Shown here: positions 1-49,798 of the stretch, piece after piece | How positions within the stretch are numbered: the stretch's first letter is position 1 | Layout: each line of letters opens with the position of its first letter | Source: Actinomycetota bacterium | GTDB taxonomy: Bacteria; Actinomycetota; Acidimicrobiia; Acidimicrobiales; Ilumatobacteraceae | Length of the DNA stretch: 49,798 nt | Assembly (NCBI GenBank): GCA_005778215.1 | Contig: SXKB01000091.1 | Span: 1-49,798 of the forward strand | Direction of reading: 5' to 3' | Notes under the pieces: model-generated | The model's input: only the letters and a program-made list of their open reading frames with translations | Database searches by the model: none | What the model was told of the DNA's origin: nothing | Translations under genes and position numbers: made by a program

Positions 1-128
1 ATGATGAGGTCGCCCTCGTTCTCGCGGTCCTCGTCGTCGGCCACCACCACGATGCCGCCCGCCGCGATGGCGGCGATGGCGGTCTCGATCGGGTCGAACG
101 CGCTGGGGGTGTTCGAAGTGGTGGTCAC
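1..128 (-). CDS. ribB: 3,4-dihydroxy-2-butanone 4-phosphate synthase (RibB or RibBA), N-terminal part only, truncated by the window edge
   Basis: Reverse-strand translation from GTG at 128: VTTTSNTPSAFDPIETAIAAIAAGGIVVVADDEDRENEGDLI. The DDEDRENEGDLI motif is diagnostic of DHBP synthase. It overlaps the ribE stop. Confidence 0.9.
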   Translation of the reverse strand, partial: MTTTSNTPSAFDPIETAIAAIAAGGIVVVADDEDRENEGDLI

Positions 129-706
129 TGCTGCTCCGTTCCCTGCTGCTCCTGCAGCAGTCGTTCGACGTACTTGGCCATCACGTCGACCTCGATGTTC
201 ACCAGGTCGCCGGCCTGCTTGTGCCCGAGCGACGTGACCGCCGCCGTGTGCGGGATGACCGCGACGGTGAAGCCGTCGGGCAACGGCTTCACGACCGTGA
301 GGCTGACGCCGTCGACCGTGATGGACCCCTTCTCCACCACGTACCGCAGCAGATGGGTGGGGATGCGTACGGCCAGATCGGGCACCGGGGCCACGATCTC
401 GCCCACTGCGTCGACGTGCCCCTGCACCAGGTGGCCGCCGAGTCGGTCCTGCAGCTTCACCGAACGTTCGAGGTTCAGCGGGCTGCCGGGTCGGATGCCG
501 CGCAGGCTGGTGCGATCGAGCGTCTCCTGGCTCACGTCGGCCTCCCACCAGCCGTCGCCGCTGGCCACCACCGTGAGGCAGCAGCCGTTCACGGCGATCG
601 AGTCACCGAGGTGCACGTCGTCGAGCACGGTGTGCGCCTCGATGCGCAGCCGCGACCCTTCGAAGGAGTGCACCCTGCCAAGTTCTTCCACGATGCCCGT
701 GAACAT
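125..706 (-). CDS. ribE: riboflavin synthase, alpha chain
   Basis: Translation MFTGIVEELGRV...DSIAVNGCCLTVV...GHVDAVGEI...SITVDGVSLTV has both lumazine-binding repeats. The ORF track extends further upstream, but MFTGIVEE is the family N-terminus. Confidence 0.95.
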   Translation of the reverse strand: MFTGIVEELGRVHSFEGSRLRIEAHTVLDDVHLGDSIAVNGCCLTVVASGDGWWEADVSQETLDRTSLRGIRPGSPLNLERSVKLQDRLGGHLVQGHVDAVGEIVAPVPDLAVRIPTHLLRYVVEKGSITVDGVSLTVVKPLPDGFTVAVIPHTAAVTSLGHKQAGDLVNIEVDVMAKYVERLLQEQQGTEQQ

Positions 707-807
707 CCGCGTCGTCCGTTCTGTGAGGCCCCGGCAGGAAGCACGGGTGCACAGCAACGCGGACGATGCGGGCACGCCGAGAACGGCGCGACCGAGTCGC
801 ACGTGTG

Positions 808-945
808 GCCCTGCTCCCATCCGGACTGTCACCGTCGGCCCCGGAGTTTCACCGGATCGGCCCCACCTCAGTCGTTCGAGCACGCCTGGAGTGGGGTTCG
901 CGGGCTTTCACCGCCGGTCGGGAATTGCACCCAACCCCGCAGGGG
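808..945 (-). ncRNA. FMN riboswitch (RFN element) upstream of ribE
   Basis: Reverse strand reads ATTCCCGACCGGCGGTGAAAGCCCGCGA ... GATCCGGTGAAACTCCGGGGCCGACGGTGACAGTCCGGATGGGAGCAGGG, matching conserved RFN segments. The closing P1 helix is CCCTGC (944-939) with GCAGGG (814-809). Confidence 0.95.
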
Positions 946-1017
946 GATTCAGTTGTAAATGGAACGGTAGCAACCAGCGGGCCGCACCGCGCCATCGAGC
1001 GTGCGGAACTGTGTCGG

Positions 1018-1479
1018 TCAGCGGCGCTTGCGCGAGCCGACGGCCACGATGGCCTCGAACTCCTCGTCGGTGAGCGGCATCACCGACAGACGGTTGCCGC
1101 GGGCCAGCAACCGGCACTCGGCCAACTCGGGCATCGCCCGCAGCTCGTCGAGCGACACGAAGTGCAGGCGCTTCACCGGCGCCACCGTCACCCAGTCCCA
1201 TCGCGGCTCGTCGCGGTTGGAACCCGCGTCGAAGTACTTGCTCGTCGGGTCGAACTGCGTCGGGTCGGGCTCTGCCTCGCGCACGATCTTCGCCACGCCG
1301 GCCGCCCCGGGCGGGGTGGCGTTCGAGTGGTAGAAGATCACCTTGTCGCCCTTGCGCATGGCCCGCAGGTAGATGCGCGCCGGGTAGTTGCGCACGCCGT
1401 CCCAGCCCTCACGCTTGTTCGCGACGAGATCGTCGTAGCTGAACACATCGGGCTCGCTCTTCATCAGCCAGTACGCCAT
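1018..1479 (-). CDS. EVE domain-containing protein
   Basis: MAYWLMKSEPDVFSYDDLVANKREGWDGVRNYPARIYLRAMRKGDKVIFYHSN is a typical EVE/thymocyte-nuclear-protein-like N-terminus. Confidence 0.9.
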   Translation of the reverse strand: MAYWLMKSEPDVFSYDDLVANKREGWDGVRNYPARIYLRAMRKGDKVIFYHSNATPPGAAGVAKIVREAEPDPTQFDPTSKYFDAGSNRDEPRWDWVTVAPVKRLHFVSLDELRAMPELAECRLLARGNRLSVMPLTDEEFEAIVAVGSRKRR

Positions 1480-1490
1480 GGGCGGCGACG

Positions 1491-2951
1491 CTACCCGAGG
1501 CGGTGCTCGACCACCTTGGCGTAGAGCGATCGGTCCTGCTCGGCCGCCGTGCCCCACCCGACGTCGCTGGCCATCGCCCGGCGCTGTGCGCGCTGCCATG
1601 CGGGGCGGTCGGCGAACCACTCGACGGTGCGTTCGATGGCCACGGCCAGTGGATCGGGCTGCACCGGGCTGAACTGCACGCCGGTGGCGACACCGCTGCG
1701 CAGCGCCGCGGTGTTCGCGTCGATCACGGTGTCGGCGAGGCCACCGACCCGCGACACCACCGGCAACGAGCCGTAGCGCAGGCCGTACAACTGGGTGAGG
1801 CCGCACGGCTCGAAGCGTGACGGCACCAGCACCGTGTGGGCGCCGGCCTGGATGCGGTGCGACAACGCCTCGTCGAACCCGATGACCGTGGCGATCTGCC
1901 CGGGATGGGCCGCCGCCGCCGCACGGAACCCGTCCTCCAGGAACGCGGCGCCCGTGCCGAGCACTGCCAACTGCGCACCCGTGGCGACCAACCGGGGGAG
2001 CGCGTCGAGCAGCACGTCGAGCCCCTTCTGTTCGGTGAGCCGGCTCACCAGTCCGAAGAGCGGCACATCGGCGCGCACGTCGAGGCCCAGCTCGCGTTGC
2101 AGCGCAGCGGTGTTCTTCGACTTCGCAGCGAGCCGTCGTGACGAGTACGGCGCAGCGAGGTGCGGGTCGGTCTCGGGGTCCCACACGTCGAGGTCGATGC
2201 CGTTCACGATGCCGGTGAGCTCGTGCGCGCGGGCGCGCAGCAACCCGTCGAACCCCATGCCTTCCTCTGGCGTCAGGATCTCGCGGGCATAGGTGGGGCT
2301 GACGGTGCTGAGGTGGTCGCACCACTGCACACCGGCCTTCAGGAAGCTGAGCTGATCCCAGTACTCCATGCCGTCGACGTGCAGCACCTCGGCCGGCAGT
2401 TTCAACGCCTTGCGCGTGGTGGCCGGGAACAGCCCCTGGAACGCGAGGTTGTGGATGGTGAGCAGCGACGCGGGCGCGTCGGCGGACTCCTTGTCGAAGT
2501 GCAGGTATGCGGCGGTGAGCGCCGCCTGCCAGTCGTGGAGGTGCACCAGGTCGGGCTGCCAGCCGCCGACGCGGCCCATCGAGATCTGCGCGCCCACCCA
2601 CGACAGCGCACCGAACCGCAGATGGTTGTCGGGCCAGTCGGTGCCATCGGGTCCCAGATACGGCCCGCCCTGCTCGCGGTGGAACAGGTGCGGCGCATCA
2701 AGCAACAACACGCGCAGCCCGTCGGCCGTGGTGCCCTCCACCAGTTCACCCGCGCCGCCGAACAGGCCGGGCAGCGCGGCAACACGGGCCACCCCTTCGA
2801 GCTTCGCCCGCACCCCTGGGTACGCGGGCAGCAGCACCCTCGACTCCACGCCGAGCGGGGCCAGCGCCAGTGGCAACGCACCGGCGACATCGGCCAACCC
2901 GCCGGTCTTGACCAGCGGGTAGCACTCGGGAGTGACGAAGAGAACCTTCAC
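1491..2951 (-). CDS. glgA: glycogen synthase (GT5)
   Basis: VKVLFVTPECYPLVKTGGLADVAGALPLAL and C-terminal PSRFEPCGLTQLYGLRYGSLPVVSRVGGLADTV. GTG start at 2951. Confidence 0.95.
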   Translation of the reverse strand: MKVLFVTPECYPLVKTGGLADVAGALPLALAPLGVESRVLLPAYPGVRAKLEGVARVAALPGLFGGAGELVEGTTADGLRVLLLDAPHLFHREQGGPYLGPDGTDWPDNHLRFGALSWVGAQISMGRVGGWQPDLVHLHDWQAALTAAYLHFDKESADAPASLLTIHNLAFQGLFPATTRKALKLPAEVLHVDGMEYWDQLSFLKAGVQWCDHLSTVSPTYAREILTPEEGMGFDGLLRARAHELTGIVNGIDLDVWDPETDPHLAAPYSSRRLAAKSKNTAALQRELGLDVRADVPLFGLVSRLTEQKGLDVLLDALPRLVATGAQLAVLGTGAAFLEDGFRAAAAAHPGQIATVIGFDEALSHRIQAGAHTVLVPSRFEPCGLTQLYGLRYGSLPVVSRVGGLADTVIDANTAALRSGVATGVQFSPVQPDPLAVAIERTVEWFADRPAWQRAQRRAMASDVGWGTAAEQDRSLYAKVVEHRLG

Positions 2952-3007
2952 GTGAACGGACGGTAACCCATCACCGCCGACACTGCTCACCTACTACTGT
3001 CCGGGTC

Positions 3008-4234
3008 ATGGCCGAACCCAAGGTGCTCGTCATGGTCCTCGCCGGCGGTGAAGGGAAGCGCATGCTCCCGCTCACGCAGGATCGTGCGAAACCCGCCGTG
3101 CCGTTCGGTGGCAGCTACCGCATCATCGACTTCGCGCTGTCGAACTTCGCGAACTCCCGCTACCTGAAGATCGTGGTGCTCACCCAGTACATGAGCCACA
3201 GCCTCGACCGTCACATCAGCCAGACCTGGCGGTTCAGCACGCTGCTCGGCAGCTACGTCACCCCGGTGCCCGCGCAGATGCGCCGCGGCCCGCACTGGTT
3301 CGCCGGCTCGGCCGACGCGATCTACCAGAACCTCAACCTCATCACCGACGAGGACCCCGACGTGGTGTGCGTGTTCGGCGCCGACCACATCTACCGCATG
3401 GACGTGCGCCAGATGGTGGCCCACCACATCGAGGCCAAGGCGGGGGTCACCGTCGCCGCCATCCCGGTCGACTACGAGGAGGCCAAGTCGTTCGGCGTCA
3501 TCGAGACCGACGAGACCGGCATCATCAAGGCGTTCCACGAGAAGTCGCCCACGCCGCCCACCATGCCCGGTGACGACACGCGTTGCCTGGCCAGCATGGG
3601 CAACTACGTGTTCGACACGAAGACGCTCATCGACATCGTCACACCCACCGGCACCGACAACCAGTACACCGACATCGGCGGCCACATCATCCCGGCACTC
3701 ACCGCGCAGGGCAAGGCCCACGTGTACGACTTCAGCACCAACGTGGTGCCGGGACAGGACGACCGAGAGAAGGGCTACTGGCGCGACGTCGGCACCATCG
3801 ACAGCTACTACGACGCGAACATGGACCTGCTCTCACCCGTGCCGGTGTTCAACCTGTACAACGAGAAGTGGCCGGTGTTCACCAGCCACGAGTCGCAGCC
3901 GCCGGCGAAGATCTCCCGCGGGTCGGGTGGCGAGCCGGCGTTCGTCGACGGCAGCCTGCTGTGTGCCGGGTCGATCGTGTCGGGCGGCCATGTCGAGCGG
4001 TCGATCATCGCACCCGACGTCCGTGTGCACCACGACGCCCACGTCACCGACAGCATCCTGTTCCCCGGCGTCACCGTGCAGCCGGGTGCCCGGGTGAACC
4101 GGTGCATCATCGACAAGAACGTGGTGGTGCCCGCCGGGGTGCGCATCGGTTTCGACCGCGACGCCGACGCGCAGCGGTTCACCATCAGCGAGCGCGGGAT
4201 CGTGGTGATCCCCAAGGGTTACGTCTTCGACTGA
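3008..4234 (+). CDS. glgC: glucose-1-phosphate adenylyltransferase
   Basis: VLAGGEGKRMLPLTQDRAKPAVPFGGSYRIIDFALSNFANS; divergent from glgA. Confidence 0.97.
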   Translation: MAEPKVLVMVLAGGEGKRMLPLTQDRAKPAVPFGGSYRIIDFALSNFANSRYLKIVVLTQYMSHSLDRHISQTWRFSTLLGSYVTPVPAQMRRGPHWFAGSADAIYQNLNLITDEDPDVVCVFGADHIYRMDVRQMVAHHIEAKAGVTVAAIPVDYEEAKSFGVIETDETGIIKAFHEKSPTPPTMPGDDTRCLASMGNYVFDTKTLIDIVTPTGTDNQYTDIGGHIIPALTAQGKAHVYDFSTNVVPGQDDREKGYWRDVGTIDSYYDANMDLLSPVPVFNLYNEKWPVFTSHESQPPAKISRGSGGEPAFVDGSLLCAGSIVSGGHVERSIIAPDVRVHHDAHVTDSILFPGVTVQPGARVNRCIIDKNVVVPAGVRIGFDRDADAQRFTISERGIVVIPKGYVFD

Positions 4235-4770
4235 CCCTCGCCGGTCTCGTCGGCAGCGGTCGCCTCCGTGGCGGTGGTGTCGATGGCGGCGCGCACCACC
4301 GGTCGGAAGTCGGGTGGCGTCTCCTTCGGCGTGCGCGCCAGCGAACGGGCCACCTGGGCCGCGAGGTCGCGGTCGTTCATGATGGTGCGGGCCACTCGTG
4401 CCCCCATCGGACCGCCGAGGGGGAGCTGACCCGCAGCGACGGCGGCGATGAGCGCGCTGCTCACCTGCGCGGCCACCGGTGTCACCTTCTCCCAGTCGAC
4501 CTGCGACGCCATCGCCTTCACGCTCTCCGCAGCGTCGGCGGTCCTCCCTGCCGTGGCCGACTTCACCTTCGCCCAGTCGACCGTGCGCATCGCCGCCGAC
4601 ACCTCGTCGGCCGTGGCCGCTTCCTCCGCCGGGCTGGGCTCGTCGCGCAGGCCGGCCTCGTACTCGCTGCGCAGCAGCCGCCCGAACTCGAGGGCGCGCT
4701 GCTTGGCCACGGCTGGCTTCGCCGCGTGCAACACCTTCGCCGTGAGTCGTCCGAGCTGTCGACCTGCCAT
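4219..4770 (-). CDS. conserved hypothetical protein
   Basis: ORF starting MAGRQLGRLTAKVLHAAKPAVAKQRALEFGRLLRSEYEAG with consistent GC3 codon usage. Its 3' end overlaps the glgC 3' end by 16 bp. Confidence 0.7.
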   Translation of the reverse strand: MAGRQLGRLTAKVLHAAKPAVAKQRALEFGRLLRSEYEAGLRDEPSPAEEAATADEVSAAMRTVDWAKVKSATAGRTADAAESVKAMASQVDWEKVTPVAAQVSSALIAAVAAGQLPLGGPMGARVARTIMNDRDLAAQVARSLARTPKETPPDFRPVVRAAIDTTATEATAADETGEGQSKT

Positions 4771-4927
4771 CGACGTCACGCTACCTCCACCGGAAATGTG
4801 GACTCCGTGTGACCTCGACGGAGAAATTGGGGGACAATTGCGAAATGTCACGTCGCACCCATCCAGGTCGCCCCGGGCGCCGAACGAGTGGCATGAACTC
4901 CGGCCGACAGCGAGCATCGAGGACGTC

Positions 4928-5527
4928 ATGGGCGTCCTGAGGCCGCTGCGCGCCCGCCACCCCGAACCCGTGTCCGTCGATCCCGACGACATCGTCGGCG
5001 CGCTCCTGCTGCGCGCCGGCCGTGGTGACCAGTCGGCATTCGGCGAGCTCTACGACGAACTCGCACCGATGGTGCACGGCGTCGTGCTGAAGGTGGTGCG
5101 CGATCCAGCGATGTCGGAGGAAGTGACCCAGGAGGTCTTCGTCGAGCTGTGGCGCCTGGCCGCCCGCTTCGACGGCACCAAGGGCACGGCCCGCAGTTGG
5201 GCATCCACCCTGGCCCACCGACGGGCCATCGATCGCGTGCGCAGCGAGCAGGCCTCCCGCGACCGGAACGACCGTGACGCCCAGCGTGCGGTGGCCCCCC
5301 ACGACGTGGTGGCGGCCGAAGTGGAGACCACGCTCGACGTGGCCCGCGTGCGCCGTGCGCTGGCGCAGCTCAGCGATCTCCAACGCGAGGCCGTGGAGCT
5401 GGCATATTTCGGCGGACACACCTACCGGGAAGTGGCCGTGCTGCTGGGTGTGGCCGAAGGGACCGTGAAGAGCCGAATCCGCGACGGACTCATCCGCCTG
5501 CGCGACGAACTGGGAGGTGAGGCATGA
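4928..5527 (+). CDS. ECF RNA polymerase sigma factor (SigK-like)
   Basis: Region 2 (FGELYDELAPMVHGVVLKVVRDPAMSEEVTQEVFVELWRLAARFD) and region 4 (LSDLQREAVELAYFGGHTYREVAVLLGVAEGTVKSRIRDGLIRLRDEL). GAGGA upstream of ATG 4928. Confidence 0.92.
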   Translation: MGVLRPLRARHPEPVSVDPDDIVGALLLRAGRGDQSAFGELYDELAPMVHGVVLKVVRDPAMSEEVTQEVFVELWRLAARFDGTKGTARSWASTLAHRRAIDRVRSEQASRDRNDRDAQRAVAPHDVVAAEVETTLDVARVRRALAQLSDLQREAVELAYFGGHTYREVAVLLGVAEGTVKSRIRDGLIRLRDELGGEA

Positions 5528-6243
5528 GCGACATCGACGTGCACCATCTCGCTGCTGCGTACGCACTCGATGCGCTCGACCAGCGCGAGCGTGCCGCATT
5601 CGAGGCCCACTACGAACGGTGCGACGTGTGCCGTGCCGACGTGCTCGAGTTCCGCGGCACGATGGCCGAGGTGGCCGGTGCCCTCAGCACCCCGCCCCCG
5701 CCGTCGCTGAAGGACCGGGTGATGGCCGACATCGCCGTCACCCGCCAACTGTCGCCGTCCCTCGTGGCGCCGGTGCCGGCCCCGACGGGTCGCAGCCGTG
5801 GCTCGTGGGCCATGCTCGCCGCTGCGGCAGCCGTCATCATCGCCCTCGTGGTGGGCGTGGTGGCCTTCAACGGCGGCAACGACGACGACCCGTTCAACGA
5901 CGAACTCGCCGCCGTGCTCGAGCAGCCCGACAGCCGGATGATCGAGCTCGACAACCAGAGCGACCTCGACGGCATGTTCAAGGTGGCGTGGTCGCCCTCG
6001 ATGGGCAAGGCCGTGCTGATGGGCGAGAACCTCCCGGTCGCCCCCGACGGCAAGGCCTACGAGCTGTGGCTCATCAGCGGCGACCAGTCGATGGCGATGT
6101 ACGTGCTCGACACCGCCGGCGACGGACAGGTGCACCGCTCGGTGCCCACTCCCGCCGAGCCCACCGCGTGGGCCATCACGATGGAGCCCGTCGAGGGTTC
6201 TGCGGTCGCCACCGGCGACATCATGTTCATCGCCGAGGTCTGA
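5524..6243 (+). CDS. anti-sigma factor (RskA-like) with N-terminal zinc anti-sigma motif and one TM helix
   Basis: ATGA overlap with the sigma gene; H-x(n)-CDVC motif (HHLAAAYALDALDQRERAAFEAHYERCDVC); TM segment AMLAAAAAVIIALVVGVVAF; C-terminal RskA-type domain. Confidence 0.9.
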   Translation: MSDIDVHHLAAAYALDALDQRERAAFEAHYERCDVCRADVLEFRGTMAEVAGALSTPPPPSLKDRVMADIAVTRQLSPSLVAPVPAPTGRSRGSWAMLAAAAAVIIALVVGVVAFNGGNDDDPFNDELAAVLEQPDSRMIELDNQSDLDGMFKVAWSPSMGKAVLMGENLPVAPDGKAYELWLISGDQSMAMYVLDTAGDGQVHRSVPTPAEPTAWAITMEPVEGSAVATGDIMFIAEV

Positions 6244-6293
6244 CCTCCGGCTCCGAATCGCACTGCGGCTGGGTGATCGGTGAAGCTGTGGGG

Positions 6294-7589
6294 ATGAGCG
6301 ATCTCCTCGACGAACTCGACGCCTGGCTCGACGCGAACTGGGACCCCGACCTGACGGTGGGCGAGTGGTGGCAGCGCCTCGGCACCTCCGGCTGGGCCGC
6401 CCCTGCGCTGCCCGCGAACGCGTACGGCAAGGGTGTGTCGCGCAACGAGGCCATCGCCGTCGCCGGCCGCATCGTGGCCCGCGGGGCGGTCCCCGCGCCG
6501 GGCGGCCTCGGCATGCTGCTCGCCGCCCCCACCATCGCGGTGCACGGCACCCAGGAACAGATCGACCAGTACGTGCTGCCCCTCGTCACCGGCCAGGCCG
6601 CGTGGTGCCAGTTGTTCAGCGAGCCGGGCGCCGGCAGCGACCTCGCCGGCCTCGGCACCCGCGCCGTGAAGGACGGCGAGGAGTGGATCGTGAACGGCCA
6701 GAAGGTGTGGACCAGCGGTGGCCACATCGCCGACATGGGCATGCTCATCGCCCGCACCGATCCCGACGTGCCCAAGCACCAGGGCATCACCTGGTTCGCG
6801 ATGGACATGCACCAGCAGGGCGCAGTCGACGTACGCCCGCTGCGCGAGATGACCGGCCGTGCGCTGTTCAACGAGGTCTTCCTCAGCGACGCCCGCGTGG
6901 CCGACGACGCCATCATCGGTGGCACCAACAACGGCTGGGCCGTGGCCAACACGACGCTCATGTTCGAACGCGCCGGGCTCGGCGCCGGCGGCCACACGGC
7001 CGCGGCCCTCGCCAGCGCCGGCACCATCGCGGGCGACCTGCCCAGGCGCGTCGGCGACTTCGTGCGCCCGGCCGGCCCCGCCGGCGGTGGCGGTGGCGGC
7101 GGCGCCATGGCCGCAGGTCTGTCGAAGCTGCTGGTCGCGATGGCGAAGGAGACCGGCATGATCGGCGACGCCAACTTCCGTCAGGACCTGATGCGCCTCC
7201 ACACGCTGCACGAGGTGGGTCGCATGCTCACGTTGCGCGTGAAGGCCGAGAAGGCGGCCGGCCGCGACATCCCGGCCGCGCCGAACGTGGGCAAGCTGTC
7301 GATGAGCGAGATCATGCGCAAGAGCCGCGACCTCGGCCTGCGCGTGGCCGGTGCCAACGGCATGTTGCACCCCTATTCGTCGGAGCAGCGCGCCGCGAAC
7401 GAAGCCGCCGGTGTGCCCGCGATGACCCCGGCCATCACCGAACTGGCGCTGTTCGCCCAGGGCCCGCCCATCTACGGCGGTACCGACCAGGTGCAGCGCA
7501 ACATCCTCGGCGAGCGCGTGCTCGGCCTCCCCAAGGAGCCGAACAACGACCGCACGCTCACCTGGGCCGAGCAGCCGAAGAACGGCTGA
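6294..7589 (+). CDS. acyl-CoA dehydrogenase family protein
   Basis: QLFSEPGAGSDLAGLGTRAVKDGEEWIVNGQKVWTSGGHIADMGMLIART...PPIYGGTDQVQRNILGERVLGLPKEP. Confidence 0.93.
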   Translation: MSDLLDELDAWLDANWDPDLTVGEWWQRLGTSGWAAPALPANAYGKGVSRNEAIAVAGRIVARGAVPAPGGLGMLLAAPTIAVHGTQEQIDQYVLPLVTGQAAWCQLFSEPGAGSDLAGLGTRAVKDGEEWIVNGQKVWTSGGHIADMGMLIARTDPDVPKHQGITWFAMDMHQQGAVDVRPLREMTGRALFNEVFLSDARVADDAIIGGTNNGWAVANTTLMFERAGLGAGGHTAAALASAGTIAGDLPRRVGDFVRPAGPAGGGGGGGAMAAGLSKLLVAMAKETGMIGDANFRQDLMRLHTLHEVGRMLTLRVKAEKAAGRDIPAAPNVGKLSMSEIMRKSRDLGLRVAGANGMLHPYSSEQRAANEAAGVPAMTPAITELALFAQGPPIYGGTDQVQRNILGERVLGLPKEPNNDRTLTWAEQPKNG

Positions 7590-7633
7590 CCCCATCCCCG
7601 GTCGCGTCGCATTCCTGCGGCGAGACTGGATGG

Positions 7634-8206
7634 ATGGAACAGCGCAACTGGCCCCGCTCGCAGAAGGAACTGCAGGGCACGCCCATCCAGGTGCGGGTGG
7701 CGTCGGTGGAGCAGATCTTCAACGCCATGGACCCCACCCCGTTGGAGGAGCGGTCGCTCAATCCCGAGGTGGCCGACTGGATCGAGGAGTGGGCCGAGGA
7801 TCTCGAGCGGGACGAGCCGATCACCATCGAGGTGCTCGTGGCCGACCAGCGGCTCGCGGGACGGGAGGACGTGGTGGCCTCGGGCATCCACCACCACTTC
7901 GAGTACCGCGAGTGGCAGGCCGGTCGGCAGCTCAGCAAGCTGCTGCGTGAGGGTCGCATCAGCCTGGTCATCGGCATCGCCGCCATCTTCGCCTTCAACG
8001 GTGTGGCGCAGGTGATCGGCCGCAGCACCAACCCGTTCCTCGAGGTCCTGCACGAAGGCCTGCTGGTCGTGGGCTGGGTGAGCCTGTGGAAGCCCATCGG
8101 CATCTTCCTCTACGAATGGTGGCCCATCCGCCGCGAACGCCATGCCTGCCGTCGCCTCGCCGAGGCCGAGGTGACCTTCCCTCCCAAGCCATCCCGCGTC
8201 GCCTGA
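7634..8206 (+). CDS. hypothetical membrane protein
   Basis: MEQRNWPRSQKELQGTPIQVRVASVEQIFNAMDP...; two hydrophobic segments near LVIGIAAIFAFNGVAQVIG and VLHEGLLVVGWVSLWKPIGIFLYEWW. Confidence 0.8.
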   Translation: MEQRNWPRSQKELQGTPIQVRVASVEQIFNAMDPTPLEERSLNPEVADWIEEWAEDLERDEPITIEVLVADQRLAGREDVVASGIHHHFEYREWQAGRQLSKLLREGRISLVIGIAAIFAFNGVAQVIGRSTNPFLEVLHEGLLVVGWVSLWKPIGIFLYEWWPIRRERHACRRLAEAEVTFPPKPSRVA

Positions 8207-8231
8207 CCCACGGCGCCCGGCTGCCGATGCC

Positions 8232-8900
8232 TCACGGGGCGAGGCGGCGGCGGAGCTCCACGAACACCTCGTGTCCGGTGACGCCTTCGAGCTCCTCGGC
8301 CAGCGACTCGATGACCGGGCGGTCGCCGCAGTAGGCCTCGCCACCGTCGTCGTGCGACGTGCAGCACCACGCCATCGTGTCGCCCTCGTCGCCCCAGTCG
8401 GCGCGGCTCCACCGCCGCACCGTGGCGTGCTCGACACCGTCGGGCTGCATCGCCCAGTCGACACGGATGGGCAGCTGCCAGCACACCGACGGCTTCCAAT
8501 CGAGCGGTGACTCGCCGAAGTCGACCGCTGCCAGGTGCAGCGCGCACCCCTCGCCTCCCTCGAAGCCGGGACGGTTCAGGAAGATGCACGCACCGTCGAC
8601 CACCTTGGTGTTGGTGCGCGTCGCATCGTTGAACACGTCGTCGGCGTCGACCCGGTCGCGGAACTGCCAACGGTGCGCCGGCACCGTGGCTGCGAGCGCC
8701 GACACGTTCATCGCCTCGTCGAGATCGGTGAGCTCGGCACCCACCGAACAGCACCCCTGCTGGAGATGCTCGGCAGGCGCGTCGAGGATGCCCTTGCACC
8801 CGCGGCCCCAGATGCACGTCCAGTTCGAGCGCAGGAACTCGGGCTCGAACCGCCACAACGTGTCGTCGTGGAGGACCTCGATGTACTCGGCCTCGCTCAT
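8232..8900 (-). CDS. cysteine-rich conserved protein (possible metal-cluster protein)
   Basis: [57 protein letters not shown]... has about 10 Cys. ATGA overlap with the upstream SOD gene. Confidence 0.8.
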
Positions 8901-9511
8901 ACGGTGGGCGGCACCTCGCGCGCCGCCTCGAACCGCCGCGCGACGTCCTGCCAGTTGGCGATGTTCCAGAACGCCTTCACGAAGTCGGCCTTCACGTTCT
9001 TGTACTGCAGGAAGTAGGCGTGCTCCCAGGAGTCGATCACCAGCAGCGGCACCGAGCCCGCGCCCACGTTGCCCTGATGGTCGTGGATCTGCTCGATGAC
9101 GAGACGCTGCGCGACGGGCTCCCACGCCAACGCACCCCAACCGATGCCCTGCACGTTCACCGTGGCCGCGGTGAGCTGTGCCTGCATGCGATCGAAGCCG
9201 CCGAAGTGCTCGTCGATGGCCGCCGCCAGTTCGCCGTCGGGACGACCACCGCCGTCGGGGCTCATGTTGGTCCAGAAGATGCTGTGCAGCACGTGGCCAC
9301 TCACGTGGAAGGCGTAGCTGCGCGACAGCATGTTGATGGCGCTGTGATCGCCGGCCTCCCGAGCAGCGGCCATGGCCTCGAGCGTGTCGTTCGCGCCCTT
9401 CACGTAGGCGGCGTGGTGCTTGTCGTGGTGCAGCGCCACGATCTCGCCGCTGTAGTGCGGTTCGAGCGCTCCAGGCGAGTAGGGGAGTTCGGGCAGGGTG
9501 TAGAGCGACAT
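8897..9511 (-). CDS. superoxide dismutase (Fe/Mn family)
   Basis: [42 protein letters not shown]...[15 protein letters not shown]...[27 protein letters not shown]; metal ligands H, H, D-x-W-E-H-A-Y are all present. Confidence 0.95.
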
Positions 9512-9576
9512 GACAACTCCTTCCGAGAAGGACCTCACCGTACCCCTGTGCGCTCGGGCTCGCCATCTGGCACCCT

Positions 9577-10980
9577 GTGCACGTGACCACCGAACAGTAC
9601 GACCTCATCATCATCGGGTCGGGTTCCGGCAACTCGATCATCGGACCCGAGCACGACGACTGGCGCGTCGCCATGGTCGAGCGCGGCGTGTTCGGCGGCA
9701 CCTGTCTGAACCGCGGCTGCATCCCCACCAAGATGTTCGTGTTCCCGGCCGACCTCGCCGAGCACGCCCGCCACGGCGAGCGCTACGGCATCCGCACTTC
9801 GTTCGACGGCACCGACTGGCCCGCCATCGTGCAGCGCGTGTTCGGCCGCATCGACCCGATCGCCGAAGGCGGGCGCGACTACCGCCACAGCTTGCCCAAC
9901 GTCGACGTGTACGAGCACTCGGCCCACTTCGTCGGCGACCGCGAACTCGAGGTGGGTGGCCAACGCATCCGCGGCAATCAGGTGGTCATCGCCGCCGGCG
10001 CGCGGTCGTACGTGCCCGATGTGCCGGGCCTCGACGACGTGCCGTTCCACACCAGTGACAGCATCATGCGGCTGCCGAAGCTGCCCGAGCACCTCGTCAT
10101 CATGGGCGGCGGCTTCATCGCCTGCGAGATGGCGCACGTGTTCGGCTCGCTCGGCGCTGCCGTCACCATCATCAACCGCAGCCACGGTCTGCTCCAGGCC
10201 GCCGACGCCGACATCTCGGCGCGACTCACCCGCGAACTCGGCGACCGGTTCGACCTCGCACTGGGCGCACACATCGACCGTGTGCGCCGCACCGCCGACG
10301 GCGTGGCCGTCGACCTCACGTGCGACGGCGGTCCGCGCACCGTGGAGGGCGACGTGCTGCTCGTGGCCACCGGTCGCATCGCGAACAGCGATCAACTCCG
10401 CGTCGCCGCGGGTGGCATCGAGGTCGACGAGTTCGGCAACGTGAAGGTCGACGCGTACGGTCGCACCACCGCCCCCGGTGTGTGGGCGCTCGGCGACGTG
10501 AACGGCCGGCATCAGCTGAAGCACATGGCCAACGGCGAGGCGAAGGTGGTGCGCCACAACCTCAGCCACCCCGACGCGCTGCGCATGTACGACCAGCGCC
10601 CTGCCCCGTCGGCCGTGTTCACCAGCCCGCAGGTGGGCACGTGTGGCCTCACCGAGGCGCAGGCCGCAGCCAGCGGCGAGCCGTACTGCGCCATCATCCA
10701 CGACTACGCCGGTGCTGCGTACGGCTGGGCGATGGAGGACACCCAGGGGTTCTGCAAGCTCATCGGCGACCCGCGCACGCGCACGGTCACCGGCGCGCAC
10801 GTCATCGGGTACCAGGCCAGCATCCTCGTGCAGTTGCTGGTGCAGGGCATGCATCTCGGCAACACGGCCGACGAGATGGCCGGCCAGGTGTGGATCCACC
10901 CTGCGCTCAGCGAAGTGGTCGAAGTGGCGCTGCTGAAGCTCATCGAGGCGTTCGACGAGCACGACGCCGCCGGCGAGTAG
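9577..10980 (+). CDS. mtr: mycothione reductase
   Basis: [48 protein letters not shown] (GGTCxNxGCIPTK redox motif); C-terminal dimerisation domain. The start could be GTG 9577 or GTG 9583. Confidence 0.92.
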
Positions 10981-10990
10981 CCCGCACACG

Positions 10991-11009
10991 TTCTTACCCG
11001 CTTCTCACG
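10991..11009 (+). promoter_or_regulatory. candidate OmpR-family response-regulator operator (direct repeat)
   Basis: TTCTTACC-cgc-TTCTCACG: two 8-bp direct repeats spaced 3 bp (11-bp period) upstream of a secreted-protein gene that precedes a response regulator/histidine kinase pair. Confidence 0.4.
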
Positions 11010-11080
11010 AAGCCGCGGAGTGTGCCTTACCTCGGGGTCGCATCATGTTCCTCGCCACCCCATTCGAAAGGCATTTCCCG

Positions 11081-11833
11081 ATGAACAAGAAACTGACCGC
11101 CATCGGCCTCAGCGCAGGGCTCCTCGCCGGTGCCGGCGCGGGCTTCCTCCTCGAGATGTCGGGCTCGGCCGGTGCCGCGTCCAACGGCGCCACGGTCGTC
11201 ACGGTGGCCACCACCGACGACACCACGGCCACGAGCGACACCACCGCATCGACCGCCGACGCCGACAAGGCCGCCGACCACGCCGCACGTCTGCAGGCAG
11301 TGCTGCAGCCGCTGGTCGACGACGGCACGCTCACCCAGGCCCAGGCCGACAAGGTGATCGCGGCACTCGAGGCCGCCGGCCCGATGGGCGGCGGTCACGG
11401 TGGTCCCGGCATGGGCCGTGGCGCACACCTCGACGCCGCCGCTGCGGCGATCGGCATCACCACCGACGAACTGCGGACGGCGCTCCAGAGCGGCCAGACC
11501 CTCGCGGAGATCGCCGTGGCCAACGGCACCACCGCCCAGGCCGTCATCGACGCCCTCGTGGCCGAGATGCAGGCGCACCTCGACGAAGAGGTGGCTGCCG
11601 GTGAGCACACCCAGGACGAGGCCGATGCCCGCATCGCCGAAGCCACCACCCGCATCACCGACATGGTGAACAACGGTGCCCCCGCCGGTGGTCCCGGCAT
11701 GGGCGGCGGCCACGGTGGTCGCGGTCACCACGGTCACGACGGCGACGGCGACGACGCCGGCGACGACACCGGCACCAGCGGCGGCACCATCGACGGTGGC
11801 CCGCAGGACACCCAGACGTCGACCGACGCCTGA
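11081..11833 (+). CDS. secreted Gly/His/Asp-rich hypothetical protein
   Basis: MNKKLTAIGLSAGLLAGAGAGFLLEMSGSAGA signal peptide; helical repeats LDAAAAAIGITTDELRTALQSGQTLAEIAVANG; C-terminal GGGHGGRGHHGHDGDGDDAGDD. Confidence 0.8.
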   Translation: MNKKLTAIGLSAGLLAGAGAGFLLEMSGSAGAASNGATVVTVATTDDTTATSDTTASTADADKAADHAARLQAVLQPLVDDGTLTQAQADKVIAALEAAGPMGGGHGGPGMGRGAHLDAAAAAIGITTDELRTALQSGQTLAEIAVANGTTAQAVIDALVAEMQAHLDEEVAAGEHTQDEADARIAEATTRITDMVNNGAPAGGPGMGGGHGGRGHHGHDGDGDDAGDDTGTSGGTIDGGPQDTQTSTDA

Positions 11834-11842
11834 TCCCTCTAC

Positions 11843-11887
11843 GATCGGCCGGGAGCCTTCCCCCTCCCTTCCGGCTCCCGGCCGATC
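11843..11887 (+). terminator. strong 15-bp inverted repeat between the secreted protein and the two-component system (terminator/attenuator candidate)
   Basis: GATCGGCCGGGAGCC - ttccccctcccttcc - GGCTCCCGGCCGATC; perfect 15-bp stem with a 15-nt loop and no U tract. Confidence 0.6.
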
Positions 11888-11915
11888 CGAACCCTCCCGA
11901 CAAGGCGCACACGAC

Positions 11916-12605
11916 ATGAGCGGACGCATTCTCATCGCCGACGACGACCGGGCCATCCGTGAGTCGCTCGGCCGGGCGCTCTCCCTCGAGGGCTACGAGG
12001 TGGTGCAGGCCACCGACGGGGCCGTGGCGCTGCAGCTCATCCAGGAACGCCAGCCCGACGTGGCGGTGCTCGACGTGATGATGCCCAACCTCGACGGCCT
12101 CACGGTGTGTCGTGTGTTGCGTGCCGAACGCAATCGCATCCCGGTGCTGATGCTCACCGCTCGCACCGAGACCCCCGATCGGGTGGCGGGCCTCGACGCC
12201 GGCGCCGACGACGATCTGCCGAAGCCCTTCGACCTCGACGAGTTGCTGGCCCGGCTGCGCGCACTGCTGCGTCGTGCACGTCCCGACGACATCGCGAACG
12301 GGGCCGAGCCCGTGCAGATCGCCGACCTCCGACTCGACCCCACCAGCCGTCGCGTGTGGCGCGGCGAGCGCGAGGTGGAGTTGTCGAAGACCGAGTTCGA
12401 CCTGCTCGAACTGCTGGTGCGCAACCAGGGCATCGTGCTCGAGCACAGCACCATCTACGACCGCATCTGGGGCTACGACTTCGGCCCCGACTCGAAGAAC
12501 CTCGCGGTGTACATCTCGTATCTGCGTCGCAAGCTCGAAGGTCCGGGCGACAGCAAGCTCATCCACACGGTGCGAGGTGTGGGCTACACGGTGCGTGTGG
12601 CGTGA
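11916..12605 (+). CDS. OmpR-family response regulator
   Basis: MSGRILIADDDRAIRESLGRALSLEGYEVV...DVAVLDVMMPNLDG...GADDDLPKPFDLDELLARLRALLRR plus winged-helix LSKTEFDLLELLVRNQG...YISYLRRKLE...IHTVRGVGYTVR. Confidence 0.95.
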   Translation: MSGRILIADDDRAIRESLGRALSLEGYEVVQATDGAVALQLIQERQPDVAVLDVMMPNLDGLTVCRVLRAERNRIPVLMLTARTETPDRVAGLDAGADDDLPKPFDLDELLARLRALLRRARPDDIANGAEPVQIADLRLDPTSRRVWRGEREVELSKTEFDLLELLVRNQGIVLEHSTIYDRIWGYDFGPDSKNLAVYISYLRRKLEGPGDSKLIHTVRGVGYTVRVA

Positions 12606-13978
12606 GCCTGCGCGTCAAGATCGCACTGCTGCTGGCGGCACTCGCTGCGACGGCCACCATCGCCATCGGTGTCGCGTCGTACACCACCACCCGCCACGAA
12701 CTGAACGAGACCGTCGACCAGTCGTTGGAGGCCGCGGCCGCGATGTTCCGCGAACGCGGCGGCATCGGCGGCGGCATCGACCTCGACGGCGATGGCGACG
12801 GGATGCGACCGGGCCCCGGCGACGGGCACGGCCCGGGCCACGGCCGCCCGCGCAGCTTCGAGCAGGTACTGGTGCAGACCCTGGCGCCCGACGGCACCAT
12901 CCTGGTGTCGCCCGACTCCGGTGGGCTGCCCGTCACCGACGACGATCTCGAGGTGGCGGCGTCCACCGACCCGCTCGCCGAGGCCTCCCACGAGGTGGAG
13001 ATCGACGGCGAACCCTTCCGCGTGCTCACCGTGAAGTACGAGGACGGTGCGGTGCAACTGATGCGCTCACTGCGTGAGGGCGAGCAGGCGCTGGAACGCA
13101 TCCTCCACAGCACGGTCGTGGCCGTGCTGCTGGTCACCACGATCTCGGTGCTCGCCGGCTGGCTGATCGCCCGTCAGGTCACCCGCCGGCTGGAGGATCT
13201 CACCGCGGCCGCGGGTGAAGTGGCCAGCACCGGTCGTCTCGACGTGAAGGTGCCCGTCGACGGCAGCGACGAGACCGGTCAACTGGGCAGGGCGTTCAGC
13301 GGCATGCTCGACGCGCTGCACCGCAGCAAGCAGGAGCAGCAGCAGTTGGTGCAGGATGCCGGCCACGAACTGCGCACCCCGCTCACCAGCCTGCGCACCA
13401 ACGTGTCGGTGTTGCGTCGCCGCAACGAGAGCCTGACGCCCGAGCAGCGCGAGCAGGTGCTGGCCGATCTCGACAGCGAAACGCGCGAGCTCACCGACCT
13501 GGTGAACGAGCTGGTCGAGCTGGCCACCGATCGGCGCGACGACGAACCGGTGCAGCCGGTGCGGTTGGCCGATGTGGCCGAGCGTGCCGCGGCCCGCGCT
13601 CGCCGCCGGTTCGGTCGAGAGGTGGAGGTGGTGGCCGACGGCTCGCTGCTCGACGGACGCCCGATGGCGCTGGAGCGCGCGCTGCAGAACCTGGTCGACA
13701 ACGCCTGCAAGTTCTCCGACGAGGGTCCCATCGAGGTCACTGTCGCCGACGGTGCCGTGGTGGTGCGCGACCACGGGCCGGGTCTCGTGGAAGCCGACAT
13801 CCCACACCTCTTCGATCGCTTCTATCGATCGGTCGAGATGCGCAGCAAGCCCGGCTCCGGCCTCGGACTGTCGATCGTGCAGTCGATCGTGGAGAGCCAC
13901 GGCGGCACCGTGTTCGCCGGCAACGCCGAGGGCGGCGGTGCCGAGATCGGGTTCACCCTGCCGCTGCCCGTCGACTGA
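12602..13978 (+). CDS. sensor histidine kinase (HAMP, HisKA, HATPase)
   Basis: GTG start overlapping the response regulator stop; two TM segments; QDAGHELRTPLTSLRTN H-box; ALQNLVDNACKFS N-box; GSGLGLSIVQSIVESHGG. Confidence 0.95.
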   Translation: MSLRVKIALLLAALAATATIAIGVASYTTTRHELNETVDQSLEAAAAMFRERGGIGGGIDLDGDGDGMRPGPGDGHGPGHGRPRSFEQVLVQTLAPDGTILVSPDSGGLPVTDDDLEVAASTDPLAEASHEVEIDGEPFRVLTVKYEDGAVQLMRSLREGEQALERILHSTVVAVLLVTTISVLAGWLIARQVTRRLEDLTAAAGEVASTGRLDVKVPVDGSDETGQLGRAFSGMLDALHRSKQEQQQLVQDAGHELRTPLTSLRTNVSVLRRRNESLTPEQREQVLADLDSETRELTDLVNELVELATDRRDDEPVQPVRLADVAERAAARARRRFGREVEVVADGSLLDGRPMALERALQNLVDNACKFSDEGPIEVTVADGAVVVRDHGPGLVEADIPHLFDRFYRSVEMRSKPGSGLGLSIVQSIVESHGGTVFAGNAEGGGAEIGFTLPLPVD

Positions 13979-13996
13979 CGTTTGCGCGCGCATTCA

Positions 13997-14045
13997 TTGC
14001 TGACGGAGCGCTCGGGTTCTAGGGTCTCCACATTCGACACGAATG
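13997..14045 (+). promoter_or_regulatory. candidate promoter (TTGCTG-N17-TAGGGT) with an inverted repeat CATTCG-aca-CGAATG at the predicted +1 region
   Basis: -35-like 13997-14002, -10-like 14020-14025, inverted repeat 14031-14045, directly upstream of the carotenoid oxygenase gene. Confidence 0.4.
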
Positions 14046-14059
14046 GTGAGGGAAACCCG

Positions 14060-15421
14060 ATGACCGACACCGTCAACCACTACCTGCAGGGCAACTACGC
14101 ACCCGTCGCCGACGAGGTCACCGCGTTCGACCTGCCCGTCATCGGCGAACTGCCGGCCGACCTGGAAGGCCGCTACCTGCGCAACGGTCCGAACCCCATC
14201 CGTCAGCCCGACGCGGCCACGCACCACTGGTTCATGGGCGACGGCATGGTGCACGGCGTGCGTCTGCGCGGCGGCAAGGCCGAGTGGTACCGCAACCGGT
14301 ACGTCGGATCGAAGTCGCACAGCGCAGCGTTCGGGCTGCCCGACATCCCCGGCCCGAACTGGAACAACAGCCCACACGGCCCCAACACCAACGTGGGCGG
14401 ATTCGCCGGCACCACCTGGGCGATGGTGGAGGCCGGCGGTTGCCCGGTCGAACTCACCTACGAGCTCGAGACCGTGTGCCGCAACGACTTCTTCGGCACC
14501 CTGCCCGCGTCGTTCACCGCGCATCCGAAGATCGATCCCGACTCCGGCGAGATGCACGCCATGGTCTACGCCTGGGGTCACTGGTTCGATCACGTGCAGT
14601 ACGTGGTGGTGGGCACCGACGGACGCGTGCGACGCACGGTCGACATCCCGATGCAGCAGATGTCGATGCTGCACGACATGTCGCTCACCGAACGCTACGC
14701 CGTCGTGTTCGACCTGCCCTGCAACGTCGACATCGACCTCGCGATGGCCGGTCGGTTCCCGTTCCGTTGGCAGCCCGGTGGGCTGTCGCGAGTGGGACTG
14801 CTGCCGCGCGACGCCGAGGCCGATGCGATCGTGTGGATCGACGTGCCCGAGTGCTACTCGTTCCACCCGATGAACGCATACGACCAGCCCGACGGCTCGG
14901 TGGTCATCGACCTCTGCGTGTTCGACCGCATGTTCGACACCGACCTGGTGGGCCCGTTCGGCGACAACCTGCCGCGGCTCGAGCGGTGGGTGCTGAACCC
15001 GGCCACTCGTACGTCGAGCGTCACCGTCATCGATCCGCGTCCCACCGAGTTCCCACGTCACCGCGGCGCGCTCACCGCCAAGCCCTACCGCTACGGCTAC
15101 GCCGCATCGCCCAACGACGGCGCCGACTGGCCCACGCTGAAGTTCGACCTGCACACCGGCGAGCGCACCGAGCACTCGTACGGCCCCGGTCGCGGCGGCG
15201 GCGAGCCGGTGTTCGTCAGCCGCCCGAACCCCACCGCCGAGGACGACGGCTGGTTACTCACGTTCGTGCACGACGTACCGAAGGGCACCGCCGAGCTCGT
15301 GGTGCTCGACGCGCAGGACCTCGGCCGCGGTGAGGTGGCGCGGGTGTTGCTGCCGCAGCGCGTGCCCTACGGCTTCCACGGCAACTGGGTGAGCGACCGC
15401 AGCGTCCCGCCGCCGACCTGA
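14060..15421 (+). CDS. carotenoid oxygenase family protein
   Basis: LPADLEGRYLRNGPNPIRQPDAATHHWFMGDGMVHGVRL...FTAHPKIDPDSGEMHAMVY...FHGNWV; RPE65/CCD family pattern. Confidence 0.93.
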   Translation: MTDTVNHYLQGNYAPVADEVTAFDLPVIGELPADLEGRYLRNGPNPIRQPDAATHHWFMGDGMVHGVRLRGGKAEWYRNRYVGSKSHSAAFGLPDIPGPNWNNSPHGPNTNVGGFAGTTWAMVEAGGCPVELTYELETVCRNDFFGTLPASFTAHPKIDPDSGEMHAMVYAWGHWFDHVQYVVVGTDGRVRRTVDIPMQQMSMLHDMSLTERYAVVFDLPCNVDIDLAMAGRFPFRWQPGGLSRVGLLPRDAEADAIVWIDVPECYSFHPMNAYDQPDGSVVIDLCVFDRMFDTDLVGPFGDNLPRLERWVLNPATRTSSVTVIDPRPTEFPRHRGALTAKPYRYGYAASPNDGADWPTLKFDLHTGERTEHSYGPGRGGGEPVFVSRPNPTAEDDGWLLTFVHDVPKGTAELVVLDAQDLGRGEVARVLLPQRVPYGFHGNWVSDRSVPPPT

Positions 15422-15468
15422 CCGGCCATCTGACCTGCTCCTGGCGGTCCGTCTGGCAGTCTTGACGG

Positions 15469-17862
15469 ATGACCATCGACGTGGAGGCCCTGCTGGCCTC
15501 GCTCACCCTCGACGAGAAGATCGCACTCGTGGGAGGGTTCGACAACTGGCACACACCGGCCGTCACCGGCGTGCCGCCGATGCGCTGCTCCGACGGGCCC
15601 GCCGGTGTGCGCGGCACGTCGTGGACCGGCCCGGCGTCGGCCTCGTTCCCGTGCTCGACCGCCCTCGGCGCCACCTTCGACCCCGCGCTCGTGCAGGAAG
15701 TGGGGGAGGCGCTCGGGCGCGAAGCGCGCTCGAAGCACGCCCACGTGCTGCTGGCACCGACCGTGAACCTGCACCGCACCCCCATCGGGGGCCGCAACTT
15801 CGAGTGCATGAGCGAAGACCCCGTGCTCACCACCGCCACCGCAGTGGCGTACGTGCGCGGCGTGCAGTCGCAGGGGGTGGCGTGCTGCATCAAGCACTTC
15901 GTCGCCAACGACACCGAGCACGAACGACACACCATCTCCAGCGACGTCGACGACGTGACGTTGCGCGAGTTGTACCTGGCGCCGTTCGAACACGCCGTGC
16001 GGCCCGTGGCCGAGGGCGGCGCCGACGTGAAGGCGGTGATGAGCTCCTACAACCGCATCAACGGGGTGCACGCCAGCGAACACCACGAACTGCTGCGCGG
16101 CGTGCTGCGCGACGAGTGGGGCTTCGACGGCGTGGTCATCAGCGACTGGTTCGGCACCCACAGCGCGGCCAACTCGCTGGAGGCGGGGCTCGACCTCGAG
16201 ATGCCCGGGCCTCCCCGCGAGCGGGGCGACATCCTGCGACACGAACTCGCGCAGGGCCTCACCACCGAGGCGCGGCTCGACGAGTCGGTGCGCCGTCTGC
16301 TGCGGCTGTTCGCATGGGCCGGCGTGTTCGGCGACACCGACGAGGAGACCACCGACGACTCGCCGGCCACCCGCGAGGTCATCCGCCGCGCGGCCATCGC
16401 CGGCATGGTGCTGCTGAAGAACGATCGCGACGTGCTGCCCCTGTCGCCGAGCTCCCGGATCGCGCTGCTCGGCCCGAACTCCGACCGTGGCCAGATCCAG
16501 GGCGGCGGCAGCGCGCAGGTGCGCCCCGACCGCAAGGTGATGCCACTGGGCGCACTGCAACAGCGCGGCGTGGAGTTGCGCCACGAACCCGGCTGCCGCA
16601 TCGAGAAGCGCCTGCCGCCGATGCGCGGGTCGTTCGAGGCGCGGTACACCGACCTGCACGGCAACACCGGCACGGCACTGCACGACCGACTGGTGTTCCT
16701 GTGGATGGACGCGCCGGCGCCGGGCATCGACCGCCGCTCGTTCACCGCGCACTTCGGTGGCACGTTCACCCCCGACACCGACGGCGAGTGGACCATCAGC
16801 CTCACCTCCGTGGGCCCCACCGTGTTGCGCCTCGACGGCGAGGTGATCGTCGACCTGTCGGTGCCCCAGGTCGGCGGCTCGTACTTCGGGCTGGGCAGTC
16901 CCGAGATCCGCGTCACCGTGCCCTGCGAGGCAGGTGTGTCGCGGCAGGTGGAGATCGAACTCGGCGAGGTGGAGCGCTCACAGTTGCGCGGCATGTCGGT
17001 GGGCGCCGCGCCGCCGGCGAACGACGATGCGATGACGCGCGCCGTGGCCGCTGCCGTCGACGCGCCCGTCGCGGTGGTGGTGGTGGGCACCAACGCCGAC
17101 TGGGAGACCGAGGGCGAGGACCGCACCACGCTCGCCCTGCCCGGCGAGCAGGACGAGCTGATTCGCCGGGTGGCGGCGGTGAACCCGAACACCGTCGTGG
17201 TGGTGAACGCCGGTTCGCCCGTCGCGATGCCGTGGCTCGACGACGTGGCCGCCGTGCTGCTGGTGTGGTTCCCCGGCGAGGAGTTCGGCGAGGCGCTGGC
17301 CGACGTGCTGTACGGCGTCGCCGAGCCCGGTGGCCGCCTGCCCGTCACGTTCCCCCGCCACCTGGAGGACACGCCGGCGTTCACCCACTATCCCGGCGCG
17401 CGCGACCACATGGCCTACGGCGAAGGGCTGCTGATCGGCCACCGCTGGTACGACCAGCAGGGCATCGAGCCGCTGTTCCCGTTCGGCCACGGCCTCGGCT
17501 ACACGACGTGGGACATCGAACCGGTGGCCGTGCTGGGCGACACCGAGCAGGGTGTCACGGTGGAGGTGACCGTGCGCAACACGGGTACCCGCGCCGGCAC
17601 CACCGTGGTGCAGGTGTACGTGGAGCCCCACGAACCACTGCCCGGTCGCCCGGTCCGCACGCTCCAGGGCTATGCCAAGGTCGCCCTCGACGCCGGGGCC
17701 GCCACCACGACCCGCATCGAACTGCCGCCACGGGCGTTCCAACGATGGGACCCTGCCTCGGGTGGATGGTGCACCGTGCCCGGCGTCCACACCGTGTGCG
17801 TGGGCGACTCGTCGCGTCGGCTCAGGCCGGCGGGCGAGAGTCGAGCAGCCGCGACGGCGTGA
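15469..17862 (+). CDS. glycoside hydrolase family 3 beta-glucosidase with PA14-like insert
   Basis: Catalytic region GFDGVVISDWFGTHSA; KHFVANDTEHERHTISSDV; C-terminal Fn3-like domain; FEARYTDLHGNTG PA14-like insert. Confidence 0.93.
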   Translation: MTIDVEALLASLTLDEKIALVGGFDNWHTPAVTGVPPMRCSDGPAGVRGTSWTGPASASFPCSTALGATFDPALVQEVGEALGREARSKHAHVLLAPTVNLHRTPIGGRNFECMSEDPVLTTATAVAYVRGVQSQGVACCIKHFVANDTEHERHTISSDVDDVTLRELYLAPFEHAVRPVAEGGADVKAVMSSYNRINGVHASEHHELLRGVLRDEWGFDGVVISDWFGTHSAANSLEAGLDLEMPGPPRERGDILRHELAQGLTTEARLDESVRRLLRLFAWAGVFGDTDEETTDDSPATREVIRRAAIAGMVLLKNDRDVLPLSPSSRIALLGPNSDRGQIQGGGSAQVRPDRKVMPLGALQQRGVELRHEPGCRIEKRLPPMRGSFEARYTDLHGNTGTALHDRLVFLWMDAPAPGIDRRSFTAHFGGTFTPDTDGEWTISLTSVGPTVLRLDGEVIVDLSVPQVGGSYFGLGSPEIRVTVPCEAGVSRQVEIELGEVERSQLRGMSVGAAPPANDDAMTRAVAAAVDAPVAVVVVGTNADWETEGEDRTTLALPGEQDELIRRVAAVNPNTVVVVNAGSPVAMPWLDDVAAVLLVWFPGEEFGEALADVLYGVAEPGGRLPVTFPRHLEDTPAFTHYPGARDHMAYGEGLLIGHRWYDQQGIEPLFPFGHGLGYTTWDIEPVAVLGDTEQGVTVEVTVRNTGTRAGTTVVQVYVEPHEPLPGRPVRTLQGYAKVALDAGAATTTRIELPPRAFQRWDPASGGWCTVPGVHTVCVGDSSRRLRPAGESRAAATA

Positions 17863-20089
17863 CCGTCACGTAGCGGAGATCACCGGTGGGGCTGAACGTG
17901 CCCACCAGATCGGCCACCACGTGCATCTGCGACGACACCTTCACGCAGAACGTGCCGTCGGGGTCGACGGGTACTGCCGCGAGGTTCGCCACTGCGCCAC
18001 CGACCACGGCCTGCACGGCAGGCGCCGTGGGTCGTGCCGCGGTGAACGTGGAGCACGCCGCGGGTGTCACCGTGCCCGGCGCCGTGGCGTTCACCGCGAC
18101 CAGGTTCACCAACACGGCCGATGCGCCGGCCGGCGCAGCGATGCGCACGATGCTGCCCGCCGCGTTCGGCAGGTTGCAGCGCTCGACCTGCGTGATCGGG
18201 TCCTTCCAGCACTTCCGTGTGTCGACCAACCGGGAGGGGGTGAGCGCCGTGTAGCCCAGGCCGCCCTGTGCCGGCGGCGCGAAGAAGCCGGTGACGTCGA
18301 CCACCAACTGGGTGTTGCGTGTGGACCACGTGCAGAACTGCGAGCCGAGTTCCGTGCTCAGCGTCGGCACCACTGCCATGTTGGCCGTGGCCGGGTCGAG
18401 GTTCGTGAAGTTCACGTTGCTGTAGCGCTGCGCGCCCGGTGCCAGCACGTCGCACGAGCCGGCCACCGTGTAGCCGGGCGCCGACGGAGCGACCACCGTG
18501 ATGTTCGCCATCGTGGCCACCGGGGTCATGCCCGTCGCCGCCACGCTCATCACCTCGGTGGGGGCCACCACGGGCGACGGCGCGAAGCACACCCCTTCGG
18601 GCGTGCAGTAGGTGTTGGTGCGGCTGTCGACCGTGCGCATCGGCGACACCGGTGTGAACAGGTTCCCATCGGGCGCGGCGGCCGACGGTGAGAAGTAGCC
18701 CTGCACGTCGACCACGAGGTGGAATGCCGACGACTGGTAGATGCAGAACCGACCCTTGCTGTCGAGCGGCACCACAGCGGTCGACGACGTGGTGCGACCG
18801 ACGCGCACGTTCGCCGTGGACCAGGCTCGGTTGCCGGTGGGCCGTGCGGCGCAGTCCTCGGCCGCCAGCCAGCCCGGCGCCTGCACGCCGGTCGAGACGA
18901 TGTTCACCAGCGCCGCAGTGGCCCCGGCGGGCGGTGCCGTGGTGACGGCCACACGAGTGCCTGCGGGCGGGGTCTCGCCGCGCATCAGACACCAGTTCAC
19001 CTGCACGCCGGCTTCGTTCACGACGTCGATGCACTTGCCCGAGCCGGTGTTGCGGCGCAGGATCGCCTGCGCCTGCGCCGGCGTGCCGTTGAACTCGAAG
19101 TGCATCGGGTCGCGCACCACCGACGAGCGCCACTGCGTGGGCGACTGGCAGCCGCTGGTCCAGGCGTAGCCGCCCCAGTACAGGCCCCACTTCTCGGCGG
19201 TCTGCACCACCCAGCGCGGCATGTCGGTCTTCATCGGCGTGCTGCACGCGGTGACGCCGTTGATGGCGTAGTACCGCACCATCGGGTTCTTCACCGTGTT
19301 GATGTCGCTCGCCAGTCCGAACGCGTGGTTCGAGAGCGAGTACCGGGTCTGGCCCGCGCAGTCCTTCCGGGTGCTGGCCGTGCACCGGAACACCCACGTG
19401 CCGCCGTCGTTGATGACGTAGCCCTTGCGTTGGATCTCCGCGTAGAACCCTTCGAACAGCGGCAGAGCGTCCTTGAACGACCGCAACTGTCCCACCCGCA
19501 TCGCACCGATCGGCGTGGTGTTGGCGACCAACTGCCGCTCGAACGCGGCCAGTGCCGGGCTGCCGTTGTAGCCCCACCCGAGCCACTTCCACCCGGTCGG
19601 CGGGAACGTGCCGCCCACGGTGCGCTGCACCCCGAGCTTCGTGGCCATCACCTGGTCGACCACGCCGGTGACGGGCAGGCTGTTGGCGTACTGGTACGCC
19701 TTCACCGCCGCCAACGTCTGCGAGCCGAACGCGCCGTCCGCGATGAGCGAGGCCCCCGCCCTGTTCAGCGCCTCCTGCACCTTGGCCACCGTGGTCTCGT
19801 TGGCACCGAGACCGAGGTTCACCCATGCCACCACGGTGGGGTTCTCGGGTTCGGGGAACGGCGCCCGCGGCCAGCCGCGCGCATCGGGCAACTCGGCGCC
19901 CGCCATCAGCACGCACCCGGCGACGTCGCCGTTGTTGGCCTGTGTGGTGGTGCACCGCGGCGGGGAGGTGGGAATGGTCCACGGTGGGTCGGCGGCCACC
20001 GCCACCTGCGGCGTGGCGGTCGGCACCGCACTCGCCACCACACCGGCGGCGAGGGCACACGCGAGCAGGGTGCGCCGCAGTCCGAACAT
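17822..20089 (-). CDS. secreted M15-type D-Ala-D-Ala carboxypeptidase with peptidoglycan-binding domain and three C-terminal surface repeats
   Basis: Signal peptide MFGLRRTLLACALAAGVVASAV; PG-binding ANETTVAKVQEALNRAGASLIADGAFGSQTLAAVKAYQ; M15 motifs SNHAFGLASDIN and DPMHFEF; three modules of the type VDVxGYFSP...VxPxRxxDxR. Confidence 0.85.
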   Translation of the reverse strand: MFGLRRTLLACALAAGVVASAVPTATPQVAVAADPPWTIPTSPPRCTTTQANNGDVAGCVLMAGAELPDARGWPRAPFPEPENPTVVAWVNLGLGANETTVAKVQEALNRAGASLIADGAFGSQTLAAVKAYQYANSLPVTGVVDQVMATKLGVQRTVGGTFPPTGWKWLGWGYNGSPALAAFERQLVANTTPIGAMRVGQLRSFKDALPLFEGFYAEIQRKGYVINDGGTWVFRCTASTRKDCAGQTRYSLSNHAFGLASDINTVKNPMVRYYAINGVTACSTPMKTDMPRWVVQTAEKWGLYWGGYAWTSGCQSPTQWRSSVVRDPMHFEFNGTPAQAQAILRRNTGSGKCIDVVNEAGVQVNWCLMRGETPPAGTRVAVTTAPPAGATAALVNIVSTGVQAPGWLAAEDCAARPTGNRAWSTANVRVGRTTSSTAVVPLDSKGRFCIYQSSAFHLVVDVQGYFSPSAAAPDGNLFTPVSPMRTVDSRTNTYCTPEGVCFAPSPVVAPTEVMSVAATGMTPVATMANITVVAPSAPGYTVAGSCDVLAPGAQRYSNVNFTNLDPATANMAVVPTLSTELGSQFCTWSTRNTQLVVDVTGFFAPPAQGGLGYTALTPSRLVDTRKCWKDPITQVERCNLPNAAGSIVRIAAPAGASAVLVNLVAVNATAPGTVTPAACSTFTAARPTAPAVQAVVGGAVANLAAVPVDPDGTFCVKVSSQMHVVADLVGTFSPTGDLRYVTVTPSRLLDSRPPA

Positions 20090-20167
20090 GTCCTCTTCAT
20101 CGGCACGCGCGCACAGTTTCTTGACGAAGCGAGGAATGCAATCCGCACCGCCGCGGTTGCACGGCCC

Positions 20168-20641
20168 GTGACCAGCACCGATTCCCCCGACCTGGCGTCC
20201 GTCGAACGCTTCATCCCCGCCCCCGCCGAGGCCATCTTCGATCTGCTCGCCGATCCGTCGCGCCATCAGGAGATCGACGGCTCCGGCACGGTGAAGGGCC
20301 CGAGCGAAGGGTCGCAGCGCCTGGCGCTCGGCTCGAAGTTCGGGATGTCGATGAAGGCCGGCCTGTCGTACTCGATGGTGAACACCGTCGTGGAGTTCGA
20401 GGAGAACCGTCGCATCGCGTGGCAGCCCCGGCCATCGCTGTCGTTCATGCGGTGGCTCGCCGGTGGACGCATCTGGCGCTACGAACTCGAACCCCAGGAG
20501 GGTGGCACCCTGGTGCGCGAGACCTGGGACATCACCCAGGAGGCCCATCCGCGTGCGGTGCGCGGCATGCGCTCCAAGGTCATCGACTCGATGACCAAGA
20601 CGCTCGAGCGCATCGAGCAGGTGGTCGCCCCGTCCGCGTGA
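20168..20641 (+). CDS. SRPBCC family protein
   Basis: VERFIPAPAEAIFDLLADPSRHQEIDGSGTVKG...ETWDITQEAHPRAV; START/polyketide-cyclase-like. GTG start. Confidence 0.85.
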   Translation: MTSTDSPDLASVERFIPAPAEAIFDLLADPSRHQEIDGSGTVKGPSEGSQRLALGSKFGMSMKAGLSYSMVNTVVEFEENRRIAWQPRPSLSFMRWLAGGRIWRYELEPQEGGTLVRETWDITQEAHPRAVRGMRSKVIDSMTKTLERIEQVVAPSA

Positions 20642-20647
20642 CGCGAC

Positions 20648-21904
20648 TCAGGGGTGGCTGGCGTCGATGACGCAGAACCGGTTGCCCTCGGTGTCGGCCA
20701 GCACCACGAAGTCGGGGTCGTCGGGGTAGTCCCACGCCACCCGAGTGGCACCCAGCTCGACCAGTCGGTCGATCTCGGCACGCTGGTGCGTGGCCGAGTC
20801 GGTGATGAGATCGAGGTGCACTCGTGGTCGGTCCTGCACCGGCACGTCCGACCGATGGACGGCGATGCGCGTGCCGACTCGATCGGGCGGCACGAGGATG
20901 GTGAATGCATCGGCTGCGTCGGGGAAGGCCACCACCTCGTAGTCGAACGCCCGGCTCCAGAAGCGCGCGGCTCGTTCGACGTCGTCGGCGCCGAGCACCA
21001 CGGTGCCGAGGCGCACCGTGCCCTCGCCGCTGGTGGGCGCCGGCGCTCGATCGAGACGGTCGTCGTACCGTCGGATGGGCAGCACCGTGTTCATCTCGGC
21101 GCCCAGCAGCGCGGCCATCGAGTGCAGGCCCATCCAGAACATCAGCCCGATCACCGTGGCGAACGAGCCGTAGATGGGGTTGGCGCGCACGATGGCGCGT
21201 GTCATCAACGTCGCGCCGGCCACCTGGAACACCGTGAAGGCAACACCCCCGAACACCGCACCCGGCCACCACTGCCGGGGCTTCGGACGCCGCGTGCTCA
21301 GCCAGTGGTACGTGGCACCGAGCACGAGCGTGTTGATGGCCAGGGTTCCGAGCAGCAGCCACACGCGACTGCCCCACTCGGTGCGCGTCGCGCTCACCAG
21401 ACCGGTCAACATCGCCGCGCCGATCTGCGCAGCACCGATCACCACGATCGCGATGAGCGACTGCAACCGCGCCTTCAGCGCGTTCGGTCGCTGCGCCAAC
21501 GGCACATCGGCGATGTCGTCGAGCGCCATCTGCAGCACGTTGAACGCCTTCAGGCCGGCCCACAGCGCGGTGAGCAGACCGACCACCAACAGCGTGACGC
21601 TGCCGCGCAACAGGCTGGGATCCTGCTCGAGTTCACTCCCGATGATGGGGAAGTTGGCGAGCACCGAATCGATGATGCGCTGTTGCAGTTCCTCGTTGTC
21701 CTGCAGCACGAACCCGAGCACGGTGGTGAACACCAGCATCAGCGGGAACACCGACAGGAACCCGTAGTGCGCGACCAGCGCACTGTTGCGGCCGGTGCGA
21801 TGCAGCCGGAAGCGCTCGATGGCCATCACCAACGTGTTCGCCAACGGCCAGCGACGACGCACGTCGAGCACCCGTGCGTGCGTCGTCCAGTTCGATCGGG
21901 CCAT
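20648..21904 (-). CDS. YihY/BrkB-type inner membrane protein fused to a C-terminal VOC (glyoxalase-like) domain
   Basis: N-terminal part: YGFLSVFPLMLVFTTVLGFVLQ...GLKAFNVLQMALDDIADVPLAQRPN (YihY family). C-terminal part: VRLGTVVLGADDVERAARFWSRAFDYEVV...DFVVLADTEGNRFCVIDASHP (VOC). No stop between them. Confidence 0.88.
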   Translation of the reverse strand: MARSNWTTHARVLDVRRRWPLANTLVMAIERFRLHRTGRNSALVAHYGFLSVFPLMLVFTTVLGFVLQDNEELQQRIIDSVLANFPIIGSELEQDPSLLRGSVTLLVVGLLTALWAGLKAFNVLQMALDDIADVPLAQRPNALKARLQSLIAIVVIGAAQIGAAMLTGLVSATRTEWGSRVWLLLGTLAINTLVLGATYHWLSTRRPKPRQWWPGAVFGGVAFTVFQVAGATLMTRAIVRANPIYGSFATVIGLMFWMGLHSMAALLGAEMNTVLPIRRYDDRLDRAPAPTSGEGTVRLGTVVLGADDVERAARFWSRAFDYEVVAFPDAADAFTILVPPDRVGTRIAVHRSDVPVQDRPRVHLDLITDSATHQRAEIDRLVELGATRVAWDYPDDPDFVVLADTEGNRFCVIDASHP

Positions 21905-21924
21905 CGCTCCCGAGGCTACGCAGG

Positions 21925-22479
21925 TCAGGCCATCTCGGCGAGGCGTTTGCCGGCCAGGTCGTGGCCGAGCATCACGAGCACCGTGGCGTCGGCCAGGTTC
22001 TCGTTGGCGCCGGTGATCCACACCGGGGTGGGCATCGGGAGGATCTCGAGTCCGCCCATCAGGCGGCTCACCGACCGTGCCACCTCTTCGCTGCCGGCGA
22101 CCACGTAGATCTTGCTGACATCGAGATCGGCGTCGGGCCCGGCGCCGTTGGTGGCCTTGCGCGTGTCGAAGCCGAGCGCGGCGAACTCGTCGGTGAGCAC
22201 GCCGGCGGCACCGTCGATGCCCGACGCGTTGGCCACCTTCAGCACGCCACCCACGACGACGAGCGGCGCCGTGGTGGTGGTGGGCGGCAGCGTGGTGGTG
22301 GTGCTCGTCGATGTGCTGGTGGACGTCGTCGACGTGGACGTGGAGGTGGAGGTCGACGACGCCGCAGGCTCGGCGTCGCCGATGTCGCTGCTGCAGGCAG
22401 CGACGGTACCGACGAGGAACGCGACCGCGACCAGGCGGCGCGCGAACGAGGCGGGGCGAGCGGGGGGAGTGCGCGTCAC
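21925..22479 (-). CDS. lipoprotein with Ser/Thr linker and LytR_C-like domain
   Basis: Lipobox LVGTVAACSSD; linker SSTSTSTSTSTTSTSTSTSTTTT; GVLKVANASGIDGAAGVLTDEFAALGFDT resembles LytR C-terminal domains. Confidence 0.78.
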   Translation of the reverse strand: MTRTPPARPASFARRLVAVAFLVGTVAACSSDIGDAEPAASSTSTSTSTSTTSTSTSTSTTTTLPPTTTTAPLVVVGGVLKVANASGIDGAAGVLTDEFAALGFDTRKATNGAGPDADLDVSKIYVVAGSEEVARSVSRLMGGLEILPMPTPVWITGANENLADATVLVMLGHDLAGKRLAEMA

Positions 22480-22537
22480 GCCCACCAGCCTGACCGACCG
22501 CGCGGCCCAACTCAAGTCTTGGTGCGAAGCTGTCACG

Positions 22538-23287
22538 ATGCTGGGGCCGATCCGTCATGCGCGGCGCACCGATGTGACGGCGATGATCGCCATCGCCGAG
22601 GACGGCGACGCGCCGGGGGTGGACGAAGGGTATCTCGACTTCGTCGCCGCACAGGGTCGGCTGATGGTGGGGTGCGAAGGCCTCGACGGCCCGGTGCTCG
22701 GTTTCGCCGGCAGCATCCCCGTGGGCGGCGCGGCCATGGTGACCGATCTGTTCGTGTCCACGCTGCACCGTGGCGCCGGTCTCGGCGGTGCGTTGCTGTC
22801 GGCGGTGACCGATGGATTCGAGCGTCGCATGACGTGCAGCTCCGCGCATCCGGCCGCTCGGGCCGCGTACGCCCGGGCCGGCCTCGAACCGCGCTGGCCC
22901 GTGCTGGTGCTGCAGGGCGACGCCCACGGTGGCGGCGGCGGCCTCGCCGAAGGTCCGTGGTGCCACGACCGTCACGAGCTGATCGACTACTACCGATCCA
23001 CCGGCGCGCACATCGGGCCCGGCCATGTGGTGCACCGTGCCGTCACCGGCGGCGCAGTCCACCGCGTGCTGCGGATGGTGAGCGCGCGACCCACGCTCGA
23101 TGCCGCCCGACTGCTCGCCGCGTTGCCGGCCGGGGAGCCGGTGGAGTGGTGCGTGCCAGCGCGTTCGCCGTTCGCCGAACGCCTCGTCGCGCATGGCTTC
23201 GAGGTGGTCGACGAGGATTTGTTCTGCGCGACACCGGGCCTGGATCTGGAGCCGGAATTAGTTGCACTGCACAGAGGACTGCTCTGA
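22538..23287 (+). CDS. GNAT family N-acetyltransferase
   Basis: MLGPIRHARRTDVTAMIAIAEDGDAPG...VTDLFVSTLHRGAGLGGALLSAVTDGF...HPAARAAYARAGLEP. Confidence 0.85.
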   Translation: MLGPIRHARRTDVTAMIAIAEDGDAPGVDEGYLDFVAAQGRLMVGCEGLDGPVLGFAGSIPVGGAAMVTDLFVSTLHRGAGLGGALLSAVTDGFERRMTCSSAHPAARAAYARAGLEPRWPVLVLQGDAHGGGGGLAEGPWCHDRHELIDYYRSTGAHIGPGHVVHRAVTGGAVHRVLRMVSARPTLDAARLLAALPAGEPVEWCVPARSPFAERLVAHGFEVVDEDLFCATPGLDLEPELVALHRGLL

Positions 23288-23305
23288 ATGGCCTAAGGTC
23301 CGGTC

Positions 23306-25447
23306 GTGCGTCGCTGGGGGGCTCGCCACATCTCTACGTCTGCGGTTGCGTGGGGCACGGTCGCGGCCGTGGTGCTGCTGCAACTGGTGCACTACCCCAT
23401 GCCGTTCGGCGTGTGGGTGGAGAGCGCGGTGAAGGGCGTGCTCTCGTCGATGCTCGCCATCGGCCTCGCCCTCATCTACCGGGCCAACCGCGTGGTGAAC
23501 TTCGCGCAAGCCGAGCTGGGCACCGTGCCCACCGGGTTCGCCGCCTCGTTCATCCTGTTCTGGGGCTGGCCGTACTTCCTGGGCATGGGCGTGGGCCTGG
23601 TGATGGCCTTGCTGCTGGGCGCCATCGTGGAGATCGCCTTCATCCGCCGGTTCCGCAACTCGCCGCGCATGGTGGTGACGGTGGCGACGTTGGGCATCAC
23701 CCAGCTGCTGCTCGTGCTCGGCATCCTCATCCCACGCTGGTGGGGTCGCAATCTCGCCAGTGAACGACTCGACCCGCCGGTCGACTGGAAGTTCACGCCC
23801 AGCTTCCAGCTGAAGTTCTGGGAGGCGCAGCCCGACAGCTACATCCTCAACGCGAACCACCTCATCGCCCTGGTGGTGGGTCCGGCCGCCGTCCTGTTCG
23901 TGGCGTGGTTCCTGAACCGCAGCCGTCTGGGCACCGCCATCCGTGCCTCGGCCGAACGCACCGACCGCGCTGCGATGCTGGGCATCCCCGTGTCGCGATT
24001 GAACACCGTGGTGTGGGCCATCGCCGGTGCGCTCGCCTACCTGGGCCTGTTCCTCCGCAGTGGCATCAGCGGCGTGCCGCTGGGTTTCGCCGCCGGCCTG
24101 CCCGCGCTGCTGGTCGCGCTCGCCGCACTGGTGATCGGTCGACTGGAACGGTTGCCCACCATCGCGTGTGCCGCGATGGCACTCACCCTGTTGGAGTCGG
24201 GCATCAACTGGAACTCCGAGTCGCCGTTCCTCGCCTACCCCATCATGGCGGGGGCGATGTTCGTGGCGCTGCTGGCCCAGCGGTCCAGCGCGCTGCGCCG
24301 CGACAACGATGCCACCAGCAGTTGGCGCGGTGCCGAACAGGTGCGACCCGTTCCACCCGCGTTGGCGAACCACGGCTGGGTGCCCACCGTGCGCTGGACG
24401 CTCATCGCGCTCGGCGTGCTGGGCGTGGTGGCGGTGCCGCTGGTGCTCGACGTCGACCTGGTGATCAAGGCCACCGCCCTGGTTGCGTTCGTGCTCATCG
24501 GTCTGTCGTTGGTGGTGCTCACCGGATGGGCAGGACAGATCTCGTTCGGGCAGATGGCGCTCGCCGGCATCGGCGCCGCGGTCAGCGCCACCCTCACCTG
24601 GCGGTGGCACGTCGACATGACGCTCGGCCTCGTGCTCGGCGGCTTGGCAGGCGGCGTTGCGGCGTTCGTGGTGGGTCTGCCCGCGTTGCGGCTGCGCGGG
24701 CTGTACCTCGCCGTCACGACGTTCGCGCTGTCGCTCGCCACCGAGTACTGGTTGTTGAACGACCGGTTCTTCTCGTGGTTCCCGAAGGCCGAGACCGGTT
24801 TCGACCGCGACCCGTTGTTCGGCAAGGTGCGCGTCGACACTCCCACCCGCTTCTACGCCTACTCCGTGCTCGTGCTCACGGTGGCGCTGCTGGCGCTGCG
24901 TGGCATCCGGCGTACCCGCACCGGGCGCGTCATCGTGGCCATCCGTGAGAACGAACGCGCCGCACAGAGCTACTCCGTCGGCGTGGTGCGCGCCAAGCTC
25001 ACCGCGTTCGTGATCAGCGGCATCATCGCCGGCGTCGGCGGTGCGCTGTTGGCACAGGGCAACACCAGCTTCAGCATCGCCACCTTCACCACCGCCGAGA
25101 GCTTCAACGTGTTCATCAGCGCCGTCATCGGCGGCCTCGGCATGCTGAGCGGCGCATTCCTCGGCGCGCTGTACCTGCGCGGCACGCGCTGGTTCATCAA
25201 CGACCAGGCGTGGCAGCTGCTGTCCACCGGGTTCGGCGTGCTGCTGGTGCTGCTGGTGCTGCCTGGCGGCCTCGGCAGCCTGTGGGTGAAGCTGCGCGAC
25301 GTGGGTGTGCGCCTGCTCACCGGCCGTCGGGTCGACGACCCCGACGTGCTGGCCGAGTCGGCACCCGCCCCGGAGCCGGTCGACGAACCCGAGCCCGACG
25401 ACACGCCGGCACCCGCCCCGGCCGCACTGGAGGCGGATCCCGCATGA
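23306..25447 (+). CDS. branched-chain amino acid-type ABC transporter permease, LivH-LivM fusion
   Basis: LivH-like half (VKGVLSSMLAIGLALIYRANRVVNFAQAELG) and LivM-like half (ALVAFVLIGLSLVVLTGWAGQISFGQMALAGIGA) in one 713-aa ORF. GTG start. Confidence 0.93.
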   Translation: MRRWGARHISTSAVAWGTVAAVVLLQLVHYPMPFGVWVESAVKGVLSSMLAIGLALIYRANRVVNFAQAELGTVPTGFAASFILFWGWPYFLGMGVGLVMALLLGAIVEIAFIRRFRNSPRMVVTVATLGITQLLLVLGILIPRWWGRNLASERLDPPVDWKFTPSFQLKFWEAQPDSYILNANHLIALVVGPAAVLFVAWFLNRSRLGTAIRASAERTDRAAMLGIPVSRLNTVVWAIAGALAYLGLFLRSGISGVPLGFAAGLPALLVALAALVIGRLERLPTIACAAMALTLLESGINWNSESPFLAYPIMAGAMFVALLAQRSSALRRDNDATSSWRGAEQVRPVPPALANHGWVPTVRWTLIALGVLGVVAVPLVLDVDLVIKATALVAFVLIGLSLVVLTGWAGQISFGQMALAGIGAAVSATLTWRWHVDMTLGLVLGGLAGGVAAFVVGLPALRLRGLYLAVTTFALSLATEYWLLNDRFFSWFPKAETGFDRDPLFGKVRVDTPTRFYAYSVLVLTVALLALRGIRRTRTGRVIVAIRENERAAQSYSVGVVRAKLTAFVISGIIAGVGGALLAQGNTSFSIATFTTAESFNVFISAVIGGLGMLSGAFLGALYLRGTRWFINDQAWQLLSTGFGVLLVLLVLPGGLGSLWVKLRDVGVRLLTGRRVDDPDVLAESAPAPEPVDEPEPDDTPAPAPAALEADPA

Positions 25448-28359
25448 GCACGTGGCGTCGATTCCTGCATGCCGTGGCCCATCCCATGGTGTGGCTGCGC
25501 GACGTGTGCGGCGGCGAGTCGGCGTTCCCGCTCGTGGTGCTGTTCGGCCTCAACGCGGTCGACGAACTCGACCGCACCGCGTTCGGCATCCTGCTGCCGA
25601 ACATCCGCGACGAGTTCAACCTCGACAACACGGGGGTGCTCAGCCTGGTGGCGTTGTCGTCCATCGCCGCCCTGGCGTTGCAGGTGCCCATCGCCCAGTA
25701 CGCCGACCGCTCGAAGCGGGTGCCCCTGGCCATCGTCGGCGCACTCATCTGGGCCACCTTCAGCGGCATGACCGGACTCGCCACCGGCGTGGTCATCCTC
25801 ACCATCGCGCGCAGCGGCAGCAGCCTGGGCAAGGCGGTCATCGACCCGACGCACAACTCGCTGCTCGCCGACTACTACCCCATCGCAGCGCGCAGCAAGG
25901 TGTTCAGCACGCACCGCGCCGCCAACGCCGTCGGCGCGTTCATCGGTCCCCTCACCGCCGGCATGCTGGCCTACGCATTCGACTGGCGGGTGCCGTTCCT
26001 GGTGTTCGTGGTGCCCACGTTGGTGTTCGCGGTGCTGGCGCTGCGGCTGAAGGAACCCGTGCGCGGCAAGTGGGAACGCGAAGCCGCCGGCGCGAACGAG
26101 GAGGTGTCCAACACCGAGGAGACCGTGCCGTCGTTCGCCGAGAGCTGGCGCACCGTGCAGAAGATCCACACGCTGCAGCGGCTGTGGTGGAGCCTCCCGT
26201 TCCTGGCCACCGCACTCATCGGGTTCGTGGTGCTCGCGTCGCTGCTGTACGAGCAGCAGTTCGACCTCGACGAGCGCGCTCGTGGTGTGGCTGCGGCGAT
26301 CGCCGAACCGTTCCAGTTGGTGGGCCTGGTGCTGGGCACGCGCTACATCACCAAGCGGTTCATGGCCGACATGAAGGGCCTCATCCGATTCCTGTCGCGC
26401 ATCGCCCTCGTCACCTCCGTCGCCTCCGTCGGCTTCGCGGCCGCACCCACCGTGTGGTTCGCCGTGGCGTTGAACTGCATCATCTCGGCGGCGCTCGCGG
26501 TGGTGGGCCCCGGCATCCTCGTGGCCCTGTCGCTCGCCATCCCGGCCCGCGCCCGCGCCACCGGCTTCAGCGTCGCCTCGCTGTGGGTGATCCCCGGCCT
26601 GCTGATCCTGCCGCTCATCGGGTGGATCAGCAACGAGATCGGCATCCGCTGGGGCATGCTCACCCTGATGCCGCTGTTCATCATCGGCAGCCTCATCCTC
26701 GGCACGGCGCAGCACACCATCGACGCCGACATCGCCCAGGTGTGGCAGAGCTCTGCGGCGCGTAGCGAGGCGTTGTACCAACGCCGCCGGGGTGAGGCCG
26801 ACCTGCTGATCGTGCGCAATCTCGACGCCGGCTACACCGGCCGTCAGGTGCTGTTCGGTGTCGACATCGACGTGAAGGAAGGCGAGATCGTCGCCCTGCT
26901 CGGCACCAACGGCGCGGGCAAGAGCACACTGCTGAAATCGATCAGCGGCGTGGTGGAAGCCGATCGTGGTGCCGTGGTGCTCGACGGTCGCGACATCACG
27001 CACGCGCCGCCCGAGGAGATCGCCACGTTCGGCATCAGCCAGATGCCCGGCGGGCAGGGCGTGTTCGGATCGCTCACCGTCGCCGAGAACCTGCAGCTCG
27101 CCGGCTGGACCCGCCGCAGCGACCCCGACGGCGTGGCCGCCGCGACGGAGGAAGTGCTCGAGCTGTTCCCGGTGCTGCGCGACCGTCTCGATCGTTCGGC
27201 TGCCGACCTGAGCGGCGGCCAGCAGCAGATGCTCGCGCTCGGCATGGCGTTCGTGGCCAAGCCGCGCGTGCTGCTCATCGACGAACTCTCGTTGGGTCTC
27301 GCCCCGGTGGTGGTGGGTCAACTGCTGCCGCTCGTGCAGCGTGTCGCCCAGCAGGGCACGGCGGTGATCCTGGTGGAGCAGAGCGTGAACGTGGCGCTCA
27401 CCGTGGCCGAGCGGGCGTACTTCATGGAACGCGGCACGATTCGTTTCTCCGGGCCCACCTCCGAACTGCTCGACCGCAAGGACCTGCTGCGGTCGGTGTT
27501 CCTCTCCGGTGCCGCCGAACCCGGCGCCGTGCCCGCCGCCCCACCGCCCGCCCCCTCGGGCGAGCCGTTGCTGCGAGTGGTGGAGCTGGTGAAGTCGTTC
27601 GGCGGCAACCGCGCCGTGAACGCCGCGAGCTTCGAGGTGTACGAACGCGAGATCGTCGGCATGATCGGCCCCCACGGCGCCGGCAAGACCACCATCTTCG
27701 ACCTCATCAGCGGGTTCGTGCCGCACGACATGGGCCGCGTGGTGCTGGCCGGTATCGACATCGGCGAACTCCCGCCCGACCGCCGTGCCGCCGCCGGCCT
27801 CGGCCGCAGCTTCCAGGACGCACGGCTCTTCCCCGACATGACGGTGGAGGAGACCCTCGCCGTCTCGCTGGAACGCTGGATCCAGAACCGCAGTGCCATC
27901 GCCGCGGCGGTGCGGTGGCCCGCGGTGTACGACGACGAGGAACGCACGGCGCTGCGCGTCGACGAACTGATCGAGTTGATGCACCTCGGCGACTATCGCA
28001 ACGCGTTCGTGCGCGAACTCAGCACCGGCACGCGGCGCATCGTCGATCTGGCGTGCATCGCTGCGCATCGCCCGGTGATGGTGATGCTCGACGAACCATC
28101 GGGCGGTATCGCCCAACGAGAAGTGGAAGCACTGGCTCCCGTGCTGCGTCGCCTGCGCGACGAGATGGGCGCCAGCCTGCTGGTGATCGAACACGACATC
28201 CCGCTGATCTCGTCGATCAGCGACCGGCTCGTCGCGCTCGACCAGGGTGCCGTGCTCACGTCGGGCGCACCGTCCGACGTACTGCTGCATCCGGAAGTGA
28301 TAGAGAGCTATTTGGGGAACAACACTGCGGCGCAAGCACGCAGCGGCACGAGGGGGTAA
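25444..28359 (+). CDS. MFS transporter fused to two Liv-type ABC ATPase domains (LivF-like then LivG-like)
   Basis: MFS part: AFGILLPNIRDEFNLDNTGVLSLVALSSIAALALQVPIAQYADRSKRVPLAIVGAL. ATPase 1: GTNGAGKSTLLKSI/LSGGQQQMLALGMAF/VLLIDELSLGLAP. ATPase 2: GPHGAGKTTIFDLISGF/ELSTGTRRIVDLACI/VMLDEPSGG. Single 971-aa ORF; ATGA overlap with LivHM. Confidence 0.93.
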   Translation: MSTWRRFLHAVAHPMVWLRDVCGGESAFPLVVLFGLNAVDELDRTAFGILLPNIRDEFNLDNTGVLSLVALSSIAALALQVPIAQYADRSKRVPLAIVGALIWATFSGMTGLATGVVILTIARSGSSLGKAVIDPTHNSLLADYYPIAARSKVFSTHRAANAVGAFIGPLTAGMLAYAFDWRVPFLVFVVPTLVFAVLALRLKEPVRGKWEREAAGANEEVSNTEETVPSFAESWRTVQKIHTLQRLWWSLPFLATALIGFVVLASLLYEQQFDLDERARGVAAAIAEPFQLVGLVLGTRYITKRFMADMKGLIRFLSRIALVTSVASVGFAAAPTVWFAVALNCIISAALAVVGPGILVALSLAIPARARATGFSVASLWVIPGLLILPLIGWISNEIGIRWGMLTLMPLFIIGSLILGTAQHTIDADIAQVWQSSAARSEALYQRRRGEADLLIVRNLDAGYTGRQVLFGVDIDVKEGEIVALLGTNGAGKSTLLKSISGVVEADRGAVVLDGRDITHAPPEEIATFGISQMPGGQGVFGSLTVAENLQLAGWTRRSDPDGVAAATEEVLELFPVLRDRLDRSAADLSGGQQQMLALGMAFVAKPRVLLIDELSLGLAPVVVGQLLPLVQRVAQQGTAVILVEQSVNVALTVAERAYFMERGTIRFSGPTSELLDRKDLLRSVFLSGAAEPGAVPAAPPPAPSGEPLLRVVELVKSFGGNRAVNAASFEVYEREIVGMIGPHGAGKTTIFDLISGFVPHDMGRVVLAGIDIGELPPDRRAAAGLGRSFQDARLFPDMTVEETLAVSLERWIQNRSAIAAAVRWPAVYDDEERTALRVDELIELMHLGDYRNAFVRELSTGTRRIVDLACIAAHRPVMVMLDEPSGGIAQREVEALAPVLRRLRDEMGASLLVIEHDIPLISSISDRLVALDQGAVLTSGAPSDVLLHPEVIESYLGNNTAAQARSGTRG

Positions 28360-28363
28360 TGCC

Positions 28364-30145
28364 ATGCAGCCAGCCAGCGCATCGGGAGCCACGCCGCCCG
28401 GCGGCAACCGTCAGCTGAAGCGATGGGGACCGATCATCGCGGTCGTCGTGGTCGCGCTCGTGGGAGGCGGCATCCTGCTCGCCACCCAGGGCGGTGACGA
28501 CGAGGACGCCGGTGGCGACACCACGCTCGCGGTCGAGACGACGGCGGGGGGTGACACCACCACACCGGGCACCGACCCGGCCAGTACCGACTCGGCACCG
28601 CCGTCGGGGGAGATCACCTTCCCGATGAGCTGGAGCGACGCCGAGGCTGCCGGCCTCACCGACCAGATCGAGTGGGGCGACCGGTGCGACACCAGCACGG
28701 GCCGCATCGCGGTGCCCGACTTCTTCCGCAGCGAGTGCTTCGCTCCGTTCACCGGTGACAACGGGGGCGCGACCGCCACCGGCGTGACCGCCGACGAGAT
28801 CACCATCGTCTACTACGAGGGTCCCGACGCCGACCCGGTGATCTCGTACATCACCGACGCCATCTCGGTCGACGACACCAACGCCCAGCAGTTCGAGACG
28901 ATGCAGGGCATCGTCGACTACTACGAGGCGTACTACGAGTTGTACGGCCGCACCATCAACCTCGTCACCTACGAGGGCACCGGCATCGCCACCGACGAAG
29001 TGGCCGCCCGTGCCGACGCCGCGGCGATCGTCGAGCAGTACCAGCCGTTCGCCGTGCTCGGTGGGCCCGCGCTCACCAGCGCGTTCGCCGACGAACTGGC
29101 CAAGAACCAGACGTTGTGCATCGGCTGCACCCCGGGCCAGCCGCCCGAGTTCTACACCGAACGCGATCCGTACGTGTGGGGCCTCGACGGCAGCGCCATC
29201 CAGAAGCAGACCCACGTGCTGGAGTTCATCCAGAAGCAGCTGGTCGGCAAGAACGCCGAGCACGCCGGCGAGGCGCTCCAGGCGACGCCGCGTTCGTTCG
29301 GCCTCGTGTACCTCGAGAGCAGCGGTGCCTCGAAGGACCTCGCCGACCGGTTCGGGGCCGAGATGGCCGCGCTCGGCGCGCCGCTCGCCGAAGTGGTGGC
29401 GTACCAACTCGACCCGGCCACCATCCAGCAGCAGGCGTCGCAGGTGATCACCAAGCTGAAGGCCGCCGGTGTCACCACCGTGGTGTTCAGCGGTGACCCC
29501 GTTGCCCCGCGCGACTTCACCAAGGAAGCCACGGCGCAGGAGTACTTCCCCGAGTGGGTGGTCGCCGCCAGCACGCTCGTCGACGTGACGGCATTCGCCC
29601 GCACGTACGACCAGCAGCAGTGGGCGCACGCGTTCGGTGTCACCCAGCTGGCCGCCCGCGGCAACCCGGTCACCACCGGTGCCTATGCGAACTACGAGTG
29701 GTTCACCGGCTCGCCGCCGCCCGCCGACGACTCCATCGGTGTCATCGCCCCGAACCCGGCACTGCTGTTCGCCGTGCTGCAGGGCATCGGCCCGAACGTG
29801 AGCGCCGAGAGCTTCCGTGACGCGCTGTTCGCCGCGGACGCCACCACCCGGGCCATCAGCCAGCCGTCGCTCAGCTACGGCGACAAGGGCATCTGGGCCG
29901 GCGTCACCGACTTCCAGGGTGTCGACGACGCGACGGTGTTCTGGTGGGATCCCGCCGCGACCGGGCCCGACGAGATCCGCAAGGACGGCACCGGCATGTA
30001 CCAGTACGTCGACGGCGGTACCCGGTACCTGCCCGGCGAATGGCCCACCGAGGACCGACTGTTCGATCCCAACGGTGCGGTGGCCATCTACGACACCCCG
30101 CCCGCGGGCGAGGAACGCGGCGACTACCCCAGCCCCGCAGGCTGA
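28364..30145 (+). CDS. membrane-anchored ABC transporter substrate-binding protein (Leu/Ile/Val-binding-like)
   Basis: Immediately downstream of the ABC genes; N-terminal TM anchor RWGPIIAVVVVALVGGGILLATQ, then an acidic/Thr-rich linker and a periplasmic binding fold. Confidence 0.85.
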   Translation: MQPASASGATPPGGNRQLKRWGPIIAVVVVALVGGGILLATQGGDDEDAGGDTTLAVETTAGGDTTTPGTDPASTDSAPPSGEITFPMSWSDAEAAGLTDQIEWGDRCDTSTGRIAVPDFFRSECFAPFTGDNGGATATGVTADEITIVYYEGPDADPVISYITDAISVDDTNAQQFETMQGIVDYYEAYYELYGRTINLVTYEGTGIATDEVAARADAAAIVEQYQPFAVLGGPALTSAFADELAKNQTLCIGCTPGQPPEFYTERDPYVWGLDGSAIQKQTHVLEFIQKQLVGKNAEHAGEALQATPRSFGLVYLESSGASKDLADRFGAEMAALGAPLAEVVAYQLDPATIQQQASQVITKLKAAGVTTVVFSGDPVAPRDFTKEATAQEYFPEWVVAASTLVDVTAFARTYDQQQWAHAFGVTQLAARGNPVTTGAYANYEWFTGSPPPADDSIGVIAPNPALLFAVLQGIGPNVSAESFRDALFAADATTRAISQPSLSYGDKGIWAGVTDFQGVDDATVFWWDPAATGPDEIRKDGTGMYQYVDGGTRYLPGEWPTEDRLFDPNGAVAIYDTPPAGEERGDYPSPAG

Positions 30146-30811
30146 TCAGTCGGGGATCGCCCAATCGATCGGCGGCAGTCCGGCCGCCTCCAGCGCTGCG
30201 TTCGTGGCGCTGAACGGCCGGCTGCCGAAGAACCCGTTGTGCGCGCTGAGCGGTGACGGGTGGGCCGACTCCACCACGGTGTGGCGGTCGAGGTCGATCA
30301 GCGACTTCTTCCGCCGCGCCGAGGCACCCCACAGGACGAACACCACCCGATGCGGCTTCGCGTTCACGGCGCGGAGCACCTCGTCGGTGAACGTCTCCCA
30401 CCCCTTGCCCTGATGTGACGCGGCCTGCCCGGCGCGCACGGTGAGCGTGGCGTTGAGCAGCAGCACCCCCTGCCGAGCCCACGCCTCGAGGTTGCCGTGC
30501 CGTGGCGCCGGGATGCCCAGGTCGGCGGTGAGTTCCTTGTGGATGTTCTGCAAGGAGGGCGGCACCGCCACACCCGGCCGCACCGAGAAACACAGGCCGT
30601 GCGCCTGGCCGGGGCCGTGGTAGGGGTCCTGCCCGAGGATCACCACGCGGGTGGTGGCGAACGGCGTGAGGTGCAGGGCGGCGAACACCTCGGGCGCCGG
30701 GGGAAAAACCAGATGGCGGGCACGTTCGCCCGCCACGAAATCCTGGAGTTGATGCCAGTACGGCTTCGCGAACTCGCTGCGCAGTACCGGGTTCCAATCC
30801 GTGGTGGGCAC
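30146..30811 (-). CDS. ung: uracil-DNA glycosylase
   Basis: VVILGQDPYHGPGQAHGLCFSV and ESAHPSPLSAHNGFFGSRPFS; family 1 UDG motifs. Start ambiguous between GTG 30811 and GTG 30835. Confidence 0.96.
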   Translation of the reverse strand: MPTTDWNPVLRSEFAKPYWHQLQDFVAGERARHLVFPPAPEVFAALHLTPFATTRVVILGQDPYHGPGQAHGLCFSVRPGVAVPPSLQNIHKELTADLGIPAPRHGNLEAWARQGVLLLNATLTVRAGQAASHQGKGWETFTDEVLRAVNAKPHRVVFVLWGASARRKKSLIDLDRHTVVESAHPSPLSAHNGFFGSRPFSATNAALEAAGLPPIDWAIPD

Positions 30812-30835
30812 CCCTCCAGTATGGAGGGTGCCCAC
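30804..30835. promoter_or_regulatory. 14-bp stem hairpin (one bulge) overlapping the ung translation start
   Basis: GTGGGCACCC(c)TCCA-gta-TGGAGGGTGCCCAC. Confidence 0.5.
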
Positions 30836-30862
30836 CCGTCGGATCAGATCAGTGAGGTCGGA

Positions 30863-31366
30863 TCAGGGAGCGACGCTGGAGCTGGAGCTCGAGCTGCTCG
30901 AGGTGTCGACGCTGGTGCTGGTGGCATCGTCGTCGTCGTCCTCGTCCTCGTCGTCCTCGTCGTCATCCTCGTCGTCGTCGAGGCTGGACGAGGTGCTGTC
31001 GTCGTCGTCCTCGTCGTCGTCGTCGAGCGAGCTCGAGGTGGCGTCGTCATCGTCGTCGTCGAGGCTGGACGAGGTGCTGTCGTCGTCCTCGTCGTCGTCG
31101 ACGCTGCTCGAGGTGGCATCGTCGATGCTGCTCGAGGTGCTGTCGTCGACACTCGACTCGGTGGCCTCGTCGTCGAGGCTCGACTCGGTGGCGTCGTCGT
31201 CGATCGACGAATCGGTGGCCTCGACGGACGCGTCCACGCTGGTGGTGGTGTCGTCGTTCTGCGAGCGGCCACTGCCCGTCGCAGCGGCAGCGAACCCGGC
31301 AGCACCGAAGACCAGCACACCCGTGAGGGCGCTGATCACGATCATGCGGCGGCGTTGGTTGATCAT
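30863..31366 (-). CDS. secreted/anchored Asp-Ser-rich low-complexity protein
   Basis: MINQRRRMIVISALTGVLVFGAAGFAAAATG followed by repeats such as ATESSLDDEATESSVDDSTSSSIDD and SLDDDDEDDDD. AGGAGGAA Shine-Dalgarno upstream. Confidence 0.75.
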   Translation of the reverse strand: MINQRRRMIVISALTGVLVFGAAGFAAAATGSGRSQNDDTTTSVDASVEATDSSIDDDATESSLDDEATESSVDDSTSSSIDDATSSSVDDDEDDDSTSSSLDDDDDDATSSSLDDDDEDDDDSTSSSLDDDEDDDEDDEDEDDDDDATSTSVDTSSSSSSSSSVAP

Positions 31367-31505
31367 GGGTGTTCCTCCTGTCTGAACGGAGGGGACACGA
31401 CGCAGCGACACGAAAGGTTGGGCACCTTCCAAATCTTTGACAAACGCAAGCAACGGCTGCGACGAGGGCCACGAACGGTGACCGAACGACCGCTGAGCTG
31501 GAAGA

Positions 31506-32177
31506 TCAGCCGTGCTGGGTGATCTCCTCGCGCACCTCACCGTTGTCGGTGCGCACCTCGATGCGCCACGTGATGTCACCGTCGGTGAACTCCACGCGCA
31601 CACGGTGCGGCTCGACCTTGCGCTGGTCGACCCGCTCCTCGAAGCCGTCGAGCGGGTCGGCGCTCACCAGGGTGAGCACCCCGTCGGTGGACGAGATGAT
31701 GACGGAGCCGCCCTCGGACACATACGTGTGCGGGCCATCGGCGAGCGGGGTGGAGGTGGACGAGCTGCTGCTCGACGACCCGCTGTTGCTGCTGTTGCTG
31801 TTGCTGGTGCTGGGATCGGGCACCGAGAGCGAGATCACCGGCACGGTGGTGACCGCCTCGGACGTGTCGACGCTGTCGTCGACCGAATCCTCGGTGGTGA
31901 CCGACACCTCGGTGGTGTCGGACTCGGTGGTGCTGGTGTCGCCACCGAACGAATCGGCCGGCGAGAGCTGCTGGCTGCGGCCACCGCCCTGCACGGCGAA
32001 CGTGCCGAGCGCGAACAGCACGGCGCAGGCGGCTGTGCTGGCCACGAACGTGCGGCGGCGCTTCACCTGGCGCACACGGCCGCGCACGGCGGCATAGGCG
32101 ACGTTGTCGTCGGGATAGGCGCCACTGAGGCGCCCGAGCATCGACTCGATCTGGGGGTCGTCGAACTCGCGGGTCAT
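31506..32177 (-). CDS. putative anti-sigma factor/membrane protein paired with an ECF sigma factor
   Basis: ATGA overlap with the upstream ECF sigma gene; single TM TFVASTAACAVLFALGTFAV; extracytoplasmic Ser/Thr-rich linker and small C-terminal domain. Confidence 0.7.
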   Translation of the reverse strand: MTREFDDPQIESMLGRLSGAYPDDNVAYAAVRGRVRQVKRRRTFVASTAACAVLFALGTFAVQGGGRSQQLSPADSFGGDTSTTESDTTEVSVTTEDSVDDSVDTSEAVTTVPVISLSVPDPSTSNSNSSNSGSSSSSSSTSTPLADGPHTYVSEGGSVIISSTDGVLTLVSADPLDGFEERVDQRKVEPHRVRVEFTDGDITWRIEVRTDNGEVREEITQHG

Positions 32178-32716
32178 CGGGGGGTCTCCTTGTGGTCTTC
32201 CACCATGCCGCGCAGGCGGGCGCGGCCTTGGTGCAGGTGGAAACGCACCGCACCGTCGCTGATCTCGAGCGCACTGGCCACCTCGGCCACACTGAGACCC
32301 TCGACGTAGAACAACGCCATCGCCAACCGCTGCTGCCGGGGCAGGCCGGCGAGGAGGGCACCGGCGTCGGCGCCGTCGCTCCACTCCACACCGTCGTCGC
32401 GGATCTCGCCCTGCAGACGTTGCACGGCCTTGTCCTTGCGACCCTGGCGGCGACTCTCGTCGCGCAGCTTGTTGATGGCGACACGGCGGATCCAGCCCAC
32501 CGGGTCGTCGTAGCGTTGCACCCGGCGCCAGTGCAGATGGGCCTTCACGAAGGCTTCCTGCACGGCATCGGCGGCGGCTTCCTGGCTGCCCGTCACGAGC
32601 GTGAGCGCACGGACCAGACGCCCATAGTGGGCGCGGAACATCGCTTCGAGGTCGTCGACGACGACCACATCGGCGCGCTCGGTGAGCTCGCTCACGACGG
32701 AAGCCAGGTATTCCAC
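32174..32716 (-). CDS. ECF-type RNA polymerase sigma factor (SigE-family-like)
   Basis: FRAHYGRLVRALTLVTGSQEAAADAVQEAFVKAHLHWRRVQRYDDPVGWIRRVAINKLRDE...LPRQQRLAMALFYVEGLSVAEVASALEISDGAVRFHLHQGRARLR. GTG start. Confidence 0.92.
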   Translation of the reverse strand: MEYLASVVSELTERADVVVVDDLEAMFRAHYGRLVRALTLVTGSQEAAADAVQEAFVKAHLHWRRVQRYDDPVGWIRRVAINKLRDESRRQGRKDKAVQRLQGEIRDDGVEWSDGADAGALLAGLPRQQRLAMALFYVEGLSVAEVASALEISDGAVRFHLHQGRARLRGMVEDHKETPR

Positions 32717-32823
32717 GTAGGGGACACGTCCGCACCATGCATGAGGTTTGGCCAGGAGGCGAGTTTTCTGGCCGAATCCCGACCGAGCCTTGGACGTCCC
32801 TTGGAAATCGCTACCGTGAAGGA

Positions 32824-33792
32824 ATGAGCGAGATCCTCGACGTCGACCTCCTGGCCTTCGAACGCGGCACGGCCGAGCAACGGCGTGCCGTGGTCGACGG
32901 TGTGCGCCGCAGCCTCCAGACCGGCTTCGTGTACACGCACCACGACCTGTCGGAGGACATGCTCGACACCACGTACGGCATGTTGAAGGAGTTCTTCGAG
33001 CAGCCCCATGAGGTGAAGCAGGCCTTCGTCGCGCCCGAGAGCCACGGTCAGACAGGTTATACGGGCCTGCTCGTCGAGACCGCTGCCAGCAGCGACGTGC
33101 CCGACTGGAAGGAGATGCTCAACTGGGGCATCTCCCTGCCCGTCGGCCATCCCCTGCGCGACCGCTATCCGCACCGCTACGGGCCGCAGGTGCTGCCCGA
33201 GTCGGCCGTGCCCGGCATCAGCGCCGTGCTCACCACCTTCCACCAGGCCATCGAGCAACTCCAGCGTCGCTTCCTGCGCATCATCGCCGAAGGCATCGGC
33301 TGCCACGAGTCGCTCTTCGACGAGATGACCACCAACGGTGCCACCCTCACCCGCGCCATCCGCTACCCACCGATGGCCCAGGCGCCCGACGAGACCCACG
33401 TGTGGGCCGGATCCCACGGCGACATCAACCTCATCACGGCGCTGCCCCGGGCCACCGCCCCCGGCCTTCAGGTGCTCGTCGACGAGCAGTGGGTCGACGC
33501 CGTCGCCCCCGACGGCCAGGTCATCATCAACACCGGCATGATGCTCGAGCGGCTCACCAACGGGGTCATCCCCACCGGCGTGCACCGTGTGGTCGCCAGT
33601 CCGGGCTACGCCGGCGAGCGCTACAGCGTGGTGCAGTTCTGCCACCCCACGCCCTGGACGCTGCTGAACCCGCTCTCGTCGTGCATCACCCCCGAGCACC
33701 CGCAGCGGTTCTCGGGCATGGTGAGCGCCGATGCGCTCGATCTGGTGCTGTACGAGATCAACCTCGTCGAACACGCCCGACGCGTGAGCTGA
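32824..33792 (+). CDS. isopenicillin N synthase-like 2-oxoglutarate/Fe(II) dioxygenase family protein
   Basis: FVYTHHDLSEDMLDTTYGMLKEFFEQP...WAGSHGDINLITAL...GVHRVVASPGYAGERYSVVQF; HxD...H and RxS motifs. Confidence 0.88.
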   Translation: MSEILDVDLLAFERGTAEQRRAVVDGVRRSLQTGFVYTHHDLSEDMLDTTYGMLKEFFEQPHEVKQAFVAPESHGQTGYTGLLVETAASSDVPDWKEMLNWGISLPVGHPLRDRYPHRYGPQVLPESAVPGISAVLTTFHQAIEQLQRRFLRIIAEGIGCHESLFDEMTTNGATLTRAIRYPPMAQAPDETHVWAGSHGDINLITALPRATAPGLQVLVDEQWVDAVAPDGQVIINTGMMLERLTNGVIPTGVHRVVASPGYAGERYSVVQFCHPTPWTLLNPLSSCITPEHPQRFSGMVSADALDLVLYEINLVEHARRVS

Positions 33793-33793
33793 C

Positions 33794-34762
33794 GTGACCG
33801 ACACCCCCTCCGATCCGACACCATCCAGACGCGGCCGCGGCGCGCCCGTGGGTGACGTGGTGCTGGCAGTCGACATCGGCGGCACGAAGCTGGCCGTCGG
33901 TCTGGTCACCATGCAGGGCGAGCTCATCGACCGCGACGAAGTGGCGGTGAACCACGACCTGCAGGCCGACGCGCTGTTCGCCACGCTCCGCGAACTGCTC
34001 GAATCACAGATGGAACGTGCACGCGGGCATCACCACGTGCGGCCCGTCGCCACCGGCGTCGGCTGCGCCGGCCCCATCCAGCCCAACTGCGAGACCATCG
34101 CGCCGCTGAACCTGCCCGCGTGGCGCAACTTCCCGCTGCGCGAACGCCTGGCGGTCGCCACCACGCTGCCCGTCTACGGAGACCTCGACGCGAAGGCACT
34201 GGCCCTCGCCGAGGGTTGGCTCGGCGCCGCGCAGGGCCGGCAGAGCTTCCTCGCGATGGTGGTGTCCACCGGCGTGGGCGGCGGCATCGTGCTGAACGGC
34301 CAACTGCTCGACGGCGCCGGCGGCAACGCCGGCCACGTCGGCCACATCATCGTCGAGCCCAACGGCCGGCGTTGCTCGTGCGGCGCCCGTGGGTGCCTGG
34401 AGGCCGAGGCCTCGGGACTGGCCATCGAGGCCATCACCGGCCGCCCGCCCACCTCCCCCACGTACGAGAGCATGCAGCGCACCGGCCGCCTCGTCGGTCG
34501 CGCGGCGGCGTCGGTGTGCAATCTGCTCGACCTCGACCTGGTGGTGGTCGGCGGCTCCGTGGCACTCGGGTTCGGCGCGACGTTCTTCAACTCCGCCCAG
34601 GAAGCACTCGACGAGCACACCAAGCTCGCGTTCTCGCGCGGGGCGCGCATCACGCCGGTGCGGCTCGGCGACCGAGGCCCCCTCATCGGCGCCGGCGCCG
34701 TGGGTGTGCGCGGGGTGCATCGAGCACGCCGAGCCAGCAACCGAGCGGCGCTCGCGCCGTAG
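33794..34762 (+). CDS. ROK family protein (glucokinase-like)
   Basis: VVLAVDIGGTKLAVGLV...GVGCAGPI...STGVGGGIVLNGQLLDGAGGNAGHVGHIIVEPNGRRCSCGARGCLEAEASG; ROK zinc motif CxCGxxGCxE. GTG start. Confidence 0.93.
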   Translation: MTDTPSDPTPSRRGRGAPVGDVVLAVDIGGTKLAVGLVTMQGELIDRDEVAVNHDLQADALFATLRELLESQMERARGHHHVRPVATGVGCAGPIQPNCETIAPLNLPAWRNFPLRERLAVATTLPVYGDLDAKALALAEGWLGAAQGRQSFLAMVVSTGVGGGIVLNGQLLDGAGGNAGHVGHIIVEPNGRRCSCGARGCLEAEASGLAIEAITGRPPTSPTYESMQRTGRLVGRAAASVCNLLDLDLVVVGGSVALGFGATFFNSAQEALDEHTKLAFSRGARITPVRLGDRGPLIGAGAVGVRGVHRARRASNRAALAP

Positions 34763-34814
34763 TCGTTCCGTCCGTCACACCCCACGAGGGGCCCACGGTG
34801 GTGAGAGGCAACCG

Positions 34815-35717
34815 ATGACCAAGATCCGCAGCACCGACTCCCGCAACATGTCCGACGCCCGCGGTCAGCGTGGCGGGGGGATGTCGTTCCCGGGCATGGG
34901 CGGCGGTGGTGGCGGTGGGTTTCCCATCCCCGGTGGCATGAAGGCCGGTGGCGGGCTGCTGGGCATCATCATCGTGCTCGCTGCGGTGCTGCTGCCGCAG
35001 TTGATGGGTGGCGGTCCGGCCGCGATGTCGTCGCCGGTGCCGGGCAACCAACTGCCCGGCGACGGCGCGTGCACCACGGAGCTCGAGCAGGTCGTGTGCG
35101 GTGTCACCAACGACGTGCAGGGCTACTGGTCGGCCGCGCTGCCCGAGTACTTCGGCGTCGACTACGTGGTCACCAAGACCCTGCTGTTCGACCAGCCGCG
35201 CCAGACCGGTTGTGGTCTCGGCAGCCCCGAGACCGGCCCGTTCTACTGCCCGGCCGACCAGCTCGTCTACATCGACCTCGGGTTCCTGCAGCAGATCGAG
35301 AACCAGTTCGTCGGCAGCACCAGCGACCTGGCCGAGCAGTACATCCTGGCCCACGAGTACGGCCACCACGTCCAGCACGTGCTCGGCACCAACGCCCAGG
35401 TGCAGGACGCGTCGCGTCGCGACCCCGGCCGCGCCAACCAGTACTCGGTGGCATTGGAACTGCAGGCCGACTGCTACGCCGGCGTGTGGGTGGGCGACGC
35501 CAACCGCCGTGGTCTGCTCGACGACCCGAACGAGATCCAGGAGGCCATCCGCGCCGCCGAAGGTGTGGGCGACGACCGGATCCAGGAGAAGACCACCGGA
35601 CGCATCGATCCCGAGCGGTGGACCCACGGCTCGGCCGAGCAGCGCCGCACATGGTTCCTCCGTGGCTTCACCACGGTCGATCCGCGGCAGTGCAACACGT
35701 TCGCCGAAGTGCTCTGA
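34815..35717 (+). CDS. neutral zinc metallopeptidase (YpfJ-like)
   Basis: AEQYILAHEYGHHVQHVLG (HExxH-type HEYGHH), LELQADCYAGVW, poly-Gly N-terminus and TM segment. Confidence 0.9.
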   Translation: MTKIRSTDSRNMSDARGQRGGGMSFPGMGGGGGGGFPIPGGMKAGGGLLGIIIVLAAVLLPQLMGGGPAAMSSPVPGNQLPGDGACTTELEQVVCGVTNDVQGYWSAALPEYFGVDYVVTKTLLFDQPRQTGCGLGSPETGPFYCPADQLVYIDLGFLQQIENQFVGSTSDLAEQYILAHEYGHHVQHVLGTNAQVQDASRRDPGRANQYSVALELQADCYAGVWVGDANRRGLLDDPNEIQEAIRAAEGVGDDRIQEKTTGRIDPERWTHGSAEQRRTWFLRGFTTVDPRQCNTFAEVL

Positions 35718-35739
35718 CCCGTGTCGGGGATGCTCGTGC

Positions 35740-36840
35740 TCAGGCGCTGAACCGGCGGTACACCCACTCCAGCGGACCGTACTCGTGATGGCGATGCCAC
35801 AGGTTGGCCAGCACGATGGCCACCATCCAGTAGCCCAGCGCGAGCGCGAGCGAGATGCCCAGTCCGCCGGGCTGCACCCAGTCGAGCCAGTCGACGACCA
35901 GGTTGAAAACCAGCACGTGCAACACGTAGAGCGAGAGCGTGGAACGACCGGTGACGGCCAGCGCCTGGGTGACCCGCGACGTGGACGTGGCCGTGGCGAT
36001 CGCCCCGATCACCGTGACCGCCACCAGCGACGTGCCCACGGCGGCCAGTGAGTACAGCACGCCGCGGTCGAACGGGTGGGTGCTGCGCGAGGCCGCATCC
36101 CACGGGAGCGTGCGCTCCAACGAGTACGCCAGGCCCACGCAGATGACGCCGAAGAACGCCAACTGCACGCGCATGATGCTGCCGAACGGCAGCGCCCGGC
36201 CGAGCACGATGCCCATGCAGAAGAACAGCAACCACGGCAGCAACGGGTGGGTGCCGCGCACGAGCGCATCGAGCAGCAGGTCGCGCGGCGACAGGTTGGT
36301 CTCGGCGGTCGTGTCGAACAGCCAGTCCACCGGGTGACCCACCGTCGCACGTTCGCGGCCCCACCATTGCAGTGTCGCTGCACTGATGGCGGCCACCACA
36401 CCGATCGCCGCGATCCATCGGCTGCGCCACGTGAAGATGGCCGCGCCCACCAGGAAGTAGGCGCCGTAGAAGAACAGGATGGTGCCCGGCCAGATCCAGT
36501 CGAGCACGAACCCGAACGCGAACAGCAGCACCCCGCGGCGGATGAGCGTCCAGCGCACGTCGCTCACGGCCTGCGGGTCGCGGTTGGTGAGCGCACGCCG
36601 CGACATCAGCGCCACGCCCATGCCGGCCACGGTGACGAACGTGGCCGCGAACCGAGTGCTCAACGGACCCGTCCAGGGGTCGAACAGGTCGGCCAGGAAG
36701 CCGTCGCCGGGCTGGCCGCCGCGCAGGATGAGATACCCGTGGTAGTTCATCACGCACACGCCGATGAGCGCGACGGCGCGCACCACGTCGAGATCGACCA
36801 CGCGGTCGCCGTGGCTGGGGAGGGGGCGGCTCACGTCCAT
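35740..36840 (-). CDS. multi-TM membrane protein (DUF418/heparan-alpha-glucosaminide acetyltransferase-like)
   Basis: DRVVDLDVVRAVALIGVCVMNYHGYL...LLFFCMGIVLGRAL...TGRSTLSLYVLHVLVFNLVV. Confidence 0.75.
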   Translation of the reverse strand: MDVSRPLPSHGDRVVDLDVVRAVALIGVCVMNYHGYLILRGGQPGDGFLADLFDPWTGPLSTRFAATFVTVAGMGVALMSRRALTNRDPQAVSDVRWTLIRRGVLLFAFGFVLDWIWPGTILFFYGAYFLVGAAIFTWRSRWIAAIGVVAAISAATLQWWGRERATVGHPVDWLFDTTAETNLSPRDLLLDALVRGTHPLLPWLLFFCMGIVLGRALPFGSIMRVQLAFFGVICVGLAYSLERTLPWDAASRSTHPFDRGVLYSLAAVGTSLVAVTVIGAIATATSTSRVTQALAVTGRSTLSLYVLHVLVFNLVVDWLDWVQPGGLGISLALALGYWMVAIVLANLWHRHHEYGPLEWVYRRFSA

Positions 36841-37793
36841 TCGATCTCGTCGGCGACGGTGGTGGTGAGCGGTCGCTGCAGGTCGACCCGATCGCCCACG
36901 GCCGGGCACGGCGAGCCGCTGGGCACGGCGACGAGCGACGTGTGCATGTGTGGCGCTTCCACGAGCGCGAGCCGCGTGCGTTGGAAGTGGAACGGGCTGC
37001 GTCGGTCGGGATCGGCGTGGTCGAGCGGCGCCACGCCGTGGGCGGTGCCGGCGCCGATCATCACCACGTGACCATCGAACGGCACACGCGCGTGCCGGTA
37101 CCCGGCCGACTCGCCGGTCGACACCGGGCTCACCTGCAGCACGTCGGCCGACAGGTGCAGGAAGTCGCCCTTCGGCACCGAGTGCCACAGCGCGGTGCCC
37201 ACGCGGACGTACCAGCGATGGTTCGAGTGGGTGGTCTGCAACGCGTGGAACGAGGTGGGGGAGAGGTGGCTCACCCACACGTCGGCGTCGGTCGGCAGGT
37301 GGGGCAGCCAGGCCGCCACCTCCTCGAGACGCGCCGCGTCGTCGCCGGCGAGGGGCAGGTGCAGCGCGAACCCGTGCACCTGCAGACCGTGCTCGTGCAC
37401 CGCCTGCAGCACGGCAGGCAGCTCGTCGGGGGTGGCGCCGTACCGGCGCATGCTCGACGCGAGCTTCACGATCACCCGTCCGCCCCAGCCACGCAACGCC
37501 TGCGCGTGTGCCACCGAACCCACGGTGAGCACGGCCCGTCGAGTGGTGGGCGCCGCGAGTGTGGGCGTGAGCACCACCGGGGTGAGCGCCCTCGGCACGT
37601 CGTGCAGCTCGTGCACGTCGCCCACGCACACCCAGGTGGCGCCGGCGCTGCGTGCCATCTCGTGCAGGGTGGAGCGGCCGAACCCGTAACCGTTGCCCTT
37701 CACCACCGGCACCAACCCGTGGCCGTACGCGGCGGCGGTGCCGTGCACGTGGGCCGACCAGGCGGCGCGATCGACGGTGAGGCGCACGGTCAT
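36831..37793 (-). CDS. alanine racemase-like PLP enzyme
   Basis: AAYGHGLVPVVKGNGYGFGRSTLHEMARSAGATWVCVGDVHE (PLP-Lys VVKGNGYGFG); C-terminal VGDRVDLQRPLTTTVADEIEWT. Confidence 0.8.
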   Translation of the reverse strand: MTVRLTVDRAAWSAHVHGTAAAYGHGLVPVVKGNGYGFGRSTLHEMARSAGATWVCVGDVHELHDVPRALTPVVLTPTLAAPTTRRAVLTVGSVAHAQALRGWGGRVIVKLASSMRRYGATPDELPAVLQAVHEHGLQVHGFALHLPLAGDDAARLEEVAAWLPHLPTDADVWVSHLSPTSFHALQTTHSNHRWYVRVGTALWHSVPKGDFLHLSADVLQVSPVSTGESAGYRHARVPFDGHVVMIGAGTAHGVAPLDHADPDRRSPFHFQRTRLALVEAPHMHTSLVAVPSGSPCPAVGDRVDLQRPLTTTVADEIEWT

Positions 37794-37855
37794 CGCCGCC
37801 ACCGTACTGCCCGCCATCGGGTGGAACCGGTGTGGCACGTCGCGGAAATCCCGAG

Positions 37856-37884
37856 TTGTCTGATCGGAATTATGGGTCTACGAT
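37856..37884 (+). promoter_or_regulatory. candidate sigma-70-type promoter, apparently leaderless
   Basis: TTGTCT (37856-37861)-N17-TACGAT (37879-37884), 7 nt before ATG 37892. Confidence 0.5.
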
Positions 37885-37891
37885 CGTGGAC

Positions 37892-38392
37892 ATGCGTGCA
37901 CGGTGGTTCGGTTTCCCCAATCCGGTCAACGAGACCTCGGCCCGCCTCGTCGCGGCCGGTGTGGTGCTGCAAGGCGTCGTGTACCTCGCCGTGCAGCAGT
38001 GGTGGGTGCTCGTCCCGCTCGCCTACGGCTTCCTGGCCCGCGTGCTGGCCGGGCCGCGATTCAGCCCGCTCGGTCGGCTGGTCACCGAGATCATCACCCC
38101 GCGCCTCACGAGCGTGGAGCACAAGTTCGTCGCCGGGCCACCCAAGCGTTTCGCCCAGGGTGTCGGGCTCGCGTTCAGCGGTGGTGCTCTGGTGGCACTC
38201 GCGTTCGGTGCACCCACCGTGGCCACGGTGCTCATCGCCGGTCTCGTCGTCGCCGCCACGCTCGAGAGCGTGTTCGCGTTCTGCCTCGGCTGCGTGGTGT
38301 TCGGTCAGTTGATGAAGCTGGGTGTCGTGCCCGAGTCGGTGTGCCTCGAGTGCAGCGACATCAGCGGTCGCCTCGCTGCGGCCACCCACTGA
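37892..38392 (+). CDS. DUF4395 family membrane protein
   Basis: WFGFPNPVNETSARLVAAGVVLQGVVYLAVQQWWVLVPLAYGFLARVLAGPRFSPLGRL...FCLGCVVFGQLMKLGVVPESVCLECSDI. Confidence 0.88.
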   Translation: MRARWFGFPNPVNETSARLVAAGVVLQGVVYLAVQQWWVLVPLAYGFLARVLAGPRFSPLGRLVTEIITPRLTSVEHKFVAGPPKRFAQGVGLAFSGGALVALAFGAPTVATVLIAGLVVAATLESVFAFCLGCVVFGQLMKLGVVPESVCLECSDISGRLAAATH

Positions 38393-39710
38393 GGTCGGGC
38401 ACCAGCGGTCCGGCGTCGCGCTCCAGCGCCACGCCCCACCACACACCCGTGCCGTAGGCGGCCTCGTCGGCCCACTGCAGCGGCGCGTCGATCAACGGCT
38501 GTGGTGAGCGAGCGCGCATCGCGTCGGCCACCACGGGTCCCACGTACGCGGCCATCAGCGGCAGCCTTGCCCGCGGCACCACGACGGCGATGACGAGCGC
38601 GAGCGGCCACCACACGCGGGTGACACCCTTCGCGAGCTGTCGACCCGCGGCGAGATGGCCGCGCAGGGCCAACTGCACCGTGGCCTCCGCCGGCACATCG
38701 CGCAGTTTCCGCTGCAGGGCCGCGGCGGTGCCCCCGGCCAACGCGACCGCGAGCCACGGTCGGCGCAGGGCGAGCAGGGCCCACACTCCCAGGCTCCAGC
38801 CGCTCATCCGCACCGGCGCCAACGCGCCCGGGTGGCGCGTCGCGAGCGGTGCAGCGGAACGCCCGTAGCCCATCCGCTGCCGCAGCATCGCCGCCACCGA
38901 CGAGCGTGGCCGGTGGTGCACCACCGCAGCGGGTTCGTAGCGGCAGCGATGCCCGGCGTCGGCGAGTCGCCACACCAGATCGACGTCCTCGCCCACGCGC
39001 AGGTCGGTGTCGAACCCGCCGACCGATCGCAGCGCGTCGACCCGGCACACCAACACCGCGGCCGGCACGTAGCTGACGCGGGTGCCGGCCGCCACGCGCG
39101 CCGGCTCGTCACCCAGATCGAGCGGGCTGTGCCGGTGCTCGTACCCGGCGAGCAGGCCGGCATCCTCGGTGCCACGGACTCGCGGCGCGACCAGCGCGAC
39201 GCGCGGGTCGGCGAAATGGGGCAGCAGCGGCTGCAGCCACCCGTCGGGGAGTTCGACATCGGCATCGACGAAGGCGACCAGCGGCGTGGTGACGTGGTCG
39301 AGTCCGGCGTCGCGCGCCCCTGCGGGACCGAGGTTCACGTCGAGGCGCAGCAGGGTGGTGCCGGGCGGCGCAGTGATCGGCACGGGGCTGCCGTCGTCGA
39401 CCACGATGGTGCGCAGCGCGGACGGCGGCTCCGGTGTGACGCCCAGCACCGGCATCACCACCGTCACGTCGTCGGGCGTGAACGGCCCGTCGGCCGGCTC
39501 GGGGTGCAGCGCACCCGCGTCGACGAACCGGTCGAGCAACTGCTGCACGATCGCAGTGTCGGGGTGCTCGCCGCTCAGTGACGCGGCCAGCACGTGCGCG
39601 CCCCCGGCCGAGACGCGGAACAGTCGCAGCGGCGAACCGGCGATGACGACCCGCCCGTCGCCCGGCTGCTGCCACGACGAGTCGCGTCGGTAGCGGGTCA
39701 CTCCCACCAT
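38361..39710 (-). CDS. mftF: mycofactocin system glycosyltransferase
   Basis: YRRDSSWQQPGDGRVVIAGSPLRLFRVSAGG...VDDGSPVP...LVAFVDADVELPDGWLQPLLPHFADPRVALVAPRV...VGEDVDLVWRLADAGHRCRYEPAAVVHH; directly downstream of mftE. Confidence 0.88.
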   Translation of the reverse strand: MVGVTRYRRDSSWQQPGDGRVVIAGSPLRLFRVSAGGAHVLAASLSGEHPDTAIVQQLLDRFVDAGALHPEPADGPFTPDDVTVVMPVLGVTPEPPSALRTIVVDDGSPVPITAPPGTTLLRLDVNLGPAGARDAGLDHVTTPLVAFVDADVELPDGWLQPLLPHFADPRVALVAPRVRGTEDAGLLAGYEHRHSPLDLGDEPARVAAGTRVSYVPAAVLVCRVDALRSVGGFDTDLRVGEDVDLVWRLADAGHRCRYEPAAVVHHRPRSSVAAMLRQRMGYGRSAAPLATRHPGALAPVRMSGWSLGVWALLALRRPWLAVALAGGTAAALQRKLRDVPAEATVQLALRGHLAAGRQLAKGVTRVWWPLALVIAVVVPRARLPLMAAYVGPVVADAMRARSPQPLIDAPLQWADEAAYGTGVWWGVALERDAGPLVPDLSGWPQRGDR

Positions 39711-40381
39711 TCGTCGACCGCCGCGACGAGGTCGATGGTGAGCCGCGTGAGCATGGTGCGTCCCGCCGAGGCCGAGGCGCGCAGCGGATCGCCGAGCACA
39801 CCGTTGCGGCTGACGGCACGAACCCCGCCCTCGCGGATCTCGTCGATCACGTCGCCCAACGGGGCGGTGACACCCACCTCGGCGCGGTGCATGCGCACCA
39901 GATCGGGCGCGATGGCCAGCATCAACGACGTCTCGGTGTCGCCCGCATGTGCGTCGCCGCCGGCCACACGCGGCCACCACGAGAGCACCTTGCGCCCTTC
40001 GGCGTGCAGCAGTCGCACGGCGCGCTCGACCGGCACCCGGTTGCCGCCGTGTCCGTTCACCAGCACCACGCCCGAGCTCCAGTCGGCGCTGCGCACCAAC
40101 TCCACGATGACCTGCTCGAACACCTCGGTGCCCAACGACAACGTGCCGGGGAAGCCGGCGTGCTCGCCGCTGGCGCTGATGGTGAGCGGCGGCGTGACCA
40201 GGATCTCGCCCTCGTACTTGTCGGCCAGGTTCTCGGCGAGCGCGGCGGCGATGCGTGTGTCGGTGTCGAGCGGGAGGTGCGGGCCGTGTTGTTCGCACGC
40301 ACCGACCGGCACTGCGAGCAGCGCTCGGCGAGGTGCCTGGTGGTGCTCCGTCCAGGTGGTGCGGCCGAGGAAGCGCGTCAC
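39698..40381 (-). CDS. mftE: mycofactocin precursor peptide peptidase (creatininase family)
   Basis: VGACEQHGPHLPLDTDTRIAAALAENL...SASGEHAGFPGTLSLGTEV...VLVNGHGGNRVPVERAVRLLHAEGR...GGDAHAGDTETSLML...NGVLGDP. GTG start. Confidence 0.88.
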   Translation of the reverse strand: MTRFLGRTTWTEHHQAPRRALLAVPVGACEQHGPHLPLDTDTRIAAALAENLADKYEGEILVTPPLTISASGEHAGFPGTLSLGTEVFEQVIVELVRSADWSSGVVLVNGHGGNRVPVERAVRLLHAEGRKVLSWWPRVAGGDAHAGDTETSLMLAIAPDLVRMHRAEVGVTAPLGDVIDEIREGGVRAVSRNGVLGDPLRASASAGRTMLTRLTIDLVAAVDEWWE

Positions 40382-41979
40382 GACGGCAGCCCCAGGCAGT
40401 GGATGAACCCGCCACGCGTGCCCACGTAGATGCGGCCGTTCCACACCACCGGGGTGCTCTCGATGTTGCCCTCGAGGGTGACCTGCCACAGCTCGGTGGG
40501 CAGCACCCGCGGGTTGCTCACGTCGAACGCGTGGACGGTGCCGCTGCCGTCGGCCTGGATGAGCACACCGTCGACCAGCACCGGTGAGCTGAGCACCGGA
40601 GCGGCCACCTCGGTCTTCCACAGGATCTCGCCGGTGGTGCGATCGATGCCGTACACCTTGCCGGGCTTGGTGTTCCAGATGACCACGTCGCCGGTGACGA
40701 TGGGCGTGGCCCAGGTGCCACTGTCGACACCGTTGTTCACGTCGATGCTCCACACCACCGGGTCGGCCTCGTTGCGCGGATCGATCTTCAGCAACTGGCC
40801 CACTTCCTGCGCCCGACTGTTGTTGCGGTCGACCTCGGTGCCCACGAACAGGTAGCCCTGGTCGTCGGGCACCACGCTGGCATCGCTGTCGTCGCCGGTC
40901 CAGAAGCGGAACGTGCGGTTCACCTCACCGACGCCGGTGCGCAGCGACGAGATGTCCCATCCCTGCAAGAGGCCGCCCGACGAGTTGAGCCACGCCGTGT
41001 CGCCACTGACCGACACCGACGCCTCCAGGCTGACGCGCTTGGGGTCCTTCGCGCCCAGATCGGCGATGAGTTGTTGGTCCCAGCCCGGCACACGGAACAC
41101 CAACTTCGGATCGACGGTGACGGTGCCGTCGGCGGCGTACCCGCGGTTCAGGCGGATGCCGTGGAACCAGCTGTTCTCGCCGCCTTCGATGAGATGGTCG
41201 TTCAGCACCAGTGGCGCGGCGTCCCAGTCGTCGTTGTGCATGCGGTCGTCGGTGCGACCGTTGATCTTCCACAGCTCGCGCGGCTCGGCGCCGTCGAACG
41301 CGATGATGCGCAGGTAGTTGTCGCGCGACCCGGCGTAGACGAGCGGATAGCCGTCGGGGTCGATGGTGACGTTGCCCTTGGCGAGGTCGTCGGTGGCGAA
41401 CGGCGGGATGATGTCCTCGCCCGTCACGCCGTCGACGAAGTGGATCTTGTAGTCGTACGCGCCGAACACCACCCAGGTGCGGCCGTCGCGTTCGAACACC
41501 GCGGGTTGCCCGGTCCAACCCGTGCCGCACCACGTGCGCACGTTGCCGTACTCGCTGCTCTCACCGCACATCGGGTTGCCCTTGCCGGGGTACTGCCACA
41601 GCTCCTGCGGGACGGTGCGCGGCACCGGGCCCGTGCCGTAGAAGCTGCGCGTCGGGTTGCCGCGGAACGTGAGCACGCCGGGCACCTCCGCGCTGTACGG
41701 ACGGCCGAACGACGCCGGGTCGACCAGCACGTCGGTGCGCGGCACGAACGCCGCCGTGGTGGGCGCGGCGGTGGACTCGGGTGCGACCGAGGTGTCGCCG
41801 CCGGCGATGGGCGCAGCGCTGTCGGTGCCGCCCGCTGTGTCGGTGGCACCGGTGCCCGCAACCACGCTGGTGCTGCCCTCGTCGTTGCCACCGACCACCT
41901 CGTGCACGAGCCCGGCCAACACGCCGACGATGGCCACGGCGCCCACGAACACGGCACCACGGCGAGCGAAGTAGCTCAT
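40378..41979 (-). CDS. membrane-anchored PQQ-like beta-propeller repeat protein
   Basis: N-terminal TM anchor; repeated blades, e.g. DPVVWSIDVNNGVDSGTWATPIVTGDVVIWNTKPGKVYGIDRTTGEILWKTEVAAPVLSSPVLVDGVLIQADGSGTVHAFDV. Overlaps mftE by 4 nt. Confidence 0.85.
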   Translation of the reverse strand: MSYFARRGAVFVGAVAIVGVLAGLVHEVVGGNDEGSTSVVAGTGATDTAGGTDSAAPIAGGDTSVAPESTAAPTTAAFVPRTDVLVDPASFGRPYSAEVPGVLTFRGNPTRSFYGTGPVPRTVPQELWQYPGKGNPMCGESSEYGNVRTWCGTGWTGQPAVFERDGRTWVVFGAYDYKIHFVDGVTGEDIIPPFATDDLAKGNVTIDPDGYPLVYAGSRDNYLRIIAFDGAEPRELWKINGRTDDRMHNDDWDAAPLVLNDHLIEGGENSWFHGIRLNRGYAADGTVTVDPKLVFRVPGWDQQLIADLGAKDPKRVSLEASVSVSGDTAWLNSSGGLLQGWDISSLRTGVGEVNRTFRFWTGDDSDASVVPDDQGYLFVGTEVDRNNSRAQEVGQLLKIDPRNEADPVVWSIDVNNGVDSGTWATPIVTGDVVIWNTKPGKVYGIDRTTGEILWKTEVAAPVLSSPVLVDGVLIQADGSGTVHAFDVSNPRVLPTELWQVTLEGNIESTPVVWNGRIYVGTRGGFIHCLGLPS

Positions 41980-42596
41980 GCCGACAGACCCCGGGAGATG
42001 GCGGCGCAGCTGTCGCGGAACACGGCCTCCCAGTCGAGGGGGATGTGCCGCTTCTGCTTCAGTTCCAGGCTCACAGCGCCGTGGCAGGTGCTCCACACGA
42101 TGCCGGCGAGGTGCAACGGGTCGCCGGGTCGAAAGCGTCCGGCGGTGATGCACCGCTCGATGCGCTCGGCGAGGTGCTGCAGCGTGGCGAGCCCGCTCGC
42201 CGTCGCGGCGTCACTGGGTTCGTAGTCGGGCACCGCCTTCTCGAACATCACCGAGTACAGCGTGGGATGCTCGAACGCGAACGCCCGGTACCGCATGCCG
42301 CACATCGTGAGGTCGGCCACGGGGTCGTCGGTGACCGGCACCTCGGTCATCGTGGCGGCCAGGAGTCGGAACCCTTCGAGGAACAGGTGCTCCACCACGC
42401 CGTGCTTGCCGCCGAACCGTGAGTACACGTTCATCGTGCTCATGCCCGAGTCGCCGGCGATGCGCCGCACGGTGAGGGCGCCGGCCCCTTCGTCGGTGAG
42501 CAGTCGGCTCGCCGTGCGCAGCAGCGTACGGCCCACCTCGTCGAGGGGCGAGGTGCGCGCAGCGCCCACGGCGGGGGTGCTCTGCACAGGCGTCAC
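41976..42596 (-). CDS. TetR/AcrR family transcriptional regulator
   Basis: LLRTASRLLTDEGAGALTVRRIAGDSGMSTMNVYSRFGGKHGVVEHLFLEGF; C-terminal WSTCHGAVSLEL (WHG-like). ATGA overlap with the propeller gene; GTG start. Confidence 0.9.
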   Translation of the reverse strand: MTPVQSTPAVGAARTSPLDEVGRTLLRTASRLLTDEGAGALTVRRIAGDSGMSTMNVYSRFGGKHGVVEHLFLEGFRLLAATMTEVPVTDDPVADLTMCGMRYRAFAFEHPTLYSVMFEKAVPDYEPSDAATASGLATLQHLAERIERCITAGRFRPGDPLHLAGIVWSTCHGAVSLELKQKRHIPLDWEAVFRDSCAAISRGLSA

Positions 42597-42665
42597 GCTC
42601 CGCACGCTAGCCCGGGCGATGTGTCGAAGGTCATGATCCACCGCAGGTGACAGGCCGAGAACGAG

Positions 42666-42684
42666 GTGATAACAATGTGATAAC
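42666..42684. promoter_or_regulatory. candidate operator: direct repeat GTGATAAC-aat-GTGATAAC
   Basis: Two identical 8-mers with 11-bp period between the divergent TetR and MFS genes, overlapping the plausible MFS -10 region. Confidence 0.45.
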
Positions 42685-42704
42685 CCTGATTCGAAAGGAC
42701 TCGC

Positions 42705-44357
42705 ATGCACCAGGAGCCCACGGCGCGTCGCCTCGTTGCGCCGGCCACCACCCATGGTCCGCTGGCCGGCCGTTCCCCCTGGCTGGTGCTCGCGGTGCTG
42801 TGCACCACCGTGTTCATCATCGTGGTCGACGGCACCATCGTGAACGTCGCCCTGCCCACCTTCGTACGCGAACTCGGCGCCACCACCAGCCAACTGCAGT
42901 GGATCGTCGACGCCTACGTGCTGGTGTTCGCCGGCCTGCTGATGGCCGCCGGCAGCATCGGCGACCGCTATGGCCGCAAGGGTGTGCTGCTCCTCGGTCT
43001 GGTCGTGTTCGGCCTCACCTCGCTGGGGGCAGCGTTCGCCAGTACGGCGGGCGAGCTCATCGCCTGGCGAGCCGTCATGGGCGTCGGCGGTGCACTCATC
43101 TTCCCGGCGACCCTGGCGCTGCTCGTCAACGTGTTCACCAACCCGAAGCAGCGCGCCGTCGCCATCGCGGTGTGGGCTGCCACCAGCGGCCTCGCCGTCG
43201 CGCTCGGACCGGTCACCGGCGGGCTGCTGCTGCGCCACTTCTGGTGGGGTTCGGTGTTCCTGGTGAACGTCCCGGTCATCCTGCTCGCGATGGTGATGAT
43301 CGCCTGGATCGTTCCCACCTCGCGCGACACGACCGTGCACCGCTTCGACCCGCTCGGCGTGCTGCTGTCCATCGCCGGCATCGGCCTGCTGGTCTGGGCG
43401 GTCATCGAAGGGCCGCACCACGGCTGGCTCAGCGTCGACAGCGCACTCGCGTTCGGTGTCGCTGGCGCGCTGCTCGCCACGTTCGTGTGGTGGGAGCGGC
43501 GCATCGACCATCCGATGCTCGACGTCGGCGTGTTCACCAACATGCGGTTCACGGCCGGCAGCCTCAGCGTCACGTTCGCGTTCTTCGCACTGTTCGGCTT
43601 CATCTTCATGGTCACGCAGTACTTCCAGTTCGTGCGCGGCTACGACACGCTCGAAGCCGGGTTGCGCACCGTGCCCTTCGCGCTCTTCACCGGCATCGCG
43701 GCGCCCCTGTCGGCGAAGCTCGCCGCCCACACCGGCACCAAGGCGGTGGTGGCCGCGGGCCTCGCCTCGATGGCGGTGGGCTTCGCGTGGACCACGCGCC
43801 TCGACGTCGACTCCTCGTACTGGCTCATCGTCGGGCAGATGCTGTTCATGGGCGGCGGACTGGGTTTGGTGAACGCGCCGGCCACCGAAGCGATCATGGG
43901 GTCACTTCCGCCCGAGAAGGCCGGCGTCGGTTCGGCCGTGAACGACACCGCTCGAGAACTCGGCGGCACGTTGGGCGTGGCCATCGTCGGCTCGCTGTTC
44001 GCCTCCATCTACGCCGGTCGTCTCGGCGAGTTGCTCACCGGCACGCCGGTGCCCGACGATGCGCTCGCCATCGCGAAGCAGTCGGTGGGCGCCGGTGCCG
44101 CCGTGGCGGTGGCCGCCGGCGAACAGTTCGGTCCGCAGGCGCAGGAACTGGTGCAGGGCGCCGTGAACCAGTCGTTCATGGAGGGCTTCCACGCCGGCTC
44201 GTGGGTGTCGTCCGGTGTCGTAGCGCTCGGTGCGGTGCTCGCCTGGCGCTTCCTGCCCAGTCGTGGGCATCACCACGGCACCGACGCGGCGAACGGTCCG
44301 ACGCTCGTGGCATCGGACCGTCCGGTCGTGGCGTCGGCGATGGAGGTCAGCGGGTGA
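42705..44357 (+). CDS. MFS drug-type transporter (DHA2/EmrB-QacA family, 14 TM)
   Basis: WLVLAVLCTTVFIIVVDGTIVNVALPTFVRELGATTSQLQWIVDAYVLVFAGLLMAAGSIGDRYGRKGVLLLGL. Confidence 0.95.
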   Translation: MHQEPTARRLVAPATTHGPLAGRSPWLVLAVLCTTVFIIVVDGTIVNVALPTFVRELGATTSQLQWIVDAYVLVFAGLLMAAGSIGDRYGRKGVLLLGLVVFGLTSLGAAFASTAGELIAWRAVMGVGGALIFPATLALLVNVFTNPKQRAVAIAVWAATSGLAVALGPVTGGLLLRHFWWGSVFLVNVPVILLAMVMIAWIVPTSRDTTVHRFDPLGVLLSIAGIGLLVWAVIEGPHHGWLSVDSALAFGVAGALLATFVWWERRIDHPMLDVGVFTNMRFTAGSLSVTFAFFALFGFIFMVTQYFQFVRGYDTLEAGLRTVPFALFTGIAAPLSAKLAAHTGTKAVVAAGLASMAVGFAWTTRLDVDSSYWLIVGQMLFMGGGLGLVNAPATEAIMGSLPPEKAGVGSAVNDTARELGGTLGVAIVGSLFASIYAGRLGELLTGTPVPDDALAIAKQSVGAGAAVAVAAGEQFGPQAQELVQGAVNQSFMEGFHAGSWVSSGVVALGAVLAWRFLPSRGHHHGTDAANGPTLVASDRPVVASAMEVSG

Positions 44358-44697
44358 CGGTCTTGCCCACCAGTTGACGGTGCTGGATCGTCGCCTGTGC
44401 GATCACCTTCGAGGTGCCGTTGCGGCACTCCATCCGGGTCTGGGTGCCCGACGGCACCTGCACGTTGCAGTTCCAGCCGGTGTTGAGTGCCGTGCCGGTG
44501 ATGGTGACGACGTTGGCCGCACCGACCGTGACGGTGTAGCTGCCGGCGGCGCCGGCCGAGCAGACGCCGTTGGCGTCACACGGGGTGATCGACGTCGTGC
44601 CGTTGCCGCTCGCGGCAAAGACGCCGCTGGCGAGACCGGTGACGCCGATGATGCTGGCGGCGGCGATGAGGGCTGCGGTGAGCGGATTGCGCTGCAT
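44347..44697 (-). CDS. small secreted hypothetical protein
   Basis: MQRNPLTAALIAAASIIGVTGLASGVFAASG signal peptide; 116 aa with 4 Cys; GAGGTGG Shine-Dalgarno. Convergently overlaps the MFS gene by 11 bp. Confidence 0.75.
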   Translation of the reverse strand: MQRNPLTAALIAAASIIGVTGLASGVFAASGNGTTSITPCDANGVCSAGAAGSYTVTVGAANVVTITGTALNTGWNCNVQVPSGTQTRMECRNGTSKVIAQATIQHRQLVGKTVTR

Positions 44698-44719
44698 GAT
44701 GTTCCACCTCTGGTGTCGT

Positions 44720-44769
44720 GATCACCGGAGCGGTGATCGATCTCGGGACCGAACAGGTTCGGCGAGATC
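44720..44769 (-). promoter_or_regulatory. two adjacent perfect hairpins in the leader of the small secreted protein gene
   Basis: GATCACCG-gag-CGGTGATC (44720-44738) abutting GATCTCG-gga-CCGAAC-ag-GTTCGG-CGAGATC (44739-44769). Confidence 0.6.
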
Positions 44770-45013
44770 AACGTACGAACGGCTCCGGCGCGGCCACCAG
44801 TGGACGATGGGGCTAGCACTCCTGCCGTTCCTGACGCCCGACTCGGAGGCGGCGCGTCCGCCGGTCTCGGCCCGATGGTCGTGCGCGACGAACCCTCGGT
44901 GAACGCTGGGTGGCGCGACCCCGTGCTGACGATGAACCGATGGCCGACCGGCGTGGGTGAGTGGGCTGTGCGCACCGGGTGGTACTACGACCAGGTCGGT
45001 GCGTGGCGCCGCG

Positions 45014-45811
45014 TCAGCCGTGAGGGAGGTAGCCCCAGTCGGTGAGCACCTGCACGATGCGAGCCGCCGCGTCGGCGGGTTCGAGGGTGACCATCTCCCC
45101 ACGCGCGGCTGATGCCGCTGCCGCGTCGGTGAGCAGCCGCAGCCGGTCGAGCGGCGAGTCGCCCGCCGGTGCCGGCAGTTCGCGGGCACGGGGCCGGTAG
45201 GGCCGCACCATGAACTCGGCTCGGTGGATGGGGGTGGTGGCAGGCACCACCTCGATCACCGTGTCCGCTGCGGTGCGCAGTGACTGCAGGCCGGCGCGAC
45301 GCAGACGGGCCGTCGCACCCTCCACCGACACCACGGCGGGCGAGCGCACGCCGAGCAGTTCGCGGCGGCCGCCGTCGAGACGACGCGTGGCGCGTACGCC
45401 ATCGGCCTCGAGATCGACGTGGATGACACCGAGCGCCTGCTCGGCCCCGAGGTGCGCGGCGATGAAGGCCGGCACGCTGCCGGCACCACGGTCGAGCGAG
45501 TAGTCGCCACACCACACCCACTCGGCGTCGGCGATGTGATCGGCGATCGCGGTGGCCACGTCGGTACCGGCGGCGGTGGTGGGCGCTTCGATGCGGATGG
45601 CACGCGTCGCGCCGCACGCCAGTGCGTCGCGCAACACCTTGTCGGCACCCGACGGGCCGACCGTGATGGCAGTGACGCCGGTGCCGAGCAGCGCGGCCTG
45701 CCGCAGCGCGAACTCCAACGCCGACTGGTCGGCGGGCGACATGCCGGCGAAACGTTCGTCGTGCGGCTCGCCGGGATGGCTCACCCACTTCAGACAGGCG
45801 ACGATGCTCAT
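45014..45811 (-). CDS. electron transfer flavoprotein beta subunit (mycofactocin-neighbourhood type)
   Basis: MSIVACLKWVSHPGEPHDERFAGMSPADQSALEFALRQAALLGTGVTAITVGPSGADKVLRDALACGATRAIRI...GAGSVPAFIAAHLG. Confidence 0.87.
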   Translation of the reverse strand: MSIVACLKWVSHPGEPHDERFAGMSPADQSALEFALRQAALLGTGVTAITVGPSGADKVLRDALACGATRAIRIEAPTTAAGTDVATAIADHIADAEWVWCGDYSLDRGAGSVPAFIAAHLGAEQALGVIHVDLEADGVRATRRLDGGRRELLGVRSPAVVSVEGATARLRRAGLQSLRTAADTVIEVVPATTPIHRAEFMVRPYRPRARELPAPAGDSPLDRLRLLTDAAAASAARGEMVTLEPADAAARIVQVLTDWGYLPHG

Positions 45812-45818
45812 GCGTGCC

Positions 45819-46109
45819 TCACGTGCGCCGGAAGACGACGCCGTGGCCGCCCTCGGGGTAGTGCCAGCTGATCGCGCCCTCGCGGTTGCACACGATGTAG
45901 CAGGTGCCGCACTCGAAGCACTGCTCGTAGTTGAACACGATGCCGCCGTCGCTGGTGGGCACGAACAGGTTGGCCGGGCAGGCGATGACGCACTCGCGCG
46001 TGCTGCAGTCGGCACACACCTTGCCGTCCACCACGATGTGGGCCTGGTGGTGCACACGGAACTCTGCGGTGTCCATGCGTTCCTGGAACGAGATGATGTG
46101 ATCGTTCAT
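45819..46109 (-). CDS. FixX-like ferredoxin
   Basis: CADCSTRECVIACPANLFVPTSDGGIVFNYEQCFECGTCYIVCNREGAISWHYPEGGHGV; FixX-type Cys pattern. Confidence 0.92.
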   Translation of the reverse strand: MNDHIISFQERMDTAEFRVHHQAHIVVDGKVCADCSTRECVIACPANLFVPTSDGGIVFNYEQCFECGTCYIVCNREGAISWHYPEGGHGVVFRRT

Positions 46110-47413
46110 CCGAAGCTCCTGAAGCCGGTCCAGCCGTCGCGCAACAGGTCGCGGCGTCGCACGCCGGCCTTCCTGCGTTCCTGATCGAGAATGCGTCGTA
46201 CGCCCGGCTTGGGGTTCGGGTTGTCGACGTGGAACATCCGCTCGACCACGTTCGCCACCATGGTGGGATAGAGGTGCTGCACTCGGTCGCTCAGCACCAA
46301 CTCGGGTGCACGACGCAGCTTGCGGTGGTCCTTCAACACGAACGTGTCGCTGAGGCGGCGCTGATAGCCGGCCAATCCGGTGGCGCTGGTGTCGCCCTTC
46401 TGCACCGCTTCCACCGCGGCCTCGGCGGCGTACATGCCACTGGCCATCGCGAAGTTCACACCTTCCAGCCAGATGCCGGCTGCCAGGCACAGCGCAGCGG
46501 CGTCGCCGGCCACCAGCATCCCGGGCATGGTCATCTTCGGCATCATCGTGAGACCGGCCTCGGGGATGAGGTGCGCGCTGTACTCCTTCAGCTCCGCACC
46601 CTGCACCAGCGGGGCGATGGCCGGGTGCTGCTTCAGCCCAGCGATGATCTGCTCGGGCCGCTGCTGCTGTGCCGCCAGCTTCGGCAGCTTCAGCACCACG
46701 CCCACGGCCAACGTGTCGAGCCCCGTGTACAGGAACCCGCCACCGTTCACCTTGCCGGTGCCACCGAGGATCTCGATGTCGACGCCGTGGCGCTCGCGCA
46801 CGGCGAAGCGTTCGTCGATCACTTCCTTCGGCAGGGCCAGCGTCTCCTTCACACCGAGCGTGAAGTGCTTCGCGTCGGTGTGCTCGTAGAGGCCGGCCTC
46901 CTTGGCGAGGAAGCTGTTCACGCCATCGCAGGCGATGACGACGCGCGCAGTGAGATCGCCGTCGGGGCGGTCGGTGCGTACGCCGGTGACGGCACCGCCG
47001 GCATCGCGCAGCAACCCCACCACGGTGGTGTCGGTGAGCAGTTGAGCGCCGGCGGCCTCCGCGTGCGATGCCAGCCAGTGGTCCCAGTCGGGGCGGAACG
47101 CAGTGGCGCCGTTGTACGGCGGCTGCCCCCATGCCTCGCTGCGGAAGTCGACCGTGAGCGCCTGTGTGTCGGTGAGCAGCATCGTGCTGCGGCGCGTGAC
47201 CCACCGCTGGATCGGCGCTTCCTCCCACCAGTTCGGGATGAGGCCGTCGAGGATGCGCGGGTACACCACGCCGCCGTACATGTTCTTGCTGCCGGGGAAC
47301 GGACCGCGCTCGAGCAGCACCACGCTGAGACCGGCACGCGCCGCGACGATGGCCGCGCACGAACCGGCCGGGCCCGCGCCCACCACGACGACGTCGACGT
47401 CGGGTGTGCTCAT
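46106..47413 (-). CDS. FixC-like FAD-dependent oxidoreductase (ETF-quinone oxidoreductase family)
   Basis: VDVVVVGAGPAGSCAAIVAARAGLSVVLLERGPFPGSKNMYGGVVYPRILDGLIPNWWEEAPIQRWVTRRS; ATGA overlaps with its neighbours. Confidence 0.93.
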   Translation of the reverse strand: MSTPDVDVVVVGAGPAGSCAAIVAARAGLSVVLLERGPFPGSKNMYGGVVYPRILDGLIPNWWEEAPIQRWVTRRSTMLLTDTQALTVDFRSEAWGQPPYNGATAFRPDWDHWLASHAEAAGAQLLTDTTVVGLLRDAGGAVTGVRTDRPDGDLTARVVIACDGVNSFLAKEAGLYEHTDAKHFTLGVKETLALPKEVIDERFAVRERHGVDIEILGGTGKVNGGGFLYTGLDTLAVGVVLKLPKLAAQQQRPEQIIAGLKQHPAIAPLVQGAELKEYSAHLIPEAGLTMMPKMTMPGMLVAGDAAALCLAAGIWLEGVNFAMASGMYAAEAAVEAVQKGDTSATGLAGYQRRLSDTFVLKDHRKLRRAPELVLSDRVQHLYPTMVANVVERMFHVDNPNPKPGVRRILDQERRKAGVRRRDLLRDGWTGFRSFG

Positions 47414-48366
47414 GCCATCCCCGGGTCGGTGGTGGTGGTGTTCCCGCCGAGCAGTCGCACCAGATGGTCGAGCGTCTCGTTCGCATCGGCCACGATGGCC
47501 AGGTCGGCCAACTGCATCATCGGGCAGTGGCCGTCGACGTTCACGCTCACGATGTGGGCGGGGTCGCCCAGGCCGCTGGTGTGCTGAACAGCACCGCTCA
47601 CGCCGAACGCCAGGTACAGGTCTGGATCGACCACCACGCCGGTGGTGCCGATCTGCCGCTCGTGGGGCACCCAGCCGCGATCGGTGATGACACGGGTGGC
47701 TCCCATGCTGGCGCCGATGGCCGCGCCGATCTGCACGAGTTGCTCCATGCGTGCCGGACCGTCGAGGCCGGCGCCGCCACCGACGATGCGTGGCGCCTCG
47801 GCCAGGTCGATGGTGGCCGGGTCGGGCGGCAGCACGGCCAGCACCGTCGCGTCGCGGTGCTCCTGCCGCGGCAGGTGCGTGGGTGTCGCATCGGTGATCT
47901 CGGGGGCCGCGGCATCGGCGCGCACGGCGACACCGCGCACGCCCGGCTGCAAGGTGGCCACGAAGTCGGGTCCCGGGTGCGTCTGATGGATCTCGGTGCC
48001 GCCGCGGCGGGTGAGTTCGACACGATCGGTGGTGATGCTCAGCGCGCCGGCGTACAGCGGGCGGTGCAGCAACGCCGCAATGCGCGGTGCCAGGTCGCGC
48101 CCGTCGGGCGAGCCCGGCAGCACCACGGCCGGCTCGTGCTGCAGCAAGGGCGCGAGCACCGCCGCCCACGCACCTGGCTGGAAGGTGGGCATCTCGACGA
48201 TCGTGACGTGATGGGCGACGCCGCTGAGGTCGGCGGCTGCGGCCGCCGTGCCCGAGCCGATGAGCACGGCGCGGCCACCGCACTCGGCCACGGTCTCGTC
48301 GCCGCCCGACGGGAGTTGCCCGTCGCGCACGGCCACCACCGCGATCATCGGCCCCACAGCAGTCAT
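47410..48366 (-). CDS. electron transfer flavoprotein alpha subunit
   Basis: C-terminal FAD domain: RIVGGGAGLDGPARMEQLVQIGAAIGASMGATRVITDRGWVPHERQIGTTGVVVDPDLYLAFGVSGAVQHTSGLGDPAHIVSVN. Confidence 0.9.
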   Translation of the reverse strand: MTAVGPMIAVVAVRDGQLPSGGDETVAECGGRAVLIGSGTAAAAADLSGVAHHVTIVEMPTFQPGAWAAVLAPLLQHEPAVVLPGSPDGRDLAPRIAALLHRPLYAGALSITTDRVELTRRGGTEIHQTHPGPDFVATLQPGVRGVAVRADAAAPEITDATPTHLPRQEHRDATVLAVLPPDPATIDLAEAPRIVGGGAGLDGPARMEQLVQIGAAIGASMGATRVITDRGWVPHERQIGTTGVVVDPDLYLAFGVSGAVQHTSGLGDPAHIVSVNVDGHCPMMQLADLAIVADANETLDHLVRLLGGNTTTTDPGMA

Positions 48367-48442
48367 CGGTTGCAGATTAGGTGGTCACCTCCCATCGCGC
48401 CCCAGCCACCGCCGCACTTCCCCCGTCGCGCCCGAGCCGGTC

Positions 48443-48602
48443 GGGTCCGTTTCCCGTCACTCCTGACGGGTTTCCCACCCATGGGTCCGTTCCGCGTCAC
48501 TTTCGACGGGTTTCGCACCCATGGGCGCGATGCCTCCCGGATGCGGGTCACCCCACACCCATGGGCGCGATTCCTCCCACGATCGGGTCGCTGCGCGCGT
48601 GG
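48443..48602. repeat. imperfect tandem repeat with exact 40-bp period, each boundary marked by CCCATGGG
   Basis: CCCATGGG at 48478-48485, 48518-48525 and 48558-48565. Units 48443-48482 and 48483-48522 are identical at 34/40 positions. Units starting 48523 and 48563 share 15/16 of their first bases. Confidence 0.8.
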
Positions 48603-48740
48603 GCGGCCACGCCGTGTGACCGATGTCCGCTGGACGAATCGGCCGCCGAGGAGGACGATTTTGCCGAATTGCCTGGCCCGATGTGCCCAGTGTGGGCGAC
48701 GACGCGTCGGGTCGGCGTGTCGACCTCACGGAGGCGATGC

Positions 48741-49508
48741 ATGCTGCGACACACCCTGGTCACATCCCTGTGCGCGGCCGCGCTGCTGGCGGCTTGCTCG
48801 AACGGAGGGATGACCGAACCTTCCACCATTGCGCCCACCGTCGCCACGGTGGCGGTGCCCACCACGACCATGGCGGTCGTCACGAGCACCTCGACCACCT
48901 CGACCACCGCGGTACCGGCCGGCACGACGTCACCGCCCTCGACCGAGGTGCCGACGGTGACGCTGTCGCCCGACGGGCCGTGGACTCGCGTCGACTCGGC
49001 CCCCGGCATCACCACCGCCGGCCTGGTGTACGAACTGATGCCGAAGCTGTGGGTGTACCTGCCCACCGAGATCGATCTCGAACACGGCATCACCTGGACC
49101 TTCAACGAGACCGACCGCCCAGTCATCGAGGCCTACCTCCAGGCGCAACGCACGTACTTCGAGGCGGGCACCACCGGCGTCCTCGACGACGACGTGTGGA
49201 ATCAGTTCTACGACTCTGCCGACCGAGCCGATGACCTTATGAAAGTGCGTCTCGCGCGCGGCGAGCACATCGAGATGGAGTCAGGCGTGGTACTTCGGCC
49301 GACAGTGCTGGGCGAGGACCGTTCGGACATGACGGCCATTGTCTTCGACTGCACACTTGACGGAAGCATCTATCTCACGGTCGGGGGCGACCTTGCCGAC
49401 GGATCAGTTTGGGGTGTTGTCGAAACGGGTCGTGGATTCCGGCTGGTGCGGCAGGACGACCGATGGCTAGTGGTTCGGACCGGAACGCAGCCGGAGGCTT
49501 GCCTGTGA
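48741..49508 (+). CDS. hypothetical lipoprotein with Thr/Ser-rich linker
   Basis: MLRHTLVTSLCAAALLAACSNGG lipobox; TSTSTTSTTAVPAGTTSPPSTEV linker; C-terminal globular domain ending RQDDRWLVVRTGTQPEACL. GGAGG before the ATG. Confidence 0.75.
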   Translation: MLRHTLVTSLCAAALLAACSNGGMTEPSTIAPTVATVAVPTTTMAVVTSTSTTSTTAVPAGTTSPPSTEVPTVTLSPDGPWTRVDSAPGITTAGLVYELMPKLWVYLPTEIDLEHGITWTFNETDRPVIEAYLQAQRTYFEAGTTGVLDDDVWNQFYDSADRADDLMKVRLARGEHIEMESGVVLRPTVLGEDRSDMTAIVFDCTLDGSIYLTVGGDLADGSVWGVVETGRGFRLVRQDDRWLVVRTGTQPEACL

Positions 49509-49798
49509 GGTGGCATGTCCTTCTGGCGGCTTGGGCGCTTCCGCTGCTGAGTGCTGGCGGAGGATCCACCGAACCGCTGCCGCCGGTGTCGGTCGCGGGG
49601 GTGCGGGTGGTGGATCTGCGCGACACGAACGGGGGGTTGCAGCGGTACACCTCCATTCCCACCACGTCGGTGTTCCATCGCCACGGCGGCAGCGGGTCGT
49701 CGTGCACGTTCACCTCGCCGCTCGGTGGCACCACCTCCGACGGCCAGCGCTACGCGGGCGGCCAGCTGGTGCAGAGCCGGCGGTGGCTGTTCATCGAG
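49505..49798 (+). CDS. hypothetical secreted protein, truncated by the window edge
   Basis: GTG start overlapping the upstream stop (GTGA): VRWHVLLAAWALPLLSAGGGSTEPLPPVSVAGVRVVDLRDTNGGLQRYTSIPTTSVFHRHGGSG... Confidence 0.65.
   Translation, partial: MRWHVLLAAWALPLLSAGGGSTEPLPPVSVAGVRVVDLRDTNGGLQRYTSIPTTSVFHRHGGSGSSCTFTSPLGGTTSDGQRYAGGQLVQSRRWLFIE

Follow-up and report, generated by a model that had tools for sequence, protein, structure and literature searches.

Mycobacteria carry their mycofactocin genes in the arrangement mftRABCDEFG. In M. smegmatis, MftD carries out the oxidative deamination of AHDP to premycofactocin, and deletion of mftD led to the loss of PMFT and the accumulation of AHDP (PMC7491314); the MftD step has been termed aerobic (PMC8406134). 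Clusters without mftD are already known from Saccharopolyspora, where an OYE of family TIGR03997 is present and where evidence points to continued production of the cofactor, S. erythraea being reported to produce methylated mycofactocin (BGCFlow study, PMC11162802, in the excerpts used here). The same excerpts are confined to one genus and discuss no ETF/Fix genes, cross-family reciprocity or electron path. Mycofactocin names for ETF and OYE families are likewise established in NCBIfam (NF038209, mft_etfA; TIGR04503, mft_etfB; TIGR03996 and TIGR03997, mycofactocin-system OYE 1 and 2). These entries record association only, FixC and FixX have no mycofactocin-specific name, and we found no stated link between the entries and the absence of MftD.

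A mycofactocin cluster in two loci

We examined a stretch of 49,798 nucleotides (the window) from assembly G000 (3.5 Mb, 75% complete, 356 contigs). A first-pass annotation had described minus-strand genes for TetR, a propeller, mftE and mftF, and these proved genuine and correctly placed. The features of the region are as follows.

38361..39710, minus strand: mftF, mycofactocin glycosyltransferase (TIGR03965, 371 bits, cut-off 280)
39698..40384, minus strand: mftE, mycofactocin peptidase, start GTG at 40384 or 40381 (TIGR03964, 273 bits, cut-off 172)
40378..41979, minus strand: PQQ-like (BamB-like) beta-propeller, secreted and membrane-anchored; inserted gene, not mycofactocin-associated (PF13360, 47.9 bits, cut-off 27.6)
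41976..42596, minus strand: TetR regulator (not MftR), inserted gene, divergently paired with the MFS pump (PF00440, PF13305)
42705..44357, plus strand: DHA2-family MFS efflux pump, inserted gene (TIGR00711, 265 bits, cut-off 230)
45014..45811, minus strand: fixA / mft_etfB, mycofactocin-associated ETF beta subunit (TIGR04503, 218.8 bits, cut-off 200)
45819..46109, minus strand: fixX, ferredoxin-like protein (best NCBIfam match FixX NF011993, below cut-off)
46106..47413, minus strand: fixC, ETF:quinone oxidoreductase-like flavoprotein (closest solved chain 7koe_C, E 2.7e-73)
47410..48366, minus strand: fixB / mft_etfA, mycofactocin-associated ETF alpha subunit (NF038209, 383 bits, cut-off 240)

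The overlaps reported earlier were recovered, namely 4 nt (ATGA) between TetR and propeller and 13 nt between mftE and mftF; that between propeller and mftE is 4 nt, provided that mftE starts at the GTG at 40381. MftE and MftF both score above their curated cut-offs, as expected of members of the mycofactocin system. The fixB-fixC-fixX-fixA block lies upstream of the inserted genes and outside the region first described; both this block and the absence of mftD had been overlooked. There are 4-nt overlaps at fixB/fixC and fixC/fixX, FixB and FixA belong by cut-off to the two mycofactocin-associated ETF families, and fixX orthologues are tied to MftC+ genomes. Four adjacent subunits are present, as in the FixABCX / EtfABCX of Thermotoga maritima (7koe). 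The ORF at 45819-47486 could be mistaken for the ETF-QO gene, but it overlaps fixC as a shadow frame and takes in fixX at its end, fixC itself being 47413..46106; because this ORF was used in the Fix census described below, the census was checked gene by gene in ~30 loci.

None of mftA, mftB and mftC is in the window, as had been said, and a genome-wide search placed all three on contig C356 of the same assembly, above cut-off (MftA, TIGR03969, 48.7 bits; MftB, TIGR03967, 90.3; MftC, TIGR03962, 618.8). The mftA gene, whose precursor product has the C-terminal end EEISIDGMCGVY and closes on IDGMCGVY, and mftB precede mftC; their neighbours are two NDMA-dependent alcohol dehydrogenases (TIGR03989), PlsY, a deazaflavin-dependent nitroreductase and the mycofactocin FadH/OYE oxidoreductase 1 (OYE1), a member by cut-off of the mycofactocin-system OYE families. 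MftD (TIGR03966) had zero matches above cut-off in G000 and in its relatives G102 (99% complete) and G232 (97% complete). In this genus the cluster stands in two loci, mftA-mftB-mftC-plsY-OYE1 and fixB-fixC-fixX-fixA-mftE-mftF, and the window holds half of an mftD-less type of mycofactocin cluster. In comparison with mycobacterial mftRABCDEFG, the genome has the same mftA, B, C, E and F above curated cut-offs; it differs in being without mftD, in that no mftR was found, in having OYE1 and fixBCXA instead, and in being divided between two loci with insertions between fixA and mftE. The first interpretation thus held for genuine mftE and mftF genes with the core genes elsewhere in the genome, but not for the propeller as a mycofactocin partner or for the TetR gene as mftR.

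Reciprocal occurrence of MftD and the Fix module

Among 116 MftC+ Acidimicrobiales genomes, 69 had MftD only, 39 had Fix only, 2 had both and 6 had neither. Fix was therefore present in 39/45 MftD-minus versus 2/71 MftD-plus genomes (p = 5e-22, a value that overstates independence because the genomes are related). Of the doubles, G069 carries a pair of mft clusters, one of them with mftD, and G203 is 6% contaminated; at least 2 of the six genomes with neither are at contig ends. Outside these 41 MftC+ genomes Fix was found once, in G103, a genome that has MftE. OYE1 followed the same distribution (39/45 MftD-minus versus 2/35 MftD-plus, the latter being the two doubles). Within the window's family, 5 genomes lack MftD, the same 5 that have Fix beside mftE, and the 7 with MftD have no Fix; eleven families contain both kinds. 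An MftC tree was built from 52 rows, drawn from MftD-only and Fix-only genomes together with two of G069, and on it the MftD/Fix label changes about 14 times (bootstrap range 13-15); well-supported branches force at least 7 of these changes. The tree demonstrates repeated switching, not reciprocity itself.

A scan with FixC extended the cassette beyond the order. Read gene by gene, it runs mftA-mftB-mftC-OYE1-OYE2-fixB-fixC-fixX-fixA, then mftF and mftE, in Kutzneria, Streptomyces, Saccharopolyspora, Labedaea and Amycolatopsis; a related gene set is present in a Desulfuromonadales MAG, and Streptomyces plasmids annotated by RefSeq contain the cassette with the ETF genes already named. FixC relatives at ~59% identity or more were in cassette loci in every case where the flank extended far enough to judge, and those at 41% or less were generic. 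MftD above cut-off was absent in 16/17 named or MAG cassette carriers, the exception being Saccharopolyspora aridisoli with both. The MftD set and the OYE/Fix set appear from these gene distributions to replace each other across many bacteria. The Fix module differs from that of Thermotoga in being dedicated to mycofactocin genomes.

A proposed route to premycofactocin without MftD

A genome with MftC, MftE and MftF but without MftD must oxidise AHDP by some other enzyme, and the set that appears reciprocally to MftD is OYE-Fix. We propose that the OYE1(/OYE2)-FixABCX set does MftD's job, in a split cluster that also received insertions at fixA/mftE, and we lean modestly toward this reading over its competitors taken together. 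AHDP would be made by MftC and MftE as usual; a flavoenzyme of the FadH/OYE family with FMN, 4Fe-4S and FAD would oxidise the AHDP amine to the alpha-keto amide (premycofactocin); and electrons would pass from OYE to the mycofactocin-specific ETF (FixA/FixB), on to FixC/FixX and into the menaquinone pool, which would replace O2 as acceptor.

OYE1 and OYE2 have an FMN barrel, a 4Fe-4S motif and a FAD domain, and they belong to the multidomain flavoprotein superfamily that includes the ETF-linked histamine and trimethylamine dehydrogenases; entry 1o94 contains trimethylamine dehydrogenase plus an ETF chain, and ETF is the acceptor proposed here for OYE. Behind the FMN barrel both have the cysteine motif for a 4Fe-4S cluster (CIRCNQTC and CLSCNQEC stretches). 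The FMN-binding cysteine of the histamine-dehydrogenase motif VPHCNG is not conserved, the aligned residue being non-Cys in OYE2 and OYE1 reading GPHVTNL at that stretch. Both proteins resemble FadH and other ene-reductases more closely than they do the amine dehydrogenases. This position and the missing FMN-linking cysteine were counted against replacement of MftD, as were S. aridisoli with its cassette plus MftD, the six MftC+ genomes with neither set, and the window genus, where OYE1 is present and no OYE2-like match was found.

The broader idea, that mycofactocin is finished by two unrelated and interchangeable routes, either the O2-using MftD or an O2-independent OYE1/2-FixABCX-quinone path, we judge to be evenly balanced between true and false. 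If true, the OYE-ETF-quinone route would couple maturation of the cofactor to respiration and open mycofactocin synthesis to anaerobes; the replacement of MftD would explain completion of mycofactocin without this enzyme, including in the anaerobe-type Desulfuromonadales MAG, and would assign a function to four gene families so far known by association only. Genome-mining rules that require mftD miss or misname such clusters, as the excerpted Saccharopolyspora study reports (PMC11162802). A full-text literature search that paired mycofactocin with electron transfer flavoprotein returned no paper, most subscription journals being outside its coverage; novelty can therefore be claimed for the reciprocity, for the part of FixCX and for the electron path only as far as could be checked.

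OYE-FixABCX could instead use or regenerate the cofactor, oxidising mycofactocinol (MFTH2), feeding the quinone pool and substituting for MftG. ETF:quinone modules classically reoxidise reduced carriers, MftG is missing from about 25% of MftC genomes with its substitute an open question (PMC11778925), and true MftG is nearly absent in the order (above cut-off, TIGR03970 in 1/80 and TIGR04542 in 0/80). The reciprocity, however, involves MftD and not MftG, and regeneration would leave AHDP oxidation in MftD-minus genomes without an enzyme. MftD-plus genomes of the same order that lack MftG also manage without Fix, so that reoxidation does not in general require Fix; for this reason the regeneration role is less favoured, and we consider it unlikely, although to be taken seriously. 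MftG as the replaced gene was itself uninformative, TIGR04542 and TIGR03970 being nearly absent in both classes.

It is a good deal less probable that the end product of MftD-minus genomes is a different one, formed without oxidative deamination, with OYE and Fix acting on something else: S. erythraea, of a genus without mftD, is reported to make methylated mycofactocin (PMC11162802, excerpts as above), and the MftA C-termini are identical (IDGMCGVY).

Insertions between fixA and mftE

The genes between fixA and mftE can be accounted for by comparing the three related genomes, whose flanks are syntenic (fixBCXA on one side; DUF4395, alanine-racemase-like and DUF418 genes on the other). In G232, of the same genus, fixA-mftE-mftF are directly adjacent with no gene between; in the sister species G102 the propeller separates fixA from mftE and the TetR/MFS pair is absent; in the window both the propeller and the TetR/MFS pair are present. 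Propeller and TetR are recent insertions unrelated to mycofactocin. The fixA/mftE junction would have been broken first by the propeller, shared with one sister species, and then by the TetR/efflux-pump pair, or this pair may have been lost in G102 rather than gained in the window species. The split and the inserted propeller could be errors of assembly or binning in a fragmented MAG, as the completeness and contig number of G000 might suggest, but this is very improbable, since the same split is found on long contigs in G102 and G232 and the propeller-mftE junction recurs in G102.

The TetR gene had been taken as the mftR of the canonical order. It gave no match to the MftR model TIGR03968 at E <= 1e-3, stands back to back with the DHA2 pump, and is absent from this position in G102 and G232; from the three-genome comparison it belongs with the pump. 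No inverted repeat that might serve as a TetR operator was found between 42560 and 42740. As a consequence of the TetR/MFS insertion, mftE-mftF are probably now on the TetR promoter, a change that we propose to be a side effect of the insertion, and the propeller is probably cotranscribed with them in the window.

The propeller (533 aa) has an N-terminal helix at 6-29, in keeping with the membrane anchor noted at first, followed by a disordered linker and the beta-propeller (AF2 mean pLDDT 82). Its scores stay far under the profile cut-offs of PQQ-dependent alcohol dehydrogenase (TIGR03075, 45.6 versus cut-off 480 bits) and BamB (TIGR03300, 49 versus cut-off 285 bits), the likeness to BamB being in fold only; Foldseek matched BamB, YxaL and tetrathionate hydrolase (TM about 0.4-0.55). 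No plasmid homologue spanning the entire propeller was found. In a census of 298 Acidimicrobiales genomes (orthologue at E <= 1e-80), 122 had the propeller and 116 had MftC, and the two occurred together in 48, against a chance expectation of 47.5 (odds ratio 1.03, p = 0.90). MftC was absent from 74/122 propeller genomes; the propeller thus lies mostly outside mycofactocin-positive genomes, an outcome that the first-pass annotation had named beforehand as refuting its suggestion that the propeller is a membrane partner that depends on or senses mycofactocin and shares a transcript with mftE-mftF. Although the position, the 4-nt overlaps and the adjacency to mftE kept in G102 speak for such a partner, the lack of association with MftC, the unrelated neighbourhoods elsewhere and the absence of the propeller at the locus in sister G232 make it scarcely credible here and refute it for the propeller family as a whole. 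The propeller drops out of the mycofactocin story: among the 48 genomes with both, it adjoins mft genes in G000 and G102 only, and in other genomes it lies near release factor RF3, beta-lactamase-like and other unrelated genes.

Cassette variants

OYE1, a flavoenzyme of the FadH/OYE family, was present in the genome carrying the window and in its two relatives of the same genus (G102 and G232), and the OYE search of these three genomes gave no OYE2-like second match; most Fix-type genomes differed in having one. Two mycofactocin clusters were found in G069, one with mftD and one without; a separate OYE-OYE-fixBCXA block was also present there (loci L098, L099 and L097 in all). The complete mft-OYE-fix cassette was seen on two Streptomyces plasmids (L191 and L192), followed in both by a common block that encodes an FAD monooxygenase, an AMP-binding protein, a type III PLP enzyme and a cobalamin-dependent protein; polyketide- or aromatase-type biosynthetic genes lie around it. 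Neither MftD nor Fix was found in MftC-positive G077, G239, G143 and G280, some of these cases being on short contigs; possibly these genomes use a third route.

MftC and its neighbours

In many genomes of the window's family, MftD-type and Fix-type alike, mftC was adjoined by a PlsY-like acyltransferase gene:

L004 8703-9284, PlsY-like acyltransferase gene (likewise in L061, L065, L066, L068, L069 and L070)

In the MftC tree, the protein of L111, a record titled Bifidobacterium breve, clustered with the window's family, and that label looks wrong.

Propeller cysteines and other window features

Two cysteines (GDC and GGC/GSC stretches) were conserved in nearly all other propeller orthologues, and both were gone from the two mft-adjacent propellers (window 40378-41979 and L057 7574-9151). 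The window also holds:

805-948 (-), FMN riboswitch (100.6 bits vs a gathering score of 66.2)
44347-44697 (-), predicted small secreted protein of 116 aa, between the MFS pump gene and fixA
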